A stretch of DNA of 46,810 nucleotides from Clostridia bacterium (GTDB taxonomy: Bacteria > Bacillota > Clostridia > JAQVDB01): NCBI GenBank assembly GCA_028698525.1, contig JAQVDB010000006.1, positions 1 through 46,810 of the forward strand. Reading direction: 5' to 3'. The translations under genes and the position numbers were made by a program. The notes under the pieces are model-generated. The model did not search any database and was not told the DNA's origin. It worked only from the letters and a program-made list of their open reading frames with translations. How positions within the stretch are numbered: position 1 is the stretch's first letter; every line of letters starts with the position of its first letter. This document shows positions 1 through 46,810 of the stretch, in pieces.

Positions 1-23
1 ATATAGTATTAAGGAGGATGTGT

Positions 24-1172
24 ATGGAAAAAACAAGGAAAATATTTGTGTTTTTTCTTTTGACTATTTTTTTATTTAACATCAATTGTTTTGCGTCAGC
101 TCAAGAAATTGAGCTGGAATCTAAATCAGCTATATTGATAGAGACTGAAACAGGAAAAGAGATCATTGAAAAAAATGCTGATGAAAAATTGCCTATTGCC
201 AGCGTAACAAAAATAATGACGCTTCTTTTAACAATGGAAGCTATAGAAAACGGTAGAATTCATCTAGATGATGTGGTTACTGCAAGCGAAAATGCCAGCA
301 ATATGGGTGGTTCTACAATTTTTTTAGCTAAAGGCGAAAAAATGACGGTAAATGAGTTATTAAAAGCAATTTCAGTGGCCTCTGCTAACGATGCAAGTGT
401 TGCAATAGCAGAACATATAGCCGGAACCCAAGACTCCTTTGTGAAAATGATGAACGAAAAGGCAAAAGAATTAGGGATGGAAAATACACATTTTGAAAAT
501 TGTAATGGATTGGATGCTGATAATCATTATTCATCGGCAAGGGATGTATCAATAATGTCAAGGGAACTTGTTATTAAATATCCTGATGTCCATAAATGGC
601 TTACAATTTGGGTAGATCATTTGCGTGAAGATGACAAAGTATTTGATTTAAACAACACTAATAAATTAATAAAGTTTTATGACGGCTGTGATGGAATCAA
701 AACCGGTTCCACCTCTCAAGCGAAATTTTGCTTGTCTGCTACAGCCAAGAGGAACGGATTGCGTCTTATAAGCGTCGTTTTAGGAGGCCCCACCTCACAA
801 AAAAGATTTAAAGAAGCATCTGACCTGCTTAATTATGGATTTGCAAATTATGAGATTGCTAAAATCGCCCAGAGTGACAAAGTATTAAAAAAGATCAAAG
901 TGCTGAACGGAAAAGAAGAAGAAGTAAAAGCCATTCTCCCTGACGATATAAATATTTTATTAAAGAAGGGAGAAAAAGAAAAGCTCAGCCAAGATGTTAA
1001 AATTCAGGATAGTTTGGAGGCTCCTGTTGAGAAAGGTCAAAAGGTAGGGGAATATATATTGATGCTAGATAATAAACAGATGAAAAAATATGATATAATT
1101 AGCGATAAAGAGATCAGAAAGGCAAATACCATGGATATGTTTAAGAAAATATTAGCAAAATGGATGTATTAG
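24..1172 (+). CDS. dacF: Serine-type D-Ala-D-Ala carboxypeptidase (peptidase S11, DacF-like)
   Basis: Trims the terminal D-alanine from peptidoglycan stem peptides, acting outside the membrane. A hydrophobic signal peptide ends near ASA-QE (about residue 26 of 382). The three penicillin-binding-protein motifs are present: SVTK with nucleophile Ser60, SAN in SANDAS, and KTG in IKTGSTS. The C-terminal part matches the PBP5 C domain of the family. An ATG at 18 directly abuts the AAGGAGG at 11-17, so the ATG at 24 (6-nt spacing) is preferred. The upstream region lies outside the window, so operon membership is unknown. In Bacillus dacF heads the spoIIA operon; here lysA follows after a terminator. 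A second paralogue lies at 6721-7851. The family call is firm; the dacF subtype is inferred. Confidence 0.9.
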   Translation: MEKTRKIFVFFLLTIFLFNINCFASAQEIELESKSAILIETETGKEIIEKNADEKLPIASVTKIMTLLLTMEAIENGRIHLDDVVTASENASNMGGSTIFLAKGEKMTVNELLKAISVASANDASVAIAEHIAGTQDSFVKMMNEKAKELGMENTHFENCNGLDADNHYSSARDVSIMSRELVIKYPDVHKWLTIWVDHLREDDKVFDLNNTNKLIKFYDGCDGIKTGSTSQAKFCLSATAKRNGLRLISVVLGGPTSQKRFKEASDLLNYGFANYEIAKIAQSDKVLKKIKVLNGKEEEVKAILPDDINILLKKGEKEKLSQDVKIQDSLEAPVEKGQKVGEYILMLDNKQMKKYDIISDKEIRKANTMDMFKKILAKWMY

Positions 1173-1174
1173 CA

Positions 1175-1205
1175 AGCAGGATCAATAAAAAAGTCCTGCT
1201 TTTTT
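1175..1205 (+). terminator. Rho-independent terminator after dacF
   Basis: Seven-base stem AGCAGGA/TCCTGCT (1175-1181 and 1194-1200) with a 12-nt loop, followed directly by a run of T. It begins 3 nt past the dacF stop codon. Confidence 0.85.
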
Positions 1206-1250
1206 ACTTTTAAAATTAATAAAATACCAACAGCTGTAAAACTCCTATAC

Positions 1251-1279
1251 TTGACATCAAAAAATTTATATGTTAAAAT
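1251..1279 (+). promoter_or_regulatory. Sigma-A promoter of lysA
   Basis: TTGACA at 1251-1256, a 17-nt spacer, then TAAAAT at 1274-1279. The -35 box matches consensus and the -10 box matches at 5 of 6 positions. It sits between the dacF terminator and lysA and predicts a leader of about 30 nt. No lysine riboswitch fits in this space. Confidence 0.8.
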
Positions 1280-1316
1280 TCATAAAAATTCACAGAATAT
1301 GAGGTCATAAGGGATT

Positions 1317-2630
1317 ATGAAGCTTTTCGAAAATATCAAAGTAAACGCAAAGGGCAATTTAGAAATCGGGGGTTGTGATACAATAGAGCTGGTAGAGCAA
1401 TATGGTACCCCGCTATATGTATTAGACGAAACATATTTGCGACAGATGTGTCGTACTTATAATGATAGTTTGAAGCAGTATTACGGGGATGGACTGGTAC
1501 TTTACGCAAGCAAGGCATTCTGTTCAGTTGGACTGTTGAAAATAATCCAACAAGAAGGTTTAGGTTTAGATGTGGTATCGGGCGGGGAAATCTATACTGC
1601 CATTAAATCTGGTTTTCCCCTTGAGAAAGTGTATTTTCATGGGAATAATAAAACATCAGATGAACTGAAACTAGCAATAAAAAAAGGTATAGGTACTATT
1701 GTTATTGATAGTGAATTGGAAATACACTTGATAGAAAAAATAGCCGGTTCAATGGGCAAAAAAGTAGATGTTCTATTAAGGATAAAACCTGGTGTTGAAG
1801 CTCATACTCATGAATATATACAAACAGGTCAGGATGATTCAAAGTTTGGTTTAGGAATAAATGATGGAAGTGCATTAAGAGCGCTTGTTTTAATTAAACA
1901 ATCTCCAAGCATAAACTTTAAGGGTTTTCACTGTCATATCGGGTCGCAAATATTTGAAATTAAGCCATACAAGCTTGCTATAGACATAGTTACAGATTTT
2001 ATCTTAAATGTAAAAAACCAATTGGGACTAGACACTATTGAGCTCAATCTTGGTGGAGGCTTTGGAATCAGGTATACTGAGCAAGATAGACCTAAAGATG
2101 TACCACATTCTATTAAAGTTATATCGGATACCTTAAAGCGAAAGTGTGTGGATAAAAATTTAAAGATGCCAAAGCTGGTTATAGAACCTGGAAGATCAAT
2201 TGTAGGCGAAGCAGGCACAACGTTATATACTATCGGTACTATTAAAGATATTCCAAACATAAGGAAATATGTAAGTATTGATGGCGGTATGACAGACAAT
2301 CCTAGACCTGCACTTTATCAGGCAAAATATGATGCGATAATTGCAAACAAAGCGACTCTTTCTGCTAGTGAGGTAGTTTCCATTGCAGGTAAATGTTGTG
2401 AATCAGGTGATATGCTGATAAGGGATATAGAATTACCTATAGCTGAACCGGGAGACATATTAGCTGTGTTCTCCACAGGAGCATATACTTATTCCATGGC
2501 TAGTAACTATAACAGAATACCTGTTCCTGCAGTTGTTTTGGTTAATAATGGGGAAAGCTCAATCTTGGTGGAGAGAGAAACATATGAGGATTTAGTGAGC
2601 AAAGATAGGGTTCCATATTGGCTTGAATAA
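1317..2630 (+). CDS. lysA: Diaminopimelate decarboxylase
   Basis: Converts meso-diaminopimelate to L-lysine, the last step of lysine synthesis, using PLP in the cytoplasm. The 437-residue length fits the family. The PLP lysine is K66 in YASKAFCS. The barrel motifs HCHIGSQI, the glycine-rich GGGFG phosphate loop, EPGRSIVGEAG, and the CCESGD and GAYTYSM motifs of the active site are all present. It starts at ATG 1317; the ribosome binding site is modest (AAGGG very close, GAGG farther upstream). It has its own promoter and is followed at 63 nt by an unrelated membrane protease gene. The other diaminopimelate-related genes of the window (dapG, dpaAB) are 27 kb away. Confidence 0.95.
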   Translation: MKLFENIKVNAKGNLEIGGCDTIELVEQYGTPLYVLDETYLRQMCRTYNDSLKQYYGDGLVLYASKAFCSVGLLKIIQQEGLGLDVVSGGEIYTAIKSGFPLEKVYFHGNNKTSDELKLAIKKGIGTIVIDSELEIHLIEKIAGSMGKKVDVLLRIKPGVEAHTHEYIQTGQDDSKFGLGINDGSALRALVLIKQSPSINFKGFHCHIGSQIFEIKPYKLAIDIVTDFILNVKNQLGLDTIELNLGGGFGIRYTEQDRPKDVPHSIKVISDTLKRKCVDKNLKMPKLVIEPGRSIVGEAGTTLYTIGTIKDIPNIRKYVSIDGGMTDNPRPALYQAKYDAIIANKATLSASEVVSIAGKCCESGDMLIRDIELPIAEPGDILAVFSTGAYTYSMASNYNRIPVPAVVLVNNGESSILVERETYEDLVSKDRVPYWLE

Positions 2631-2639
2631 ATATAGTTC

Positions 2640-2671
2640 TTTACACAAAGACTTTAAAGAGTTAATATAAT
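2640..2671 (+). promoter_or_regulatory. Possible sigma-A promoter of the M50 protease gene
   Basis: TTTACA at 2640-2645, then TAATAT at 2663-2668 with a 17-nt spacer. A TATAAT at 2666-2671 overlaps it but gives a 20-nt spacer. It is the only good match in the short gap after lysA. Confidence 0.45.
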
Positions 2672-2701
2672 AATAGCTTAAAAAAGAATTAGGTGATTTT
2701 T

Positions 2702-3325
2702 TTGTTTGGAACCAATTTAATGTCCATACTATATAGTCTTCCTGCTATTTTTATTGCTTTTTCGTTCCATGAATATGCCCATGCCTATGTAGCAGATAGG
2801 CTCGGAGATCCTACGCCTAGAAGTCAGGGGAGATTGACATTAGATCCTTTCAGTCATATAGATATATTCGGCTTTCTTTTGCTCCTTTTCGCCGGATTTG
2901 GATGGGCTAAACCTGTGCAGATAAATCCTACATATTTTAAAGACAGAAAAAAAGGTGAGATCAAGGTAGCAGTAGCTGGAGTCTGCATGAATCTGATTTT
3001 AGCATTTGTATCCTATTTTGTATTAGTGTTATTATCTAATTTTTTTATAATAGATAATACTATATATAATATAATCTATTATATATACAGCATAAACATA
3101 GTCCTCGCTGTTTTTAACATCTTGCCTATCCCGCCTTTAGACGGATCTAAAATATTACTTAACTTATTGCCATATAATCGTAGAGGTGCTTATTATAACT
3201 TTGAAAGATATGGTTTCATAATATTGATAATACTTATTATTACCAATGCGTTGGACTTAATTCTGTATCCATTGATAAATTTTATACAGCTGATAATAAC
3301 AAGCATTGTACATTTAATTCTTTAA
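2702..3325 (+). CDS. Site-2 protease family (M50) membrane metalloprotease
   Basis: Intramembrane zinc protease of the YdiL/YwhC-like small M50 group; its substrate is unknown. The zinc motif HEYAH lies in the first membrane segment (about residues 18-22) and the distal ligand region is the ILPIPPLDG motif near residue 140. About 207 residues with several hydrophobic segments. The longest frame starts at a GTG (2693) that lies inside the AGGTGA ribosome binding site (2691-2696). The in-frame TTG at 2702, 5 nt downstream, is therefore the likely start. It stands alone between lysA and trpS. The sporulation proteases SpoIVFB and RseP also belong to M50, but this protein has neither a PDZ nor a CBS domain, so it is neither RseP nor a CBS-containing SpoIVFB. 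Confidence 0.85.
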   Translation: MFGTNLMSILYSLPAIFIAFSFHEYAHAYVADRLGDPTPRSQGRLTLDPFSHIDIFGFLLLLFAGFGWAKPVQINPTYFKDRKKGEIKVAVAGVCMNLILAFVSYFVLVLLSNFFIIDNTIYNIIYYIYSINIVLAVFNILPIPPLDGSKILLNLLPYNRRGAYYNFERYGFIILIILIITNALDLILYPLINFIQLIITSIVHLIL

Positions 3326-3393
3326 TTTGATAATCATCATAAAGGATTGATATTAAAATATATTCGTATTAGCTTACTTCAGGAGGTAAATAA

Positions 3394-4374
3394 ATGACAA
3401 AACAAAGGATAATGAGCGGCATGAGGCCGACTGGCAAATTGCATCTTGGCAACTATTTTGGTGCACTGGAAAATTGGGTAAAACTACAGAATGAATATGA
3501 ATGCTATCATTCAATAGTGGATTGGCATGCTCTTACTACTGGATATGAAGATACTAGTGAGTTAAAGAGCAATATAATGGAAATTGCAATTGATTGGATA
3601 AGTGCCGGATTAGATCCTGAAAAGTGCACGATTTATGTACAATCTGAAATAAAAGAAATTGCTGAACTTCATCTCTTGATGTCCATGATTATACCTTTAT
3701 CATGGTTGGAAAGATGTCCCACATACAAGGATCAGATCAATCAATTAAAGGATAGGGAGATAACCACATATGGATTTTTAGGATATCCCTGTCTTATGGC
3801 ATCAGATATACTGATATGTAAAGCTACTTTGGTGCCGGTAGGAGAAGATCAACTTCCACATCTGGAATTGAGCAGGGAGATTGCGAGGAGATTTAATTTC
3901 TTATATGGAAATGTTTTTCCTGAGCCCAAAGAAAAGCTCAATCAAGTAAAAGTGCTTCCAGGATTGGATGGAAGAAAGATGAGTAAAAGCTACGATAACA
4001 CCATTGCATTATCGGATGGGCCTGAGCAGATACAAAAAAAAGTAAGCCGAATGATAACGGATCCTGAAAGGATAAGGAAGAATGATCCCGGACATCCTGA
4101 AGTTTGTTCTGCCTATGCATTTCATAAAGTTTTTAGCGAAAATGAGGTTGACGAGATTCAGAGCAATTGTAGAAAGGGTAAAATAGGATGTGTGGAATGT
4201 AAGAAAAAACTTGCCAATAATATGATGAATTATTTAGAACCTATTTATTCAAAAAGGAAAGAGCTGGAGAAAAAACCGGACTATGTAAAACAGGTGTTGA
4301 ATACGGGCTCTCAAAAGATGAGAAAAGTTGCACAGAAGACTATGGAGGAAGTAAGAGAAGCTATGAAAATATAA
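3394..4374 (+). CDS. trpS: Tryptophanyl-tRNA synthetase
   Basis: Charges tRNA-Trp with tryptophan. This is a class Ic synthetase of 326 residues, the normal bacterial size. The HIGH-type signature appears as HLGN (17-20) after RPTGKL, and KMSKS starts at residue 195. The start has a strong AGGAGGT site 8 nt upstream. The 68-nt gap before it is too short for a T-box leader, so no tryptophan-responsive attenuation is visible. Its cognate tRNA-Trp lies at the right end of the window, 42 kb away. Confidence 0.96.
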   Translation: MTKQRIMSGMRPTGKLHLGNYFGALENWVKLQNEYECYHSIVDWHALTTGYEDTSELKSNIMEIAIDWISAGLDPEKCTIYVQSEIKEIAELHLLMSMIIPLSWLERCPTYKDQINQLKDREITTYGFLGYPCLMASDILICKATLVPVGEDQLPHLELSREIARRFNFLYGNVFPEPKEKLNQVKVLPGLDGRKMSKSYDNTIALSDGPEQIQKKVSRMITDPERIRKNDPGHPEVCSAYAFHKVFSENEVDEIQSNCRKGKIGCVECKKKLANNMMNYLEPIYSKRKELEKKPDYVKQVLNTGSQKMRKVAQKTMEEVREAMKI

Positions 4375-4391
4375 TAATATGGTGGGAAACG

Positions 4392-5144
4392 ATGGCATAT
4401 AATGTTGTTTTAAGCAAATTTGAAGGTCCACTAGACCTTCTATTGCATTTAATAGAAAAGTCTAAATTGAGCATATATGACATAAATATTGCTGAGATAA
4501 CTGAACAATATAATGAATATCTAAATGAAATGAGAAAAGTTGATCTAGAAATAAGCAGCGAATTCATCGTTATGGCGGCTACTCTACTTGAAATTAAGGC
4601 TAAATCCCTCTTACCTGTTGCAGATGATGAAAATCAACAAGATGATCAAGATGAAAAAGATGAATTAATATACAAGCTCATAGAATACAAAAAGTTTAAA
4701 CAAGTTTGCCAGCAACTGAGAGAAATGGAATCAAAGGCTAGCAAGGTTTTCTATAAAGAAAAAAGTGACCTGGATGATTTCAGATTTCAGAGTGTAATAA
4801 TAGCTCCTATAGAACTTGATCAGCTATACTCTTCCTTTAGAAGAGCTTCAAGTGCAATAAAAGAAACTTTCTATTCTGAACAGAAGTTTAGTTATCTTAA
4901 AACCAAAGCGTTTTCTACCACAAAAATGGTATCAAAATTAAAAAAAATGCTGAGAAAATATAAAAAGATCAACTTCAATAAATATTTTTGTAAAAGGCTC
5001 AGCAAACCTGAAGTTATAGTATCTTTTTTAGCAATTCTTGAGTTAGCAAAGAAAAACAAAATTCATATAACCCAAAATAAGATATTTAGCAATATAATAA
5101 TCCAAGACAAATCTAAGAGAGGGTTAGAAATTGGAAGAAAATAA
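4392..5144 (+). CDS. scpA: Segregation and condensation protein A
   Basis: Kleisin subunit of the SMC-ScpA-ScpB condensin, which bridges SMC heads and organises the nucleoid. The N-terminal FEGPLDLLLHLIEKSK motif (residues 8-23) is the family signature for binding the SMC neck. An acidic, glutamine-rich linker follows near residue 75 and a winged-helix region lies at the C-terminus. 250 residues is a typical length. GGTGGG lies 5 nt before the ATG. Only 17 nt separate it from trpS, so the two are probably cotranscribed. Its end overlaps scpB. Confidence 0.94.
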   Translation: MAYNVVLSKFEGPLDLLLHLIEKSKLSIYDINIAEITEQYNEYLNEMRKVDLEISSEFIVMAATLLEIKAKSLLPVADDENQQDDQDEKDELIYKLIEYKKFKQVCQQLREMESKASKVFYKEKSDLDDFRFQSVIIAPIELDQLYSSFRRASSAIKETFYSEQKFSYLKTKAFSTTKMVSKLKKMLRKYKKINFNKYFCKRLSKPEVIVSFLAILELAKKNKIHITQNKIFSNIIIQDKSKRGLEIGRK

Positions 5145-5646
5145 GATGATATCTATAGTTGAATCTGTTTTATTTGTTTCAGGTGAACCTATAGAAATAT
5201 CTAAAATATGTGATGTATTAAATATAATCGAATATCAACTTGAAATACTAATTGATAAATATAATAAAAACAGTTTTGGTCTGATTATAACTAAATTGAA
5301 TAATAAAGTTCAATTATGTACAAAGCCAGAGTATGCTGAATACATCCAGTTGCTAGCAAATCGTGAAAACAGACAAAGACTTACACAGCCTCTATTAGAA
5401 ACTCTATCAATTATAGCATACAGACAACCGATAACTAGGCAAGAAATTGAGGCTATAAGAGGGGTTAATTCTACAACTTCATTAAACAAGTTGGTAGAAT
5501 TAGAATTGATAGAAGAGAGGGATAGAAAAGATGCCCCAGGAAGACCTATTTTGTATGGGACAAATGATGCTTTTCTAAGGTATTTTAACATTCAATCTAT
5601 TGAAGAACTTCCTAAATATCAACAACTGAAAAAAGATACAGAATAA
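5131..5646 (+). CDS. scpB: Segregation and condensation protein B
   Basis: Partner of ScpA in the SMC complex; dimers of tandem winged-helix domains bind the kleisin. The N-terminal SVLFVSGEPIEI and central LSIIAYRQPITRQEIEAIRG motifs are diagnostic. 171 residues. The chosen TTG at 5131 overlaps scpA by 14 nt and is preceded by GAGAGGG. An ATG at 5146 is an alternative that would shorten the protein by five residues. A terminator follows at once. Confidence 0.94.
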   Translation: MEENKMISIVESVLFVSGEPIEISKICDVLNIIEYQLEILIDKYNKNSFGLIITKLNNKVQLCTKPEYAEYIQLLANRENRQRLTQPLLETLSIIAYRQPITRQEIEAIRGVNSTTSLNKLVELELIEERDRKDAPGRPILYGTNDAFLRYFNIQSIEELPKYQQLKKDTE

Positions 5647-5675
5647 AAATACATGTATAAACATGTATTTTTATT
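5645..5675 (+). terminator. Terminator after scpB
   Basis: AAATACATG (5647-5655) pairs with CATGTATTT (5662-5670) across a 6-nt loop and is followed by a T-rich tract. It overlaps the scpB stop codon. The stem is AT-rich, so termination may be partial. Confidence 0.65.
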
Positions 5676-5723
5676 ATTTTTTAGAGAAAAATAGAAAAAA
5701 GATGCCAACTTGAGGTGTGAATA

Positions 5724-6218
5724 TTGATTACCTCCGCAATAGTATTTTTCGTGTTATTAGTAATGTTATTTATCAATTTAAAGATAAGGGTAAAAGCATA
5801 TATAAACATGGCCAAAAAAGAGTCATATATAACCTTTAGTGCTTTGGGAGGATTGTTTAATTTAAAGTATGATTTAAAATGGACCAAAAAGACACAAAGA
5901 AAAAGAGCAGTTAAATTTATTTGTATAATTAAAGGAATAAAATATATGTTGAACAAGACAACCCTATCTAATCTTTTTTTTCACATGAAGCTTGGTTTAG
6001 ATGATGCATATTATACCGCATTAGCTACAGGCTTTTTTATTTCGGTGAGCAATATTATACTTAGTATTTTAAAGCAAACTGTAAAAGTTAACAATCAGAA
6101 TATAAATATATTGCCTTGCTATAACGTGCTCACATTTGAATTGGATTTTGACTGCATAATAAGTATAAAATTAGGTCATATTATTATTGCAGGTTTTAAG
6201 ATGGTATCATGCAGATAA
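5724..6218 (+). CDS. DUF2953 domain-containing membrane protein
   Basis: Function unknown. One N-terminal membrane segment (about residues 3-18) is followed by a basic stretch and a domain resembling the DUF2953 family of spore formers, which commonly sits beside ytfJ. The TTG start at 5724 has GAGGTG 6 nt upstream. The stop codon (6216-6218) lies against the ribosome binding site of ytfJ, indicating translational coupling. Role in sporulation is suggested only by this neighbourhood. Confidence 0.7.
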   Translation: MITSAIVFFVLLVMLFINLKIRVKAYINMAKKESYITFSALGGLFNLKYDLKWTKKTQRKRAVKFICIIKGIKYMLNKTTLSNLFFHMKLGLDDAYYTALATGFFISVSNIILSILKQTVKVNNQNINILPCYNVLTFELDFDCIISIKLGHIIIAGFKMVSCR

Positions 6219-6232
6219 AGGAGGCGATACTT

Positions 6233-6670
6233 TTGTCCGAACATCCAATACAATCTATTATGGGAACTACCCTTGAAAATATGAAGGAAATGATAGATGT
6301 TAACACAATTGTTGGTGATGCGGTTGAAACGGTAGACGGTACTGTAATAATTCCCATATCTCGTTTGTCCTTTGGATTTGTCACAGGAGGTAGCGAATTT
6401 AATGCCAATGGTAAAGAAACAAACAAAAAGCCAAGCGACGAACTCACAAAGGATTCTCACCAAATGCCCTTTGGTGGAGGCACTGGTGCTGGTATTTCTG
6501 TATACCCTATGGCTTTTTTAGTGGTGGGACAGGGTCAGATCAGACTTTTACACTTGGCTAACCGCAATACTGCAGATAGAATAGCGGAAATGATACCTGA
6601 AATAATGGAGGAAATAAAGAGTATGACCAAAAAGAATAAAGAAAATGTATATGTGAAAAATAATAGTTGA
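6233..6670 (+). CDS. ytfJ: Spore protein YtfJ / GerW family
   Basis: In Bacillus this forespore protein is needed for normal germination; its biochemical role is not established. Family signatures are visible: EHPIQSIMGTTLENMKEM at the N-terminus, VNTIVGDAVETVDGTVIIP, the glycine-rich FGGGTGAGISVYPMAF, and a C-terminal helix. 145 residues. The longest frame begins at ATG 6209, but a full AAAGGAGG lies inside it at 6217-6224, and the TTG at 6233 (8-nt spacing) gives exactly the N-terminus expected of the family. It lies between a DUF2953 gene and a DD-carboxypeptidase. Confidence 0.9.
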   Translation: MSEHPIQSIMGTTLENMKEMIDVNTIVGDAVETVDGTVIIPISRLSFGFVTGGSEFNANGKETNKKPSDELTKDSHQMPFGGGTGAGISVYPMAFLVVGQGQIRLLHLANRNTADRIAEMIPEIMEEIKSMTKKNKENVYVKNNS

Positions 6671-6671
6671 T

Positions 6672-6698
6672 GGACGGATAAAATTCCGTCCTTTAGTT
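6672..6698 (+). terminator. Weak terminator after ytfJ
   Basis: GGACGGA (6672-6678) pairs with TCCGTCC (6685-6691) over a 6-nt loop. The following tract is TTTAGTTT, so the U-run is short and readthrough into the next gene is plausible. Confidence 0.6.
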
Positions 6699-6720
6699 TG
6701 ACAGTCGATGAGGTGAGCTT

Positions 6721-7851
6721 ATGAAATATATGGCTAAAATTAATATATTTATTTTAGTAATAGTATTTATCATTTCAAGTTGCATAACAGCTTATGCTCA
6801 AGTACAACCATCTTGTTCTGCCCGATCATATATTGTTATGGATGTTAACAATTTAAGAGTACTTTATGCCAATAATATAGATGAGAAATTGCCTATGGCA
6901 AGCACCACAAAGATAATGACAGCGATTACGGCAATAGAATATGGAAAACCCGATGATACAGTGCAAGCCAGTCAAAAAGCGGTTAAGGCTGAGGGTTCTT
7001 CTATATATCTTGAAGTGGGAGAAAAGATGAAGCTGATTGATCTTATTTATGGTCTTATGTTGAGATCTGGGAATGATTCTGCTATTGCTATAGCTGAACA
7101 TATAGGTGGCTCATCGGAAGAGTTTGCAGTATTGATGAACGATCTAGCAAAAAAGATAGGGGCAAAAAATACAAATTTTAAAAACCCACATGGTTTGGAT
7201 GAGGAGGGACACTATACAACAGCATATGATTTAGCACTGATTACTTGTTATGCATTAAAAAATTCCGTGTTTAAAGAAATAGTCTCATCCAAACATAAAG
7301 AAGTCGAAAGAGAGGGCGAAGATTGGAGGGGGAAATTTACAAATAAAAATAAAATTTTATGGGATTTTGAAGGAGGGGATGGAGTTAAAACAGGTTATAC
7401 AAAAAAAGCCGGAAGATGCCTTGTATCATCTGCAACTAGAAATGGCCTACAGTTAGTATGTGTTGTTTTAAATTGTGGTCCTATGTTTGAAGAATCTATG
7501 GAATTAATGGAACATGCTTTTAAAAATTATGGTGTGTACGATATCTGCAAAAAGGGCGAAACAATAAAAGAAATACCTGTACTAAAAGGTGAAGAGGATT
7601 TTGTAAACGCAGTTTGTGAAAATAATTTAAAGGTAACGTTAAAGAGAAGTGAAACAAAAAAAGTGAACCTGATAAAAAGATATGAAAAAAATATAAAAGC
7701 TCCAGTGGAGAAAAATAAAATTTGTGGTAAAATAATAGTGAAACTTGGCAATAAGGTGCTGGCTGAAACTAATCTTGTAACCGATAGCCAAATACCAGAA
7801 AAGACTTTTATAAGAACATTTGATAAAATAATCAAAAATTGGATCTATTGA
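6721..7851 (+). CDS. dacB: Serine-type D-Ala-D-Ala carboxypeptidase (DacB/DacF-like)
   Basis: Second S11 DD-carboxypeptidase of the window, 376 residues. A signal peptide ends near AYA-QV (about residue 26). Motifs: STTK with Ser61 and Lys64, SGN in SGNDSA, and KTG in VKTGYTKKAG. The C-terminal PBP5-like domain is present. Its place between scpAB and rluB matches sporulation-specific dacB of Bacillus, which thins cortex crosslinking, but spmA and spmB, which follow dacB there, are missing here. The ATG at 6721 follows GAGGTGA; an ATG three codons later is an alternative. The assignment to DacB rather than DacF rests on gene order. Confidence 0.87.
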   Translation: MKYMAKINIFILVIVFIISSCITAYAQVQPSCSARSYIVMDVNNLRVLYANNIDEKLPMASTTKIMTAITAIEYGKPDDTVQASQKAVKAEGSSIYLEVGEKMKLIDLIYGLMLRSGNDSAIAIAEHIGGSSEEFAVLMNDLAKKIGAKNTNFKNPHGLDEEGHYTTAYDLALITCYALKNSVFKEIVSSKHKEVEREGEDWRGKFTNKNKILWDFEGGDGVKTGYTKKAGRCLVSSATRNGLQLVCVVLNCGPMFEESMELMEHAFKNYGVYDICKKGETIKEIPVLKGEEDFVNAVCENNLKVTLKRSETKKVNLIKRYEKNIKAPVEKNKICGKIIVKLGNKVLAETNLVTDSQIPEKTFIRTFDKIIKNWIY

Positions 7852-7868
7852 TATTAAAGGTGGTATGC

Positions 7869-8576
7869 ATGAGGCTTCAAAAGTTCATGGCTCAATGTGG
7901 GGTTGCTTCCAGAAGGAAAAGTGAAGAGATAATAACTCAGGGAAGGGTTAAGGTGAATGGAAAGACAGCAAGTCAACCCGGCCTAAAAATAAAACCTGGA
8001 GTGGATAAAGTAACTGTAGATGGCAAAAAAATTGTCAAAGAGGACAAAAAGATATACATTCTTTTAAATAAACCTTCAGGATGTGTGACTACAGCTGATG
8101 ATCAGTTTGGTAGAAAAAAAGTATTAGATTATATAGGTGATATAAATTATAGGATATATCCTGTAGGTAGATTGGATTATGAAACAGAAGGACTTCTTAT
8201 TCTCACTAATGATGGAGAGTTGACAAACAAATTATTACATCCTCGAAATCAGGTAGAAAAAAGATATCTGGCTATATTAGATGGGGTACCTTCATCAGGA
8301 AAACTACATATTTTTAAAAAGGGAATTAGGCTAGAGGATGGGATTACTAGTCCTGCTTTCATTAAAATAAATAAAATAGTTGATGGAAACGCTGTAGTAA
8401 CTATAGGGATAAAAGAAGGAAGAAACAGACAGATAAGGAGAATGTGTCAAAGGATAGGGCATAAGGTGCTTTATCTTAAGAGAATAGCGATTCAGAACCT
8501 CGAAATCGGATCGCTTCAACCAGGGCAATGGAGGTTGCTAAACAATAAAGAGATTAATTATTTAAAAAGTCTATAA
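7869..8576 (+). CDS. rluB: 23S rRNA pseudouridine synthase (RluB/RsuA family)
   Basis: Isomerises a uridine in ribosomal RNA, most likely in 23S helix 89 as for RluB. An S4 RNA-binding domain (RLQKFMAQCGVASRRKSEE, from residue 2) precedes the catalytic domain with GRLDYETEGLLILTNDG, where the Asp is the nucleophile. EGRNRQIRRM is the family's third motif. 235 residues. The longest frame starts upstream at 7839 and overlaps dacB; the ATG at 7869 has AAAGGTGG at the proper distance and gives the standard N-terminus. Confidence 0.92.
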   Translation: MRLQKFMAQCGVASRRKSEEIITQGRVKVNGKTASQPGLKIKPGVDKVTVDGKKIVKEDKKIYILLNKPSGCVTTADDQFGRKKVLDYIGDINYRIYPVGRLDYETEGLLILTNDGELTNKLLHPRNQVEKRYLAILDGVPSSGKLHIFKKGIRLEDGITSPAFIKINKIVDGNAVVTIGIKEGRNRQIRRMCQRIGHKVLYLKRIAIQNLEIGSLQPGQWRLLNNKEINYLKSL

Positions 8577-8591
8577 TTTAGGGGGTTATCA

Positions 8592-9026
8592 ATGATTTCG
8601 ATTAAAAAAACAAATAAACAACAGAGAAACTTTATACTATCAACTATTGATGAACAGCAATGGAATATTTTTTTTGACTATCTTATAGCAGAACAGGATG
8701 GAAAAGTTATTGGAACTATTGGTATGCTATATTTTTTAGATTTTTGCCTCATTGACAATCTTTTTTTATTTGAGGATAAGGAAAACATCCAATTTAAAAT
8801 AGCATTAATAAAATCAGCATTAAATATGATCGATTTAAGCGGTCAAAAGACTGTTTTCACCAGAAGGATTGTTGAACATGAAAAACTATTTAAAAACTTA
8901 GGTTTTAATCATACAAGTCCTAGAAATAATATACAGTCTAATTTTGATAAGGTGTACGGTAGTGGCTGTAGTTTTATGGTATTAAACCTGGACGGATATT
9001 TTGATAATAACTGCTCCCATAAATAA
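8592..9026 (+). CDS. GNAT-like protein of unknown function
   Basis: 144 residues. The middle resembles the GNAT fold: AEQDGKVIGTIGM would be strands 2-3, and IVEHEKLFKNLGF resembles the closing helix and turn of acetyltransferases. The usual acetyl-CoA pyrophosphate loop (R/Q-x-x-G-x-G/A) is not visible. It may therefore be a degenerate or non-catalytic member. AGGGGG lies 8 nt before the ATG. It is 15 nt downstream of rluB, so the two are probably cotranscribed, and a terminator overlaps its stop codon. Confidence 0.55.
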   Translation: MISIKKTNKQQRNFILSTIDEQQWNIFFDYLIAEQDGKVIGTIGMLYFLDFCLIDNLFLFEDKENIQFKIALIKSALNMIDLSGQKTVFTRRIVEHEKLFKNLGFNHTSPRNNIQSNFDKVYGSGCSFMVLNLDGYFDNNCSHK

Positions 9027-9037
9027 GGGAGTTTTTT
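9014..9037 (+). terminator. Terminator overlapping the end of the GNAT-like gene
   Basis: CTCCC (9014-9018) pairs with GGGAG (9027-9031) and is followed by six T. The loop contains the TAA stop codon. Confidence 0.7.
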
Positions 9038-9067
9038 AAATGTATAGCAAATGACAGGAGAGGAAGA

Positions 9068-9634
9068 ATGGTGAATTTATTATCAAGTACAGTTAAACTG
9101 TCTCACGAATTTTTGGAAAAAGTGGTAAGACCCGGACAAACAGTTGTTGACGCAACTGTGGGCAATGGTTATGATACTGTTTTTTTAGCAGAGCTGGTAG
9201 GGGAAAAAGGAATAGTATATGGATTTGATATTCAAGACAAAGCGATTAAGGCCACCCAAAAACGGCTTATTGATCATGGGTTGCAACAAAGAGTAGTATT
9301 GATAAATGATGGACATCAAAATATTGGCAATTATATCAACACAAATATAAATGGAGTTCTATTCAATCTTGGATATCTGCCCGGCGGGGATCGCTCGATA
9401 ATAACTTTGCCGGAAAACACGATAAGATGCATAGATATATGTAAAACGAAGTTGGATACTGAAGGTATAATAGTTATATGCCTATATACAGGGCACGATG
9501 GTGGATTATATGAGAAAAAAGAGATAATCAAATATGTCAAGGAATTAGATTCCAAAGAATATTCTGTTCTTCACTCATATTTTGTTAACAAACCTAATAA
9601 CCCTCCTGAGTTAATTATTATTCAAAAGAAATAA
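9068..9634 (+). CDS. mnmM: SAM-dependent methyltransferase, MnmM/YtqB family
   Basis: Class I Rossmann methyltransferase of the group formerly called putative rRNA methylase. The Bacillus homologue YtqB is now known to make mnm5s2U34 in the tRNA wobble position by methylating nm5s2U. Motif I is VVDATVGNGYDTVFLAE (about residues 25-41), followed by GFDIQ for ribose binding, FNLGYLPGGD as the catalytic-loop motif, and NNPPELIIIQK near the C-terminus. 188 residues matches the family. The ATG at 9068 follows GGAGAGGAAG. It sits between a terminator and the decarboxylase operon, apparently monocistronic. Confidence 0.85.
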   Translation: MVNLLSSTVKLSHEFLEKVVRPGQTVVDATVGNGYDTVFLAELVGEKGIVYGFDIQDKAIKATQKRLIDHGLQQRVVLINDGHQNIGNYINTNINGVLFNLGYLPGGDRSIITLPENTIRCIDICKTKLDTEGIIVICLYTGHDGGLYEKKEIIKYVKELDSKEYSVLHSYFVNKPNNPPELIIIQKK

Positions 9635-9693
9635 AAAAAGAAGGAATCAAGGTGTTTTTGTAGAATAATAGAAGTTGGGCGAGGTTGTTTTAT

Positions 9694-9722
9694 TTGACAA
9701 AAACAATTTTGAAGGTTAAACT
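9694..9722 (+). promoter_or_regulatory. Candidate promoter of the decarboxylase operon
   Basis: TTGACA at 9694-9699 matches consensus; TAAACT at 9717-9722 (17-nt spacer) matches at 4 of 6 positions. It predicts a leader of about 70 nt in the 165-nt gap before the operon. I see no riboswitch-like fold in that gap. Confidence 0.45.
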
Positions 9723-9799
9723 GGTCAAGGATATATTTTTATTTAATTTAGAACATTGTTTTTATATATATTTTATATTTTTTAACTGGAGGGTTGTGA

Positions 9800-11350
9800 A
9801 TGACTACAGATAGCAAGATTGCCGATATGCAACGCAAGAAGATTTCAATTAGGCAAGGTGGCGGCAAGCAAAAGATTGAAGAACAACATTCAAAACAAAA
9901 GCTTACCGCTAGAGAGAGGCTGGAGCTATTGTTAGACCAAGGTAGCTTTGTAGAAATTGATGCCTTTGTAGAACATAGATCTACAAACTTTAATATGCCT
10001 CAAGTACAAGCCCATGGTGATGGTGTGATAACCGGATATGGAACCATCCAAGATAGATTGGTATTTGTTTATGCCCAGGATTTTACGGTTATTGGTGGTT
10101 CCCTAGGGGAGATGCATGCTAAAAAGATTTGCAAGGTAATGGATATGGCCATTGAGATGGGTGCTCCAATAATAGGTCTCAATGATTCTGGCGGTGCAAG
10201 AATCCAAGAGGGTATAGATGCTTTAAAGGGATATGGTGAAATATTTTTACGAAACACAAAAGCATCTGGAGTAATACCTCAGATATCTGTTATTATGGGG
10301 CCGTGTGCTGGTGGTGCTGTTTATTCTCCTGCTCTAACAGATTTTATATTCATGGTGGACGGTACCAGCAAGATGTTTATAACAGGTCCGCAGGTAATAA
10401 AAGCAGCAACTGGCGAAGAAGTTAGTGCTGATGAATTAGGAGGTGCAATGGCTCATAATCAAAAGAGCGGAGTTGCACATTTTGTATATCAGGATGAAAA
10501 GACATGTCTTGAGAACTTGAGAAAGTTTATGGGTTTTCTCCCTTCTAATAATTTGGAAGAATCTCCAGGCAATGATATAACTGATGATTTGAACAGACTT
10601 TCTTCCGAGCTTAACAAAATAATTCCAGACGAGCCCAACAAAGTATATGATATGAAAAATATTATACTGGAAGTGTTAGATAATAACGATTTCATCGAAG
10701 TACAGCCATATTTTGCTCAAAATATTATAACAGGTTTTGGACGCCTTAATGGAAAGACAGTGGGTATAATTGCTAATCAACCAAAAGTGCTTGCAGGTTG
10801 TTTAGACATTGATGCTTCAGACAAAGCTGCTAGATTTGTTAGATTCTGTGACTCATTTAATATACCTATCGTTACCTTTACTGATGTTCCGGGTTATCTG
10901 CCAGGTGTTTCTCAAGAACATGGCGGCATAATACGACATGGTGCCAAACTGCTTTTTGCATATTCCGAGGCTACTGTGCCCAAGATAAACGTAATAGTGA
11001 GAAAAGCATATGGTGGGGCATATATCGCTATGAGCAGCAAGCACTTAGGAGCAGATATTGTTCTAGCTTGGCCTACTGCCGAAATAGCTGTAATGGGACC
11101 TGAAGGTGCTGCTAATATAGTATTTAGAAAAGAGATAGAAGAATCCCAAGATCCTCAGACCTTTAGACAGACTAAAATACAGGAATACAGGGATGAGTTT
11201 GCAAATCCGTATAAGGCTGCTGCCAGGGGTTATGTAGACGATATAATAGAACCTGAAGCAACTAGACCAAGATTGATAAATGCTATTGAGATGTTAGCTA
11301 GCAAGAGGCAAAGCGGCCTTAAGAAGAAACACGGAAATATTCCCGTATAA
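9800..11350 (+). CDS. mmdA: Acyl-CoA carboxyltransferase, methylmalonyl-CoA decarboxylase alpha type
   Basis: Moves a carboxyl group between an acyl-CoA (methylmalonyl-CoA or a close analogue) and biotin on the carrier protein. 516 residues with two crotonase-fold halves. The oxyanion-hole regions are [10 protein letters not shown] with [12 protein letters not shown] in the N half and [12 protein letters not shown] in the C half. [11 protein letters not shown] and [17 protein letters not shown] are typical of MmdA, PccB and the transcarboxylase 12S subunit. The ATG follows GGAGGG. It is the first gene of a five-gene operon with a sodium pump subunit and a second carboxyltransferase. No epimerase or mutase gene is adjacent, so the acyl-CoA substrate is inferred. 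Confidence 0.88.
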
Positions 11351-11378
11351 GGCTTAACCCTACGAGAGGAGTGAAAGT

Positions 11379-11756
11379 ATGGATAAATTATCAAATGGAT
11401 TGATTGTTACTTTTTTGGGGATGGGTACTGTATTTATAGTCCTTATAGCGCTAGTATACATACTCAACCTGCTTAAGGTATTGATCTATGATAATCAGAA
11501 CAGAGCTAAAAAAAACACAGCTATAACAAAAATTGAGACGGATATCAATGATGTTTCTGAAAACAATGATGAAGATGCACAATGTAATGATGACCATCAA
11601 AAAGATGAATTTGAATTGATTGCAGTAATAACAGCGGCAATAGCTGCAAGTTTGAATACTTCCACACATAATATCGTTGTGCGTTCAATAAAACGGTTTC
11701 CTGACAACATACCTGTGTGGAACAAAATAGCCAGACAGGAACAGTTAAATAGATAA
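11379..11756 (+). CDS. OadG-like gamma/delta anchor subunit of the Na+ decarboxylase
   Basis: 125-residue protein with one N-terminal membrane helix (LIVTFLGMGTVFIVLIALVY, about residues 8-27), an acidic hydrophilic linker, and a C-terminal AVITAAIAASLN segment typical of OadG/MmdD subunits. These subunits hold the carboxyltransferase and biotin carrier against the membrane beta subunit. GAGAGGAG precedes the ATG. It lies 28 nt after mmdA and 31 nt before the biotin carrier. Confidence 0.8.
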   Translation: MDKLSNGLIVTFLGMGTVFIVLIALVYILNLLKVLIYDNQNRAKKNTAITKIETDINDVSENNDEDAQCNDDHQKDEFELIAVITAAIAASLNTSTHNIVVRSIKRFPDNIPVWNKIARQEQLNR

Positions 11757-11787
11757 TGCGATAGATTCGAAAGGGAGGAATATATAT

Positions 11788-12183
11788 ATGAGAAAATTTG
11801 CGATCACTGTTAATGGTAAATCATATGAAGTAGAAGTAGAAGAGATAAATGATGGTAGCACTGTTACAACTAGACCAGCGCCTCAGCCAACTGCTCAAGT
11901 TGTTGATAAAAACCAATCTAATGAGACTAAAAAACCAGCTTCTAAACCATCTGCCTCTGTACCTACAGGTGCACAAGAAATAAAAGCTCCGATGCCCGGC
12001 AATATATTGGATGTAAAGATAAATAACGGAGACAGCATCAAAAAAGGAGACGTTATGTTTATATTAGAAGCGATGAAGATGGAAAATGAGATAATGGCTC
12101 CTGAAGACGGAACCGTTGCATCAGTAAATGTAAGCAAAGGTGCTACTGTTGATACAGGAGATGTGCTAGCATCATTACAATAA
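11788..12183 (+). CDS. Biotin carboxyl carrier subunit (free-standing biotinyl protein)
   Basis: 131-residue carrier that shuttles carboxybiotin between the carboxyltransferases and the membrane pump. A short N-terminal domain (about 1-30) leads into a flexible Pro/Ala/Ser linker (about 31-68), then a biotinyl domain starting at IKAPMPGNI. The biotin attachment site is EAMKMEN with Lys97. It corresponds to MmdC/GcdC and to the transcarboxylase 1.3S subunit. As both carboxyltransferases in the operon lack their own biotin domain, it probably serves both. Confidence 0.92.
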   Translation: MRKFAITVNGKSYEVEVEEINDGSTVTTRPAPQPTAQVVDKNQSNETKKPASKPSASVPTGAQEIKAPMPGNILDVKINNGDSIKKGDVMFILEAMKMENEIMAPEDGTVASVNVSKGATVDTGDVLASLQ

Positions 12184-12226
12184 ATTTAATTAAATGTATT
12201 TGCAATAAGGAAGTGAGGCGAAACAG

Positions 12227-13393
12227 ATGGAGAAATTATCTTTTAGCAAAGCTTTGATAGATTTTCTTAAGAATACAGGTTTTGCGCAAATTGATTACAG
12301 ACAGTTGATAATGCTAACTGTAGCATGTATATTGCTATATCTTGCAATAAAAAAGAAGTATGAGCCACTTTTGCTTTTACCTATAGCTTTTGGAATGATT
12401 CTTGCGAATTTGCCTGCAGCAGGATTGATGGCAGAGCCAATTTATAATAAAACGACAGGCGAACTGGAACAAATAGGCGGATTACTTTATTATCTATACC
12501 GGGGTGTAGAGTTAGGAATCTATCCACCGATCATTTTTCTAGGGATAGGAGCCATGACAGATTTTGGTCCTTTGATAGCCAATCCTAAAAGTTTATTATT
12601 AGGAGCTTCTGCCCAGTTCGGTATATTCCTTACATTTATAGGTGCACTTTTTCTCGGGTTTACAGGCCCAGAAGCAGCCTCAATAGGTATAATAGGCGGG
12701 GCCGATGGACCAACAGCTATATTTTTGACTTCGCGTTTAGCACCTCATCTACTGGGACCTATAGCCGTGGCAGCTTATTCATATATGGCTTTAGTACCTA
12801 TAATTCAGCCACCAATAATGAAAGCTTTGACCACTAAAGAAGAGAGAATGATAGTCATGGAACAGCTTCGTCCTGTGTCTAAACTTGAAAAAATATTATT
12901 TCCTATTGTTGTTACAATACTTGGAAGTCTTTTGCTTCCTTCTGCTGCCCCATTATTGGGTATGCTGATGTTAGGAAATCTTTTCAGAGAAAGTCTAGTT
13001 GTAGATAGGCTTAGCAAGACAGCACAAAACGAGTTGATAAATATCGTAACTATATTTTTAGGTGTGACAGTAGGAGCTACTGCTAATGCTGAAACATTCT
13101 TAAGTCCGCAGACTATCGGTATTATAGTTTTAGGGCTCATTGCTTTTTCATTTGGTACAGCGACAGGTACTTTGTTCGGAAAGCTGATGTGCAAATTGAG
13201 CGGTGGAAAGATAAATCCTTTGATTGGATCAGCAGGGGTTTCAGCAGTTCCGATGGCTGCACGTGTTGCACAAACAGTGGGACAAAAAGAAAATCCGAGC
13301 AATTTTCTACTCATGCATGCGATGGGACCTAACGTTGCAGGTGTCATAGGTTCAGCGATTGCTGCAGGGGTTCTGCTCTCTTTGTTCGGATAA
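12227..13393 (+). CDS. oadB: Na+-translocating decarboxylase beta subunit
   Basis: Integral membrane subunit (388 residues, many hydrophobic segments) that decarboxylates carboxybiotin and couples this to Na+ export. Family hallmarks are [19 protein letters not shown] (Asp of the Na+/proton path), the [14 protein letters not shown] segment, [16 protein letters not shown] with the functional serine region, and [19 protein letters not shown] at the C-terminus. The ribosome binding site GGAAGTGAGGCG precedes the ATG. Sequence alone does not separate OadB, MmdB and GcdB, so the symbol is a family label. Confidence 0.9.
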
Positions 13394-13427
13394 TATGGGA
13401 GTAAATTTGATTAAGGAGGCAAATTTG

Positions 13428-14825
13428 ATGGCAAAAGTTAAAATTACTGATACAATACTCAGAGATGCTCATCAATCTCAGGCAGCAACTAGGATGAAAA
13501 CGGAAGATATGCTTCCTATAGCCAATAAATTAGACCAGGTAGGGTACTATTCTTTAGAGGCATGGGGAGGAGCTACTTTTGATTCCTGTCTTCGATATTT
13601 AAATGAAGACCCATGGGATAGGTTGAGACAATTAAAAAAGGCTATTCCAAACACAAAACTACAAATGCTCTTGAGAGGACAAAATCTTCTAGGATATAAG
13701 CATTATCCTGATGACGTTGTAGATCTTTTCGTTAAAAAAGCCAAGGAAAACGGCGTGGATATATTTAGAATATTTGATGCATTAAATGATACTAGAAATA
13801 TGGAACAGGCCATAAAATCAACCAAAAAATACGGTGGACACGTACAAGCAGCTATAAGTTATACTACTAGCCCCGTCCATACTGTTGATTATTTTGTTAA
13901 ACTGGCAGTTGAATTGGAAAAAATGGGTGCTGATACTATTTGTATAAAAGATATGGCCAATTTGTTACTACCATATAAAGCCTATGAATTAGTAAAAAAG
14001 ATGAAACAGGCTATAAAAATACCTATACATTTACACACTCATAATTCAAGTGGTACCGGATCAATGGTATACTTAAAAGCAATAGAAGCAGGTGCAGATA
14101 TAATTGATACTGCACTATCGCCTTTAGGGAACGGTACATCACAACCTGCTACTGAACCAATGGTTGCAACTCTAGCAGGTACCGAATATGATACTGGGTT
14201 AGATCTTGACCTGCTCAATGAAATAGCCGAGCATTTTAAAGAGGTAGCGGATCAGCTCAAACATCAGGGTTTTTTAAATGAAAAAGTTTTAGGTATAAAT
14301 ATCAAAACATTGATATATCAGGTACCAGGCGGGATGCTTTCTAATTTGCTGTCACAACTGACGCAGCAGAACGCAGAGGATAAATTCGAGCAAGTATTAG
14401 AGGAAGTGCCTATGGTTAGGAAAGACTTCGGATATCCGCCCCTTGTTACGCCAACCAGTCAAATTGTAGGTACTCAAGCAGTATTGAATGTACTTACAGG
14501 GAAAAGATATCAAATGGTAACAAATGAGTCAAAAGCTTTACTCAGGGGAGAGTATGGACGCTTGCCAGGAGAAGTAAATCCAGACGTTCAGAAAAAGATA
14601 ATAGGGGATGAACAACCTATAGATTACCGCCCTGCAGATGATATAGAGCCTGCTCTTGATAAATATAGAGATGAGATAAAGGAATATATTGAACAAGAGG
14701 AGGATGTGCTTTCATATGCGCTCTTCCCACAGGTAGCAATTAATTTCTTTAAATACAGACAGGCACAAAAATATAAAATAGACAGCACATTGCTGGACAA
14801 GGAAGATCAGATACATCCTGTATAA
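13428..14825 (+). CDS. oadA: Oxaloacetate decarboxylase alpha / transcarboxylase 5S-type carboxyltransferase
   Basis: Exchanges carboxyl between pyruvate/oxaloacetate and biotin. The HMGL-like barrel begins ITDTILRDAHQSQAATRM; the metal ligands are the histidines of HLHTHNSSGTG; the catalytic lysine (carbamylated in the family) is in CIKDMANLL. The conserved carboxylase domain follows. At 465 residues it stops before the C-terminal biotin domain of classical OadA, matching PycB or transcarboxylase 5S, so it must use the separate carrier at 11788-12183. The longest frame overlaps oadB, but ATG 13428 has AAGGAGG 8 nt upstream and gives the proper N-terminus. It is the last gene of the operon. 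Confidence 0.9.
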   Translation: MAKVKITDTILRDAHQSQAATRMKTEDMLPIANKLDQVGYYSLEAWGGATFDSCLRYLNEDPWDRLRQLKKAIPNTKLQMLLRGQNLLGYKHYPDDVVDLFVKKAKENGVDIFRIFDALNDTRNMEQAIKSTKKYGGHVQAAISYTTSPVHTVDYFVKLAVELEKMGADTICIKDMANLLLPYKAYELVKKMKQAIKIPIHLHTHNSSGTGSMVYLKAIEAGADIIDTALSPLGNGTSQPATEPMVATLAGTEYDTGLDLDLLNEIAEHFKEVADQLKHQGFLNEKVLGINIKTLIYQVPGGMLSNLLSQLTQQNAEDKFEQVLEEVPMVRKDFGYPPLVTPTSQIVGTQAVLNVLTGKRYQMVTNESKALLRGEYGRLPGEVNPDVQKKIIGDEQPIDYRPADDIEPALDKYRDEIKEYIEQEEDVLSYALFPQVAINFFKYRQAQKYKIDSTLLDKEDQIHPV

Positions 14826-14830
14826 TAGAG

Positions 14831-14863
14831 TATAAAGCCCTATCTAAAAGATAGGGCTTTATA
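14831..14863 (+). terminator. Terminator of the decarboxylase operon
   Basis: A perfect 14-bp stem (14831-14844 with 14850-14863) contains AAAGCCCTATC and a 5-nt loop. The T-run is only TTTATA, but the stem is the strongest in the region and ends the operon. Confidence 0.75.
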
Positions 14864-14889
14864 GCAGTTGTTGTTATATTTTTTTAAAC

Positions 14890-14952
14890 CTTGCTTTTTG
14901 AGGAACTGATATGAAAGCAAGTAAACTACTCATACTTTTATATCAGCTCCTT
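14890..14952 (+). repeat. Two overlapping, mutually exclusive inverted repeats upstream of surE
   Basis: The first hairpin pairs CTTGCTTT (14890-14897) with AAAGCAAG (14914-14921). The second pairs 14900-14917 with 14935-14952, an 18-position stem with a single mismatch and two G-T pairs around CTGATAT/ATATCAG. The two share 14914-14917, so they cannot form together. No T-run directly follows either. See the finding for this region. Confidence 0.6.
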
Positions 14953-15012
14953 GTTCTATGTTTTATAAAATTTGACTTTGTAACAATCGTTATAAAGCGA
15001 GGAGGAATATAC

Positions 15013-15774
15013 ATGAATATACTCATAACAAACGATGATGGAATTTATTCTGAAGGCATAAAATATCTAGCCAACACTCTAAAGGATATAGCTAAAATAT
15101 ATGTGGTCGCTCCTGACAGAGAGAGAAGTGCCATCGGCCATGCAATAACTATGCACAGACCTATAAGAATACAAAAAAAAGATCTGTTTATTTCAGGTGT
15201 AAATGCGTTTAGCAGTACCGGAACCCCTGCAGATTGTATTAAGCTAGCTATAGACGAATTTTTAAAAATAAAACCTGATATAATTATTTCCGGAATAAAT
15301 ATTGGTTTAAATATAGGTACTGACATAATATATTCAGGTACTGTTGCAGCCGCCATCGAAGCATCAGTTATGGGTGTTCCTTCTATAGCGATTTCAGTAG
15401 AAAACGGCATAGAACAAAATTTTATCTATGCTTCTCGAACTTGTAAAAAAGTTATAAATGGACTACAGGCCAAAAGAATCCCTGAAGAATTTATATTGAA
15501 TATAAATATACCTGATATAAATAGGACAGAAATAAAAGGAACTAAAATCACACAAATGGGTATAAGAAAATATAAAGATAACTACATAAAACGAAAAGAT
15601 CCGAGAGGAACAGATTATTATTGGTTAGCTGGCCAGTTGATTGAAGAAAAAAACAATAAAAATACAGATGTATCAGCGATAAAGGAAGGGTATATATCAG
15701 TTACCCCAATCACATATAATCTTACGGATATAAATATGTTTCATCGGCTGCAAAAATCGGACTTAAACAATTAA
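15013..15774 (+). CDS. surE: 5'/3'-nucleotidase SurE
   Basis: Metal-dependent phosphatase that removes phosphate from nucleoside monophosphates and acts in nucleotide salvage or stress survival. The N-terminal NILITNDDGI carries the two metal-binding aspartates; VAPDRERSAIGHAIT, STGTPADCIK and SGINIGLNIG...YSGTVAAA complete the active-site signatures. 253 residues. The longest frame starts 34 codons earlier; ATG 15013 follows GAGGAGG and gives the canonical start. Confidence 0.94.
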   Translation: MNILITNDDGIYSEGIKYLANTLKDIAKIYVVAPDRERSAIGHAITMHRPIRIQKKDLFISGVNAFSSTGTPADCIKLAIDEFLKIKPDIIISGINIGLNIGTDIIYSGTVAAAIEASVMGVPSIAISVENGIEQNFIYASRTCKKVINGLQAKRIPEEFILNINIPDINRTEIKGTKITQMGIRKYKDNYIKRKDPRGTDYYWLAGQLIEEKNNKNTDVSAIKEGYISVTPITYNLTDINMFHRLQKSDLNN

Positions 15775-15818
15775 ATAATAGTTACATCCAGTCAACATTA
15801 TGTTAGAATATAGTAAAA

Positions 15819-15873
15819 AGAATCTCATATTCAGGACTAGGATATAAATTACTAATATCTTGAAATAGATTCT
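15819..15873 (+). repeat. Nested inverted repeat upstream of the RpiR regulator
   Basis: AGAATCT (15819-15825) pairs with AGATTCT (15867-15873); inside it TTCA (15830-15833) pairs with TGAA (15861-15864) and GATAT (15841-15845) with ATATC (15855-15859). It could be an operator for the RpiR protein or an RNA fold in its leader. AT content is high, so part of this may be chance. Confidence 0.35.
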
Positions 15874-15895
15874 GTAATAGCTTGGGAGGATGCAC

Positions 15896-16744
15896 ATGGA
15901 TGAAAGTCATGACCTCATCAAAAGAATAAATTCTACATATAGCAGGATGAGCAAAGGACAGAAACTTATATCTGAATATATAATAAATAATTATGAAAAA
16001 GCAGCTTATATGACTGCATCACAACTTGGTCAAACTGTAGGTGTAAGCGAATCAACAGTGGTTAGATTTGCAAATTTGCTTGAATATGATGGTTATCCTA
16101 AATTGCTTAAGGCCATGAGGGAACTGGTGCGCGCAAAGCTGACTACAGCACAGCGAATTGAGTTATCAACAGAACTAAACAAATCAACAATACTCCATAG
16201 TGTTTTAAAAGCCGATATGAACAACATAAAAGCTACAATAGATGAGATAGACTCCAGCGTATTTGATATGGTTGTCGAAGATATATTTAAAGCGGAAAAA
16301 GTTTATATAATCGGTTTGCGAAGTGCTGCCCCTATAGCTCAATTTCTAGCATATTATCTAAACTTTATACTTGATAATGTAAAAGTTGTGACCTATGGTT
16401 TTGGGGATATCTTTGAACAAATTATGAAAGTAAACAAAAAAGACCTAGTGATAGGTATTAGCTTTCCTAGGTATTCCCGAAGGACGATTGAATTGCTCAA
16501 ATTTTCAAAAGATGAAGGGGCTACTATAGTCGGTCTGACCGATAGTAAGACATCGCCCTTAAACAATATCGCTCATCATACTCTGATCGCCAGAAGTGAT
16601 ATGGCTTCCTTTGTGGACTCATTAGTCGCACCTTTAAGTCTTATAAATGCACTTATTGTTTCTGTTGGATTAAAAAAACAAGATGAAATATATAAATCTT
16701 TTAATAAATTAGAGAAAATATGGGAAAATTATAAGATATACTAG
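15896..16744 (+). CDS. MurR/RpiR family transcriptional regulator
   Basis: 282 residues. The N-terminal HTH domain (about 1-75) carries the family pattern MSKGQKLISEYIINNYEKAA and VSESTVVRFANLLEYDGYP. A C-terminal SIS domain (about 110-260) with IIGLRSAAPIAQFL and GISFPRYSRRTIEL would sense a phosphosugar. An ATG at 15890 touches the GGGAGG, so ATG 15896 with 6-nt spacing is chosen. No sugar-metabolism operon is adjacent, so the effector and targets are unknown; autoregulation through the upstream repeat is possible. Confidence 0.87.
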   Translation: MDESHDLIKRINSTYSRMSKGQKLISEYIINNYEKAAYMTASQLGQTVGVSESTVVRFANLLEYDGYPKLLKAMRELVRAKLTTAQRIELSTELNKSTILHSVLKADMNNIKATIDEIDSSVFDMVVEDIFKAEKVYIIGLRSAAPIAQFLAYYLNFILDNVKVVTYGFGDIFEQIMKVNKKDLVIGISFPRYSRRTIELLKFSKDEGATIVGLTDSKTSPLNNIAHHTLIARSDMASFVDSLVAPLSLINALIVSVGLKKQDEIYKSFNKLEKIWENYKIY

Positions 16745-16794
16745 TAAGTATTAGATAGCTCTAGTGCTTTTTTGTTTTAAAAGGAGAAATATTC

Positions 16795-18033
16795 ATGTAT
16801 TCAGATACAATCATAATAGGCGGAGGTCCTGGAGGAATGATGGCTGCAGGGATAGCCTCTTGCCATAATAACACAGTTTGCCTAATTGAAAAGAACACAC
16901 AATTAGGCAAAAAGTTAAAGATTACCGGGAATGGTAGATGCAATTTGACTAACACTTCAAATATTGATGATATTATCAATTTTTTCGTACCTACTAACAA
17001 CAAGTTTTTATATAATTGCCTGAATAGGTTTACAAACCATGATTTGAGAAATTTTTTCACAAAAAGAGGGGTAGAGTTAAAAGAGGAAGACCGAGGAAGG
17101 ATTTTCCCTGTATCGGACAATTCACTAGATATTGTCAATACCCTGACTAACTTTTTATCGGATTCCAAAGTTAAAATAATGTTAAATACTAAAGTAGTAA
17201 AAATTTTAACTGAAAATAACAAGATAATCGGAATATTAACTGACAATGGTAATAAAATTTATTGCAATAAATTAATATTAGCTACTGGAGGAAAATCTTA
17301 TCCTTCAACGGGTTCAAATGGCGATGGATATAGATTAGCTAAACAGGTAGGCCATACTATAACAAATCTAAAGCCTGCATTAGTCCCTCTGATAACAAAG
17401 CAAAAATATACTAGGGATATACAAGGACTATCCTTAAAAAATGTGCTAATAAAAATCCATAAAGGTACACAAAATATATTTGAAACAATAGGAGAAATAA
17501 TTTTCACACATTATGGTATAAGTGGACCTGCTGCATTAAATGCTAGCAGTTACGCAACAAAATACATGGATATGGATAATATCAAAATGTTTATTGATTG
17601 CATTCCATCAGGAGACCAAACTATTTTTCAAGCGTTTTCATCCCAACCGGGACGGAGCATAAAAAACAGTATCGCTGATTTAATTCCAGTTCGATTGGTA
17701 CAGATTATATTAGAAATTTCAAAAATAAAACAACAAGAAAAATGGAGTAATATAACATATGATAAGAGACAAAGGTTTTTAAATAATATACATAACTTTG
17801 AATTGGATATAATAGGCACAAAATCTTTTAGCCATGCAATGATAACTTCAGGCGGGGTGGATGTTAAAGAAATAAATCCATATACTATGGAATCTAAATT
17901 GATAAAAAATCTTTATTTTGCGGGTGAATTAATAGATGTTGATGCCTTGACAGGTGGATACAATTTGCAGATCGCTTTTTCTACAGGATATGCTGCGGGA
18001 GTACATTGTCGAGATGACCAGGAGGAAGGCTGA
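16795..18033 (+). CDS. NAD(P)/FAD-dependent oxidoreductase, BaiN/HI0933 (YhiN) family
   Basis: Flavoprotein of 412 residues. The FAD dinucleotide motif IIIGGGPGGMMAAGIA is at residues 6-21, LIEKNTQLGKKLKITGNG follows, and the family motif GRCNLTN is present. ATGGKSYPSTGSNGDGY and the C-terminal TGGYNLQIAFSTGYAAG complete the FAD site. Members include a bile-acid dehydroxylation enzyme, but most have no proven substrate, so no physiological role is assigned. AAGGAG precedes the ATG. The next gene starts directly after its stop codon (TGA ATG), so the two are translationally coupled. Confidence 0.85.
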   Translation: MYSDTIIIGGGPGGMMAAGIASCHNNTVCLIEKNTQLGKKLKITGNGRCNLTNTSNIDDIINFFVPTNNKFLYNCLNRFTNHDLRNFFTKRGVELKEEDRGRIFPVSDNSLDIVNTLTNFLSDSKVKIMLNTKVVKILTENNKIIGILTDNGNKIYCNKLILATGGKSYPSTGSNGDGYRLAKQVGHTITNLKPALVPLITKQKYTRDIQGLSLKNVLIKIHKGTQNIFETIGEIIFTHYGISGPAALNASSYATKYMDMDNIKMFIDCIPSGDQTIFQAFSSQPGRSIKNSIADLIPVRLVQIILEISKIKQQEKWSNITYDKRQRFLNNIHNFELDIIGTKSFSHAMITSGGVDVKEINPYTMESKLIKNLYFAGELIDVDALTGGYNLQIAFSTGYAAGVHCRDDQEEG

Positions 18034-18498
18034 ATGTGGGAAAAACCTAGTAGAAGTCATTATACCATAGAATTTTTTTTAATAATTTTAAGTAGGCTAA
18101 TAATCACATTATTATCAATTCTATTAGTTATTCAGTTATTCATGTTAACTGATTTTGGTAGAGAATATTTCAATTATTCAAATAAATTATATGCAGGTAA
18201 AAGATTTGATATAAAATCCAGCGATGTAGATTATGTTAAAATCAGATTAAGCAAGGACATTGATAATTATTCAATCCAAGTCAATGGAAGAGAAGCTAAT
18301 TTCACAGCCAATGGCATAAATACAATCATGTTAGAAGTAAGAGATAATGATATTATAAATATAATAAACAGCTGGGAAAAAACAAATTCTAGTGCAGAAA
18401 TTATATCTGTTGGAGACAAGATCCGTAGTATTAAAGCTGGCAAAACATACAAGCTTGACAAATATATTAATTCTATTGGGATGGTTAATTTCAAATAG
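18034..18498 (+). CDS. Unrecognised single-pass membrane protein
   Basis: Not recognised. 154 residues: a short basic N-terminus, a hydrophobic helix at about 12-38, then a polar domain of about 115 residues with alternating strand-like segments (YVKIRLSKDID, YSIQVNGREANF) and no cysteines. This topology suggests an extracytoplasmic domain anchored by its N-terminus. The start directly abuts the stop of the flavoprotein gene, with GAGGAAGG serving as ribosome binding site inside that gene. A HutP-family gene follows after 66 nt. Confidence 0.65.
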   Translation: MWEKPSRSHYTIEFFLIILSRLIITLLSILLVIQLFMLTDFGREYFNYSNKLYAGKRFDIKSSDVDYVKIRLSKDIDNYSIQVNGREANFTANGINTIMLEVRDNDIINIINSWEKTNSSAEIISVGDKIRSIKAGKTYKLDKYINSIGMVNFK

Positions 18499-18564
18499 TC
18501 CTTGTATAAAATACAAAAAATATATATAATTATTATTAAGATTTGTAGAATGGCGGGGGTTTTT

Positions 18565-18978
18565 ATGGAACGATACGGCAGTAAAGAGATTGCTAGCGTT
18601 GCACTGAAGATGAGTATCACTCATAGTCGTAACGAAGAAGTCAGATTAAAAGAGGAATACCTGCAAAAAGACATTAAAACTGCAGCGGTGGATTATGGTG
18701 GGGAATTTGCTAATTCAGTGATGAGGATAATTGAAAGGGCCGTTGTTGCTGCAAAAAGGGAAGGTGTTATATCTGCTAGCCATGCAGAAGAAGGTGCTAT
18801 TGCAGGTGCTGCTCATGAAGCATTGAACCAGATACTACCTAAAGCATTAGGTCTGAATGTAGGTGGGAAAATAGGCATAGCTAGATATAATGACCATGTA
18901 AGTGTGGCAATCTTTTTTGGGATAGGATTGCTGCATTTAAATGAAATAGCAATAGGTCTAGGTCATAGAGTGGTATAA
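18565..18978 (+). CDS. HutP-family protein
   Basis: 137 residues related to HutP, the histidine- and Mg2+-dependent RNA-binding antiterminator of the Bacillus hut operon. Shared features are the helical VVAAKREGVIS segment, the AHEAL helix and the C-terminal sheet VSVAIFFGIGLLHLNEIAIGLGH. No hut genes are near; aroH and cmk follow. By my recalled alignment the metal-binding histidines of Bacillus HutP are replaced (see findings), so histidine-dependent antitermination should not be assumed. The longest frame begins at 18502, but ATG 18565 with GGGGG upstream gives the family N-terminus. Confidence 0.7.
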   Translation: MERYGSKEIASVALKMSITHSRNEEVRLKEEYLQKDIKTAAVDYGGEFANSVMRIIERAVVAAKREGVISASHAEEGAIAGAAHEALNQILPKALGLNVGGKIGIARYNDHVSVAIFFGIGLLHLNEIAIGLGHRVV

Positions 18979-18994
18979 TGATGGAGGTAGTTTG

Positions 18995-19366
18995 ATGTAT
19001 CTTGTTGCTATCCGTGGTGCTATAACAGTTGAAAATGATACAAAAAAAGATATTTTAAGAAATACAGAGCTGCTATTAAAAGAAATAATGTGTCAAAATA
19101 ATATAGAAAAAGAGGAAATTATAAGTGTTTTTTTTACCGCTACAAGAGACTTAACGGCTGTATATCCAGCCGTTGCTGCAAGGGAACTAGGCATTGTTAA
19201 TGCTGCTTTGATGTGTGCAAATGAAATGGATATAAAAAATAGTCTTAATATGTGTATAAGAGTGATGGTACAGGCCAATTCAGAAATATCACAAAAAGAA
19301 GTTAAGCATATCTATCTTAAACAAGCAAAAACTCTTAGGCCGGATATTACTGGAATAATATGTTGA
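18995..19366 (+). CDS. aroH: Chorismate mutase, AroH type
   Basis: Converts chorismate to prephenate for phenylalanine and tyrosine synthesis. The trimeric AroH fold of about 120 residues is evident: LVAIRGAITVENDTK at the start carries the active-site Arg, FFTATRDLTAVYPAVAAR the second Arg region, and IRVMVQAN precedes the C-terminal strand. ATG 18995 lies 7 nt after GGAGGT; an adjacent TTG at 18992 is less likely. It follows the HutP-family gene by 16 nt, probably in one transcript, and is closed by a terminator. Confidence 0.93.
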   Translation: MYLVAIRGAITVENDTKKDILRNTELLLKEIMCQNNIEKEEIISVFFTATRDLTAVYPAVAARELGIVNAALMCANEMDIKNSLNMCIRVMVQANSEISQKEVKHIYLKQAKTLRPDITGIIC

Positions 19367-19373
19367 TATTATA

Positions 19374-19406
19374 TACCACCTTTAGACGGTGGTAGTTTTA
19401 TTTTTG
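19374..19406 (+). terminator. Terminator after aroH
   Basis: TACCACC (19374-19380) pairs with GGTGGTA (19388-19394), 7-nt loop, followed by GTTTTATTTTT. Confidence 0.85.
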
Positions 19407-19424
19407 ATTTAGGAGGGTTTGCCT

Positions 19425-20081
19425 TTGAACAAAAGAAATATCGCAATCGACGGTCCTGCAGGGTCTGGCAAAAGTACCATAGCAAAATTACTTTCAGAGA
19501 AAATGGGATATATATATCTTGATACCGGTGCGATGTACAGAGCAGCTGCGCTCTATTTTATAAGAAAAAATATTAAACCTTGTGAAAAAGATAAAATAAT
19601 CAGTGAATTAAAAAATATTAATATTAACATAGAATATCATCTGGACAAGCAGTTGGTATTTCTAAATGGTGAAGACGTAACTGGGAAAATAAGGACTCCT
19701 GAGGTTTCATCCATGGCCTCAAACATAGCTGTGATACCCGATGTAAGAATAATGTTGGTAGATATTCAGAGGAATATTGCTAACAATAATAATGTTATAA
19801 TGGATGGAAGGGATATAGGTACATATGTATTGCCACATGCAGATAAGAAATTTTATTTAACTGCTACAGTAGAAGAAAGAGCAGTAAGAAGATATAAGGA
19901 ATTAAAAGAAAAAGGTTGCAACGTTAACTTAACGGAGCTAAAAAAAGAAATCAAAAAAAGAGATGAAAATGATATGAACAGAGAATTTGCACCTTTAAAA
20001 AAAGCTTCTGATGCAATTTTAATCGACACAACAAACAAATCAATCGAACAAGTAGTTGCTAAAATATTAGCTCATATATAA
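19425..20081 (+). CDS. cmk: Cytidylate kinase
   Basis: Phosphorylates CMP and dCMP to the diphosphates. The P-loop IDGPAGSGKSTIAKLL is at about residues 7-22; LDTGAMYRA, MDGRDIGTYVLP and the lid RDENDMNRE follow. 218 residues. The longest frame begins with TTG 19419, one base after AGGAGGG; TTG 19425 with 7-nt spacing is preferred. It starts a cmk-plsC-ispH/S1 series as in many Clostridia. Confidence 0.95.
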   Translation: MNKRNIAIDGPAGSGKSTIAKLLSEKMGYIYLDTGAMYRAAALYFIRKNIKPCEKDKIISELKNININIEYHLDKQLVFLNGEDVTGKIRTPEVSSMASNIAVIPDVRIMLVDIQRNIANNNNVIMDGRDIGTYVLPHADKKFYLTATVEERAVRRYKELKEKGCNVNLTELKKEIKKRDENDMNREFAPLKKASDAILIDTTNKSIEQVVAKILAHI

Positions 20082-20102
20082 TAATAGTATGGTAGGGATA
20101 AT

Positions 20103-20678
20103 ATGTTCTATAAATTTGCAAAAATTATTGTATCCGTTATACTTAAATTGATGTATAATATTGAAGTTCAAGGTTTGGATAATATTCCTAAAAAAGGGCC
20201 CTGTATAGTATTTTCAAATCATATATCATATCTAGACCCTCTGGTTATAGGAATAACTTTAGAAAGACAGATTTTTTTTATGGCAAAAAAAGAACTTTAC
20301 AAAAATCCTATAATGAGGTTTATATTAAACCATTTAGGTGCGTTTCCAGTGAGCAGGGGAAAAGGAGATATCGGTGCAATAAAAAATTCATTGAAAGTTT
20401 TAAGAAGAGGGGATATATTCGGGATCTTCCCTGAAGGTACTAGAAGTAAGAATAAAAATTTAAAAAAGTTAGAACCAGGCATTGCTCTTATAGCTTTAAG
20501 GTCTAAAGCTCCTTTGATACCTATATACATAAAGACCGATTACAAATTGTTTAGCAAAGTAAGCGTCAATATCGGTAAGCCCATTAATTTGGATGGCTAT
20601 AAAGGTAAAAATCAAAAGGAAATGCTAGATGATATAAGTCAATATATTTTAGACCAATTGATGAAATTAGGTGAATAA
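20103..20678 (+). CDS. plsC: 1-acyl-sn-glycerol-3-phosphate acyltransferase
   Basis: Acylates lysophosphatidic acid to phosphatidic acid at the membrane. NHISYLDP holds the catalytic HX4D motif (about residue 40), and FPEGTRS is the substrate-binding motif; the N-terminus is hydrophobic. 191 residues is typical of the short bacterial form. It lies 21 nt after cmk, and its end carries the AGGTGA that serves the next gene. Confidence 0.93.
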   Translation: MFYKFAKIIVSVILKLMYNIEVQGLDNIPKKGPCIVFSNHISYLDPLVIGITLERQIFFMAKKELYKNPIMRFILNHLGAFPVSRGKGDIGAIKNSLKVLRRGDIFGIFPEGTRSKNKNLKKLEPGIALIALRSKAPLIPIYIKTDYKLFSKVSVNIGKPINLDGYKGKNQKEMLDDISQYILDQLMKLGE

Positions 20679-20682
20679 TTTA

Positions 20683-22686
20683 ATGGATATAATTGTAGCA
20701 AAAAATGCTGGTTTTTGTTTCGGAGTAAAAAGAGCGATAGATATTGTTTTTGAGACAATAAAAAATAAAAATGGTGATATCTATACCTTAGGCCCCATAA
20801 TCCATAATAAGCAGATGGTCGATAAATTAAGAGATATGGGGGTTAATGTAATTGAAGATATAGATCTAATTGACAAGGGCAATGTAGTAATAAGGTCCCA
20901 TGGAGTGTCCCCTGATGTGTATCGGAATCAAAAAATAAGCATTGGAAATATTAATTTAATAGATGCAACTTGTCCTTATGTCAAGAGAATACATAATACT
21001 GTTAAAAAGTATCATGATAAAGGATATGAGATCATTATATTAGGTGATAGTAATCACCCTGAAGTAATCGGAATTAACGGTTGGTGCAATAATCAGGCAA
21101 ATATCATAAGCAGCATAGATGATATAACCGAAAATATCAATTGTATAAAAAAAGCATGTGTTGTTGCACAAACTACTTTAAATAAAAATTTATGGGGGCA
21201 GCTTCTACCTGATATTACTTCACGTATAAAAGACATAGTCGTGTTTAATACGATATGCAATGCTACTGAAAAGCGTCAAACAGAGGCTGACTATATTTCC
21301 AAAGAAGCAGATGTGGTTTTTGTAATAGGCGGAAAAAACAGTTCAAATACAAAAAAATTATACCAGATTTGTAAAAGAAACTGTACTCAAACCTATCTCA
21401 TTGAAACAGTAAATGAAATTAATTTTAATAATATTAATTCAAAATCAGTTGTAGGAATAACAGCTGGTGCTTCTACACCTGATTGGATAATAAGGGAGGT
21501 TATTAACAAGATGAGTGAAGAAATAAAAAATGAACAGATGAGTGTTTTAGATGAAGAAGTAATAAATTTATATGAAGGAGATATCGTTAAAGGCAATGTA
21601 CTAAGAGTTGACCAAGATCAAGTTATTGTTAATATAGGCTATAAATTTGATGGTGTAATTCCTAAAAATGAAATTTTGCTATCCGATGATCAACAACTTT
21701 CTGAATTATTTAAAGAAGGAGATAGCTTTAATGTATACATTAAAAAGGTGGATGAAAAAGCAAATACAGTTATTTTGTCTAAGAAAAGAATAGACATAGA
21801 AAATGCATGGAATAAGTTACAACAAGCCTATGATAGCAATCAAACACTTATAGGTAAAGTAAGTAGCATTGTAAAGGGAGGCCTTTTATTAAATATCGAT
21901 GGAATAGAAGTATTTATGCCCGGCTCACATGTGGATATAAAGTTTATAAAAGATTTCAATGGTTTTATGGGAAAAGATTTTGAAGTAAAAATAATAGAAA
22001 TTGACAAAAGTAAAAATAAAGTTATTGCTTCCAGAAAAGCTGTCTTAGAGCAAGCCATTGAAGAGAAAAAGGAAGAAATTTTTTCAACAATCAAAGTGGA
22101 TAGCGTAATAAAAGGAAAAGTGAAAAGCTTCACAAACTTTGGCGCTTTTATAGACATAGGCGGTATTGATGGGCTAATACACATATCAGATCTATCCTGG
22201 GGACGAATCAAGCATCCATCAGAAGTATTATCCATAGGGGATGAAATAGATGTTAAGGTTTTGGATTTTGATAAAGAAAAAGAAAAAATTTCTCTAGGAT
22301 ATAAGCAGACGCTTCCTGATCCTTGGGAATATGTAGACAAAAAATATCCAGTAGGTTCTATCATCGATGGTAAAGTAGTAAGAATAGCTTCCTTTGGGGC
22401 TTTTGTTGAATTAGAGCCAGGAGTAGATGCCTTATTGCACATTTCTCAGATATCTGATAAGAGGATAGAAAAAGTGGAAGATGCTTTAAAGGTTGGAGAT
22501 CAGGTAAAGGCAAAAGTTATGGAAGTCAATAAAAAGGATAAAAGAATAAGTCTTAGTATAAAAGAAACTATCGAAAGACAAACACCTAAAAACAATAAAT
22601 CTGGTAACAACAAGGATAAGTTTCAAAAAGAAGAAATGAGGATATCTATCAAAGAAATGTTACCTGATTTAGATATTGAAAAATAA
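20683..22686 (+). CDS. ispH: IspH (HMBPP reductase) fused to ribosomal protein S1-like domains
   Basis: 667 residues in one frame. Residues 1 to about 275 are IspH, the [4Fe-4S] enzyme that ends the MEP isoprenoid pathway; the cluster cysteines are Cys12 (AGFCFGVK), Cys97 (DATCPY) and Cys192 (NTICNAT). The rest holds four S1 RNA-binding domains starting near VKGNVLRV, IGKVSSIV, IKGKVKSFTNFGAF and IDGKVVRIASFGAF, the last two the best conserved, and a lysine-rich tail. This fusion is known in Clostridia. The start is ATG 20683, 9 nt after AGGTGA inside plsC. An internal ribosome binding site and ATG lie at the domain junction. Confidence 0.93.
   Translation: MDIIVAKNAGFCFGVKRAIDIVFETIKNKNGDIYTLGPIIHNKQMVDKLRDMGVNVIEDIDLIDKGNVVIRSHGVSPDVYRNQKISIGNINLIDATCPYVKRIHNTVKKYHDKGYEIIILGDSNHPEVIGINGWCNNQANIISSIDDITENINCIKKACVVAQTTLNKNLWGQLLPDITSRIKDIVVFNTICNATEKRQTEADYISKEADVVFVIGGKNSSNTKKLYQICKRNCTQTYLIETVNEINFNNINSKSVVGITAGASTPDWIIREVINKMSEEIKNEQMSVLDEEVINLYEGDIVKGNVLRVDQDQVIVNIGYKFDGVIPKNEILLSDDQQLSELFKEGDSFNVYIKKVDEKANTVILSKKRIDIENAWNKLQQAYDSNQTLIGKVSSIVKGGLLLNIDGIEVFMPGSHVDIKFIKDFNGFMGKDFEVKIIEIDKSKNKVIASRKAVLEQAIEEKKEEIFSTIKVDSVIKGKVKSFTNFGAFIDIGGIDGLIHISDLSWGRIKHPSEVLSIGDEIDVKVLDFDKEKEKISLGYKQTLPDPWEYVDKKYPVGSIIDGKVVRIASFGAFVELEPGVDALLHISQISDKRIEKVEDALKVGDQVKAKVMEVNKKDKRISLSIKETIERQTPKNNKSGNNKDKFQKEEMRISIKEMLPDLDIEK
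21492..21513 (+). promoter_or_regulatory. Internal ribosome binding site and ATG at the IspH/S1 junction
   Basis: AAGGGAGG at 21492-21499 is followed 11 nt later by an in-frame ATG at 21511, which would start MSEEIKNEQMS. Initiation here would give a separate S1 protein of 391 residues. The spacing is slightly long, so efficiency is uncertain. Confidence 0.5.
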
Positions 22687-22691
22687 AATGA

Positions 22692-22720
22692 TTTACAAAA
22701 AAAATTGTCTATGTTAAAAT
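22692..22720 (+). promoter_or_regulatory. Sigma-A promoter of rpsO
   Basis: TTTACA (22692-22697), 17-nt spacer, TAAAAT (22715-22720). It starts 6 nt past the ispH-S1 stop and implies a leader of nearly 90 nt. Confidence 0.7.
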
Positions 22721-22727
22721 AGTTTAT

Positions 22728-22810
22728 GTTGGCTATATTAACCATATGCAGGGATATACGATTCTCCGACGTTGTCTCGGCTTATGGCGTTTTAAAAATA
22801 AGGAGGTGAT
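22728..22810 (+). promoter_or_regulatory. Structured rpsO leader, possible S15 autoregulatory element
   Basis: The leader is unusually GC-rich for this genome around 22758-22798. CCGA pairs with TCGG in a small hairpin (around 22776-22790), and outer ACG/CGT pairs could close it. rpsO leaders of Firmicutes often bind S15 to repress translation, but I cannot match this one to a specific known structure by eye. Confidence 0.4.
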
Positions 22811-22814
22811 ATTT

Positions 22815-23078
22815 ATGGACAAACAATTAAAGCAGGAAATTATTACTAAGTACAAACTTCATGAAAACGATACTGGTTCTCCTGAAGTTCAGATAGCTAT
22901 TTTAACAGAAAGAATCAACCATTTGAATGAGCATTTAAAGATCCATAAGAAAGACCATCATTCAAGAAGAGGACTGCTTAAAATGGTGGGAAAAAGAAGA
23001 GGATTGCTTAATTATTTAAAAAACAAAGATATTGAGCGATACCGAACAATCCTCAGCAAGTTAGAGCTTAGAAAATAA
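22815..23078 (+). CDS. rpsO: 30S ribosomal protein S15
   Basis: Primary 16S rRNA-binding protein of the central domain. 87 residues with the diagnostic [29 protein letters not shown] and [11 protein letters not shown]. The strong AAGGAGGTGA precedes ATG 22815; the longer upstream frame crosses the structured leader and is not coding. It is followed by a terminator and then pnp, the same order as in Bacillus and E. coli. Confidence 0.97.
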
Positions 23079-23081
23079 ACG

Positions 23082-23107
23082 AGCGGGGAAAATTCCCGCT
23101 TTTTTTA
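23082..23107 (+). terminator. Terminator after rpsO
   Basis: AGCGGGGA (23082-23089) pairs with TTCCCGCT (23093-23100), one G-T pair, 3-nt loop, followed by a run of T. Confidence 0.9.
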
Positions 23108-23173
23108 TTATTCTGTTTTAATCATGTTTTTCTATGTTTTGTGAGAAAATAGTATTTGAAAGGAGGTAGTATT

Positions 23174-25294
23174 ATGAGTAAAGTTTTTAAAATGGAACTA
23201 GCAGGAAGAGAATTAATAATTGAAACAGGAAAACTAGCACAATTAGCAAACGGTTCTGTACTTGCAAAGTATGGAGATACTGCTATATTAGTGACTGCTA
23301 CTGCTTCGGATCAGCCTAGAGAAGGGATTGACTTTTTCCCTTTGAGTGTTAATTTTGAAGAAAAGTTATATGCTGTAGGAAAGATACCTGGCAGCTTCAT
23401 AAAAAGAGAGGGAAAACCTACAGATAAAGCAATATTGACTTCCAGGCTTATAGATAGGCCTTTAAGACCCTTGTTCGATAAAAATATGAGAAATGATGTG
23501 CAAATAGTAGCTACAGTTCTTTCTGTTGACCCCGATAATACCCCTGATGTCCTAGCAATGATTGGAAGTTCTGCAGCCTTATCAATTTCCGACATTCCAT
23601 TTGATGGACCTACTGGCTCTGTATCAGTGGGATATATTGATAACGAGTTTGTTATCAATCCTAATAGTGAGCAAAGAGAAAAGAGCTTGCTCGATCTTGT
23701 AGTTTCAGGTACAGAAGATGCTATTACCATGGTGGAGGCTGGAGCTCATGAAATATCCGAGGATTTGATGATTGAAGCTATCATGTTTGCTCACCAAGAG
23801 ATAAAAAGAATAGTAGGGTTTCAGCAAAAGATAGTGGAAGAGATAGGAAAACCAAAGTTTGAACCTCAACTTTATGAGATAGATCCACAATTGGATCTGG
23901 ATGTATCAGAGTTTATATCAGATAAAATTGAAGCAGCTATACAAACACCTGATAAATCTGAAAGAGACAAAAATATAAAACTCCTTAAAAATGAGGTGTA
24001 TGAAGCTTTTAGTGAAAAATATCCAGATCAGGAAAAGGATATTGATTCAGTAATTGAGGGTATAGCCAAAAAGGTTGTAAGGAAAAATATATTAGAACAC
24101 GAAAAAAGACCTGACGGAAGAACCCTTAAGCAGATAAGGCCCATAAGTTCTGAAGTAGGTTTACTTCCTCGAGCGCATGGATCAGGATTATTTACAAGGG
24201 GTCAAACCCAAGTCATGACAGTAGCCACACTAGGTGCTCTGGGAGATGTTCAGATATTAGATGACATAGGGGAAGATGAAAGTAAAAGATACATGCATCA
24301 TTATAATTTCCCGCCATATTCAGTTGGTGAAACAGGTGTTATTCGGGGACCTGGTAGAAGGGAGATAGGCCACGGAGCACTTGCAGAAAGAGCCCTTGAA
24401 CCTATGATACCCGATGAAAACGAATTTCCTTATACCATCAGGTTGGTATCGGAAGTAATGAGTTCAAATGGTTCAACATCTCAAGCCAGCGTATGTGGTA
24501 GTACATTAGCATTGATGGATGCAGGGGTTCCAATTAAATCTCCGGTAGCCGGTATTGCTATGGGGCTTATCAAAGGTGATGAAGGAAAAGTAGCCGTATT
24601 ATCCGATATACAAGGAATAGAAGATTTTTATGGAGACATGGATTTTAAAGTAGCTGGAACTGAAAAAGGGATTACAGCAATTCAAATGGATATAAAAATC
24701 AAGGGCATAGACCAAGAAATATTACAAAAAGCCCTTTATCAAGCAAAAGAAGGCAGATTGTATATATTGGATAAAATGCTGCAAGTAATAAATCGGCCTC
24801 GAAAAGAATTATCAAAATATGCACCTAAGATAATAACCACTACAATCAACCCAGAAAAAATAGGTGACGTCATAGGCCCTGGCGGAAAAGTGATCAATCG
24901 CATAATCGAACAAACAAACGTAAAAATTGATATAGAAGATAATGGGAAAGTATATATCGCTTCTTCTGATGCTGAAAATGCTGAAAAAGCGCTAAAGATC
25001 GTTGAAGGTATAGCAAAGGATGTAGAGCCAGGAGAAATCTATCTTGGAAAGGTAGTTCGCATACTTCCATTTGGCGCATTTGTACAAATTGCACCAGGCA
25101 AGGAAGGGCTTGTCCATATATCTAAACTGGCACTTGAACATGTGAAAAAAGTAGAAGATGTAGTTAAAGTAGGCGATGAAATATTAGTTAAAGTTACTGA
25201 CATAGACAAGCAAGGAAGAATAAATCTTTCACGAAAGAGTTTGCTGATTGAACAGGAGAAAGCTAAACAAAAGAATAAAAAAGAAGAAAAATAA
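23174..25294 (+). CDS. pnp: Polynucleotide phosphorylase
   Basis: 3'-5' phosphorolytic exoribonuclease of the degradosome. 706 residues: two RNase PH domains (the first with [12 protein letters not shown] and [12 protein letters not shown], the second with [14 protein letters not shown]-like [14 protein letters not shown] and [17 protein letters not shown]), a KH domain with [15 protein letters not shown], and a C-terminal S1 domain with [23 protein letters not shown]. The longest frame starts at a TTG next to the ribosome binding site; ATG 23174 after AAGGAGG is chosen. The lysine-rich tail is normal for Firmicutes. Confidence 0.97.
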
Positions 25295-25297
25295 TAG

Positions 25298-25335
25298 AAA
25301 GCATAAATCATAAAAAAGATTTATGCTTTTTGTTT
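25298..25335 (+). terminator. Terminator after pnp
   Basis: AAAGCATAAATC (25298-25309) pairs perfectly with GATTTATGCTTT (25318-25329), 8-nt loop, then TTGTTTTG. Confidence 0.85.
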
Positions 25336-25488
25336 TGCAAAAAACTTATATGGCTTAATATATGCAAATTTAGAGCAGTATCACTAGATTTTTTATTCTA
25401 TAATAAATAAAAAAATCATGAATATACATATATTATATGTTGGATATCTGTGTTAAAGCATATATATTTATATAGGGAGTGTATCAGA

Positions 25489-26202
25489 TTGAAAATATTT
25501 TATTTTAAACTTAAAAAAAGACATTTGCTCAATTTGATATTAATCATCTTTTTGATAATATTAGTACTGCTTTTATTTTGCAAAACACCGGTAGAAGTAT
25601 TTAATGATTTATTAAAGAATCCTATCTATAAAGGGAAAGAAGATCAACCCAAAATAGCATTTGCATGCAATGTGGTATGGGGTACAGAATATATGCCCGG
25701 TATGCTGGATGTGTTTAAAGATCATAATGTTAAAATAACATTTTTTATTGGCGGTGAATGGGCTGAAGATAACCCTAAATTATTAAAAGAAATTGTGCAA
25801 CAAGGACATGAAATTGGTAATCATGGATATAGCCATAAAAAACATAGTCAACTGACAAAAGAACAAAATATACAAGAGATAGTAAAAACAGAAGAGATAA
25901 TAAAAAAAATTATCGGCAGCAACGTTGACTTATTCGCTCCCCCATACGGGGATTACGATAAACAAACTGTTCAGATAGCAGACATGCTTGGATATAAAAC
26001 TATTATGTGGAGCATAGACACTATTGATTGGAAGAGAGAAGGGAAAGATATAATAATAGACAGAGTATTAAAAAATCCACATAACGGAGCTATTGTACTT
26101 ATGCACCCTACTCAATATACTGTGGAGGCTCTACCTGCAATAATCGAGGGATTGGACAAAAAAGGTTTTAAAGTTGTTAAAGTTTCTGATATAATCGATT
26201 GA
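25489..26202 (+). CDS. ylxY: YlxY-like polysaccharide deacetylase-family protein
   Basis: 237 residues: an N-terminal membrane anchor (about 12-30) and a NodB-type domain outside the cell. The HxxxH metal motif (NHGYSH), APPYGDYD, WSIDTIDW and VLMHPT motifs are kept, but the first motif, normally TFDDG with the catalytic aspartate, reads ACNVVWGTEY. Catalysis by the standard mechanism is doubtful. Position after pnp matches ylxY of Bacillus. The longest frame starts at GTG 25450; TTG 25489 with GGGAG 9 nt upstream is preferred. The 194-nt gap before it holds the pnp terminator and an AT-rich imperfect hairpin (near 25388-25417) but no convincing promoter. Confidence 0.82.
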   Translation: MKIFYFKLKKRHLLNLILIIFLIILVLLLFCKTPVEVFNDLLKNPIYKGKEDQPKIAFACNVVWGTEYMPGMLDVFKDHNVKITFFIGGEWAEDNPKLLKEIVQQGHEIGNHGYSHKKHSQLTKEQNIQEIVKTEEIIKKIIGSNVDLFAPPYGDYDKQTVQIADMLGYKTIMWSIDTIDWKREGKDIIIDRVLKNPHNGAIVLMHPTQYTVEALPAIIEGLDKKGFKVVKVSDIID

Positions 26203-26327
26203 ATAAGGCTTTTAACTGATATATAATACTATGAATACAATATTAAAAATTTATATTATAATTTAAACCCATATTTTTTAAGCAATTGATTTGCCTTCAC
26301 ATCAGTTATTATTTGATGATTTTTTAA

Positions 26328-26353
26328 ACCCAACTTTTCCTGTAAAGTTGGGT
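26328..26353 (+). repeat. Perfect 10-bp inverted repeat upstream of mlpA
   Basis: ACCCAACTTT (26328-26337) and AAAGTTGGGT (26344-26353) with a 6-nt loop. The following sequence is ATCTATATAA, not a T-run, on either strand, so it is not a standard terminator. The remainder of the 195-nt ylxY-mlpA gap is AT-rich with one smaller dyad (CATCA/TGATG near 26299-26318). Confidence 0.55.
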
Positions 26354-26397
26354 ATCTATATAATTGTAATTAATTTTAATTGGGAGGATTTATCATA

Positions 26398-27663
26398 ATG
26401 TATATGGAAAAAGTGCTGGATAATGGTATTACACTGGTTGCTGAAAAAATAGAACATTTTAGATCAGTTTCAATAGGTGTATGGGTAAAGGCAGGTTCTT
26501 GCTATGAAAATCAATATAACAACGGTATAAGCCACTTTATAGAGCATATGATTTTCAAAGGCACTGACAGAAGAAGCTCTAGAGAGATAGCTGAAACAAT
26601 AGATGAAATTGGTGGACAATTGAATGGATTTACCGGCAAAGAGTCTACTTGCTTTTATGCAAAGGTATTGGATACTCATATAGATATAGCTGCTGATGTA
26701 TTGTCTGACATGATATTGAATTCAAAGTTTGATATAAATGATATTGAAAAAGAAAAAGGCGTCATAATAGAAGAAATAAATATGTATGAGGATACTCCGG
26801 AAGAAACAATACACGACTTAATTGCAAAAGCTTATTTCGATGGTAGTAGTCTATCTATGCCTATTTTAGGTACAAAAGACATAATAGTAAATTTGGAAAA
26901 GCAGGATATTATTGAATTTTATAAGAAATATTATACGCCTGAAAATATGGTTATTTCTGTTGCAGGTAATTTTAACTTTGATTTACTGTTAGAAACGATA
27001 AATGAATATTTTGGAAGCATGAAACAATCTGCAAATATAACCATTCCTGATCATCAAATTAATTTTAAAAACAATATATTGTTGCAGCCCAAAACTACCG
27101 AACAAATACATTTCTGTTTTGGTATGGGTGGCATAAAATATGGGGATGACCTTATTTATCCTATGATGGTCATGAACAATATAGTTGGGGGCAGCATGAG
27201 TTCTAGGCTTTTTCAAAGAATAAGGGAAGAAAGAGGATTGGCTTATGCTGTGTATTCGTATCCATCATCATATATCAGCGCCGGGATGTTTTCTATATAT
27301 GCTGGTGTAAAGCCTTCTCAAGTTCAGGATGTAATTTCATTGATAGTCCAAGAAATAGACAATATATACAAACATGGATTTTCAAAAGAAGAAATAAATA
27401 AATCCAAAGAACAAATGAAAGGAAATTATATATTAGGATTAGAGAGTACAAGTAGCAGGATGATCTCTATAGGAAAATCAAAACTTATGCTTAACAACAT
27501 CAACTCTCCTTCCATCATAATGGACAAGATCGATAATGTAACGTATGCAGATGTTGATGAAGTGATAAAAATTACAATGGATAAAGCAGGCTTATGTGCT
27601 GCCGCCATAGGAGATCATTATCAGGTGAAAAAAATTAAAAATTATGTTGAATCGTTGCTGTAA
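26398..27663 (+). CDS. mlpA: Zinc protease of the M16 (insulinase) family, MlpA/YmxG-like
   Basis: 421 residues. The inverted zinc motif HFIEHMIFKGT (HxxEH, about residue 48) and the distal glutamate in KEKGVIIEEINMYEDTPEE define an active M16B N-half; the C-half carries GGSMSSRLFQRIREERGLAYAVYSYPSSY, the R/Y-pair region. Such enzymes degrade peptides as homodimers. The order pnp-ylxY-mlpA is that of Bacillus. ATG 26398 lies 10 nt after GGGAGG; an ATG two codons later is possible. Confidence 0.92.
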   Translation: MYMEKVLDNGITLVAEKIEHFRSVSIGVWVKAGSCYENQYNNGISHFIEHMIFKGTDRRSSREIAETIDEIGGQLNGFTGKESTCFYAKVLDTHIDIAADVLSDMILNSKFDINDIEKEKGVIIEEINMYEDTPEETIHDLIAKAYFDGSSLSMPILGTKDIIVNLEKQDIIEFYKKYYTPENMVISVAGNFNFDLLLETINEYFGSMKQSANITIPDHQINFKNNILLQPKTTEQIHFCFGMGGIKYGDDLIYPMMVMNNIVGGSMSSRLFQRIREERGLAYAVYSYPSSYISAGMFSIYAGVKPSQVQDVISLIVQEIDNIYKHGFSKEEINKSKEQMKGNYILGLESTSSRMISIGKSKLMLNNINSPSIIMDKIDNVTYADVDEVIKITMDKAGLCAAAIGDHYQVKKIKNYVESLL

Positions 27664-27697
27664 AGATGCTTAATACACATCTTTACAGTTTTTTCTT
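27660..27697 (+). terminator. Terminator after mlpA
   Basis: GTAAAGATG (27660-27668) pairs with CATCTTTAC (27678-27686), 9-nt loop, then AGTTTTTTCTTTT. Confidence 0.85.
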
Positions 27698-27707
27698 TTA
27701 TACAAGC

Positions 27708-27734
27708 ACTAACAAATTTTTTTTACATACACTA
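27708..27734 (+). promoter_or_regulatory. Sigma-K/sigma-E type promoter of dpaAB
   Basis: CATACACTA at 27726-27734 fits the sigma-K -10 pattern CATANNNTA and also the sigma-E pattern CATACANT. AC at 27708-27709, 16 nt upstream, fits the sigma-K -35. No good sigma-A promoter competes: the TATAAT boxes downstream have wrong spacing to TTTACA. spoVF (dpaAB) is mother-cell sigma-K controlled in Bacillus. Confidence 0.55.
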
Positions 27735-27788
27735 TATAATATATAATCTTGTGCTATAAAATTTATTTACCTGTAGGGAGGTAAAGGT

Positions 27789-28646
27789 TTGGGATTAAAA
27801 GATTTCAATTATTTGATCGCTGGTGGAGATGATCGGCAGCTGGAATTATACAAATTTATGTTGGATATGGGTTATAGAGTTAATATTGTAGGATTTGACG
27901 ACTTCAAACAAAACAATATTTTTGAATACTTAAAAGAATCAGAAATAATTATTTTTCCGGTACCGTCCATAACAAATAAGGTTTTCTTGAATTCAAGGTA
28001 TTCCAATAAAACTTATATTTTTAACGAGTTGCTGGAATATATAAACAAGGATTCAAAAGTATTTGGTTCAAAGTTTAACGAAACAGCAAGATTATTCTTT
28101 TTAACAAATAACATCGAATTTTATGATCTCACAGAGAATCAAGAATTTTCAATATTAAATTCCATACCTACAGCAGAAGGAGTAATACAAATAGCGATGG
28201 AAAAAAGCAATATAACCATACATAATAGCAGAGTGCTTATATTAGGCTTCGGTAAATCTGGAAAATGTATAACACATTTATTTAAATCTATGGGGGCAGA
28301 TGTAACAGTAGAAGCAAGAAAGTCATCAGATCTGGCTTGGATAGAACAATATGCTTGTAAAGGCATACATTTAAACCAGTTAAAATATGCGTTGAAAGAT
28401 AAAGATTTTATTATAAACACAATACCTACTATGATATTAGATGAAGAGATGCTTAATTTGGTAAACAAAGAAACAATAATAATAGATATAGCATCAAAGC
28501 CTGGAGGCGTAGATTTTATGGCCGCAAAAAGGCTGGGAATAACCGCAGATATTTATCCCGGACTTCCCGGGAAGATTGCACCTAAAAGTTCTGCAAAAAT
28601 TATTTATAAAATTTTTTCACGAATATTATCGGCAAAAATAAAATGA
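27789..28646 (+). CDS. dpaA: Dipicolinate synthase subunit A
   Basis: Oxidises dihydroxy-tetrahydrodipicolinate to dipicolinic acid, the Ca2+-chelating spore-core compound, in the mother cell. 285 residues. The N-terminal YLIAGGDDRQLELYKFM is the family signature, and a Rossmann motif VLILGFGKSGKCITHLF (about residues 149-165) binds NAD(P). Starts at TTG 27789, with GGGAGGT upstream. dpaB follows after 24 nt. Confidence 0.93.
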   Translation: MGLKDFNYLIAGGDDRQLELYKFMLDMGYRVNIVGFDDFKQNNIFEYLKESEIIIFPVPSITNKVFLNSRYSNKTYIFNELLEYINKDSKVFGSKFNETARLFFLTNNIEFYDLTENQEFSILNSIPTAEGVIQIAMEKSNITIHNSRVLILGFGKSGKCITHLFKSMGADVTVEARKSSDLAWIEQYACKGIHLNQLKYALKDKDFIINTIPTMILDEEMLNLVNKETIIIDIASKPGGVDFMAAKRLGITADIYPGLPGKIAPKSSAKIIYKIFSRILSAKIK

Positions 28647-28670
28647 TATAATATAGGGGGATATATAATT

Positions 28671-29258
28671 ATGATAAAAAATAAAAGAATTGGATTTGCT
28701 CTAACCGGTTCATTTTGTACATTTGAGCAAGTATTTCCCCAAATGAAAAAATTAAAAGAAGAAGGGGCTAGTATTTTACCGATAGTATCTGATTCTGTTA
28801 ATAAATATGATACTAGATTTTTCCAAAAGGATATTGTCATAAAGAACCTGGAAGAGATAACGGGAAATAGTGTAGTTTCAAACATAGTAGGGGCTGAACC
28901 GATAGGACCAAAAAAATTATTGGATATATTGATAGTTGCACCTTGTACAGGGAATACCATAGCAAAACTTTCCCATGGCATAACAGATACGCCGGTACTT
29001 ATGGCTGTTAAAGCACAGCTTAGAAATTTAAAACCTGTGGTTTTAGCAATATCCACAAACGATGGTCTTTCAAATAATGCAAAAAATATTGGAATATTGT
29101 TAAATATCAAAAATATGTTTTTTGTTCCTTTTGGCCAGGATAATCCTTATAAGAAACCTAATTCTTTAGTTGCAGACATGAACAAAATAATACCGACTAT
29201 AGAATCTGCGTTGATAAATGATCAAATTCAACCGATGATAATAAAATATGATATTTAA
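28671..29258 (+). CDS. dpaB: Dipicolinate synthase subunit B
   Basis: Flavoprotein-fold partner of DpaA, 195 residues. RIGFALTGSFCTFEQVFPQM at the start, VGAEPIGP, and APCTGNTIAKLSHGITDTPV are the typical FMN-site motifs of this family. AGGGGG precedes the ATG. It belongs to the same transcript as dpaA; dapG follows after 33 nt. Confidence 0.93.
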   Translation: MIKNKRIGFALTGSFCTFEQVFPQMKKLKEEGASILPIVSDSVNKYDTRFFQKDIVIKNLEEITGNSVVSNIVGAEPIGPKKLLDILIVAPCTGNTIAKLSHGITDTPVLMAVKAQLRNLKPVVLAISTNDGLSNNAKNIGILLNIKNMFFVPFGQDNPYKKPNSLVADMNKIIPTIESALINDQIQPMIIKYDI

Positions 29259-29291
29259 ATATAATTTACATTTACTCAGGGAGGAATGTGG

Positions 29292-30506
29292 ATGAAAATT
29301 ATAGTACAGAAATTTGGCGGTACTGCAGTAGCTACCACCGAAAACAGAAAAAATGCAGCTAAAAAAATAATTAATTGTAAAAAGAGTGGCTTTTGGCCTG
29401 TTGTTGTGGTATCTGCCATTGGAAGAGAGGGTGCCCCTTATGCAACTGATACATTGTTCAACTTTGCCAAAGAAGTCAATAGCGATATAGAATTGAGGGA
29501 GCTAGACCTTATAATGTCATGTGGTGAAACAATATCTAGTGTCATTATGGCAAATACACTAAAAGATTTGGGTTATCAAGCGATAGCTCTGACCGGTGGA
29601 CAAGCGGGCATATATACCGATCATTCGTATGGCAACGCTGAAGTGATAGACGTTAATCCAAAAAGAATACTTAAATCTTTAAAAGAAGGTAAAATACCTG
29701 TTGTAGCGGGATTTCAAGGTATAGCTGATGATGGAGATTTAACAACGTTGGGCAGAGGTGGAAGTGATTTTACAGCAGCCATATTAGCAGAAGCATTAAA
29801 TGCCCATTCCATTGAAATATATACTGATGTTGATGGAATAATGACGGCCGATCCAAGGCTAGTTCCAAATGCTAAGGTGTTAAAAACCATAAGCTATGAA
29901 GAGGTATTCCAAATTGCAGATCAAGGAGCAAAAGTAATATATTCTAAAGCAGTGGAAATTGCAAAGCGGTGCGGAATACCTGTTTTGATAAAAAACGCAG
30001 CAAATGATCTCCCCGGAACATTGATCACCTCATACTCATCTAAAGATAAGAAGAAGATAATAGAAGATCCCAATGTAGTTATAACAGGAATAACATATAT
30101 ACTTGACAGAACTCAGATAAGTGTTGAAAATATCGATGATATCGACGATAACTTGTTGCACCGGTTTGCAAAGAATAATATAAGTCTAGATGTGATAAAT
30201 ATCTTTCCATCTAAACTTGTATTTACCGTTGATGGACCTATGACATCCAAAGCTGAACACATATTGGATGAAAGCAAATACAACTACAAAACCATAAAAA
30301 ATTGCAGCAAAATATCGGCAGTAGGTAGCAGAATGAAAGGAGTTCCAGGTGTTATTGCGAGAATTTATTCCGCATTGAAAAAATCCGGAATTGAAATTCT
30401 GCAAACGGCAGATTCCCATACTACAATCTCATGTATAGTCAGGAATCAAGATACTGTAAAAGCAGTTATTGCACTTCATGATGAATTTGAATTATGGAAA
30501 AGATAA
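29292..30506 (+). CDS. dapG: Aspartate kinase (DapG type)
   Basis: First enzyme of the aspartate pathway, feeding diaminopimelate, lysine and dipicolinate. 404 residues: kinase domain with VQKFGGTAVAT at the N-terminus, SCGETISS and FTAAILAEALNA...YTDVDGIMTADPR, then two ACT domains from about residue 265, with SAVGSRMKGVPGVIARIYSA in the second. ATG 29286 lies 1 nt after AGGGAGG, so ATG 29292 is preferred. In Bacillus asd and dapA flank dapG in this operon; neither is here. It is probably cotranscribed with dpaAB, which would boost dipicolinate precursor supply in sporulation. Confidence 0.93.
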   Translation: MKIIVQKFGGTAVATTENRKNAAKKIINCKKSGFWPVVVVSAIGREGAPYATDTLFNFAKEVNSDIELRELDLIMSCGETISSVIMANTLKDLGYQAIALTGGQAGIYTDHSYGNAEVIDVNPKRILKSLKEGKIPVVAGFQGIADDGDLTTLGRGGSDFTAAILAEALNAHSIEIYTDVDGIMTADPRLVPNAKVLKTISYEEVFQIADQGAKVIYSKAVEIAKRCGIPVLIKNAANDLPGTLITSYSSKDKKKIIEDPNVVITGITYILDRTQISVENIDDIDDNLLHRFAKNNISLDVINIFPSKLVFTVDGPMTSKAEHILDESKYNYKTIKNCSKISAVGSRMKGVPGVIARIYSALKKSGIEILQTADSHTTISCIVRNQDTVKAVIALHDEFELWKR

Positions 30507-30538
30507 AGGGAGCCTTATAAGGTTCCCTTTATCTTTAT
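30502..30538 (+). terminator. Terminator after dapG
   Basis: A 14-bp stem with one G-T pair (30502-30515 with 30520-30533) built around AAAGGGAGCCT/AGGTTCCCTTT, followed by TTTATAG. It overlaps the dapG stop codon. Confidence 0.85.
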
Positions 30539-30720
30539 AGAATATATTTCAAAGATGAGTGTAATAATATAATACGGATATGTATAGTTCGATATATTCT
30601 ATAAAATTAAGTTGAATGAGCTTTTAAAAGATAATTAAACAGTAAGTTTATAGTTAGTTTCATATATGTATCATCACTTGAAATCAGATATCATAATTTC
30701 TTCCTTGGAGAGTGATTGAA

Positions 30721-31416
30721 TTGAACAAAACACAAAAAAATAGCCCTCCTCAAAATGCCGCTCAAAACATAAATCAATTTGGTACGCCTAATATCCCAAA
30801 TATGAGCAATAGCAATATTCATGTGTTAACTATAATAGGACAGATTGAAGGGCATACAATGCTCCCACCCCAGAATAAAACTACTAAATATGAACACGTA
30901 ATACCTCAGCTCATAAGCATTGAAGAGAATGAGCGCATAGAAGGACTGTTGCTTATATTAAATACAGTGGGGGGTGATGTGGAAGCAGGTCTTGCTATAT
31001 CAGAGATGATAGCCAGTCTATCAAAACCGTCAGTTTCCATCGTGTTGGGTGGTGGACATAGTATCGGTGTTCCTATGGCAGTGAGTTCTAAATATTCTTT
31101 TATTGTTCCCTCTGCCACTATGACAATACACCCTATAAGGATGAACGGACTTATAATAGGAGTGCCTCAAACATATGATTACTTTAATAAAATGCAGGAA
31201 AGGATAATAAAATTTGTTGTAGATAATTCCAACATAAAAAGAGAAACTTTTATAGAATTAATGCTACAAACAGGGGAATTAGCCAATGATGTAGGTACAG
31301 TTTTAGTTGGTGAAGAAGCAGTTAAACATGGTTTAATAAGCGAAGTAGGTGGTATAAAGAATGCAATAAGCAAACTTCATGAATTAATAGATTTAAAAAA
31401 ATGTAATAAGGGATGA
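30721..31416 (+). CDS. tepA: ClpP-like serine protease TepA
   Basis: Translocation-enhancing/ClpP-class protease of spore formers (YmfB). 231 residues; a polar Asn/Gln/Pro-rich N-terminus (1-30) precedes the ClpP fold. [18 protein letters not shown] is the oxyanion region, the nucleophile is probably the Ser of [10 protein letters not shown], and the histidine that of [11 protein letters not shown]. The frame opens at GTG 30712 within the GGAGAGTGA site; TTG 30721 is the likelier start. The 182-nt gap before it, after the dapG terminator, is AT-rich with only weak -10-like boxes. Its stop overlaps the next gene. Confidence 0.87.
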
Positions 31417-31625
31417 GTGCGTTGATAATACATTCTATTGTCTGTATAGAAAATATATTTTGGGATAATTTTTCTGAAAAAATAGAAGAGATAGATTACC
31501 AAGGAGTAATGCTCCAAGCGATAAAAACAGATTATAACAAGTATAAAATAATAAGAATTATTAGCTCAAACCCCAATGACTATATGAGACAGGATATTCA
31601 GCCTGGATCGGAAATTTGTTTTTGA
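31413..31625 (+). CDS. ylzJ: YlzJ-like protein
   Basis: 70-residue protein of unknown function that typically follows tepA and precedes spoIIIE. The family pattern is visible: [21 protein letters not shown] with [19 protein letters not shown]. Its ATG overlaps the tepA stop (ATGA), so translation is coupled, with AATAAGGG as ribosome binding site. Confidence 0.82.
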
Positions 31626-31648
31626 TTTGAGTAATACAAACAAAAATA

Positions 31649-31657
31649 TGATATAAT
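31649..31657 (+). promoter_or_regulatory. Extended -10 promoter of uppP
   Basis: TGATATAAT, a TGn-extended consensus -10. A TTGAGT at 31627-31632 is 19 nt upstream and is a weak -35. Transcription would start near 31664, giving a leader of under 40 nt. Confidence 0.55.
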
Positions 31658-31700
31658 TATAGAACTGTTATAAAAAGTTAGCTTAAAGGGGGTAATATTT

Positions 31701-32543
31701 ATTAAGATCATATATGCTATTTTTTTAGGTATAATTCAAGGATTGACTGAATTTTTACCTGTAAGCAGTTCGGGTCATTTGGTCATTGCTCAAAATATTT
31801 TAAATATTCAAGGGGCTAGCCTAGCGTTTGATGTGATGCTGCATATAGGTACACTTATTCCGGTAATAATTATCTTTTGGAAAGACATTGTAAACTTAAT
31901 AATTGAGTTTTTTTTACTTATAAGAGATTTGTTTAGAAAAGCCGCCGGAAAAAATAAAAAAATAGATATGAATGCTAACAGGGTATTTGTTATAATGATT
32001 ATCGCTGCAACGATACCTACAGCAATTATAGGGTATTTCTTTAATGATTGGGCAGAACATCTCTTTGGAACACTTGATTTTGTAGGTTTCTCATTGTTAA
32101 TTACCGGTATTTTAATGTCTATATCGGATAAATTAGCAAAAGGTAAAAAAGGTATAAAGGATATAAGACTTTCAAACGCAATAACTATTGGGATATTTCA
32201 AGGTTTAGCTATAACGCCTGGAATATCTAGATCCGGCTCTACAATCTTCGCAGGATTGTTAAACGGATTCACCCGCGAGACTGCCACGAGATTCTCATTT
32301 ATTGCATCAATACCTGTAATACTAGGGGCTGCAATTATTGAAGGGAAAAGTGTATTACAGACAGGTATCCATCCTTCCGTTTTCCTTCCGGTTAGTATAG
32401 GTATGATATTTGCTGCTATTTCAGGTTTCTTTGCAATCAAGATGCTGATCCGGCTACTAAATAGAGGGAAGTTGCACTACTTTTCATATTATTGTTGGAC
32501 ATTAGGTTTGTTCGTTATAATATATAATTTTTTCATCAAATAA
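31701..32543 (+). CDS. uppP: Undecaprenyl-diphosphate phosphatase with a predicted AUU start
   Basis: Integral membrane BacA/UppP, which recycles the undecaprenyl carrier for cell-wall synthesis and confers bacitracin tolerance. Signatures: TEFLPVSSSGHLVIAQ in the first quarter and ITPGISRSGSTIFAGLL later, each with catalytic Glu/Ser/Arg residues. The first TTG in frame (31743) would delete the start of the first membrane helix. Family-conserved residues KIIYAIFLGIIQG continue upstream to ATT 31701, which lies 8 nt after AAAGGGGGT (31685-31693). No ATG, GTG, TTG or CTG exists in frame between the stop at 31671 and 31743. Predicted length is 280 residues, normal for UppP. It is inserted between ylzJ and spoIIIE relative to Bacillus. 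Confidence 0.9.
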   Translation: MKIIYAIFLGIIQGLTEFLPVSSSGHLVIAQNILNIQGASLAFDVMLHIGTLIPVIIIFWKDIVNLIIEFFLLIRDLFRKAAGKNKKIDMNANRVFVIMIIAATIPTAIIGYFFNDWAEHLFGTLDFVGFSLLITGILMSISDKLAKGKKGIKDIRLSNAITIGIFQGLAITPGISRSGSTIFAGLLNGFTRETATRFSFIASIPVILGAAIIEGKSVLQTGIHPSVFLPVSIGMIFAAISGFFAIKMLIRLLNRGKLHYFSYYCWTLGLFVIIYNFFIK

Positions 32544-32574
32544 GTACGGATTTTATCCGTACTTATTTAACTTT
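32538..32574 (+). terminator. Terminator after uppP
   Basis: Perfect 14-bp stem (32538-32551 with 32555-32568) around AAGTACGGAT/ATCCGTACTT with a TTT loop. The T-run is interrupted (AACTTTT), so strength is uncertain. Confidence 0.7.
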
Positions 32575-32588
32575 TCACCTCAATTTAT

Positions 32589-32617
32589 TTGATTTATCAA
32601 ACAAATACACATATAAT
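32589..32617 (+). promoter_or_regulatory. Sigma-A promoter of the ftsK/spoIIIE gene
   Basis: TTGATT (32589-32594), 17-nt spacer, TATAAT (32612-32617). Leader of about 35 nt. Confidence 0.7.
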
Positions 32618-32657
32618 TATTTTAGATATATTCAAATGTTTTTAAGGAGTAGTACAT

Positions 32658-34808
32658 ATGAAAAAAAACAAAAAAAATCTTATAAAAAATGAGATAATTG
32701 GACTTATAACTATATCCTTTGGATTATTTGCATTGGTGAGCATATATTCTGAAGCAGGTGGTGCTATTGGCAATGCACTCAATATATTGATATCTGGTAT
32801 TTTTGGGTTTGGGGCATATTTTATACCTGTTATAATTATAGTATCAGGAGTTTTTATTCTGATTTCAAAAACACAATGTTTTACAAATAGAAATATTATA
32901 TGTTCGTTAATAATATTTATTCTTGTTCTCACCATATTTAATGTCAAGTTATTCAATGCATTTAATTTTGATGATTCTGACTTTAAAGAATATCTGTTAT
33001 GGACTTATAATAATGGAATAAGCCATTCTGGTGGAGGACTTATTGGGGGATTGTTTGCTTTTTTATTTACAAAGCTTTTGGGTATAATAGGTTCATATAT
33101 TGCAATTATAACCCTTATAATAATAAATTTTTTAATTATAACTAAAATATCCCTTACAAATGTCTTTTCTGTATTACAAAAAAAAATGAAAGTTAAATCC
33201 ATAAAAAAAAATAAGGTGAAAGTTGAACAAAGTGGTTGTGAGATTTATGATAAAAACTTGCAACAGACTGCCGACAACATTCAGCCGGCGGAACAGCAAG
33301 TGAACATTATAAATTATGAAAATAAATCCGTTGATAAACCCAAAACTAGTGAAATAAATATATCCATGCCACCTTTAAAAGGTTACAAATACCCTACGCT
33401 TGACCTATTGAATAAAAGCGATTTTCCAAAACTAAAGAGCGATAAAAAATTAATAATGAACAATGTGAATATTTTAGAAAATACTTTAGATAGCTTTGGG
33501 GTTAGCGCAAAAGTGGTACAAGTTAGTCGAGGACCTGTGATCACTCGATATGAATTGCAGCCTGCTGCTGGTGTAAAGGTAAGCAAAATCGCATCACTGG
33601 TTGATGATATAGCTTTAAATATGGCTGCTTCAGGAGTACGGATAGAAGCACCTATTCCCGGAAAGGCAGCGGTGGGAATAGAGGTCCCAAATAAAAATGC
33701 TGTATCTGTTTTATTGAGTGAAGTTATCAGTTCGCAACAATTTCAAAAAAGCAATTCTTGCTTATCTATAGGATTAGGCAAGGATATTGCAGGAAATAAT
33801 ATTATTGCTGATTTGTCTGATATGCCTCACCTATTGATTGCAGGTGCTACCGGGTCTGGAAAAAGCGTATGTATAAACACTATAATTACAAGTTTGTTAT
33901 ATAAAGCAACACCGGATCAATTACGGCTTTTGCTAATTGATCCCAAGGTCGTCGAGTTATCTTCTTACAACGGCATTCCTCATCTTTTAATACCAGTTGT
34001 AACGGATCCCCAAAAAGCTGCAGGTGCGTTAAACTGGACAGTACAAGAGATGAATAATAGATACAAGTCATTTGCAAAGACTGGAGTTAAAGATATAGAT
34101 AAATATAATCAGACTGTGTCGAAGCAGGGGGACAATCCTTTACCTAAAGTAGTGGTCATAATAGATGAGCTAGCGGATTTAATGATGGTATCTCCACATG
34201 AAGTGGAAGATTCCATATGCAGAATAGCACAAATGGCCAGAGCGGCAGGTATTCACTTGGTAATCGCAACCCAAAGGCCTTCTGTAGATGTTATTACAGG
34301 AGTAATAAAAGCGAATATACCTTCTAGGATAGCTTTTTCCGTATCATCTCAAGCTGATTCCAGGACAATACTGGATATGGGAGGAGCAGAAAAATTATTA
34401 GGGAAAGGTGATATGCTGTTCTTTCCTGTTGGTCTGTCCAAACCTAAGAGAGTACAAGGAGCTTATATATCAGAGAAAGAGGTAGAACGAGTCGTAAACT
34501 TTGTAAAGCAACAATTGGAAGTGGAGTATCATCAAGAAATATTCGAAGAAATTGCAGCAGAAAAAAGTGTGGACAAAGAGCATCCAGAAGACGAGTTGTT
34601 GATGGAGGCTATAGAGCTGATCATAGAAAACGAACAAGCTTCAATCTCCATGTTACAGCGAAAGTTGAGAATAGGATATGCAAGAGCTGCAAGACTGATC
34701 GATGATATTGAGGAAATGGGAATAATAAGTGGATATGATGGTAGTAGGCCTAGGAATGTGTTGATCAGCAGGCAGGAGTGGGAAGAGATGAAAAGAATTA
34801 GAGAATAA
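32658..34808 (+). CDS. spoIIIE: DNA translocase FtsK/SpoIIIE
   Basis: Hexameric ATP-driven DNA pump that clears DNA from the septum, in sporulation the forespore chromosome. 716 residues: four hydrophobic segments in about the first 170 residues, a polar linker, the alpha/beta motor with Walker A GATGSGKSVC and Walker B VVVIIDELADLMM, and a C-terminal gamma winged helix (EQASISMLQRKLRIGYARAA) that reads orienting sequences. Position after tepA-ylzJ matches spoIIIE of Bacillus. AAGGAGT lies upstream of the ATG. Confidence 0.95.
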   Translation: MKKNKKNLIKNEIIGLITISFGLFALVSIYSEAGGAIGNALNILISGIFGFGAYFIPVIIIVSGVFILISKTQCFTNRNIICSLIIFILVLTIFNVKLFNAFNFDDSDFKEYLLWTYNNGISHSGGGLIGGLFAFLFTKLLGIIGSYIAIITLIIINFLIITKISLTNVFSVLQKKMKVKSIKKNKVKVEQSGCEIYDKNLQQTADNIQPAEQQVNIINYENKSVDKPKTSEINISMPPLKGYKYPTLDLLNKSDFPKLKSDKKLIMNNVNILENTLDSFGVSAKVVQVSRGPVITRYELQPAAGVKVSKIASLVDDIALNMAASGVRIEAPIPGKAAVGIEVPNKNAVSVLLSEVISSQQFQKSNSCLSIGLGKDIAGNNIIADLSDMPHLLIAGATGSGKSVCINTIITSLLYKATPDQLRLLLIDPKVVELSSYNGIPHLLIPVVTDPQKAAGALNWTVQEMNNRYKSFAKTGVKDIDKYNQTVSKQGDNPLPKVVVIIDELADLMMVSPHEVEDSICRIAQMARAAGIHLVIATQRPSVDVITGVIKANIPSRIAFSVSSQADSRTILDMGGAEKLLGKGDMLFFPVGLSKPKRVQGAYISEKEVERVVNFVKQQLEVEYHQEIFEEIAAEKSVDKEHPEDELLMEAIELIIENEQASISMLQRKLRIGYARAARLIDDIEEMGIISGYDGSRPRNVLISRQEWEEMKRIRE

Positions 34809-34825
34809 AGAGAGGGGCACTATTA

Positions 34826-36166
34826 TTGAAACAAACTATCAAAGTAATAACTCTAGGTTGTCCTAAAAATGATATAGATACAGAGATTATGCTAGGTTCG
34901 TTAAACAAACAGGGTTATAATATAGTTGCAAATGCTGAGGATGCTGATATCATCATTATAAATACATGTGCATTTATAGAAACATCAAAACAGCAATCAA
35001 TTAATACCATCATAAAATATGGCAAATTGAAAGAAACAGGGCAGTGTAAAAAATTGATAGTTACAGGTTGCTTATCACAGCGATATAAGCAGGAACTACT
35101 TGATGGGATGCCGGAAATTGATGGATTGCTAGGTACAGGGGAATATCATAGAATAGGTGAAGTGATTAAAAAATCATTTGCCGGTGAAAAATCTTGCATA
35201 TATAGCGAAAAAAGCCATATATTCGATGAGTCAATAGGTAGGTATCATATTACGCCTATATATACATCATATATTAAAATATCGGAAGGATGTAATAATA
35301 GATGTAGTTATTGCATCATCCCTAGTATAAGGGGACCCTACGTAAGCAGAACGATAGAGAGTGTATATAAAGAAGTACAGGATCTAGTTAATAGAGGAAC
35401 AAAGGAAATTATATTGGTTTCTCAGGATTGTACCAGATATGGAATAGACTTATACGGAGAATATAGACTTATAGACCTATTAAAAAGCCTTGGTTCTATA
35501 AAAGATTTGAAATGGATAAGGCTGCTATATTGCTATCCTGATATCATCGATGATGATTTAATTCTCGCTATTGCAAATAATGATAAGGTATGTAAATATA
35601 TTGATATACCGATACAACATATAAATGATGGGATCTTGAAATCCATGAACAGAAAGACGACTAGTGGAAAAATAATACAGGTGATCAACCGTTTCAGGGA
35701 ACTGATACCTGATATTATCATTAGAAGTACTTTAATAGTAGGTTTCCCTGGTGAAACCCAACAGCAATTTGATGAACTTTATTCCTTTGTGAAAGAAATA
35801 GAAATTGATAGGCTGGGAGTTTTTATGTATTCTAGAGAAGAAAATACCCTTGCCTATAAAATGAAAAATCAAGTAGATAAAACGACTAAGCTAAAAAGAT
35901 ATGACAAGATCATGTCTGTACAGCAGGCGATATCCAATAAAAAGAATAATCAACGTATAGGGAGAACATATCAAGTACTTGTAGAAGAAATGATAGAAGA
36001 AGGCCTATATTCAGGCAGATCTTATGCTGAATCTCCGGACATTGATGGTATTATTTTTATAAGAACCTGTTATCAACATAGACCAGGAGATTTAATAAAA
36101 GTTAGGATAGTGGAAGCCTATGAATATGATCTGATGGGGGAAGAGATATATGAATCTGGCAAATAA
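34826..36166 (+). CDS. rimO: Ribosomal protein S12 methylthiotransferase RimO
   Basis: Radical-SAM enzyme that adds a methylthio group to the conserved aspartate of S12. 446 residues: UPF0004 domain with VITLGCPKNDIDTEIML and cysteines binding the auxiliary cluster; the radical-SAM motif CNNRCSYC in SEGCNNRCSYCIIPSIRGPY (about residue 155); a C-terminal TRAM domain. LGCPKND and the SIRGPYVSR pattern fit RimO better than MiaB. TTG 34826 follows GAGAGGGG. It starts 17 nt after ftsK and overlaps pgsA by 17 nt. Confidence 0.93.
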   Translation: MKQTIKVITLGCPKNDIDTEIMLGSLNKQGYNIVANAEDADIIIINTCAFIETSKQQSINTIIKYGKLKETGQCKKLIVTGCLSQRYKQELLDGMPEIDGLLGTGEYHRIGEVIKKSFAGEKSCIYSEKSHIFDESIGRYHITPIYTSYIKISEGCNNRCSYCIIPSIRGPYVSRTIESVYKEVQDLVNRGTKEIILVSQDCTRYGIDLYGEYRLIDLLKSLGSIKDLKWIRLLYCYPDIIDDDLILAIANNDKVCKYIDIPIQHINDGILKSMNRKTTSGKIIQVINRFRELIPDIIIRSTLIVGFPGETQQQFDELYSFVKEIEIDRLGVFMYSREENTLAYKMKNQVDKTTKLKRYDKIMSVQQAISNKKNNQRIGRTYQVLVEEMIEEGLYSGRSYAESPDIDGIIFIRTCYQHRPGDLIKVRIVEAYEYDLMGEEIYESGK

Positions 36167-36698
36167 AATTACTCTGATAAGAATATTGATGATACCTGCT
36201 TTTATGATTGTAATTCTTTCGGATATTCCAAACAATATATATATAGCTGCATTAATCTTTTTTATCGCATCTATCACCGATATTTTGGACGGTTATGTAG
36301 CTAGATGGCAAAAGCAAATAACTGATTTGGGTAAATTTATTGATCCACTTGCAGATAAATTACTCATAACAACTGCTTTGGTATCATTGGTAGAACTAGG
36401 CGAGATTTCATCTATAATAGCCATGATAATAATCAGCAGAGAATTGATTATTACAGGATTCAGAGCGATAGCTGCCTCAAGGGGTGTAATAGTAGCTGCT
36501 AGCTCATGGGGTAAAGTAAAAACCGTTACACAAATAATAGCTATAATGTCGATACTTTTGAGAAATTTTCCTTTTTCAATGATAAATTTTCCTTTTGACA
36601 AGATAATGACGTATATAGCCGTAGTGTTTACAATTGTATCGGCAGTTGATTATTTTATAAAAAATAAACAAGTATTCCATATTGAACAGAAAAGGTGA
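36150..36698 (+). CDS. pgsA: CDP-diacylglycerol-glycerol-3-phosphate 3-phosphatidyltransferase
   Basis: Makes phosphatidylglycerophosphate, the committed step to phosphatidylglycerol and cardiolipin. 182 residues, membrane protein with the CDP-alcohol phosphotransferase motif ITDILDGYVARWQKQITDLGKFIDPLADK (pattern D-G-x2-A-R-x8-G-x3-D-x3-D, about residues 42-70). GGGGGAAG precedes the ATG within rimO. cinA follows after 6 nt. Confidence 0.94.
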   Translation: MNLANKITLIRILMIPAFMIVILSDIPNNIYIAALIFFIASITDILDGYVARWQKQITDLGKFIDPLADKLLITTALVSLVELGEISSIIAMIIISRELIITGFRAIAASRGVIVAASSWGKVKTVTQIIAIMSILLRNFPFSMINFPFDKIMTYIAVVFTIVSAVDYFIKNKQVFHIEQKR

Positions 36699-36704
36699 AG
36701 CAAA

Positions 36705-37943
36705 ATGAATTGTGAGATAATATCTGTTGGAACTGAGTTGCTGTTAGGGCAAATTGTTAACACCGACTCCCAATATATTTCTGAAAAACTAGCAGGGCTA
36801 GGTATAAATGTTTTTTTTCATACTGTTGTAGGCGATAATAAGCAAAGACTACTGCAAGCTATAAAAATTGCATATGAAAGATCAGACTTGATAATAACAA
36901 CCGGAGGATTAGGGCCTACAATGGATGATCTGACTAAAGAAACAGTATTTGAATTTTTAGGACTAGAATCAGTAATCCATCCCATAAGCTTAGAAAAAAT
37001 AAAAAACTATTTTAAATCAATCAATAGAAAAATGACTCAGAGCAATATCAAACAAGCAATGTTTCCTGAACAAGCTATTATATTGGAAAATGATAATGGA
37101 ACCGCCCCAGGAGCCATTATTAAACATAAACACAAAACTTTTGTAATATTGCCTGGTCCCCCTCAAGAATTACAGCCTATGTTCGAAAAAAAAGTAATTC
37201 CACAGCTTTTTAACAAAGATGATTTATCTATAAAATCTAGGGTATTGAAAATATTCGGAATAGGGGAATCCAGTGTTGAGGAAAAAATTAAAGACTTGTT
37301 AGTTTCACAAACAAATCCCACCATTGCACCCCTTGCTAAAAGCAGCGAAGTTACGTTGCGGATAACAGCACGATGCAAACCGGAAGAACATAAGGCCCTG
37401 ATAGACCCCGTTGAAAAAGAGATAAGAAGAAGGTTAGGATCTGCCGTTTACGGGACAAATGAACAGACCTTACAAAGTGTAGCAGTATCAAATCTGATTG
37501 AAAAAAATTTGACATTAGTAACTGCAGAATCATGTACCGGGGGAATGCTTGCTAGTATGATAACTGAAATTCCCGGTGCTTCCAATATATATCATGGTGG
37601 ATTGATAACCTATAGCAATGAGTTTAAAAACAAAATACTAGGTGTTAAGCGCGATACTTTGAATAAATTCGGTGCAGTGAGCAAAGAATGTGCAGTCGAA
37701 ATGGCAGAGGGTGCTAAAAAAATACATGATGCTGATATTGCGGTATCTATTACCGGAATCGCAGGGCCTGGCGGTGCTACCATTAATAAGCCTGTAGGTC
37801 TTGTATACATTGGTTTGAGTACAAAACAAGGAACTATTTATAAAAAATTTAACTTTACAGGCAATAGACAGAGAATAAGGTTGCTTTCTTGTATGTGGGC
37901 ATTGAATATGATAAGACTTCAATTGACTGAAGATAATATATAA
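36705..37943 (+). CDS. cinA: CinA family: ADP-ribose pyrophosphatase and NMN deamidase domains
   Basis: 412 residues. The N-terminal MoaB/MogA-like domain (EIISVGTELLLGQIVNTDSQ, TTGGLGPTMDDLTKE) hydrolyses ADP-ribose-type compounds in the family. The C-terminal CinA domain (TAESCTGGMLASMITEIPGAS, SITGIAGPGGA) deamidates nicotinamide mononucleotide for pyridine-nucleotide recycling. The order pgsA-cinA-recA is widespread in Firmicutes. The -35 of the recA promoter lies in its last codons. Confidence 0.94.
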   Translation: MNCEIISVGTELLLGQIVNTDSQYISEKLAGLGINVFFHTVVGDNKQRLLQAIKIAYERSDLIITTGGLGPTMDDLTKETVFEFLGLESVIHPISLEKIKNYFKSINRKMTQSNIKQAMFPEQAIILENDNGTAPGAIIKHKHKTFVILPGPPQELQPMFEKKVIPQLFNKDDLSIKSRVLKIFGIGESSVEEKIKDLLVSQTNPTIAPLAKSSEVTLRITARCKPEEHKALIDPVEKEIRRRLGSAVYGTNEQTLQSVAVSNLIEKNLTLVTAESCTGGMLASMITEIPGASNIYHGGLITYSNEFKNKILGVKRDTLNKFGAVSKECAVEMAEGAKKIHDADIAVSITGIAGPGGATINKPVGLVYIGLSTKQGTIYKKFNFTGNRQRIRLLSCMWALNMIRLQLTEDNI

Positions 37944-37951
37944 TATATAAT
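37923..37951 (+). promoter_or_regulatory. Sigma-A promoter of recA
   Basis: TTGACT (37923-37928), 17-nt spacer, TATAAT (37946-37951): 11 of 12 consensus positions. Transcription would begin near 37958. Confidence 0.8.
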
Positions 37952-37958
37952 AATGCAC

Positions 37959-37972
37959 AGAACTAATGTTCG
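37959..37972 (+). promoter_or_regulatory. LexA (SOS) box of recA
   Basis: AGAACTAATGTTCG, with the GAAC-N4-GTTC core of the Gram-positive LexA site (CGAACNNNNGTTCG, 13 of 14 including the spacer-insensitive positions). It begins at the predicted transcription start, an ideal place to block initiation. Confidence 0.75.
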
Positions 37973-37993
37973 ATTAATGTGAAGGGTAGGTGA

Positions 37994-38008
37994 ATACCTT
38001 AAAGGTAT
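37994..38008 (+). repeat. Palindrome overlapping the recA ribosome binding site
   Basis: ATACCT (37994-37999) and AGGTAT (38003-38008) with loop TAA. The 3' arm holds the AGG of the local Shine-Dalgarno AAAGGT (38001-38006); a second Shine-Dalgarno, AGGTGA (37988-37993), abuts the 5' arm. Confidence 0.55.
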
Positions 38009-38012
38009 AAAA

Positions 38013-39038
38013 ATGGAAAAACAAAAAGCTTTAAGCATGGCAATCAATCAAATAGAGAGACAATTTGGTAAAGGTTCAATAATGAAGTTGGGTTCGGACA
38101 ATATTGAGACGAATGTCAGCGTGGTACCTACAGGGGCTTTAAGTCTAGATATTGCTTTGGGTGTTGGTGGCATTCCTCGTGGCAGAATTGCGGAAATATA
38201 CGGCCCAGAATCTAGTGGAAAAACCACTGTTGCTTTGCATATTATTGCTGAAGCGCAAAAAATGGGTGGAACAGCGGCTTTCATTGATGCAGAGCATGCC
38301 CTAGACCCAGTATATGCAAAAAATCTAGGAGTAGACACTGACAATTTATTAGTATCACAACCTGATACAGGTGAACAAGCCTTAGAAATTGCTGATGCAC
38401 TGGTTAGAAGTGGAGCTATAGATATTTTTGTAATTGACTCTGTGGCTGCACTGGTCCCAAAGGCCGAAATTGAAGGTGAAATGGGGGATTCTCATGTTGG
38501 CTTACAAGCAAGATTGATGTCACAAGCACTGCGAAAACTTACTGGAAACTTGAGCAAATCAAAGACAATCGCTCTTTTTATAAATCAACTTAGAGAAAAA
38601 GTAGGCGTGATGTTCGGCAATCCGGAAACCACTCCCGGAGGAAGAGCACTTAAATTTTATTCATCTGTAAGACTTGATGTAAGAAGGATAGAAACGTTAA
38701 AATCAAACAACGAAATGATAGGTAACAGGACAAAAGTAAAAATAGTAAAAAATAAAGTTGCCCCACCGTTTAAAGTCGCTGAGTTTGATATAATGTACGG
38801 AAAAGGCATCTCCAACGAAGGTTGCATTTTAGATATAGCTTCCGATATAGATATTATAGAAAAATCAGGTTCTTGGTATTCATATGGCGACAAAAAGTTG
38901 GGACAGGGCAGAGAAAACTCAAAACAATTTTTAAAGGATAATCCGGATATATTAAACGAAATAGAAGCAAAAGTACGAAAACACTATAATTTACCTTTAA
39001 CTAACAAAAAGTCAAAATCAAAAAAGGAAGACAAATAG
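38013..39038 (+). CDS. recA: Recombinase RecA
   Basis: Strand-exchange ATPase of homologous repair and coprotease for LexA. 341 residues: Walker [10 protein letters not shown], Walker B region [14 protein letters not shown], loop L1 [24 protein letters not shown]-like segment, loop L2 [20 protein letters not shown], and a short lysine-rich C-terminus. Its own promoter with an SOS box predicts damage induction. The order cinA-recA-rny is conserved in Firmicutes. Confidence 0.97.
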
Positions 39039-39116
39039 GTAATCTATAAAATCAAAAAAAACCTTGTCTATAAAATGTCAATTAAACCGGATATAAAGAC
39101 TGAATATTTTTAATTC

Positions 39117-39145
39117 TTGACACAGTAATTAAAAAGTTATAAAAT
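39117..39145 (+). promoter_or_regulatory. Sigma-A promoter of rny
   Basis: TTGACA (39117-39122), 17-nt spacer, TAAAAT (39140-39145). It predicts a leader of about 130 nt, the longest in the window. The preceding part of the recA-rny gap (39039-39116) shows no clear terminator. Confidence 0.8.
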
Positions 39146-39223
39146 AAAATCGAATGTCGTATATTTCAATGCTTGCGTGCTTTTTCCATTAAAAATTGAT
39201 TTTAGATAAATTTTGATTAACAG

Positions 39224-39272
39224 CCTCCTTTGCTCTATTAATTCTTTTGTAAGTATAATAGTTACAGGGAGG
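39224..39272 (+). promoter_or_regulatory. RBS-sequestering hairpin in the rny leader
   Basis: CCTCCTT (39224-39230) pairs with AGGGAGG (39266-39272), the ribosome binding site; after a 4x4 internal loop CTATTA (39235-39240) pairs with TAATAG (39256-39261); the apical loop is 15 nt. CCTCC is an anti-Shine-Dalgarno sequence, rare in such AT-rich DNA. Confidence 0.6.
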
Positions 39273-39280
39273 TGTTAAGG

Positions 39281-40822
39281 ATTAAAGCAATATACGTAGT
39301 TTTAACTGCAGCATTGGCTTTAGGCATTGGCTATGTATGTGGGTATATATATAGAAAATATATTGCAGAAGCAAAGATCGCAATTGCCGAAGAAAATGCC
39401 AAAAGGATAATTGAAGAAGCTAATAAAGATGCAGAAGCAAGTAAGAGGGAGTTACTTTTAGAAGCTAAAGAAGAGGTTCATAGACTTAGAAATGAATTTG
39501 ACAGGGAAAGTCGTGAACGGAGAAACGAACTCCAGAGAATGGAAAAGCGTTTAACTTCGAAGGAAGAAAATCTTGACCGTAAGTCTGATAACCTAGAAAA
39601 AAAGGAAGATTATCTAAGTAAAAAGTTAAAAGATGTACAGAGAACGCAGCAGGAAACAGAAAAGCTTTACCATAAGCAATTAGAAGAACTGGAAAGATTG
39701 TCCGGGTTAACTTCTGATGAAGCCAAGGAATTATTGCTTAATGATATTAAAAAAGAGATTAAATATGATGCTGCTAAAATGATAAAAGAGGTTGAAGCTC
39801 AGGCAAGAGAAGAAGCTGATAAAAAATCAAAATCAATAATCGCTTGTGCGATACAAAAATATGCAGCTGAACATGTTGCTGAAACTACAGTTTCTGTAGT
39901 TCCGCTACCTAACGACGAAATGAAAGGAAGAATAATAGGCCGTGAAGGGAGAAATATAAGGACTTTAGAAACAGCAACAGGTATAGATCTTATAATTGAT
40001 GATACTCCTGAAGCAGTTATTCTTTCTGGTTTCGACCCTATAAGAAGGGAAATTGCAAGAATAGCTTTAGAAAAACTTATTGTAGATGGAAGAATACATC
40101 CTGCTAGGATAGAGGAAATGGTTGAAAAAGCTAAAAAAGAGGTAGAAAGCAAAATCCGAGAAGAAGGGGAACAAGCTACATTTGAAACAGGTGTCCATGG
40201 TGTACATCCTGAAATGGTAAAGCTATTGGGAAGACTAAAATACAGAACTAGTTACGGACAAAATGTATTAAGACATTCATTGGAGGTATCCCATTTAGCC
40301 GGTATGATGGCCGCAGAAATAAATGGTGATATAAAGCTCGCTAAACGGGCAGGACTTCTACATGATATTGGTAAAGCAGTAGATCATGAAAGAGAGGGCT
40401 CACATGTAAAAATTGGTGGTGAGCTAGCCAAGAAATATAGAGAAAGTGATGATGTGGTACATGCAATACTTGCTCATCACGGAGATATTGAAGCTGTTAC
40501 TGTAGAAGCTGCTCTAATACAAGCAGCGGATACTCTGTCTGCTGCAAGACCAGGTGCTAGAAGGGAAACGTTAGAAGCCTATATCAATCGACTGGATAAA
40601 CTAGAGAAGATTGCTAATTCATTTGCAGGCGTTGAAAAGTCATATGCAATTCAGGCTGGACGAGAGATTAGGATTTTAGTAAAACCGGATTCTGTAAATG
40701 ACGATGAAATAGTAGAAGTTGCTAGGGAAATAGTAAAAAATATTGAAAATGAAGTTGAATATCCTGGGCAAATAAAGGTGAACGTCATAAGGGAAACAAG
40801 AGCAATTGAATATGCAAAATAA
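39281..40822 (+). CDS. rny: Ribonuclease Y with a predicted AUU start
   Basis: Membrane-anchored endoribonuclease that starts mRNA decay. 513 residues: N-terminal membrane helix (about 4-20), a long charged coiled coil (about 25-200), a KH domain with [15 protein letters not shown], and an HD domain with [12 protein letters not shown] and AHHGD. The longest frame opens at GTG 39272, but that codon lies within the ribosome binding site AGGGAGG (39266-39272). The only start at proper distance (8 nt) is ATT 39281, giving a usual RNase Y N-terminus. Followed by ymdB as in Bacillus. Confidence 0.93.
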
Positions 40823-40856
40823 GAACAGTATGCAATTGCATACTGTTCTTATTTTG
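40815..40856 (+). terminator. 42-bp perfect palindrome, bidirectional terminator after rny
   Basis: Arms 40815-40835 and 40836-40856 are exact reverse complements, with AAAATAAGAACAG on the left and CTGTTCTTATTTT on the right. The RNA would be a long stem with a tiny loop and flanking A/T runs as in an intrinsic terminator. It begins inside the last rny codons. Confidence 0.8.
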
Positions 40857-40917
40857 TTGAATACATATAAACATAATTTAAAAAGTTTTTGTTTGTAGAT
40901 TAGAAAGGAGAAAAATA

Positions 40918-41697
40918 TTGAATATACTCATAATAGGAGATATTGTTGGGAAACCTGGGAGAAAAACAACCAAAGATTTTTTAGACAAAATAGAAAGTGA
41001 AGAACAAATCGATCTTATAATAGCGAATGGAGAAAATGCAGCAGGGGGTAATGGAATAACACAACAAGTGGCTGATGAATTGTTTAGCTATGGAATAGAC
41101 GCCATTACAATGGGAAATCATGTATGGGATAATAGAGAGATATTTGATTTTATAGATAATGAGCCACGTATAATAAGGCCGGCAAATTATCCCCTTGGGA
41201 CCCCTGGTAATTATATTTATCTTGTAGAAATAAAATCTAAAATTGTGGCAATTATGAATCTATTAGGAAATGTTTTTATGAATAACTTGTACTGCCCATT
41301 CATGATTGCAGAAAAACAGATTGAAAACTTAAGAAATAAAGCAGATATAATAATTATAGACTTTCACGCAGAAGCTACCGCAGAGAAAATTGCTTTAGCC
41401 AGAATGCTGGATGGAGATGTATCCATTTTATTTGGGACTCATACACATGTTCAAACATCTGATGAAAGGATTTTTCCAAAGGGAACAGCATATATTACAG
41501 ATGTTGGTATGACCGGTCCATATGATTCCGTATTAGGAGTAGATATGGACATTATAATCAAAAAATTTAAAACTAAACTACCTGCAAGATATAAGATCGC
41601 TAAGGGTGCTTGTCAAGTTAACGCAATAATAGTTAATATTGATGATGATACCTCTAAACCCCAAAGCATTAAAAGGATCTTGAAGATATACGAATAA
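40918..41697 (+). CDS. ymdB: YmdB-family metallophosphoesterase
   Basis: Phosphodiesterase of 2',3'- and 3',5'-cyclic nucleotides in the family; in Bacillus it influences biofilm and motility choice and RNase Y activity. 259 residues. Metal ligands: IIGDIVGKPGR (Asp), NGENAAGG (Asn/Glu), MGNHVWDN (Asn-His), DFHAEATAEK and GTHTHVQT. TTG 40918 follows AAAGGAG. Its place after rny is conserved. Confidence 0.94.
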   Translation: MNILIIGDIVGKPGRKTTKDFLDKIESEEQIDLIIANGENAAGGNGITQQVADELFSYGIDAITMGNHVWDNREIFDFIDNEPRIIRPANYPLGTPGNYIYLVEIKSKIVAIMNLLGNVFMNNLYCPFMIAEKQIENLRNKADIIIIDFHAEATAEKIALARMLDGDVSILFGTHTHVQTSDERIFPKGTAYITDVGMTGPYDSVLGVDMDIIIKKFKTKLPARYKIAKGACQVNAIIVNIDDDTSKPQSIKRILKIYE

Positions 41698-41729
41698 AAA
41701 GGAATTTTTTATAAAAAAGTTCTCTAAAA

Positions 41730-41758
41730 AAAGGGTTTTCTATAAATTTGTAGAATAT
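41730..41758 (+). promoter_or_regulatory. Sigma-H type promoter of spoVS
   Basis: AAAGGGTTT (41730-41738), 11-nt spacer, GTAGAATAT (41750-41758). This fits the sigma-H pattern RnAGGAwWW-N11-12-RnnGAATww with one mismatch. spoVS is sigma-H dependent in Bacillus. Confidence 0.55.
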
Positions 41759-41813
41759 AACAGTTAAACAAAGATATGAAATAATGCTTTACAAATGAGG
41801 GGGTATATGTTAA

Positions 41814-42074
41814 ATGGAAGTATTAAAAGTATCAGCAAAATCAAATCCAAATTCAGTAGCAGGAGCTTTAGCAGGGGTTTTAAGAGAACGAGGCAATGCA
41901 GAAATGCAGGCTATAGGGGCCGGAGCACTGAACCAGGCAATAAAAGCAGTAGCTATCGCTAGAGGTTTCGTAGCTCCCAGCGGAGTCGACCTGATTTGTA
42001 TACCTGCTTTCACAGATATCGAAATCGATGGTGAGGAGAGGACGGCCATCAAGTTGATTGTTCAGCCAAGATAA
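41814..42074 (+). CDS. spoVS: Stage V sporulation protein S
   Basis: 86-residue Alba-fold protein needed for late sporulation; nucleic-acid binding is proposed. The sequence is nearly invariant in the family: VLKVSAKSNPNSVAGALAG, RGNAEMQAIGAGALNQAIKA, and ARGFVAPSGVDLICIPAFTD. GGGGG lies upstream of the ATG. Has its own sigma-H-like promoter and is closed by a strong terminator. Confidence 0.97.
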   Translation: MEVLKVSAKSNPNSVAGALAGVLRERGNAEMQAIGAGALNQAIKAVAIARGFVAPSGVDLICIPAFTDIEIDGEERTAIKLIVQPR

Positions 42075-42086
42075 CTTATTTTATAT

Positions 42087-42125
42087 AAAAATTAAAACCT
42101 ACGAATAGGTTTTAATTTTTTTTGA
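42087..42125 (+). terminator. Terminator after spoVS
   Basis: AAAATTAAAACCTA (42088-42101) pairs with TAGGTTTTAATTTT (42106-42119), CGAA tetraloop, then T-run. Confidence 0.9.
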
Positions 42126-42138
42126 AAGGAAGTTGATT

Positions 42139-43080
42139 TTGTTGTTTAGAATAATCGATGGTCATTGTGATACAATGAGTAAAATATATAATTCAAAATC
42201 AAGTCTAAATCATAATAATTATCATGTAGATATAAAAAAGTTAAAACAGTCAAATGCAAACATACAATTTTTTGCAGCATTTGTTGATAAAAACAAAATC
42301 AAAGATACCTTTAGCGAAGTATTTTCACAAATTCATTATTTTTTTAGCCAGATTGAAGAGAATAATAATAGCATCTCTATCGCTAGAAGTTATGACGATA
42401 TTAAAAATGCTCAACCTGAAGAAAAGATAGTTGCAATATTGTCAATAGAGGGGGGAGAAGCGATAGGTAATGATATAAGGCTTTTGCACGATTTCTATAA
42501 TTTAGGTGTAAGAGAGATAGGCCTTACCTGGAATTATAAAAACCAAATTGCATGTGGTGTATATGAGCACAACCTAGATAATGGATTGAGCAGCTTTGGA
42601 AAATCAGTGATAAAAGAAATGAATGATTTAGGGATGATAATTGATGTGTCGCATATGGCAGAACGCTCCTTTTGGGACGTGTTGGATTGTTCCAATACAC
42701 CTGTTATTGCATCTCATTCTAATAGCAAAAAAATATGCGATAATATTAGAAATCTATCTGATTCCCAAATACAAGGCATAGCAAGCAAAAAAGGATTGAT
42801 TGGTATTAATTTTTTCCCCTTATTTTTAAATAACTCTAAAGAAGCTAATATATATGATATTATAAATCATATTGAATATATTTGCTCCCTTGTAGGGGTT
42901 GACCATGTTGCAATAGGTTCAGATTTTGACGGGATAGATCTCCTTCCTTCAGGGATCAAGGATTACAGCAGCATGTCCGTTCTTATAGACACTATGCTTA
43001 AAATGAATTATAATGAACAGAATATAAAAAAAATATTTTATCAAAACTACATGAGAATATTAAAACAAATTATCAGCTGA
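42139..43080 (+). CDS. Membrane-dipeptidase family (M19) zinc dipeptidase
   Basis: Hydrolyses dipeptides, often with a D-residue in bacterial members. 313 residues in an amidohydrolase-type barrel: IIDGHCDT (first metal ligands), SIEGGEAIG (bridging Glu), IDVSHMAERSFWDVL and VIASHSN (metal His), GSDFDGI. A TTG at 42133 touches AAAGGAAG; TTG 42139 (6-nt spacing) or 42142 (9-nt) is more likely, giving a near-identical product. The PHP gene follows after 15 nt. Confidence 0.88.
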   Translation: MLFRIIDGHCDTMSKIYNSKSSLNHNNYHVDIKKLKQSNANIQFFAAFVDKNKIKDTFSEVFSQIHYFFSQIEENNNSISIARSYDDIKNAQPEEKIVAILSIEGGEAIGNDIRLLHDFYNLGVREIGLTWNYKNQIACGVYEHNLDNGLSSFGKSVIKEMNDLGMIIDVSHMAERSFWDVLDCSNTPVIASHSNSKKICDNIRNLSDSQIQGIASKKGLIGINFFPLFLNNSKEANIYDIINHIEYICSLVGVDHVAIGSDFDGIDLLPSGIKDYSSMSVLIDTMLKMNYNEQNIKKIFYQNYMRILKQIIS

Positions 43081-43095
43081 AAGGAAGTTTACTAA

Positions 43096-43920
43096 ATGGC
43101 ACAAGTGGACTTACATGTTCATACTACAGCTTCAGATGGGTTGCTAGATCCATGCCAAGTGATCTCTTGGGCAATTAAAAAAGGAATAAAGGCTATTTCG
43201 ATAACTGATCATGATACTGTAGATGGCTATAGACAAGGCTTAAAATGTGATAATATAAAAGATATAGAGTTAATACCGGGGGTGGAAATAAACACCTATA
43301 TAAATGACATAGAGATCCATATATTAGGTTATTATATGGATATTGACGATACAAGGTTCTTATCATGGCTGGATAAACTTTTTAATGCTAGGTTGGAAAG
43401 AGCCAAAAGGATGTTAAAAAAATTCAACCATTTAGGATTTGATTTTTCATTGGATGATGTAAAAGAGATTTCAAAAGATGGTGCAATAGGGAGACCTCAT
43501 TTCGCCAGGCTGCTAGTAAAAAAAGGATTAGCAAGCTCAACTGAAGAAGCATTTAACAAATATTTATTACCAGGTGGTCCTGCATATGTACAAAGATATA
43601 AGCTACATCCTAAAGATGCAATTAAAATAATACGCCAGAGCAAAGGCATCCCAGTACTTGCACATCCAGGCTTGATACATAAAAAACATATAATCAAGTA
43701 TATTATTGATGCAGGTATAGCAGGAATGGAAGTTTACCATTCCAAACATTCAAAACAAGAAACTGACCATCTGTTTAATGTGGCTGAAAAAAATAATCTT
43801 TTAATTACAGGCGGGACTGATTTTCATGGAGAGATGTATGATGGAATGCCCACCATAGGCGACGTTGGCATTGATTATAATACGTTTTTAAAACTAAAAA
43901 AATATAGAACCTCCCATTAA
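43096..43920 (+). CDS. PHP-domain phosphoesterase (RNase AM/TrpH-like)
   Basis: 274 residues. Metal ligands of the PHP fold: VDLHVHTTASDG (HxH), ISITDHDTVDG, PGVEINTY, GRPHFARLLV, LAHPGL, and GGTDFHGE. Relatives are 5'-3' exonucleases or 3',5'-nucleoside bisphosphatases (YciV/TrpH), so a role in RNA or nucleotide turnover is likely but not proven. Probably cotranscribed with the dipeptidase gene. Confidence 0.87.
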   Translation: MAQVDLHVHTTASDGLLDPCQVISWAIKKGIKAISITDHDTVDGYRQGLKCDNIKDIELIPGVEINTYINDIEIHILGYYMDIDDTRFLSWLDKLFNARLERAKRMLKKFNHLGFDFSLDDVKEISKDGAIGRPHFARLLVKKGLASSTEEAFNKYLLPGGPAYVQRYKLHPKDAIKIIRQSKGIPVLAHPGLIHKKHIIKYIIDAGIAGMEVYHSKHSKQETDHLFNVAEKNNLLITGGTDFHGEMYDGMPTIGDVGIDYNTFLKLKKYRTSH

Positions 43921-43978
43921 TATAATGCATATAGTTTATTTGTCAATAAAATGAATTATGAAATTTTTATTTTTTTAA

Positions 43979-44008
43979 TTGCATTATATAGATAATATAT
44001 GCTATACT
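43979..44008 (+). promoter_or_regulatory. Extended -10 promoter of the aminotransferase gene
   Basis: TTGCAT (43979-43984), 18-nt spacer, TATACT (44003-44008) preceded by TGC, an extended -10. A 10-bp inverted repeat, ATATAATGCA (43920-43929) and TGCATTATAT (43980-43989), overlaps the -35. Confidence 0.6.
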
Positions 44009-44031
44009 GTGAAGGAAAAAGGAGGTTTTAT

Positions 44032-45213
44032 ATGTATTTATCAGAAAAAGCAAAAAAAATAGAAGCATCTATTACGCTTTCTATTACCGCTAAAGCTAAA
44101 CAAATGAAATCAGAGGGGATCAATGTTATAGGTTTTGGTGCAGGCGAACCTGACTTTGATACACCTGATTATATAAAGGACATAGCTATTGAGGCAATAA
44201 AGAAAGGGTTTACAAAATACACCCCTGCCTCTGGATTAATAGAACTTAAACAAGCTATTACAGAAAAGTTGTATATGGAAAATAGGTTAAACTATGATGT
44301 CAACCAAATAGTTGTTTCTAACGGCGCTAAACATTCGCTATTCAACACTTTCCAAGCTATATTGAACCCAGGGGATCAAGTGTTGATACCTACACCATAT
44401 TGGGTTAGTTATCCTGAACTAGTTAAACTAGCCGATGGCTTGCCCGTATTTGTTGCAACAGATGCTAGCAACAATTTCAGATTAGATATAGGTGATTTAA
44501 AAAGAAAAATCAACAACAAAACTAGAGCAATAATAATAAATAGCCCATCAAATCCCATGGGTACTGTGTATTCAAAACAAGTTTTAGAGGAAATAGCGGA
44601 CATAGCAGTTAAACATGGTTTATACGTTATTTCAGATGAAATATACGAAAAAATAATATACGATAAACAGCATTATAGTATAGCTTCTTTTGGTCCCGAT
44701 ATAAAAGATCTGACTATCACTATAAATGGTATGTCCAAAGCTTATTCAATGACAGGATGGCGTATAGGCTATGCAGCAGCTAATGAAGAAATAGTGAAAG
44801 TTATGGCAAATATTCAAAGTCATGCCACATCTAATCCAAATTCCATAGCTCAGTATGCAAGTATAGCTGCGTTAAAAGATGGAAATTCATCAATCAAAAA
44901 TATGGTGCAGCAATTTAAAGAAAGGAGAGACTATATATACAAAAGGATCAATGCTATACCCGGTCTTTCCAGCATAAAACCACAAGGAGCTTTTTATATA
45001 TTGATGGACATATCATCATATATAAATAAAAAAATAAAAGGAACGATGATTAAAAATTCAATTGATTTTTCAAATTTACTGCTTGATAATTGCAAGGTGG
45101 CAGTTGTTCCGGGAATTGCGTTTGGAAATGATAATTATGTAAGACTATCATATGCTACATCATATTCAAATATAAAAGAAGGGTTAGATAGAATAGAAGC
45201 TTTTTTACAATAG
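44032..45213 (+). CDS. aspC: Class I/II pyridoxal-phosphate aminotransferase (aspartate aminotransferase type)
   Basis: Transfers amino groups, most likely aspartate/2-oxoglutarate. 393 residues. GFGAGEPDFDTPDYI near residue 38, NGAKHSLFN, SPSNPMGTVY, SDEIYEKIIYD, the PLP lysine in NGMSKAYSMTGWRIGYAA, and NYVRLSYA at the end are the subgroup I-beta/Bacillus-type signatures. The longest frame starts 11 codons earlier; ATG 44032 after AAGGAGG is chosen. purB follows after 12 nt, linking aspartate supply with the aspartate-using purine pathway, though this may be fortuitous. Confidence 0.87.
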   Translation: MYLSEKAKKIEASITLSITAKAKQMKSEGINVIGFGAGEPDFDTPDYIKDIAIEAIKKGFTKYTPASGLIELKQAITEKLYMENRLNYDVNQIVVSNGAKHSLFNTFQAILNPGDQVLIPTPYWVSYPELVKLADGLPVFVATDASNNFRLDIGDLKRKINNKTRAIIINSPSNPMGTVYSKQVLEEIADIAVKHGLYVISDEIYEKIIYDKQHYSIASFGPDIKDLTITINGMSKAYSMTGWRIGYAAANEEIVKVMANIQSHATSNPNSIAQYASIAALKDGNSSIKNMVQQFKERRDYIYKRINAIPGLSSIKPQGAFYILMDISSYINKKIKGTMIKNSIDFSNLLLDNCKVAVVPGIAFGNDNYVRLSYATSYSNIKEGLDRIEAFLQ

Positions 45214-45225
45214 AAGGAGGTAAAA

Positions 45226-46656
45226 ATGTACGACAAATATCAAAATCCGCTTATTACCAGATACTCAAGTGATGAAATGTTAGAATTATTCTCTGATGAC
45301 AATAAATTTTCTACCTGGCGCTCTCTGTGGATCGCTTTGGCTGAAAGTCAGAAGGAATTAGGGTTAAACATCACCGAGGAACAAATAAATGAGATGAAAG
45401 CTTTCAAAGATGAGATAAACTATGATGTTGCACAAAAAAAAGAAAAAGAAGTAAGACATGATGTAATGTCACATGTTTATGCCTACGGTACGCAATGTCC
45501 GAAAGCAAAGCCTATCATCCATTTAGGTGCTACTAGCTGTTTCGTCGGAGATAATACTGATCTGATTATTTTTAAGGATGCACTTTTAATTATAAAGAAA
45601 AAACTCCTTAACTGCATAAATGCTCTATCAAAGTTCGCAATCAAGTATTATGATATGCCTACACTTGGTTTTACTCACTTTCAACCTGCCCAGCTAACTA
45701 CTGTTGGAAAAAGGGCTTGCCTCTGGATTCAAGATTTGCTCATTGATCTTGAACAGATTGAGAGTGTAATAAACAATATGAAGTTAAGAGGTGCTAAAGG
45801 CACTACCGGCACTCAGGCAAGCTTTTTAACATTATTTGACGGTGACCACGAAAAAGTAAAAAAGCTGGATAAGATGATTGCACAAAAACTAGGTTTTAAT
45901 GATACTTTTCCTGTCACAGGACAAACCTATACTAGGAAGGTAGATAGCATCATATTAAACGCGCTTTCCGGGATAGCCCAAAGTTGTTATAAATTTAGCA
46001 ACGATTTAAGATTGCTTCAAAACCTTAAAGAAGTAGAGGAGCCCTTTGAAGACAAACAAATAGGTTCATCTGCCATGGCTTACAAGCGAAATCCTATGAG
46101 AAGCGAAAGAATATCTTCTCTGGCAAGATACGTAGTAGTATCGGCTTTAAATCCTGCAATAACAGCTTCTACCCAGTGGTTTGAGCGAACGCTAGATGAT
46201 TCAGCTAATAGAAGGATCTCAATACCCGAGTCTTTCCTTGCGGTGGATGCGATATTAAATATCTATATAAATATATCAAGCGGTATGATAGTCTATCCTA
46301 AAGTAATACAAAACCGCATAGAAAAAGAGCTTCCTTTTATGGCTACCGAATATATCCTGATGGAGGCAGTTAAAAAAGGAGGGGATAGACAAGAATTGCA
46401 TGAAAAGATAAGGCGCTACTCAATGCAGTCATCTAGGATGGTAAAGGAATTTGGAAAAGAAAATGATCTGATTCAAAGGATAAGCAAAGATGAAAGCTTT
46501 AATTTATCCGCTTCTGAACTTAATAATATTTTGGATCCTAAAAATTTTATCGGACGTGCTCCTGAACAAGTAGTAGAATTTATCAAGCATTTTGTCAATC
46601 CCATACTAGAAGAAAACGAGGATGTTTTAGGGCTAGAAGTCGAGTTGAAGGTATAA
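45226..46656 (+). CDS. purB: Adenylosuccinate lyase
   Basis: Splits fumarate from SAICAR and from adenylosuccinate in purine synthesis. 476 residues, of the longer lyase form. Motifs: VMSHVYAYG (His), HLGATSCFVGDNTD, GFTHFQPAQLTTVGKR (catalytic-His region), KGTTGTQASFL, and the family signature GSSAMAYKRNPMRSERI. AAGGAGG precedes the ATG. It is the last plus-strand gene, ending in a bidirectional terminator. Confidence 0.95.
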   Translation: MYDKYQNPLITRYSSDEMLELFSDDNKFSTWRSLWIALAESQKELGLNITEEQINEMKAFKDEINYDVAQKKEKEVRHDVMSHVYAYGTQCPKAKPIIHLGATSCFVGDNTDLIIFKDALLIIKKKLLNCINALSKFAIKYYDMPTLGFTHFQPAQLTTVGKRACLWIQDLLIDLEQIESVINNMKLRGAKGTTGTQASFLTLFDGDHEKVKKLDKMIAQKLGFNDTFPVTGQTYTRKVDSIILNALSGIAQSCYKFSNDLRLLQNLKEVEEPFEDKQIGSSAMAYKRNPMRSERISSLARYVVVSALNPAITASTQWFERTLDDSANRRISIPESFLAVDAILNIYINISSGMIVYPKVIQNRIEKELPFMATEYILMEAVKKGGDRQELHEKIRRYSMQSSRMVKEFGKENDLIQRISKDESFNLSASELNNILDPKNFIGRAPEQVVEFIKHFVNPILEENEDVLGLEVELKV

Positions 46657-46683
46657 AAAAGACACCGTTTTCGGTGTCTTTTT
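46656..46683. terminator. Bidirectional terminator between purB and tRNA-Trp
   Basis: AAAAAGACACCG pairs with CGGTGTCTTTTT over a TTTT loop. The A and T runs on opposite sides allow termination of purB on the plus strand and of tRNA-Trp on the minus strand. Confidence 0.88.
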
Positions 46684-46758
46684 GGCAGGGGAAGCAGGAA
46701 TCGAACCCGCAGCCTACGGTTTTGGAGACCGTCGCTCTGCCAATTGAGCTATTCCCCT
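46683..46758 (-). tRNA. tRNA-Trp (anticodon CCA)
   Basis: 76 nt including the encoded CCA. On the minus strand the acceptor AGGGGAA pairs with TTCCCCT, discriminator G; the D arm is GCTC/GAGC, the anticodon arm ACGGT-CTCCAAA-ACCGT, and the T arm GCGGG-TTCGATT-CCTGC. The anticodon is CCA, for tryptophan. It is convergent with purB. Confidence 0.96.
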
Positions 46759-46770
46759 TCGGCACTACTT

Positions 46771-46799
46771 ATTATAGAATATATTTTCGTGTACGTCAA
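46771..46799 (-). promoter_or_regulatory. Promoter of tRNA-Trp
   Basis: On the minus strand TTGACG (46799-46794), 17-nt spacer, TATAAT (46776-46771). The start would lie about 6 nt before the tRNA. This suggests that tRNA-Trp is transcribed from its own promoter. Confidence 0.8.
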
Positions 46800-46810
46800 C
46801 ATCTATTTTA

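Follow-up and report, generated by a model that had tools for sequence, protein, structure and literature searches.

The ispH-S1 gene of this clostridial genome very probably encodes two proteins, a 75 kDa IspH-S1 fusion and a free 44 kDa S1 that would be made by internal initiation, as a gene within a gene. The fusions are known from Rao et al. (2015), who described IspH-RPS1 proteins as 'Rosetta stone' fusions of anaerobes, mostly Firmicutes; the main text of that paper reports that a search of the fusion-bearing organisms turned up no further ispH or rps1 gene, and it leaves the fusion's role open (PMC4746011). Internal in-frame initiation is a known kind of event, of which IspH-S1 would be a new and widespread case.

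The window, the whole 46,810-nt stretch of DNA that was analysed, holds the following features of the gene.

20683..22686, + strand: fused ispH-S1 open reading frame, 667 aa, with its ATG at 20683 and its stop codon ending at 22686; NCBIfam NF000907, bifunctional IspH / 30S ribosomal protein S1
20683..21510, + strand: IspH part, 276 codons ahead of the internal ATG; NF009024 covers residues 1-278
20669..20674, + strand: weak Shine-Dalgarno-like AGGTGA of the ispH start, directly 5' of the stop codon of the plsC-like upstream ORF; best duplex near the ispH start -3.7 kcal/mol
21492..21499, + strand: internal Shine-Dalgarno (SD) sequence AAGGGAGG, contained in codons ATA AGG GAG GTT (I-R-E-V) at the IspH C-terminus; best duplex -11.0 kcal/mol
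21511..21513, + strand: internal ATG, the putative start of free S1, residue 277 of the fusion
21511..22686, + strand: putative free S1, 391 aa, computed mass 44.2 kDa, with four Pfam S1 stretches

An earlier note on this DNA had pointed to AAGGGAGG, followed 11 nt later by an in-frame ATG at the IspH/S1 boundary, and to frames of 667 and 391 residues; the sequence and its list of open reading frames bear out each of these. The 11-nt spacer that separates AAGGGAGG from the ATG at 21511-21513 reads TTATTAACAAG. The complete ORF gave a full-length match to NF000907 above the curated cut-off (820.2 bits, cut-off 624, residues 1-660), and Pfam recognised LYTB and four S1 stretches in it. The stand-alone models for IspH (NF009024) and S1 (NF005208) covered residues 1-278 and 283-661, respectively; with the internal ATG at residue 277, the site falls on the boundary between the domains. 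The computed masses are 75.0 kDa for the fusion and 44.2 kDa for the part from the internal ATG. The inner frame is a complete unit: it contains all four S1 stretches, it scores above the NF005208 cut-off (435.5 bits, cut-off 368), and its N-terminal length is near that of free S1, with 22 residues from the N-terminus to the first-domain anchor, compared to medians of 20 and 21 in two kinds of free S1 and 28 in fused genes. The N-terminus read from the internal ATG resembles that of free S1, as the earlier note had judged from its natural look. The window gene has what marks a gene within a gene, an in-frame start codon with its own SD sequence inside a longer ORF.

A site of this sort in a single genome proves nothing by itself. 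The 41 long ORFs of the window contain 297 internal in-frame ATGs. Six of these, with 21511 among them, have a GGAGG whose end lies 4-12 nt upstream, and two of these six (13428 and 15013) resemble true gene starts; accidental look-alikes make up about 1% of internal ATGs in one genome. It is conservation across species that places the site far beyond chance.

We assembled 305 loci with an IspH domain, window included, of which 251 are fused in frame with S1 and 54 are not. These comprised 129 loci (L010-L138) from 391 genomes of the class, 70 loci from 80 chosen lower-scoring genomes (77 of them matching), 70 loci from 249 genomes of the phylum, and 30 loci from 36 chosen genomes (34 matching), with five named contigs and the window completing the set. 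Loci were picked by score, not at random. Fusobacteria and further phyla also carry the fusion. L002 and L003 (another gene) and L009 (without the IspH part) were left out, and five of the 54 unfused loci could not be scored: L184 and L243 (contig ends), L185 (no motif), L248 (frame break) and L250 (run of N). Candidate natural splits, flagged by 'stops inside' in several class genomes, were rejected, as the boundaries that were inspected (e.g., L015, L018, L022) proved to be intact fusions.

GGAGG or GAGGGGG is present at the homologous codons in 245 of the 251 fused genes, and a strong SD sequence with an in-frame start codon in 247. The start is ATG in 243 of these, at the same position as in the window (227 genes), one codon upstream with 8-nt spacing (15 genes) or three codons downstream (1 gene); the remaining four (L269, L295, L299 and L300) have GTG. 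Among the first 175 fused genes, 173 have GGAGG, and in all 173 an in-frame ATG comes after it, spaced by 11 nt in 167 genes and by 8 nt in 6. By comparison, GGAGG was found at only 9 of 1905 other internal ATGs in fused genes. In L303, a three-codon insertion shifted the SD sequence and the ATG jointly. Two genes of one genus, L254 and L255, are the sole members of the 251 with no recognisable internal site, which indicates that the site is not indispensable; they may produce nothing but the fusion, or initiate S1 by other means.

The same sequence starts S1 where the two genes are not fused. In 19 loci, free S1 begins within ispH in another frame, and in 15 of these (L166, L167, L169, L170, L172-L174, L176, L178, L179, L181, L244, L246, L247, L249) S1 starts with ATG or GTG 9-13 nt past the homologous GGAGG. 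S1 is out of frame with ispH in those 15 loci and so cannot derive from a fusion there, and the site that the earlier note had proposed as an S1 start is the one that serves free S1. The out-of-frame S1 of L160, L251, L257 and L259 uses a site slightly further on; L257 nevertheless keeps the homologous GGAGG without apparent use, so the motif itself is counted in 16 of the 19 loci. Seven further loci start S1 past the ispH stop codon from an SD sequence of its own, and 23 have no S1 within the 1,371-2,985 nt downstream that were examined. GGAGG is missing from the motif position in 27 of these 30 loci without an S1 start inside ispH, the exceptions being L161, L262 and L267.

Two families of relatives are informative here. 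L175 has a separate S1 with a new SD sequence just past ispH, and its old site now reads AAA GAA, in a family that is otherwise fused (11 of 12 sampled). In another family the genes overlap out of frame in L166, L169, L170, L172, L173, L174, L176, L178 and L179 and are fused in L253, with GGAGG in all. Together these cases indicate that the reading phase changes with the initiation site left in place. A phylogenetic pairs test on the IspH tree yielded four independent supported pairs, all in the expected direction (p 0.125), and is not relied on here. We also observed, from the printed sequences, that GGAGG and ATG have been relocated downstream into the linker in L258 and L305 (e.g., CAGGAGGAATGGGACATG in L258); in L257 and L259, of the same family, CAGGAGG at that linker place starts S1 out of frame. 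Across this sample, the conserved feature of the gene pair is best read as S1's own start inside ispH, and not as the fusion.

Codon usage at the boundary indicates that conservation acts at the nucleotide level, beyond the needs of the protein. The Glu codon is GAG in 245 of 246 genes, where the usage of the individual genes predicts 72 (z 25.6; the runner-up of 44 conserved Glu columns has 4.5). Where Lys precedes this Glu, its codon is AAG in 136 of 136 genes, where 53 would be expected (z 15.6; the runner-up of 45 columns has 5.1). The preceding residue itself varies among Lys, Glu, Arg, Gln, Gly, Ser and Asp; in 246 of the 251 genes its codon is AAG, GAG, AGG, CAG, GGG, CGG or TCG, and so ends in G. 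On a tree of the fused proteins built without the boundary columns, this codon underwent 39 amino-acid changes versus 3 third-base changes, and the Glu codon a single third-base change, compared to 18-70 (median 40) in 52 control Glu/Lys columns. The conservation that the earlier note had named as the check on its proposal is therefore present: almost every fused gene retains the site, despite both codon bias and replacements of amino acids. Constraint on the protein alone, with the C-terminal helix P-x-W-I-I-K-E-V-I-x-K-M kept for the sake of IspH and GGAGG and ATG arising as by-products of its codons, would account for the frequent E-V of stand-alone IspH, and a Glu with Val or Ala after it does fix part of GAGG. 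Such constraint leaves the third bases free, yet they are all but invariant, and the preceding residue was replaced over and over while its G was kept. A near-obligatory preference for GAG and AAG is excluded by each gene's own usage, and IspH genes without an S1 start inside mostly lack GGAGG (27 of 30, as above) and nearly all lack the Met. We regard this explanation as hardly credible. Equally hard to credit is the notion of a relic, inherited from separate ispH and S1 genes that were fused by loss of a stop codon, and now unused. The overlapping and adjacent arrangements seen in relatives are what such a history would predict, yet third bases of control columns changed at least 18 times on the very tree on which the Glu codon changed once, and the old site decayed to AAA GAA in L175, where S1 had gained its own start just past ispH.

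A strong SD sequence within a coding region could in principle slow elongation, although this is debated, and the site sits on a domain boundary; both would suit a programmed pause, in which ribosomes stall on the SD-like sequence and IspH gains time to fold and load its cluster ahead of the emergence of S1, with no initiation. A start codon is not needed for a pause, but 247 of the 251 genes have ATG or GTG behind a strong SD sequence; rather than an SD sequence conserved without a linked start, we found such a codon spaced by 8 or 11 nt in almost every gene. The start codon moves along with the SD sequence in L303, Val at the 11-nt start position without an adjacent ATG is encoded by GTG in four of four cases, and the same SD sequence is the S1 start in out-of-frame relatives. 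A pause without initiation is thus very unlikely, and internal initiation of S1 is the explanation that we carry forward.

To compare the strength of the two starts, we used a simple duplex model against the 16S rRNA tail. The window genome's own 16S rRNA 3' end, ...ACCTCCTTTT, pairs with GGAGGT. A search of this genome for the usual 16S tail, with one mismatch allowed, gave no match, because its 16S rRNA (L309, around base 3075) reads TGAATTACCTCC in place of TGGATCACCTCC, the usual form at that place. Median values are -11.3 kcal/mol for the internal site and -6.8 kcal/mol for the ispH start. The internal site is the stronger of the two in 243 of 249 genes, and still in 242 of 249 if it is compared with the best candidate for the ispH start nearby. 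Values of -10 kcal/mol or lower were reached by 98.8% of the internal starts, compared to 0.5% of the 1905 other internal ATGs in fused genes. Unequal amounts of the two products would fit the stronger internal SD sequence. In C. ljungdahlii, studied by ribosome profiling, the best spacing reported places the 3' end of the SD sequence 8 nt before the start (PMC6203783); the usual 11-nt spacing here is about 3 nt over that optimum and could temper the rate of initiation. Low mRNA structure was rejected as independent evidence: the start region has a mean MFE of -3.55 versus -6.9 to -8.5 at flanking offsets (n=247), and dinucleotide shuffles of 83 of the 247 (every third) had equally low structure (mean z -0.16), so that base composition alone explains it.

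The window genome (2.18 Mb, 97% complete) has three S1-type matches: ispH-S1 itself and two with a single S1 domain, an ORF at the pnp position and one small protein. As the other two have only one S1 domain each, ispH-S1 is the only candidate found for ribosomal S1 in this genome. The gene order across 18502-25294 is a chorismate-mutase-like gene, cmk, plsC, ispH-S1, rpsO and pnp, the neighbours being named from their translations; rpsA of E. coli likewise comes after cmk.

The comparisons establish the site, its nucleotide-level conservation, its link to an S1 start inside ispH and its relative strength; from them we infer how the site would be used in the cell, in what ratio the products would be made and what role each would have. 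Ribosomes starting at the ATG at 20683 would produce the 75 kDa fusion, while those binding the SD sequence at 21492-21499, encoded in the C-terminal codons of IspH, would start at the ATG at 21511 and produce free S1 of 391 aa. Free S1 would probably be the more abundant product, because the internal SD sequence is much stronger than the ispH start and because S1 may be expected at a higher level than a biosynthetic enzyme. IspH and S1 would then be overlapping genes that are in phase by happenstance in most sampled Clostridia and out of phase in some relatives, with the same SD sequence common to both arrangements. The earlier note's suggestion of a second product, free S1, appears on the strength of site conservation to be right in substance, and more general than was proposed. 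With less assurance, we favour the further view that most 'bifunctional IspH/S1' proteins of Clostridia are overlapping pairs frozen in phase; the main S1 would be the free form, and the fusion a minor product that tethers a small part of the IspH to ribosomes or is a tolerated by-product.

The IspH-S1 fusion has so far been taken as a sign of a link between isoprenoid synthesis and translation, with the reason left open (PMC4746011). If S1 has its own internal start, reading phase may account for much of the fusion, the true S1 of a large share of the Clostridia, including gut and industrial species, would be absent from databases, and knock-outs or truncations of 'ispH-S1' would affect two products. 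If the genes are indeed an overlapping pair, the fusion would not be the functional unit that has been assumed. A GGAGG kept through amino-acid changes, combined with relatives that carry the inner gene out of frame, offers a particularly clear comparative signature for other nested genes.

We found no earlier report of an internal S1 start in the full-text literature searched, which largely excludes subscription journals, so that a report elsewhere is possible; the one paper on IspH-S1 fusions in that literature is Rao et al., and the terms 'internal' and 'start codon' are absent from its main text (PMC4746011). In proteomics papers, the matching passages concerned ribosomal proteins S10-S19, and none dealt with IspH-S1. 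Solved structures that matched the S1 part were bS1 chains of other bacteria and gave no information on the start. A 46 kDa protein that co-purified with the C. thermocellum fusion from E. coli has a mass close to that expected for free S1; it was rejected as such, since its fingerprint is that of E. coli Rho, with 69% coverage (PMC4746011).

The gene belongs to the family of Rao et al., with IspH joined to four S1 domains; where the main text of that paper treats it as coding for one fused protein, we identify a probable internal start (PMC4746011). In this respect it is like RpnS within rpn (PMC10327210) and Cas11b within cas8b (PMC11899642), known cases of internal in-frame initiation in which one ORF gives a full-length product and a C-terminal product from an internal start. 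IspH-S1 differs from both, as far as these are described there, in that an entire ribosomal protein would be the inner product, with a metabolic enzyme unrelated to it as the outer part, and in that the same SD sequence serves S1 in relatives where the genes overlap out of frame. It is also like co-directional overlapping operon genes (e.g., PMC2784483), in which the upstream gene contains, at its 3' end, the SD sequence of the downstream one, as in loci among L166-L181 and L244-L249. Unlike those pairs, the upstream frame in the window and its 250 fused relatives has no stop codon and runs on into the downstream gene.
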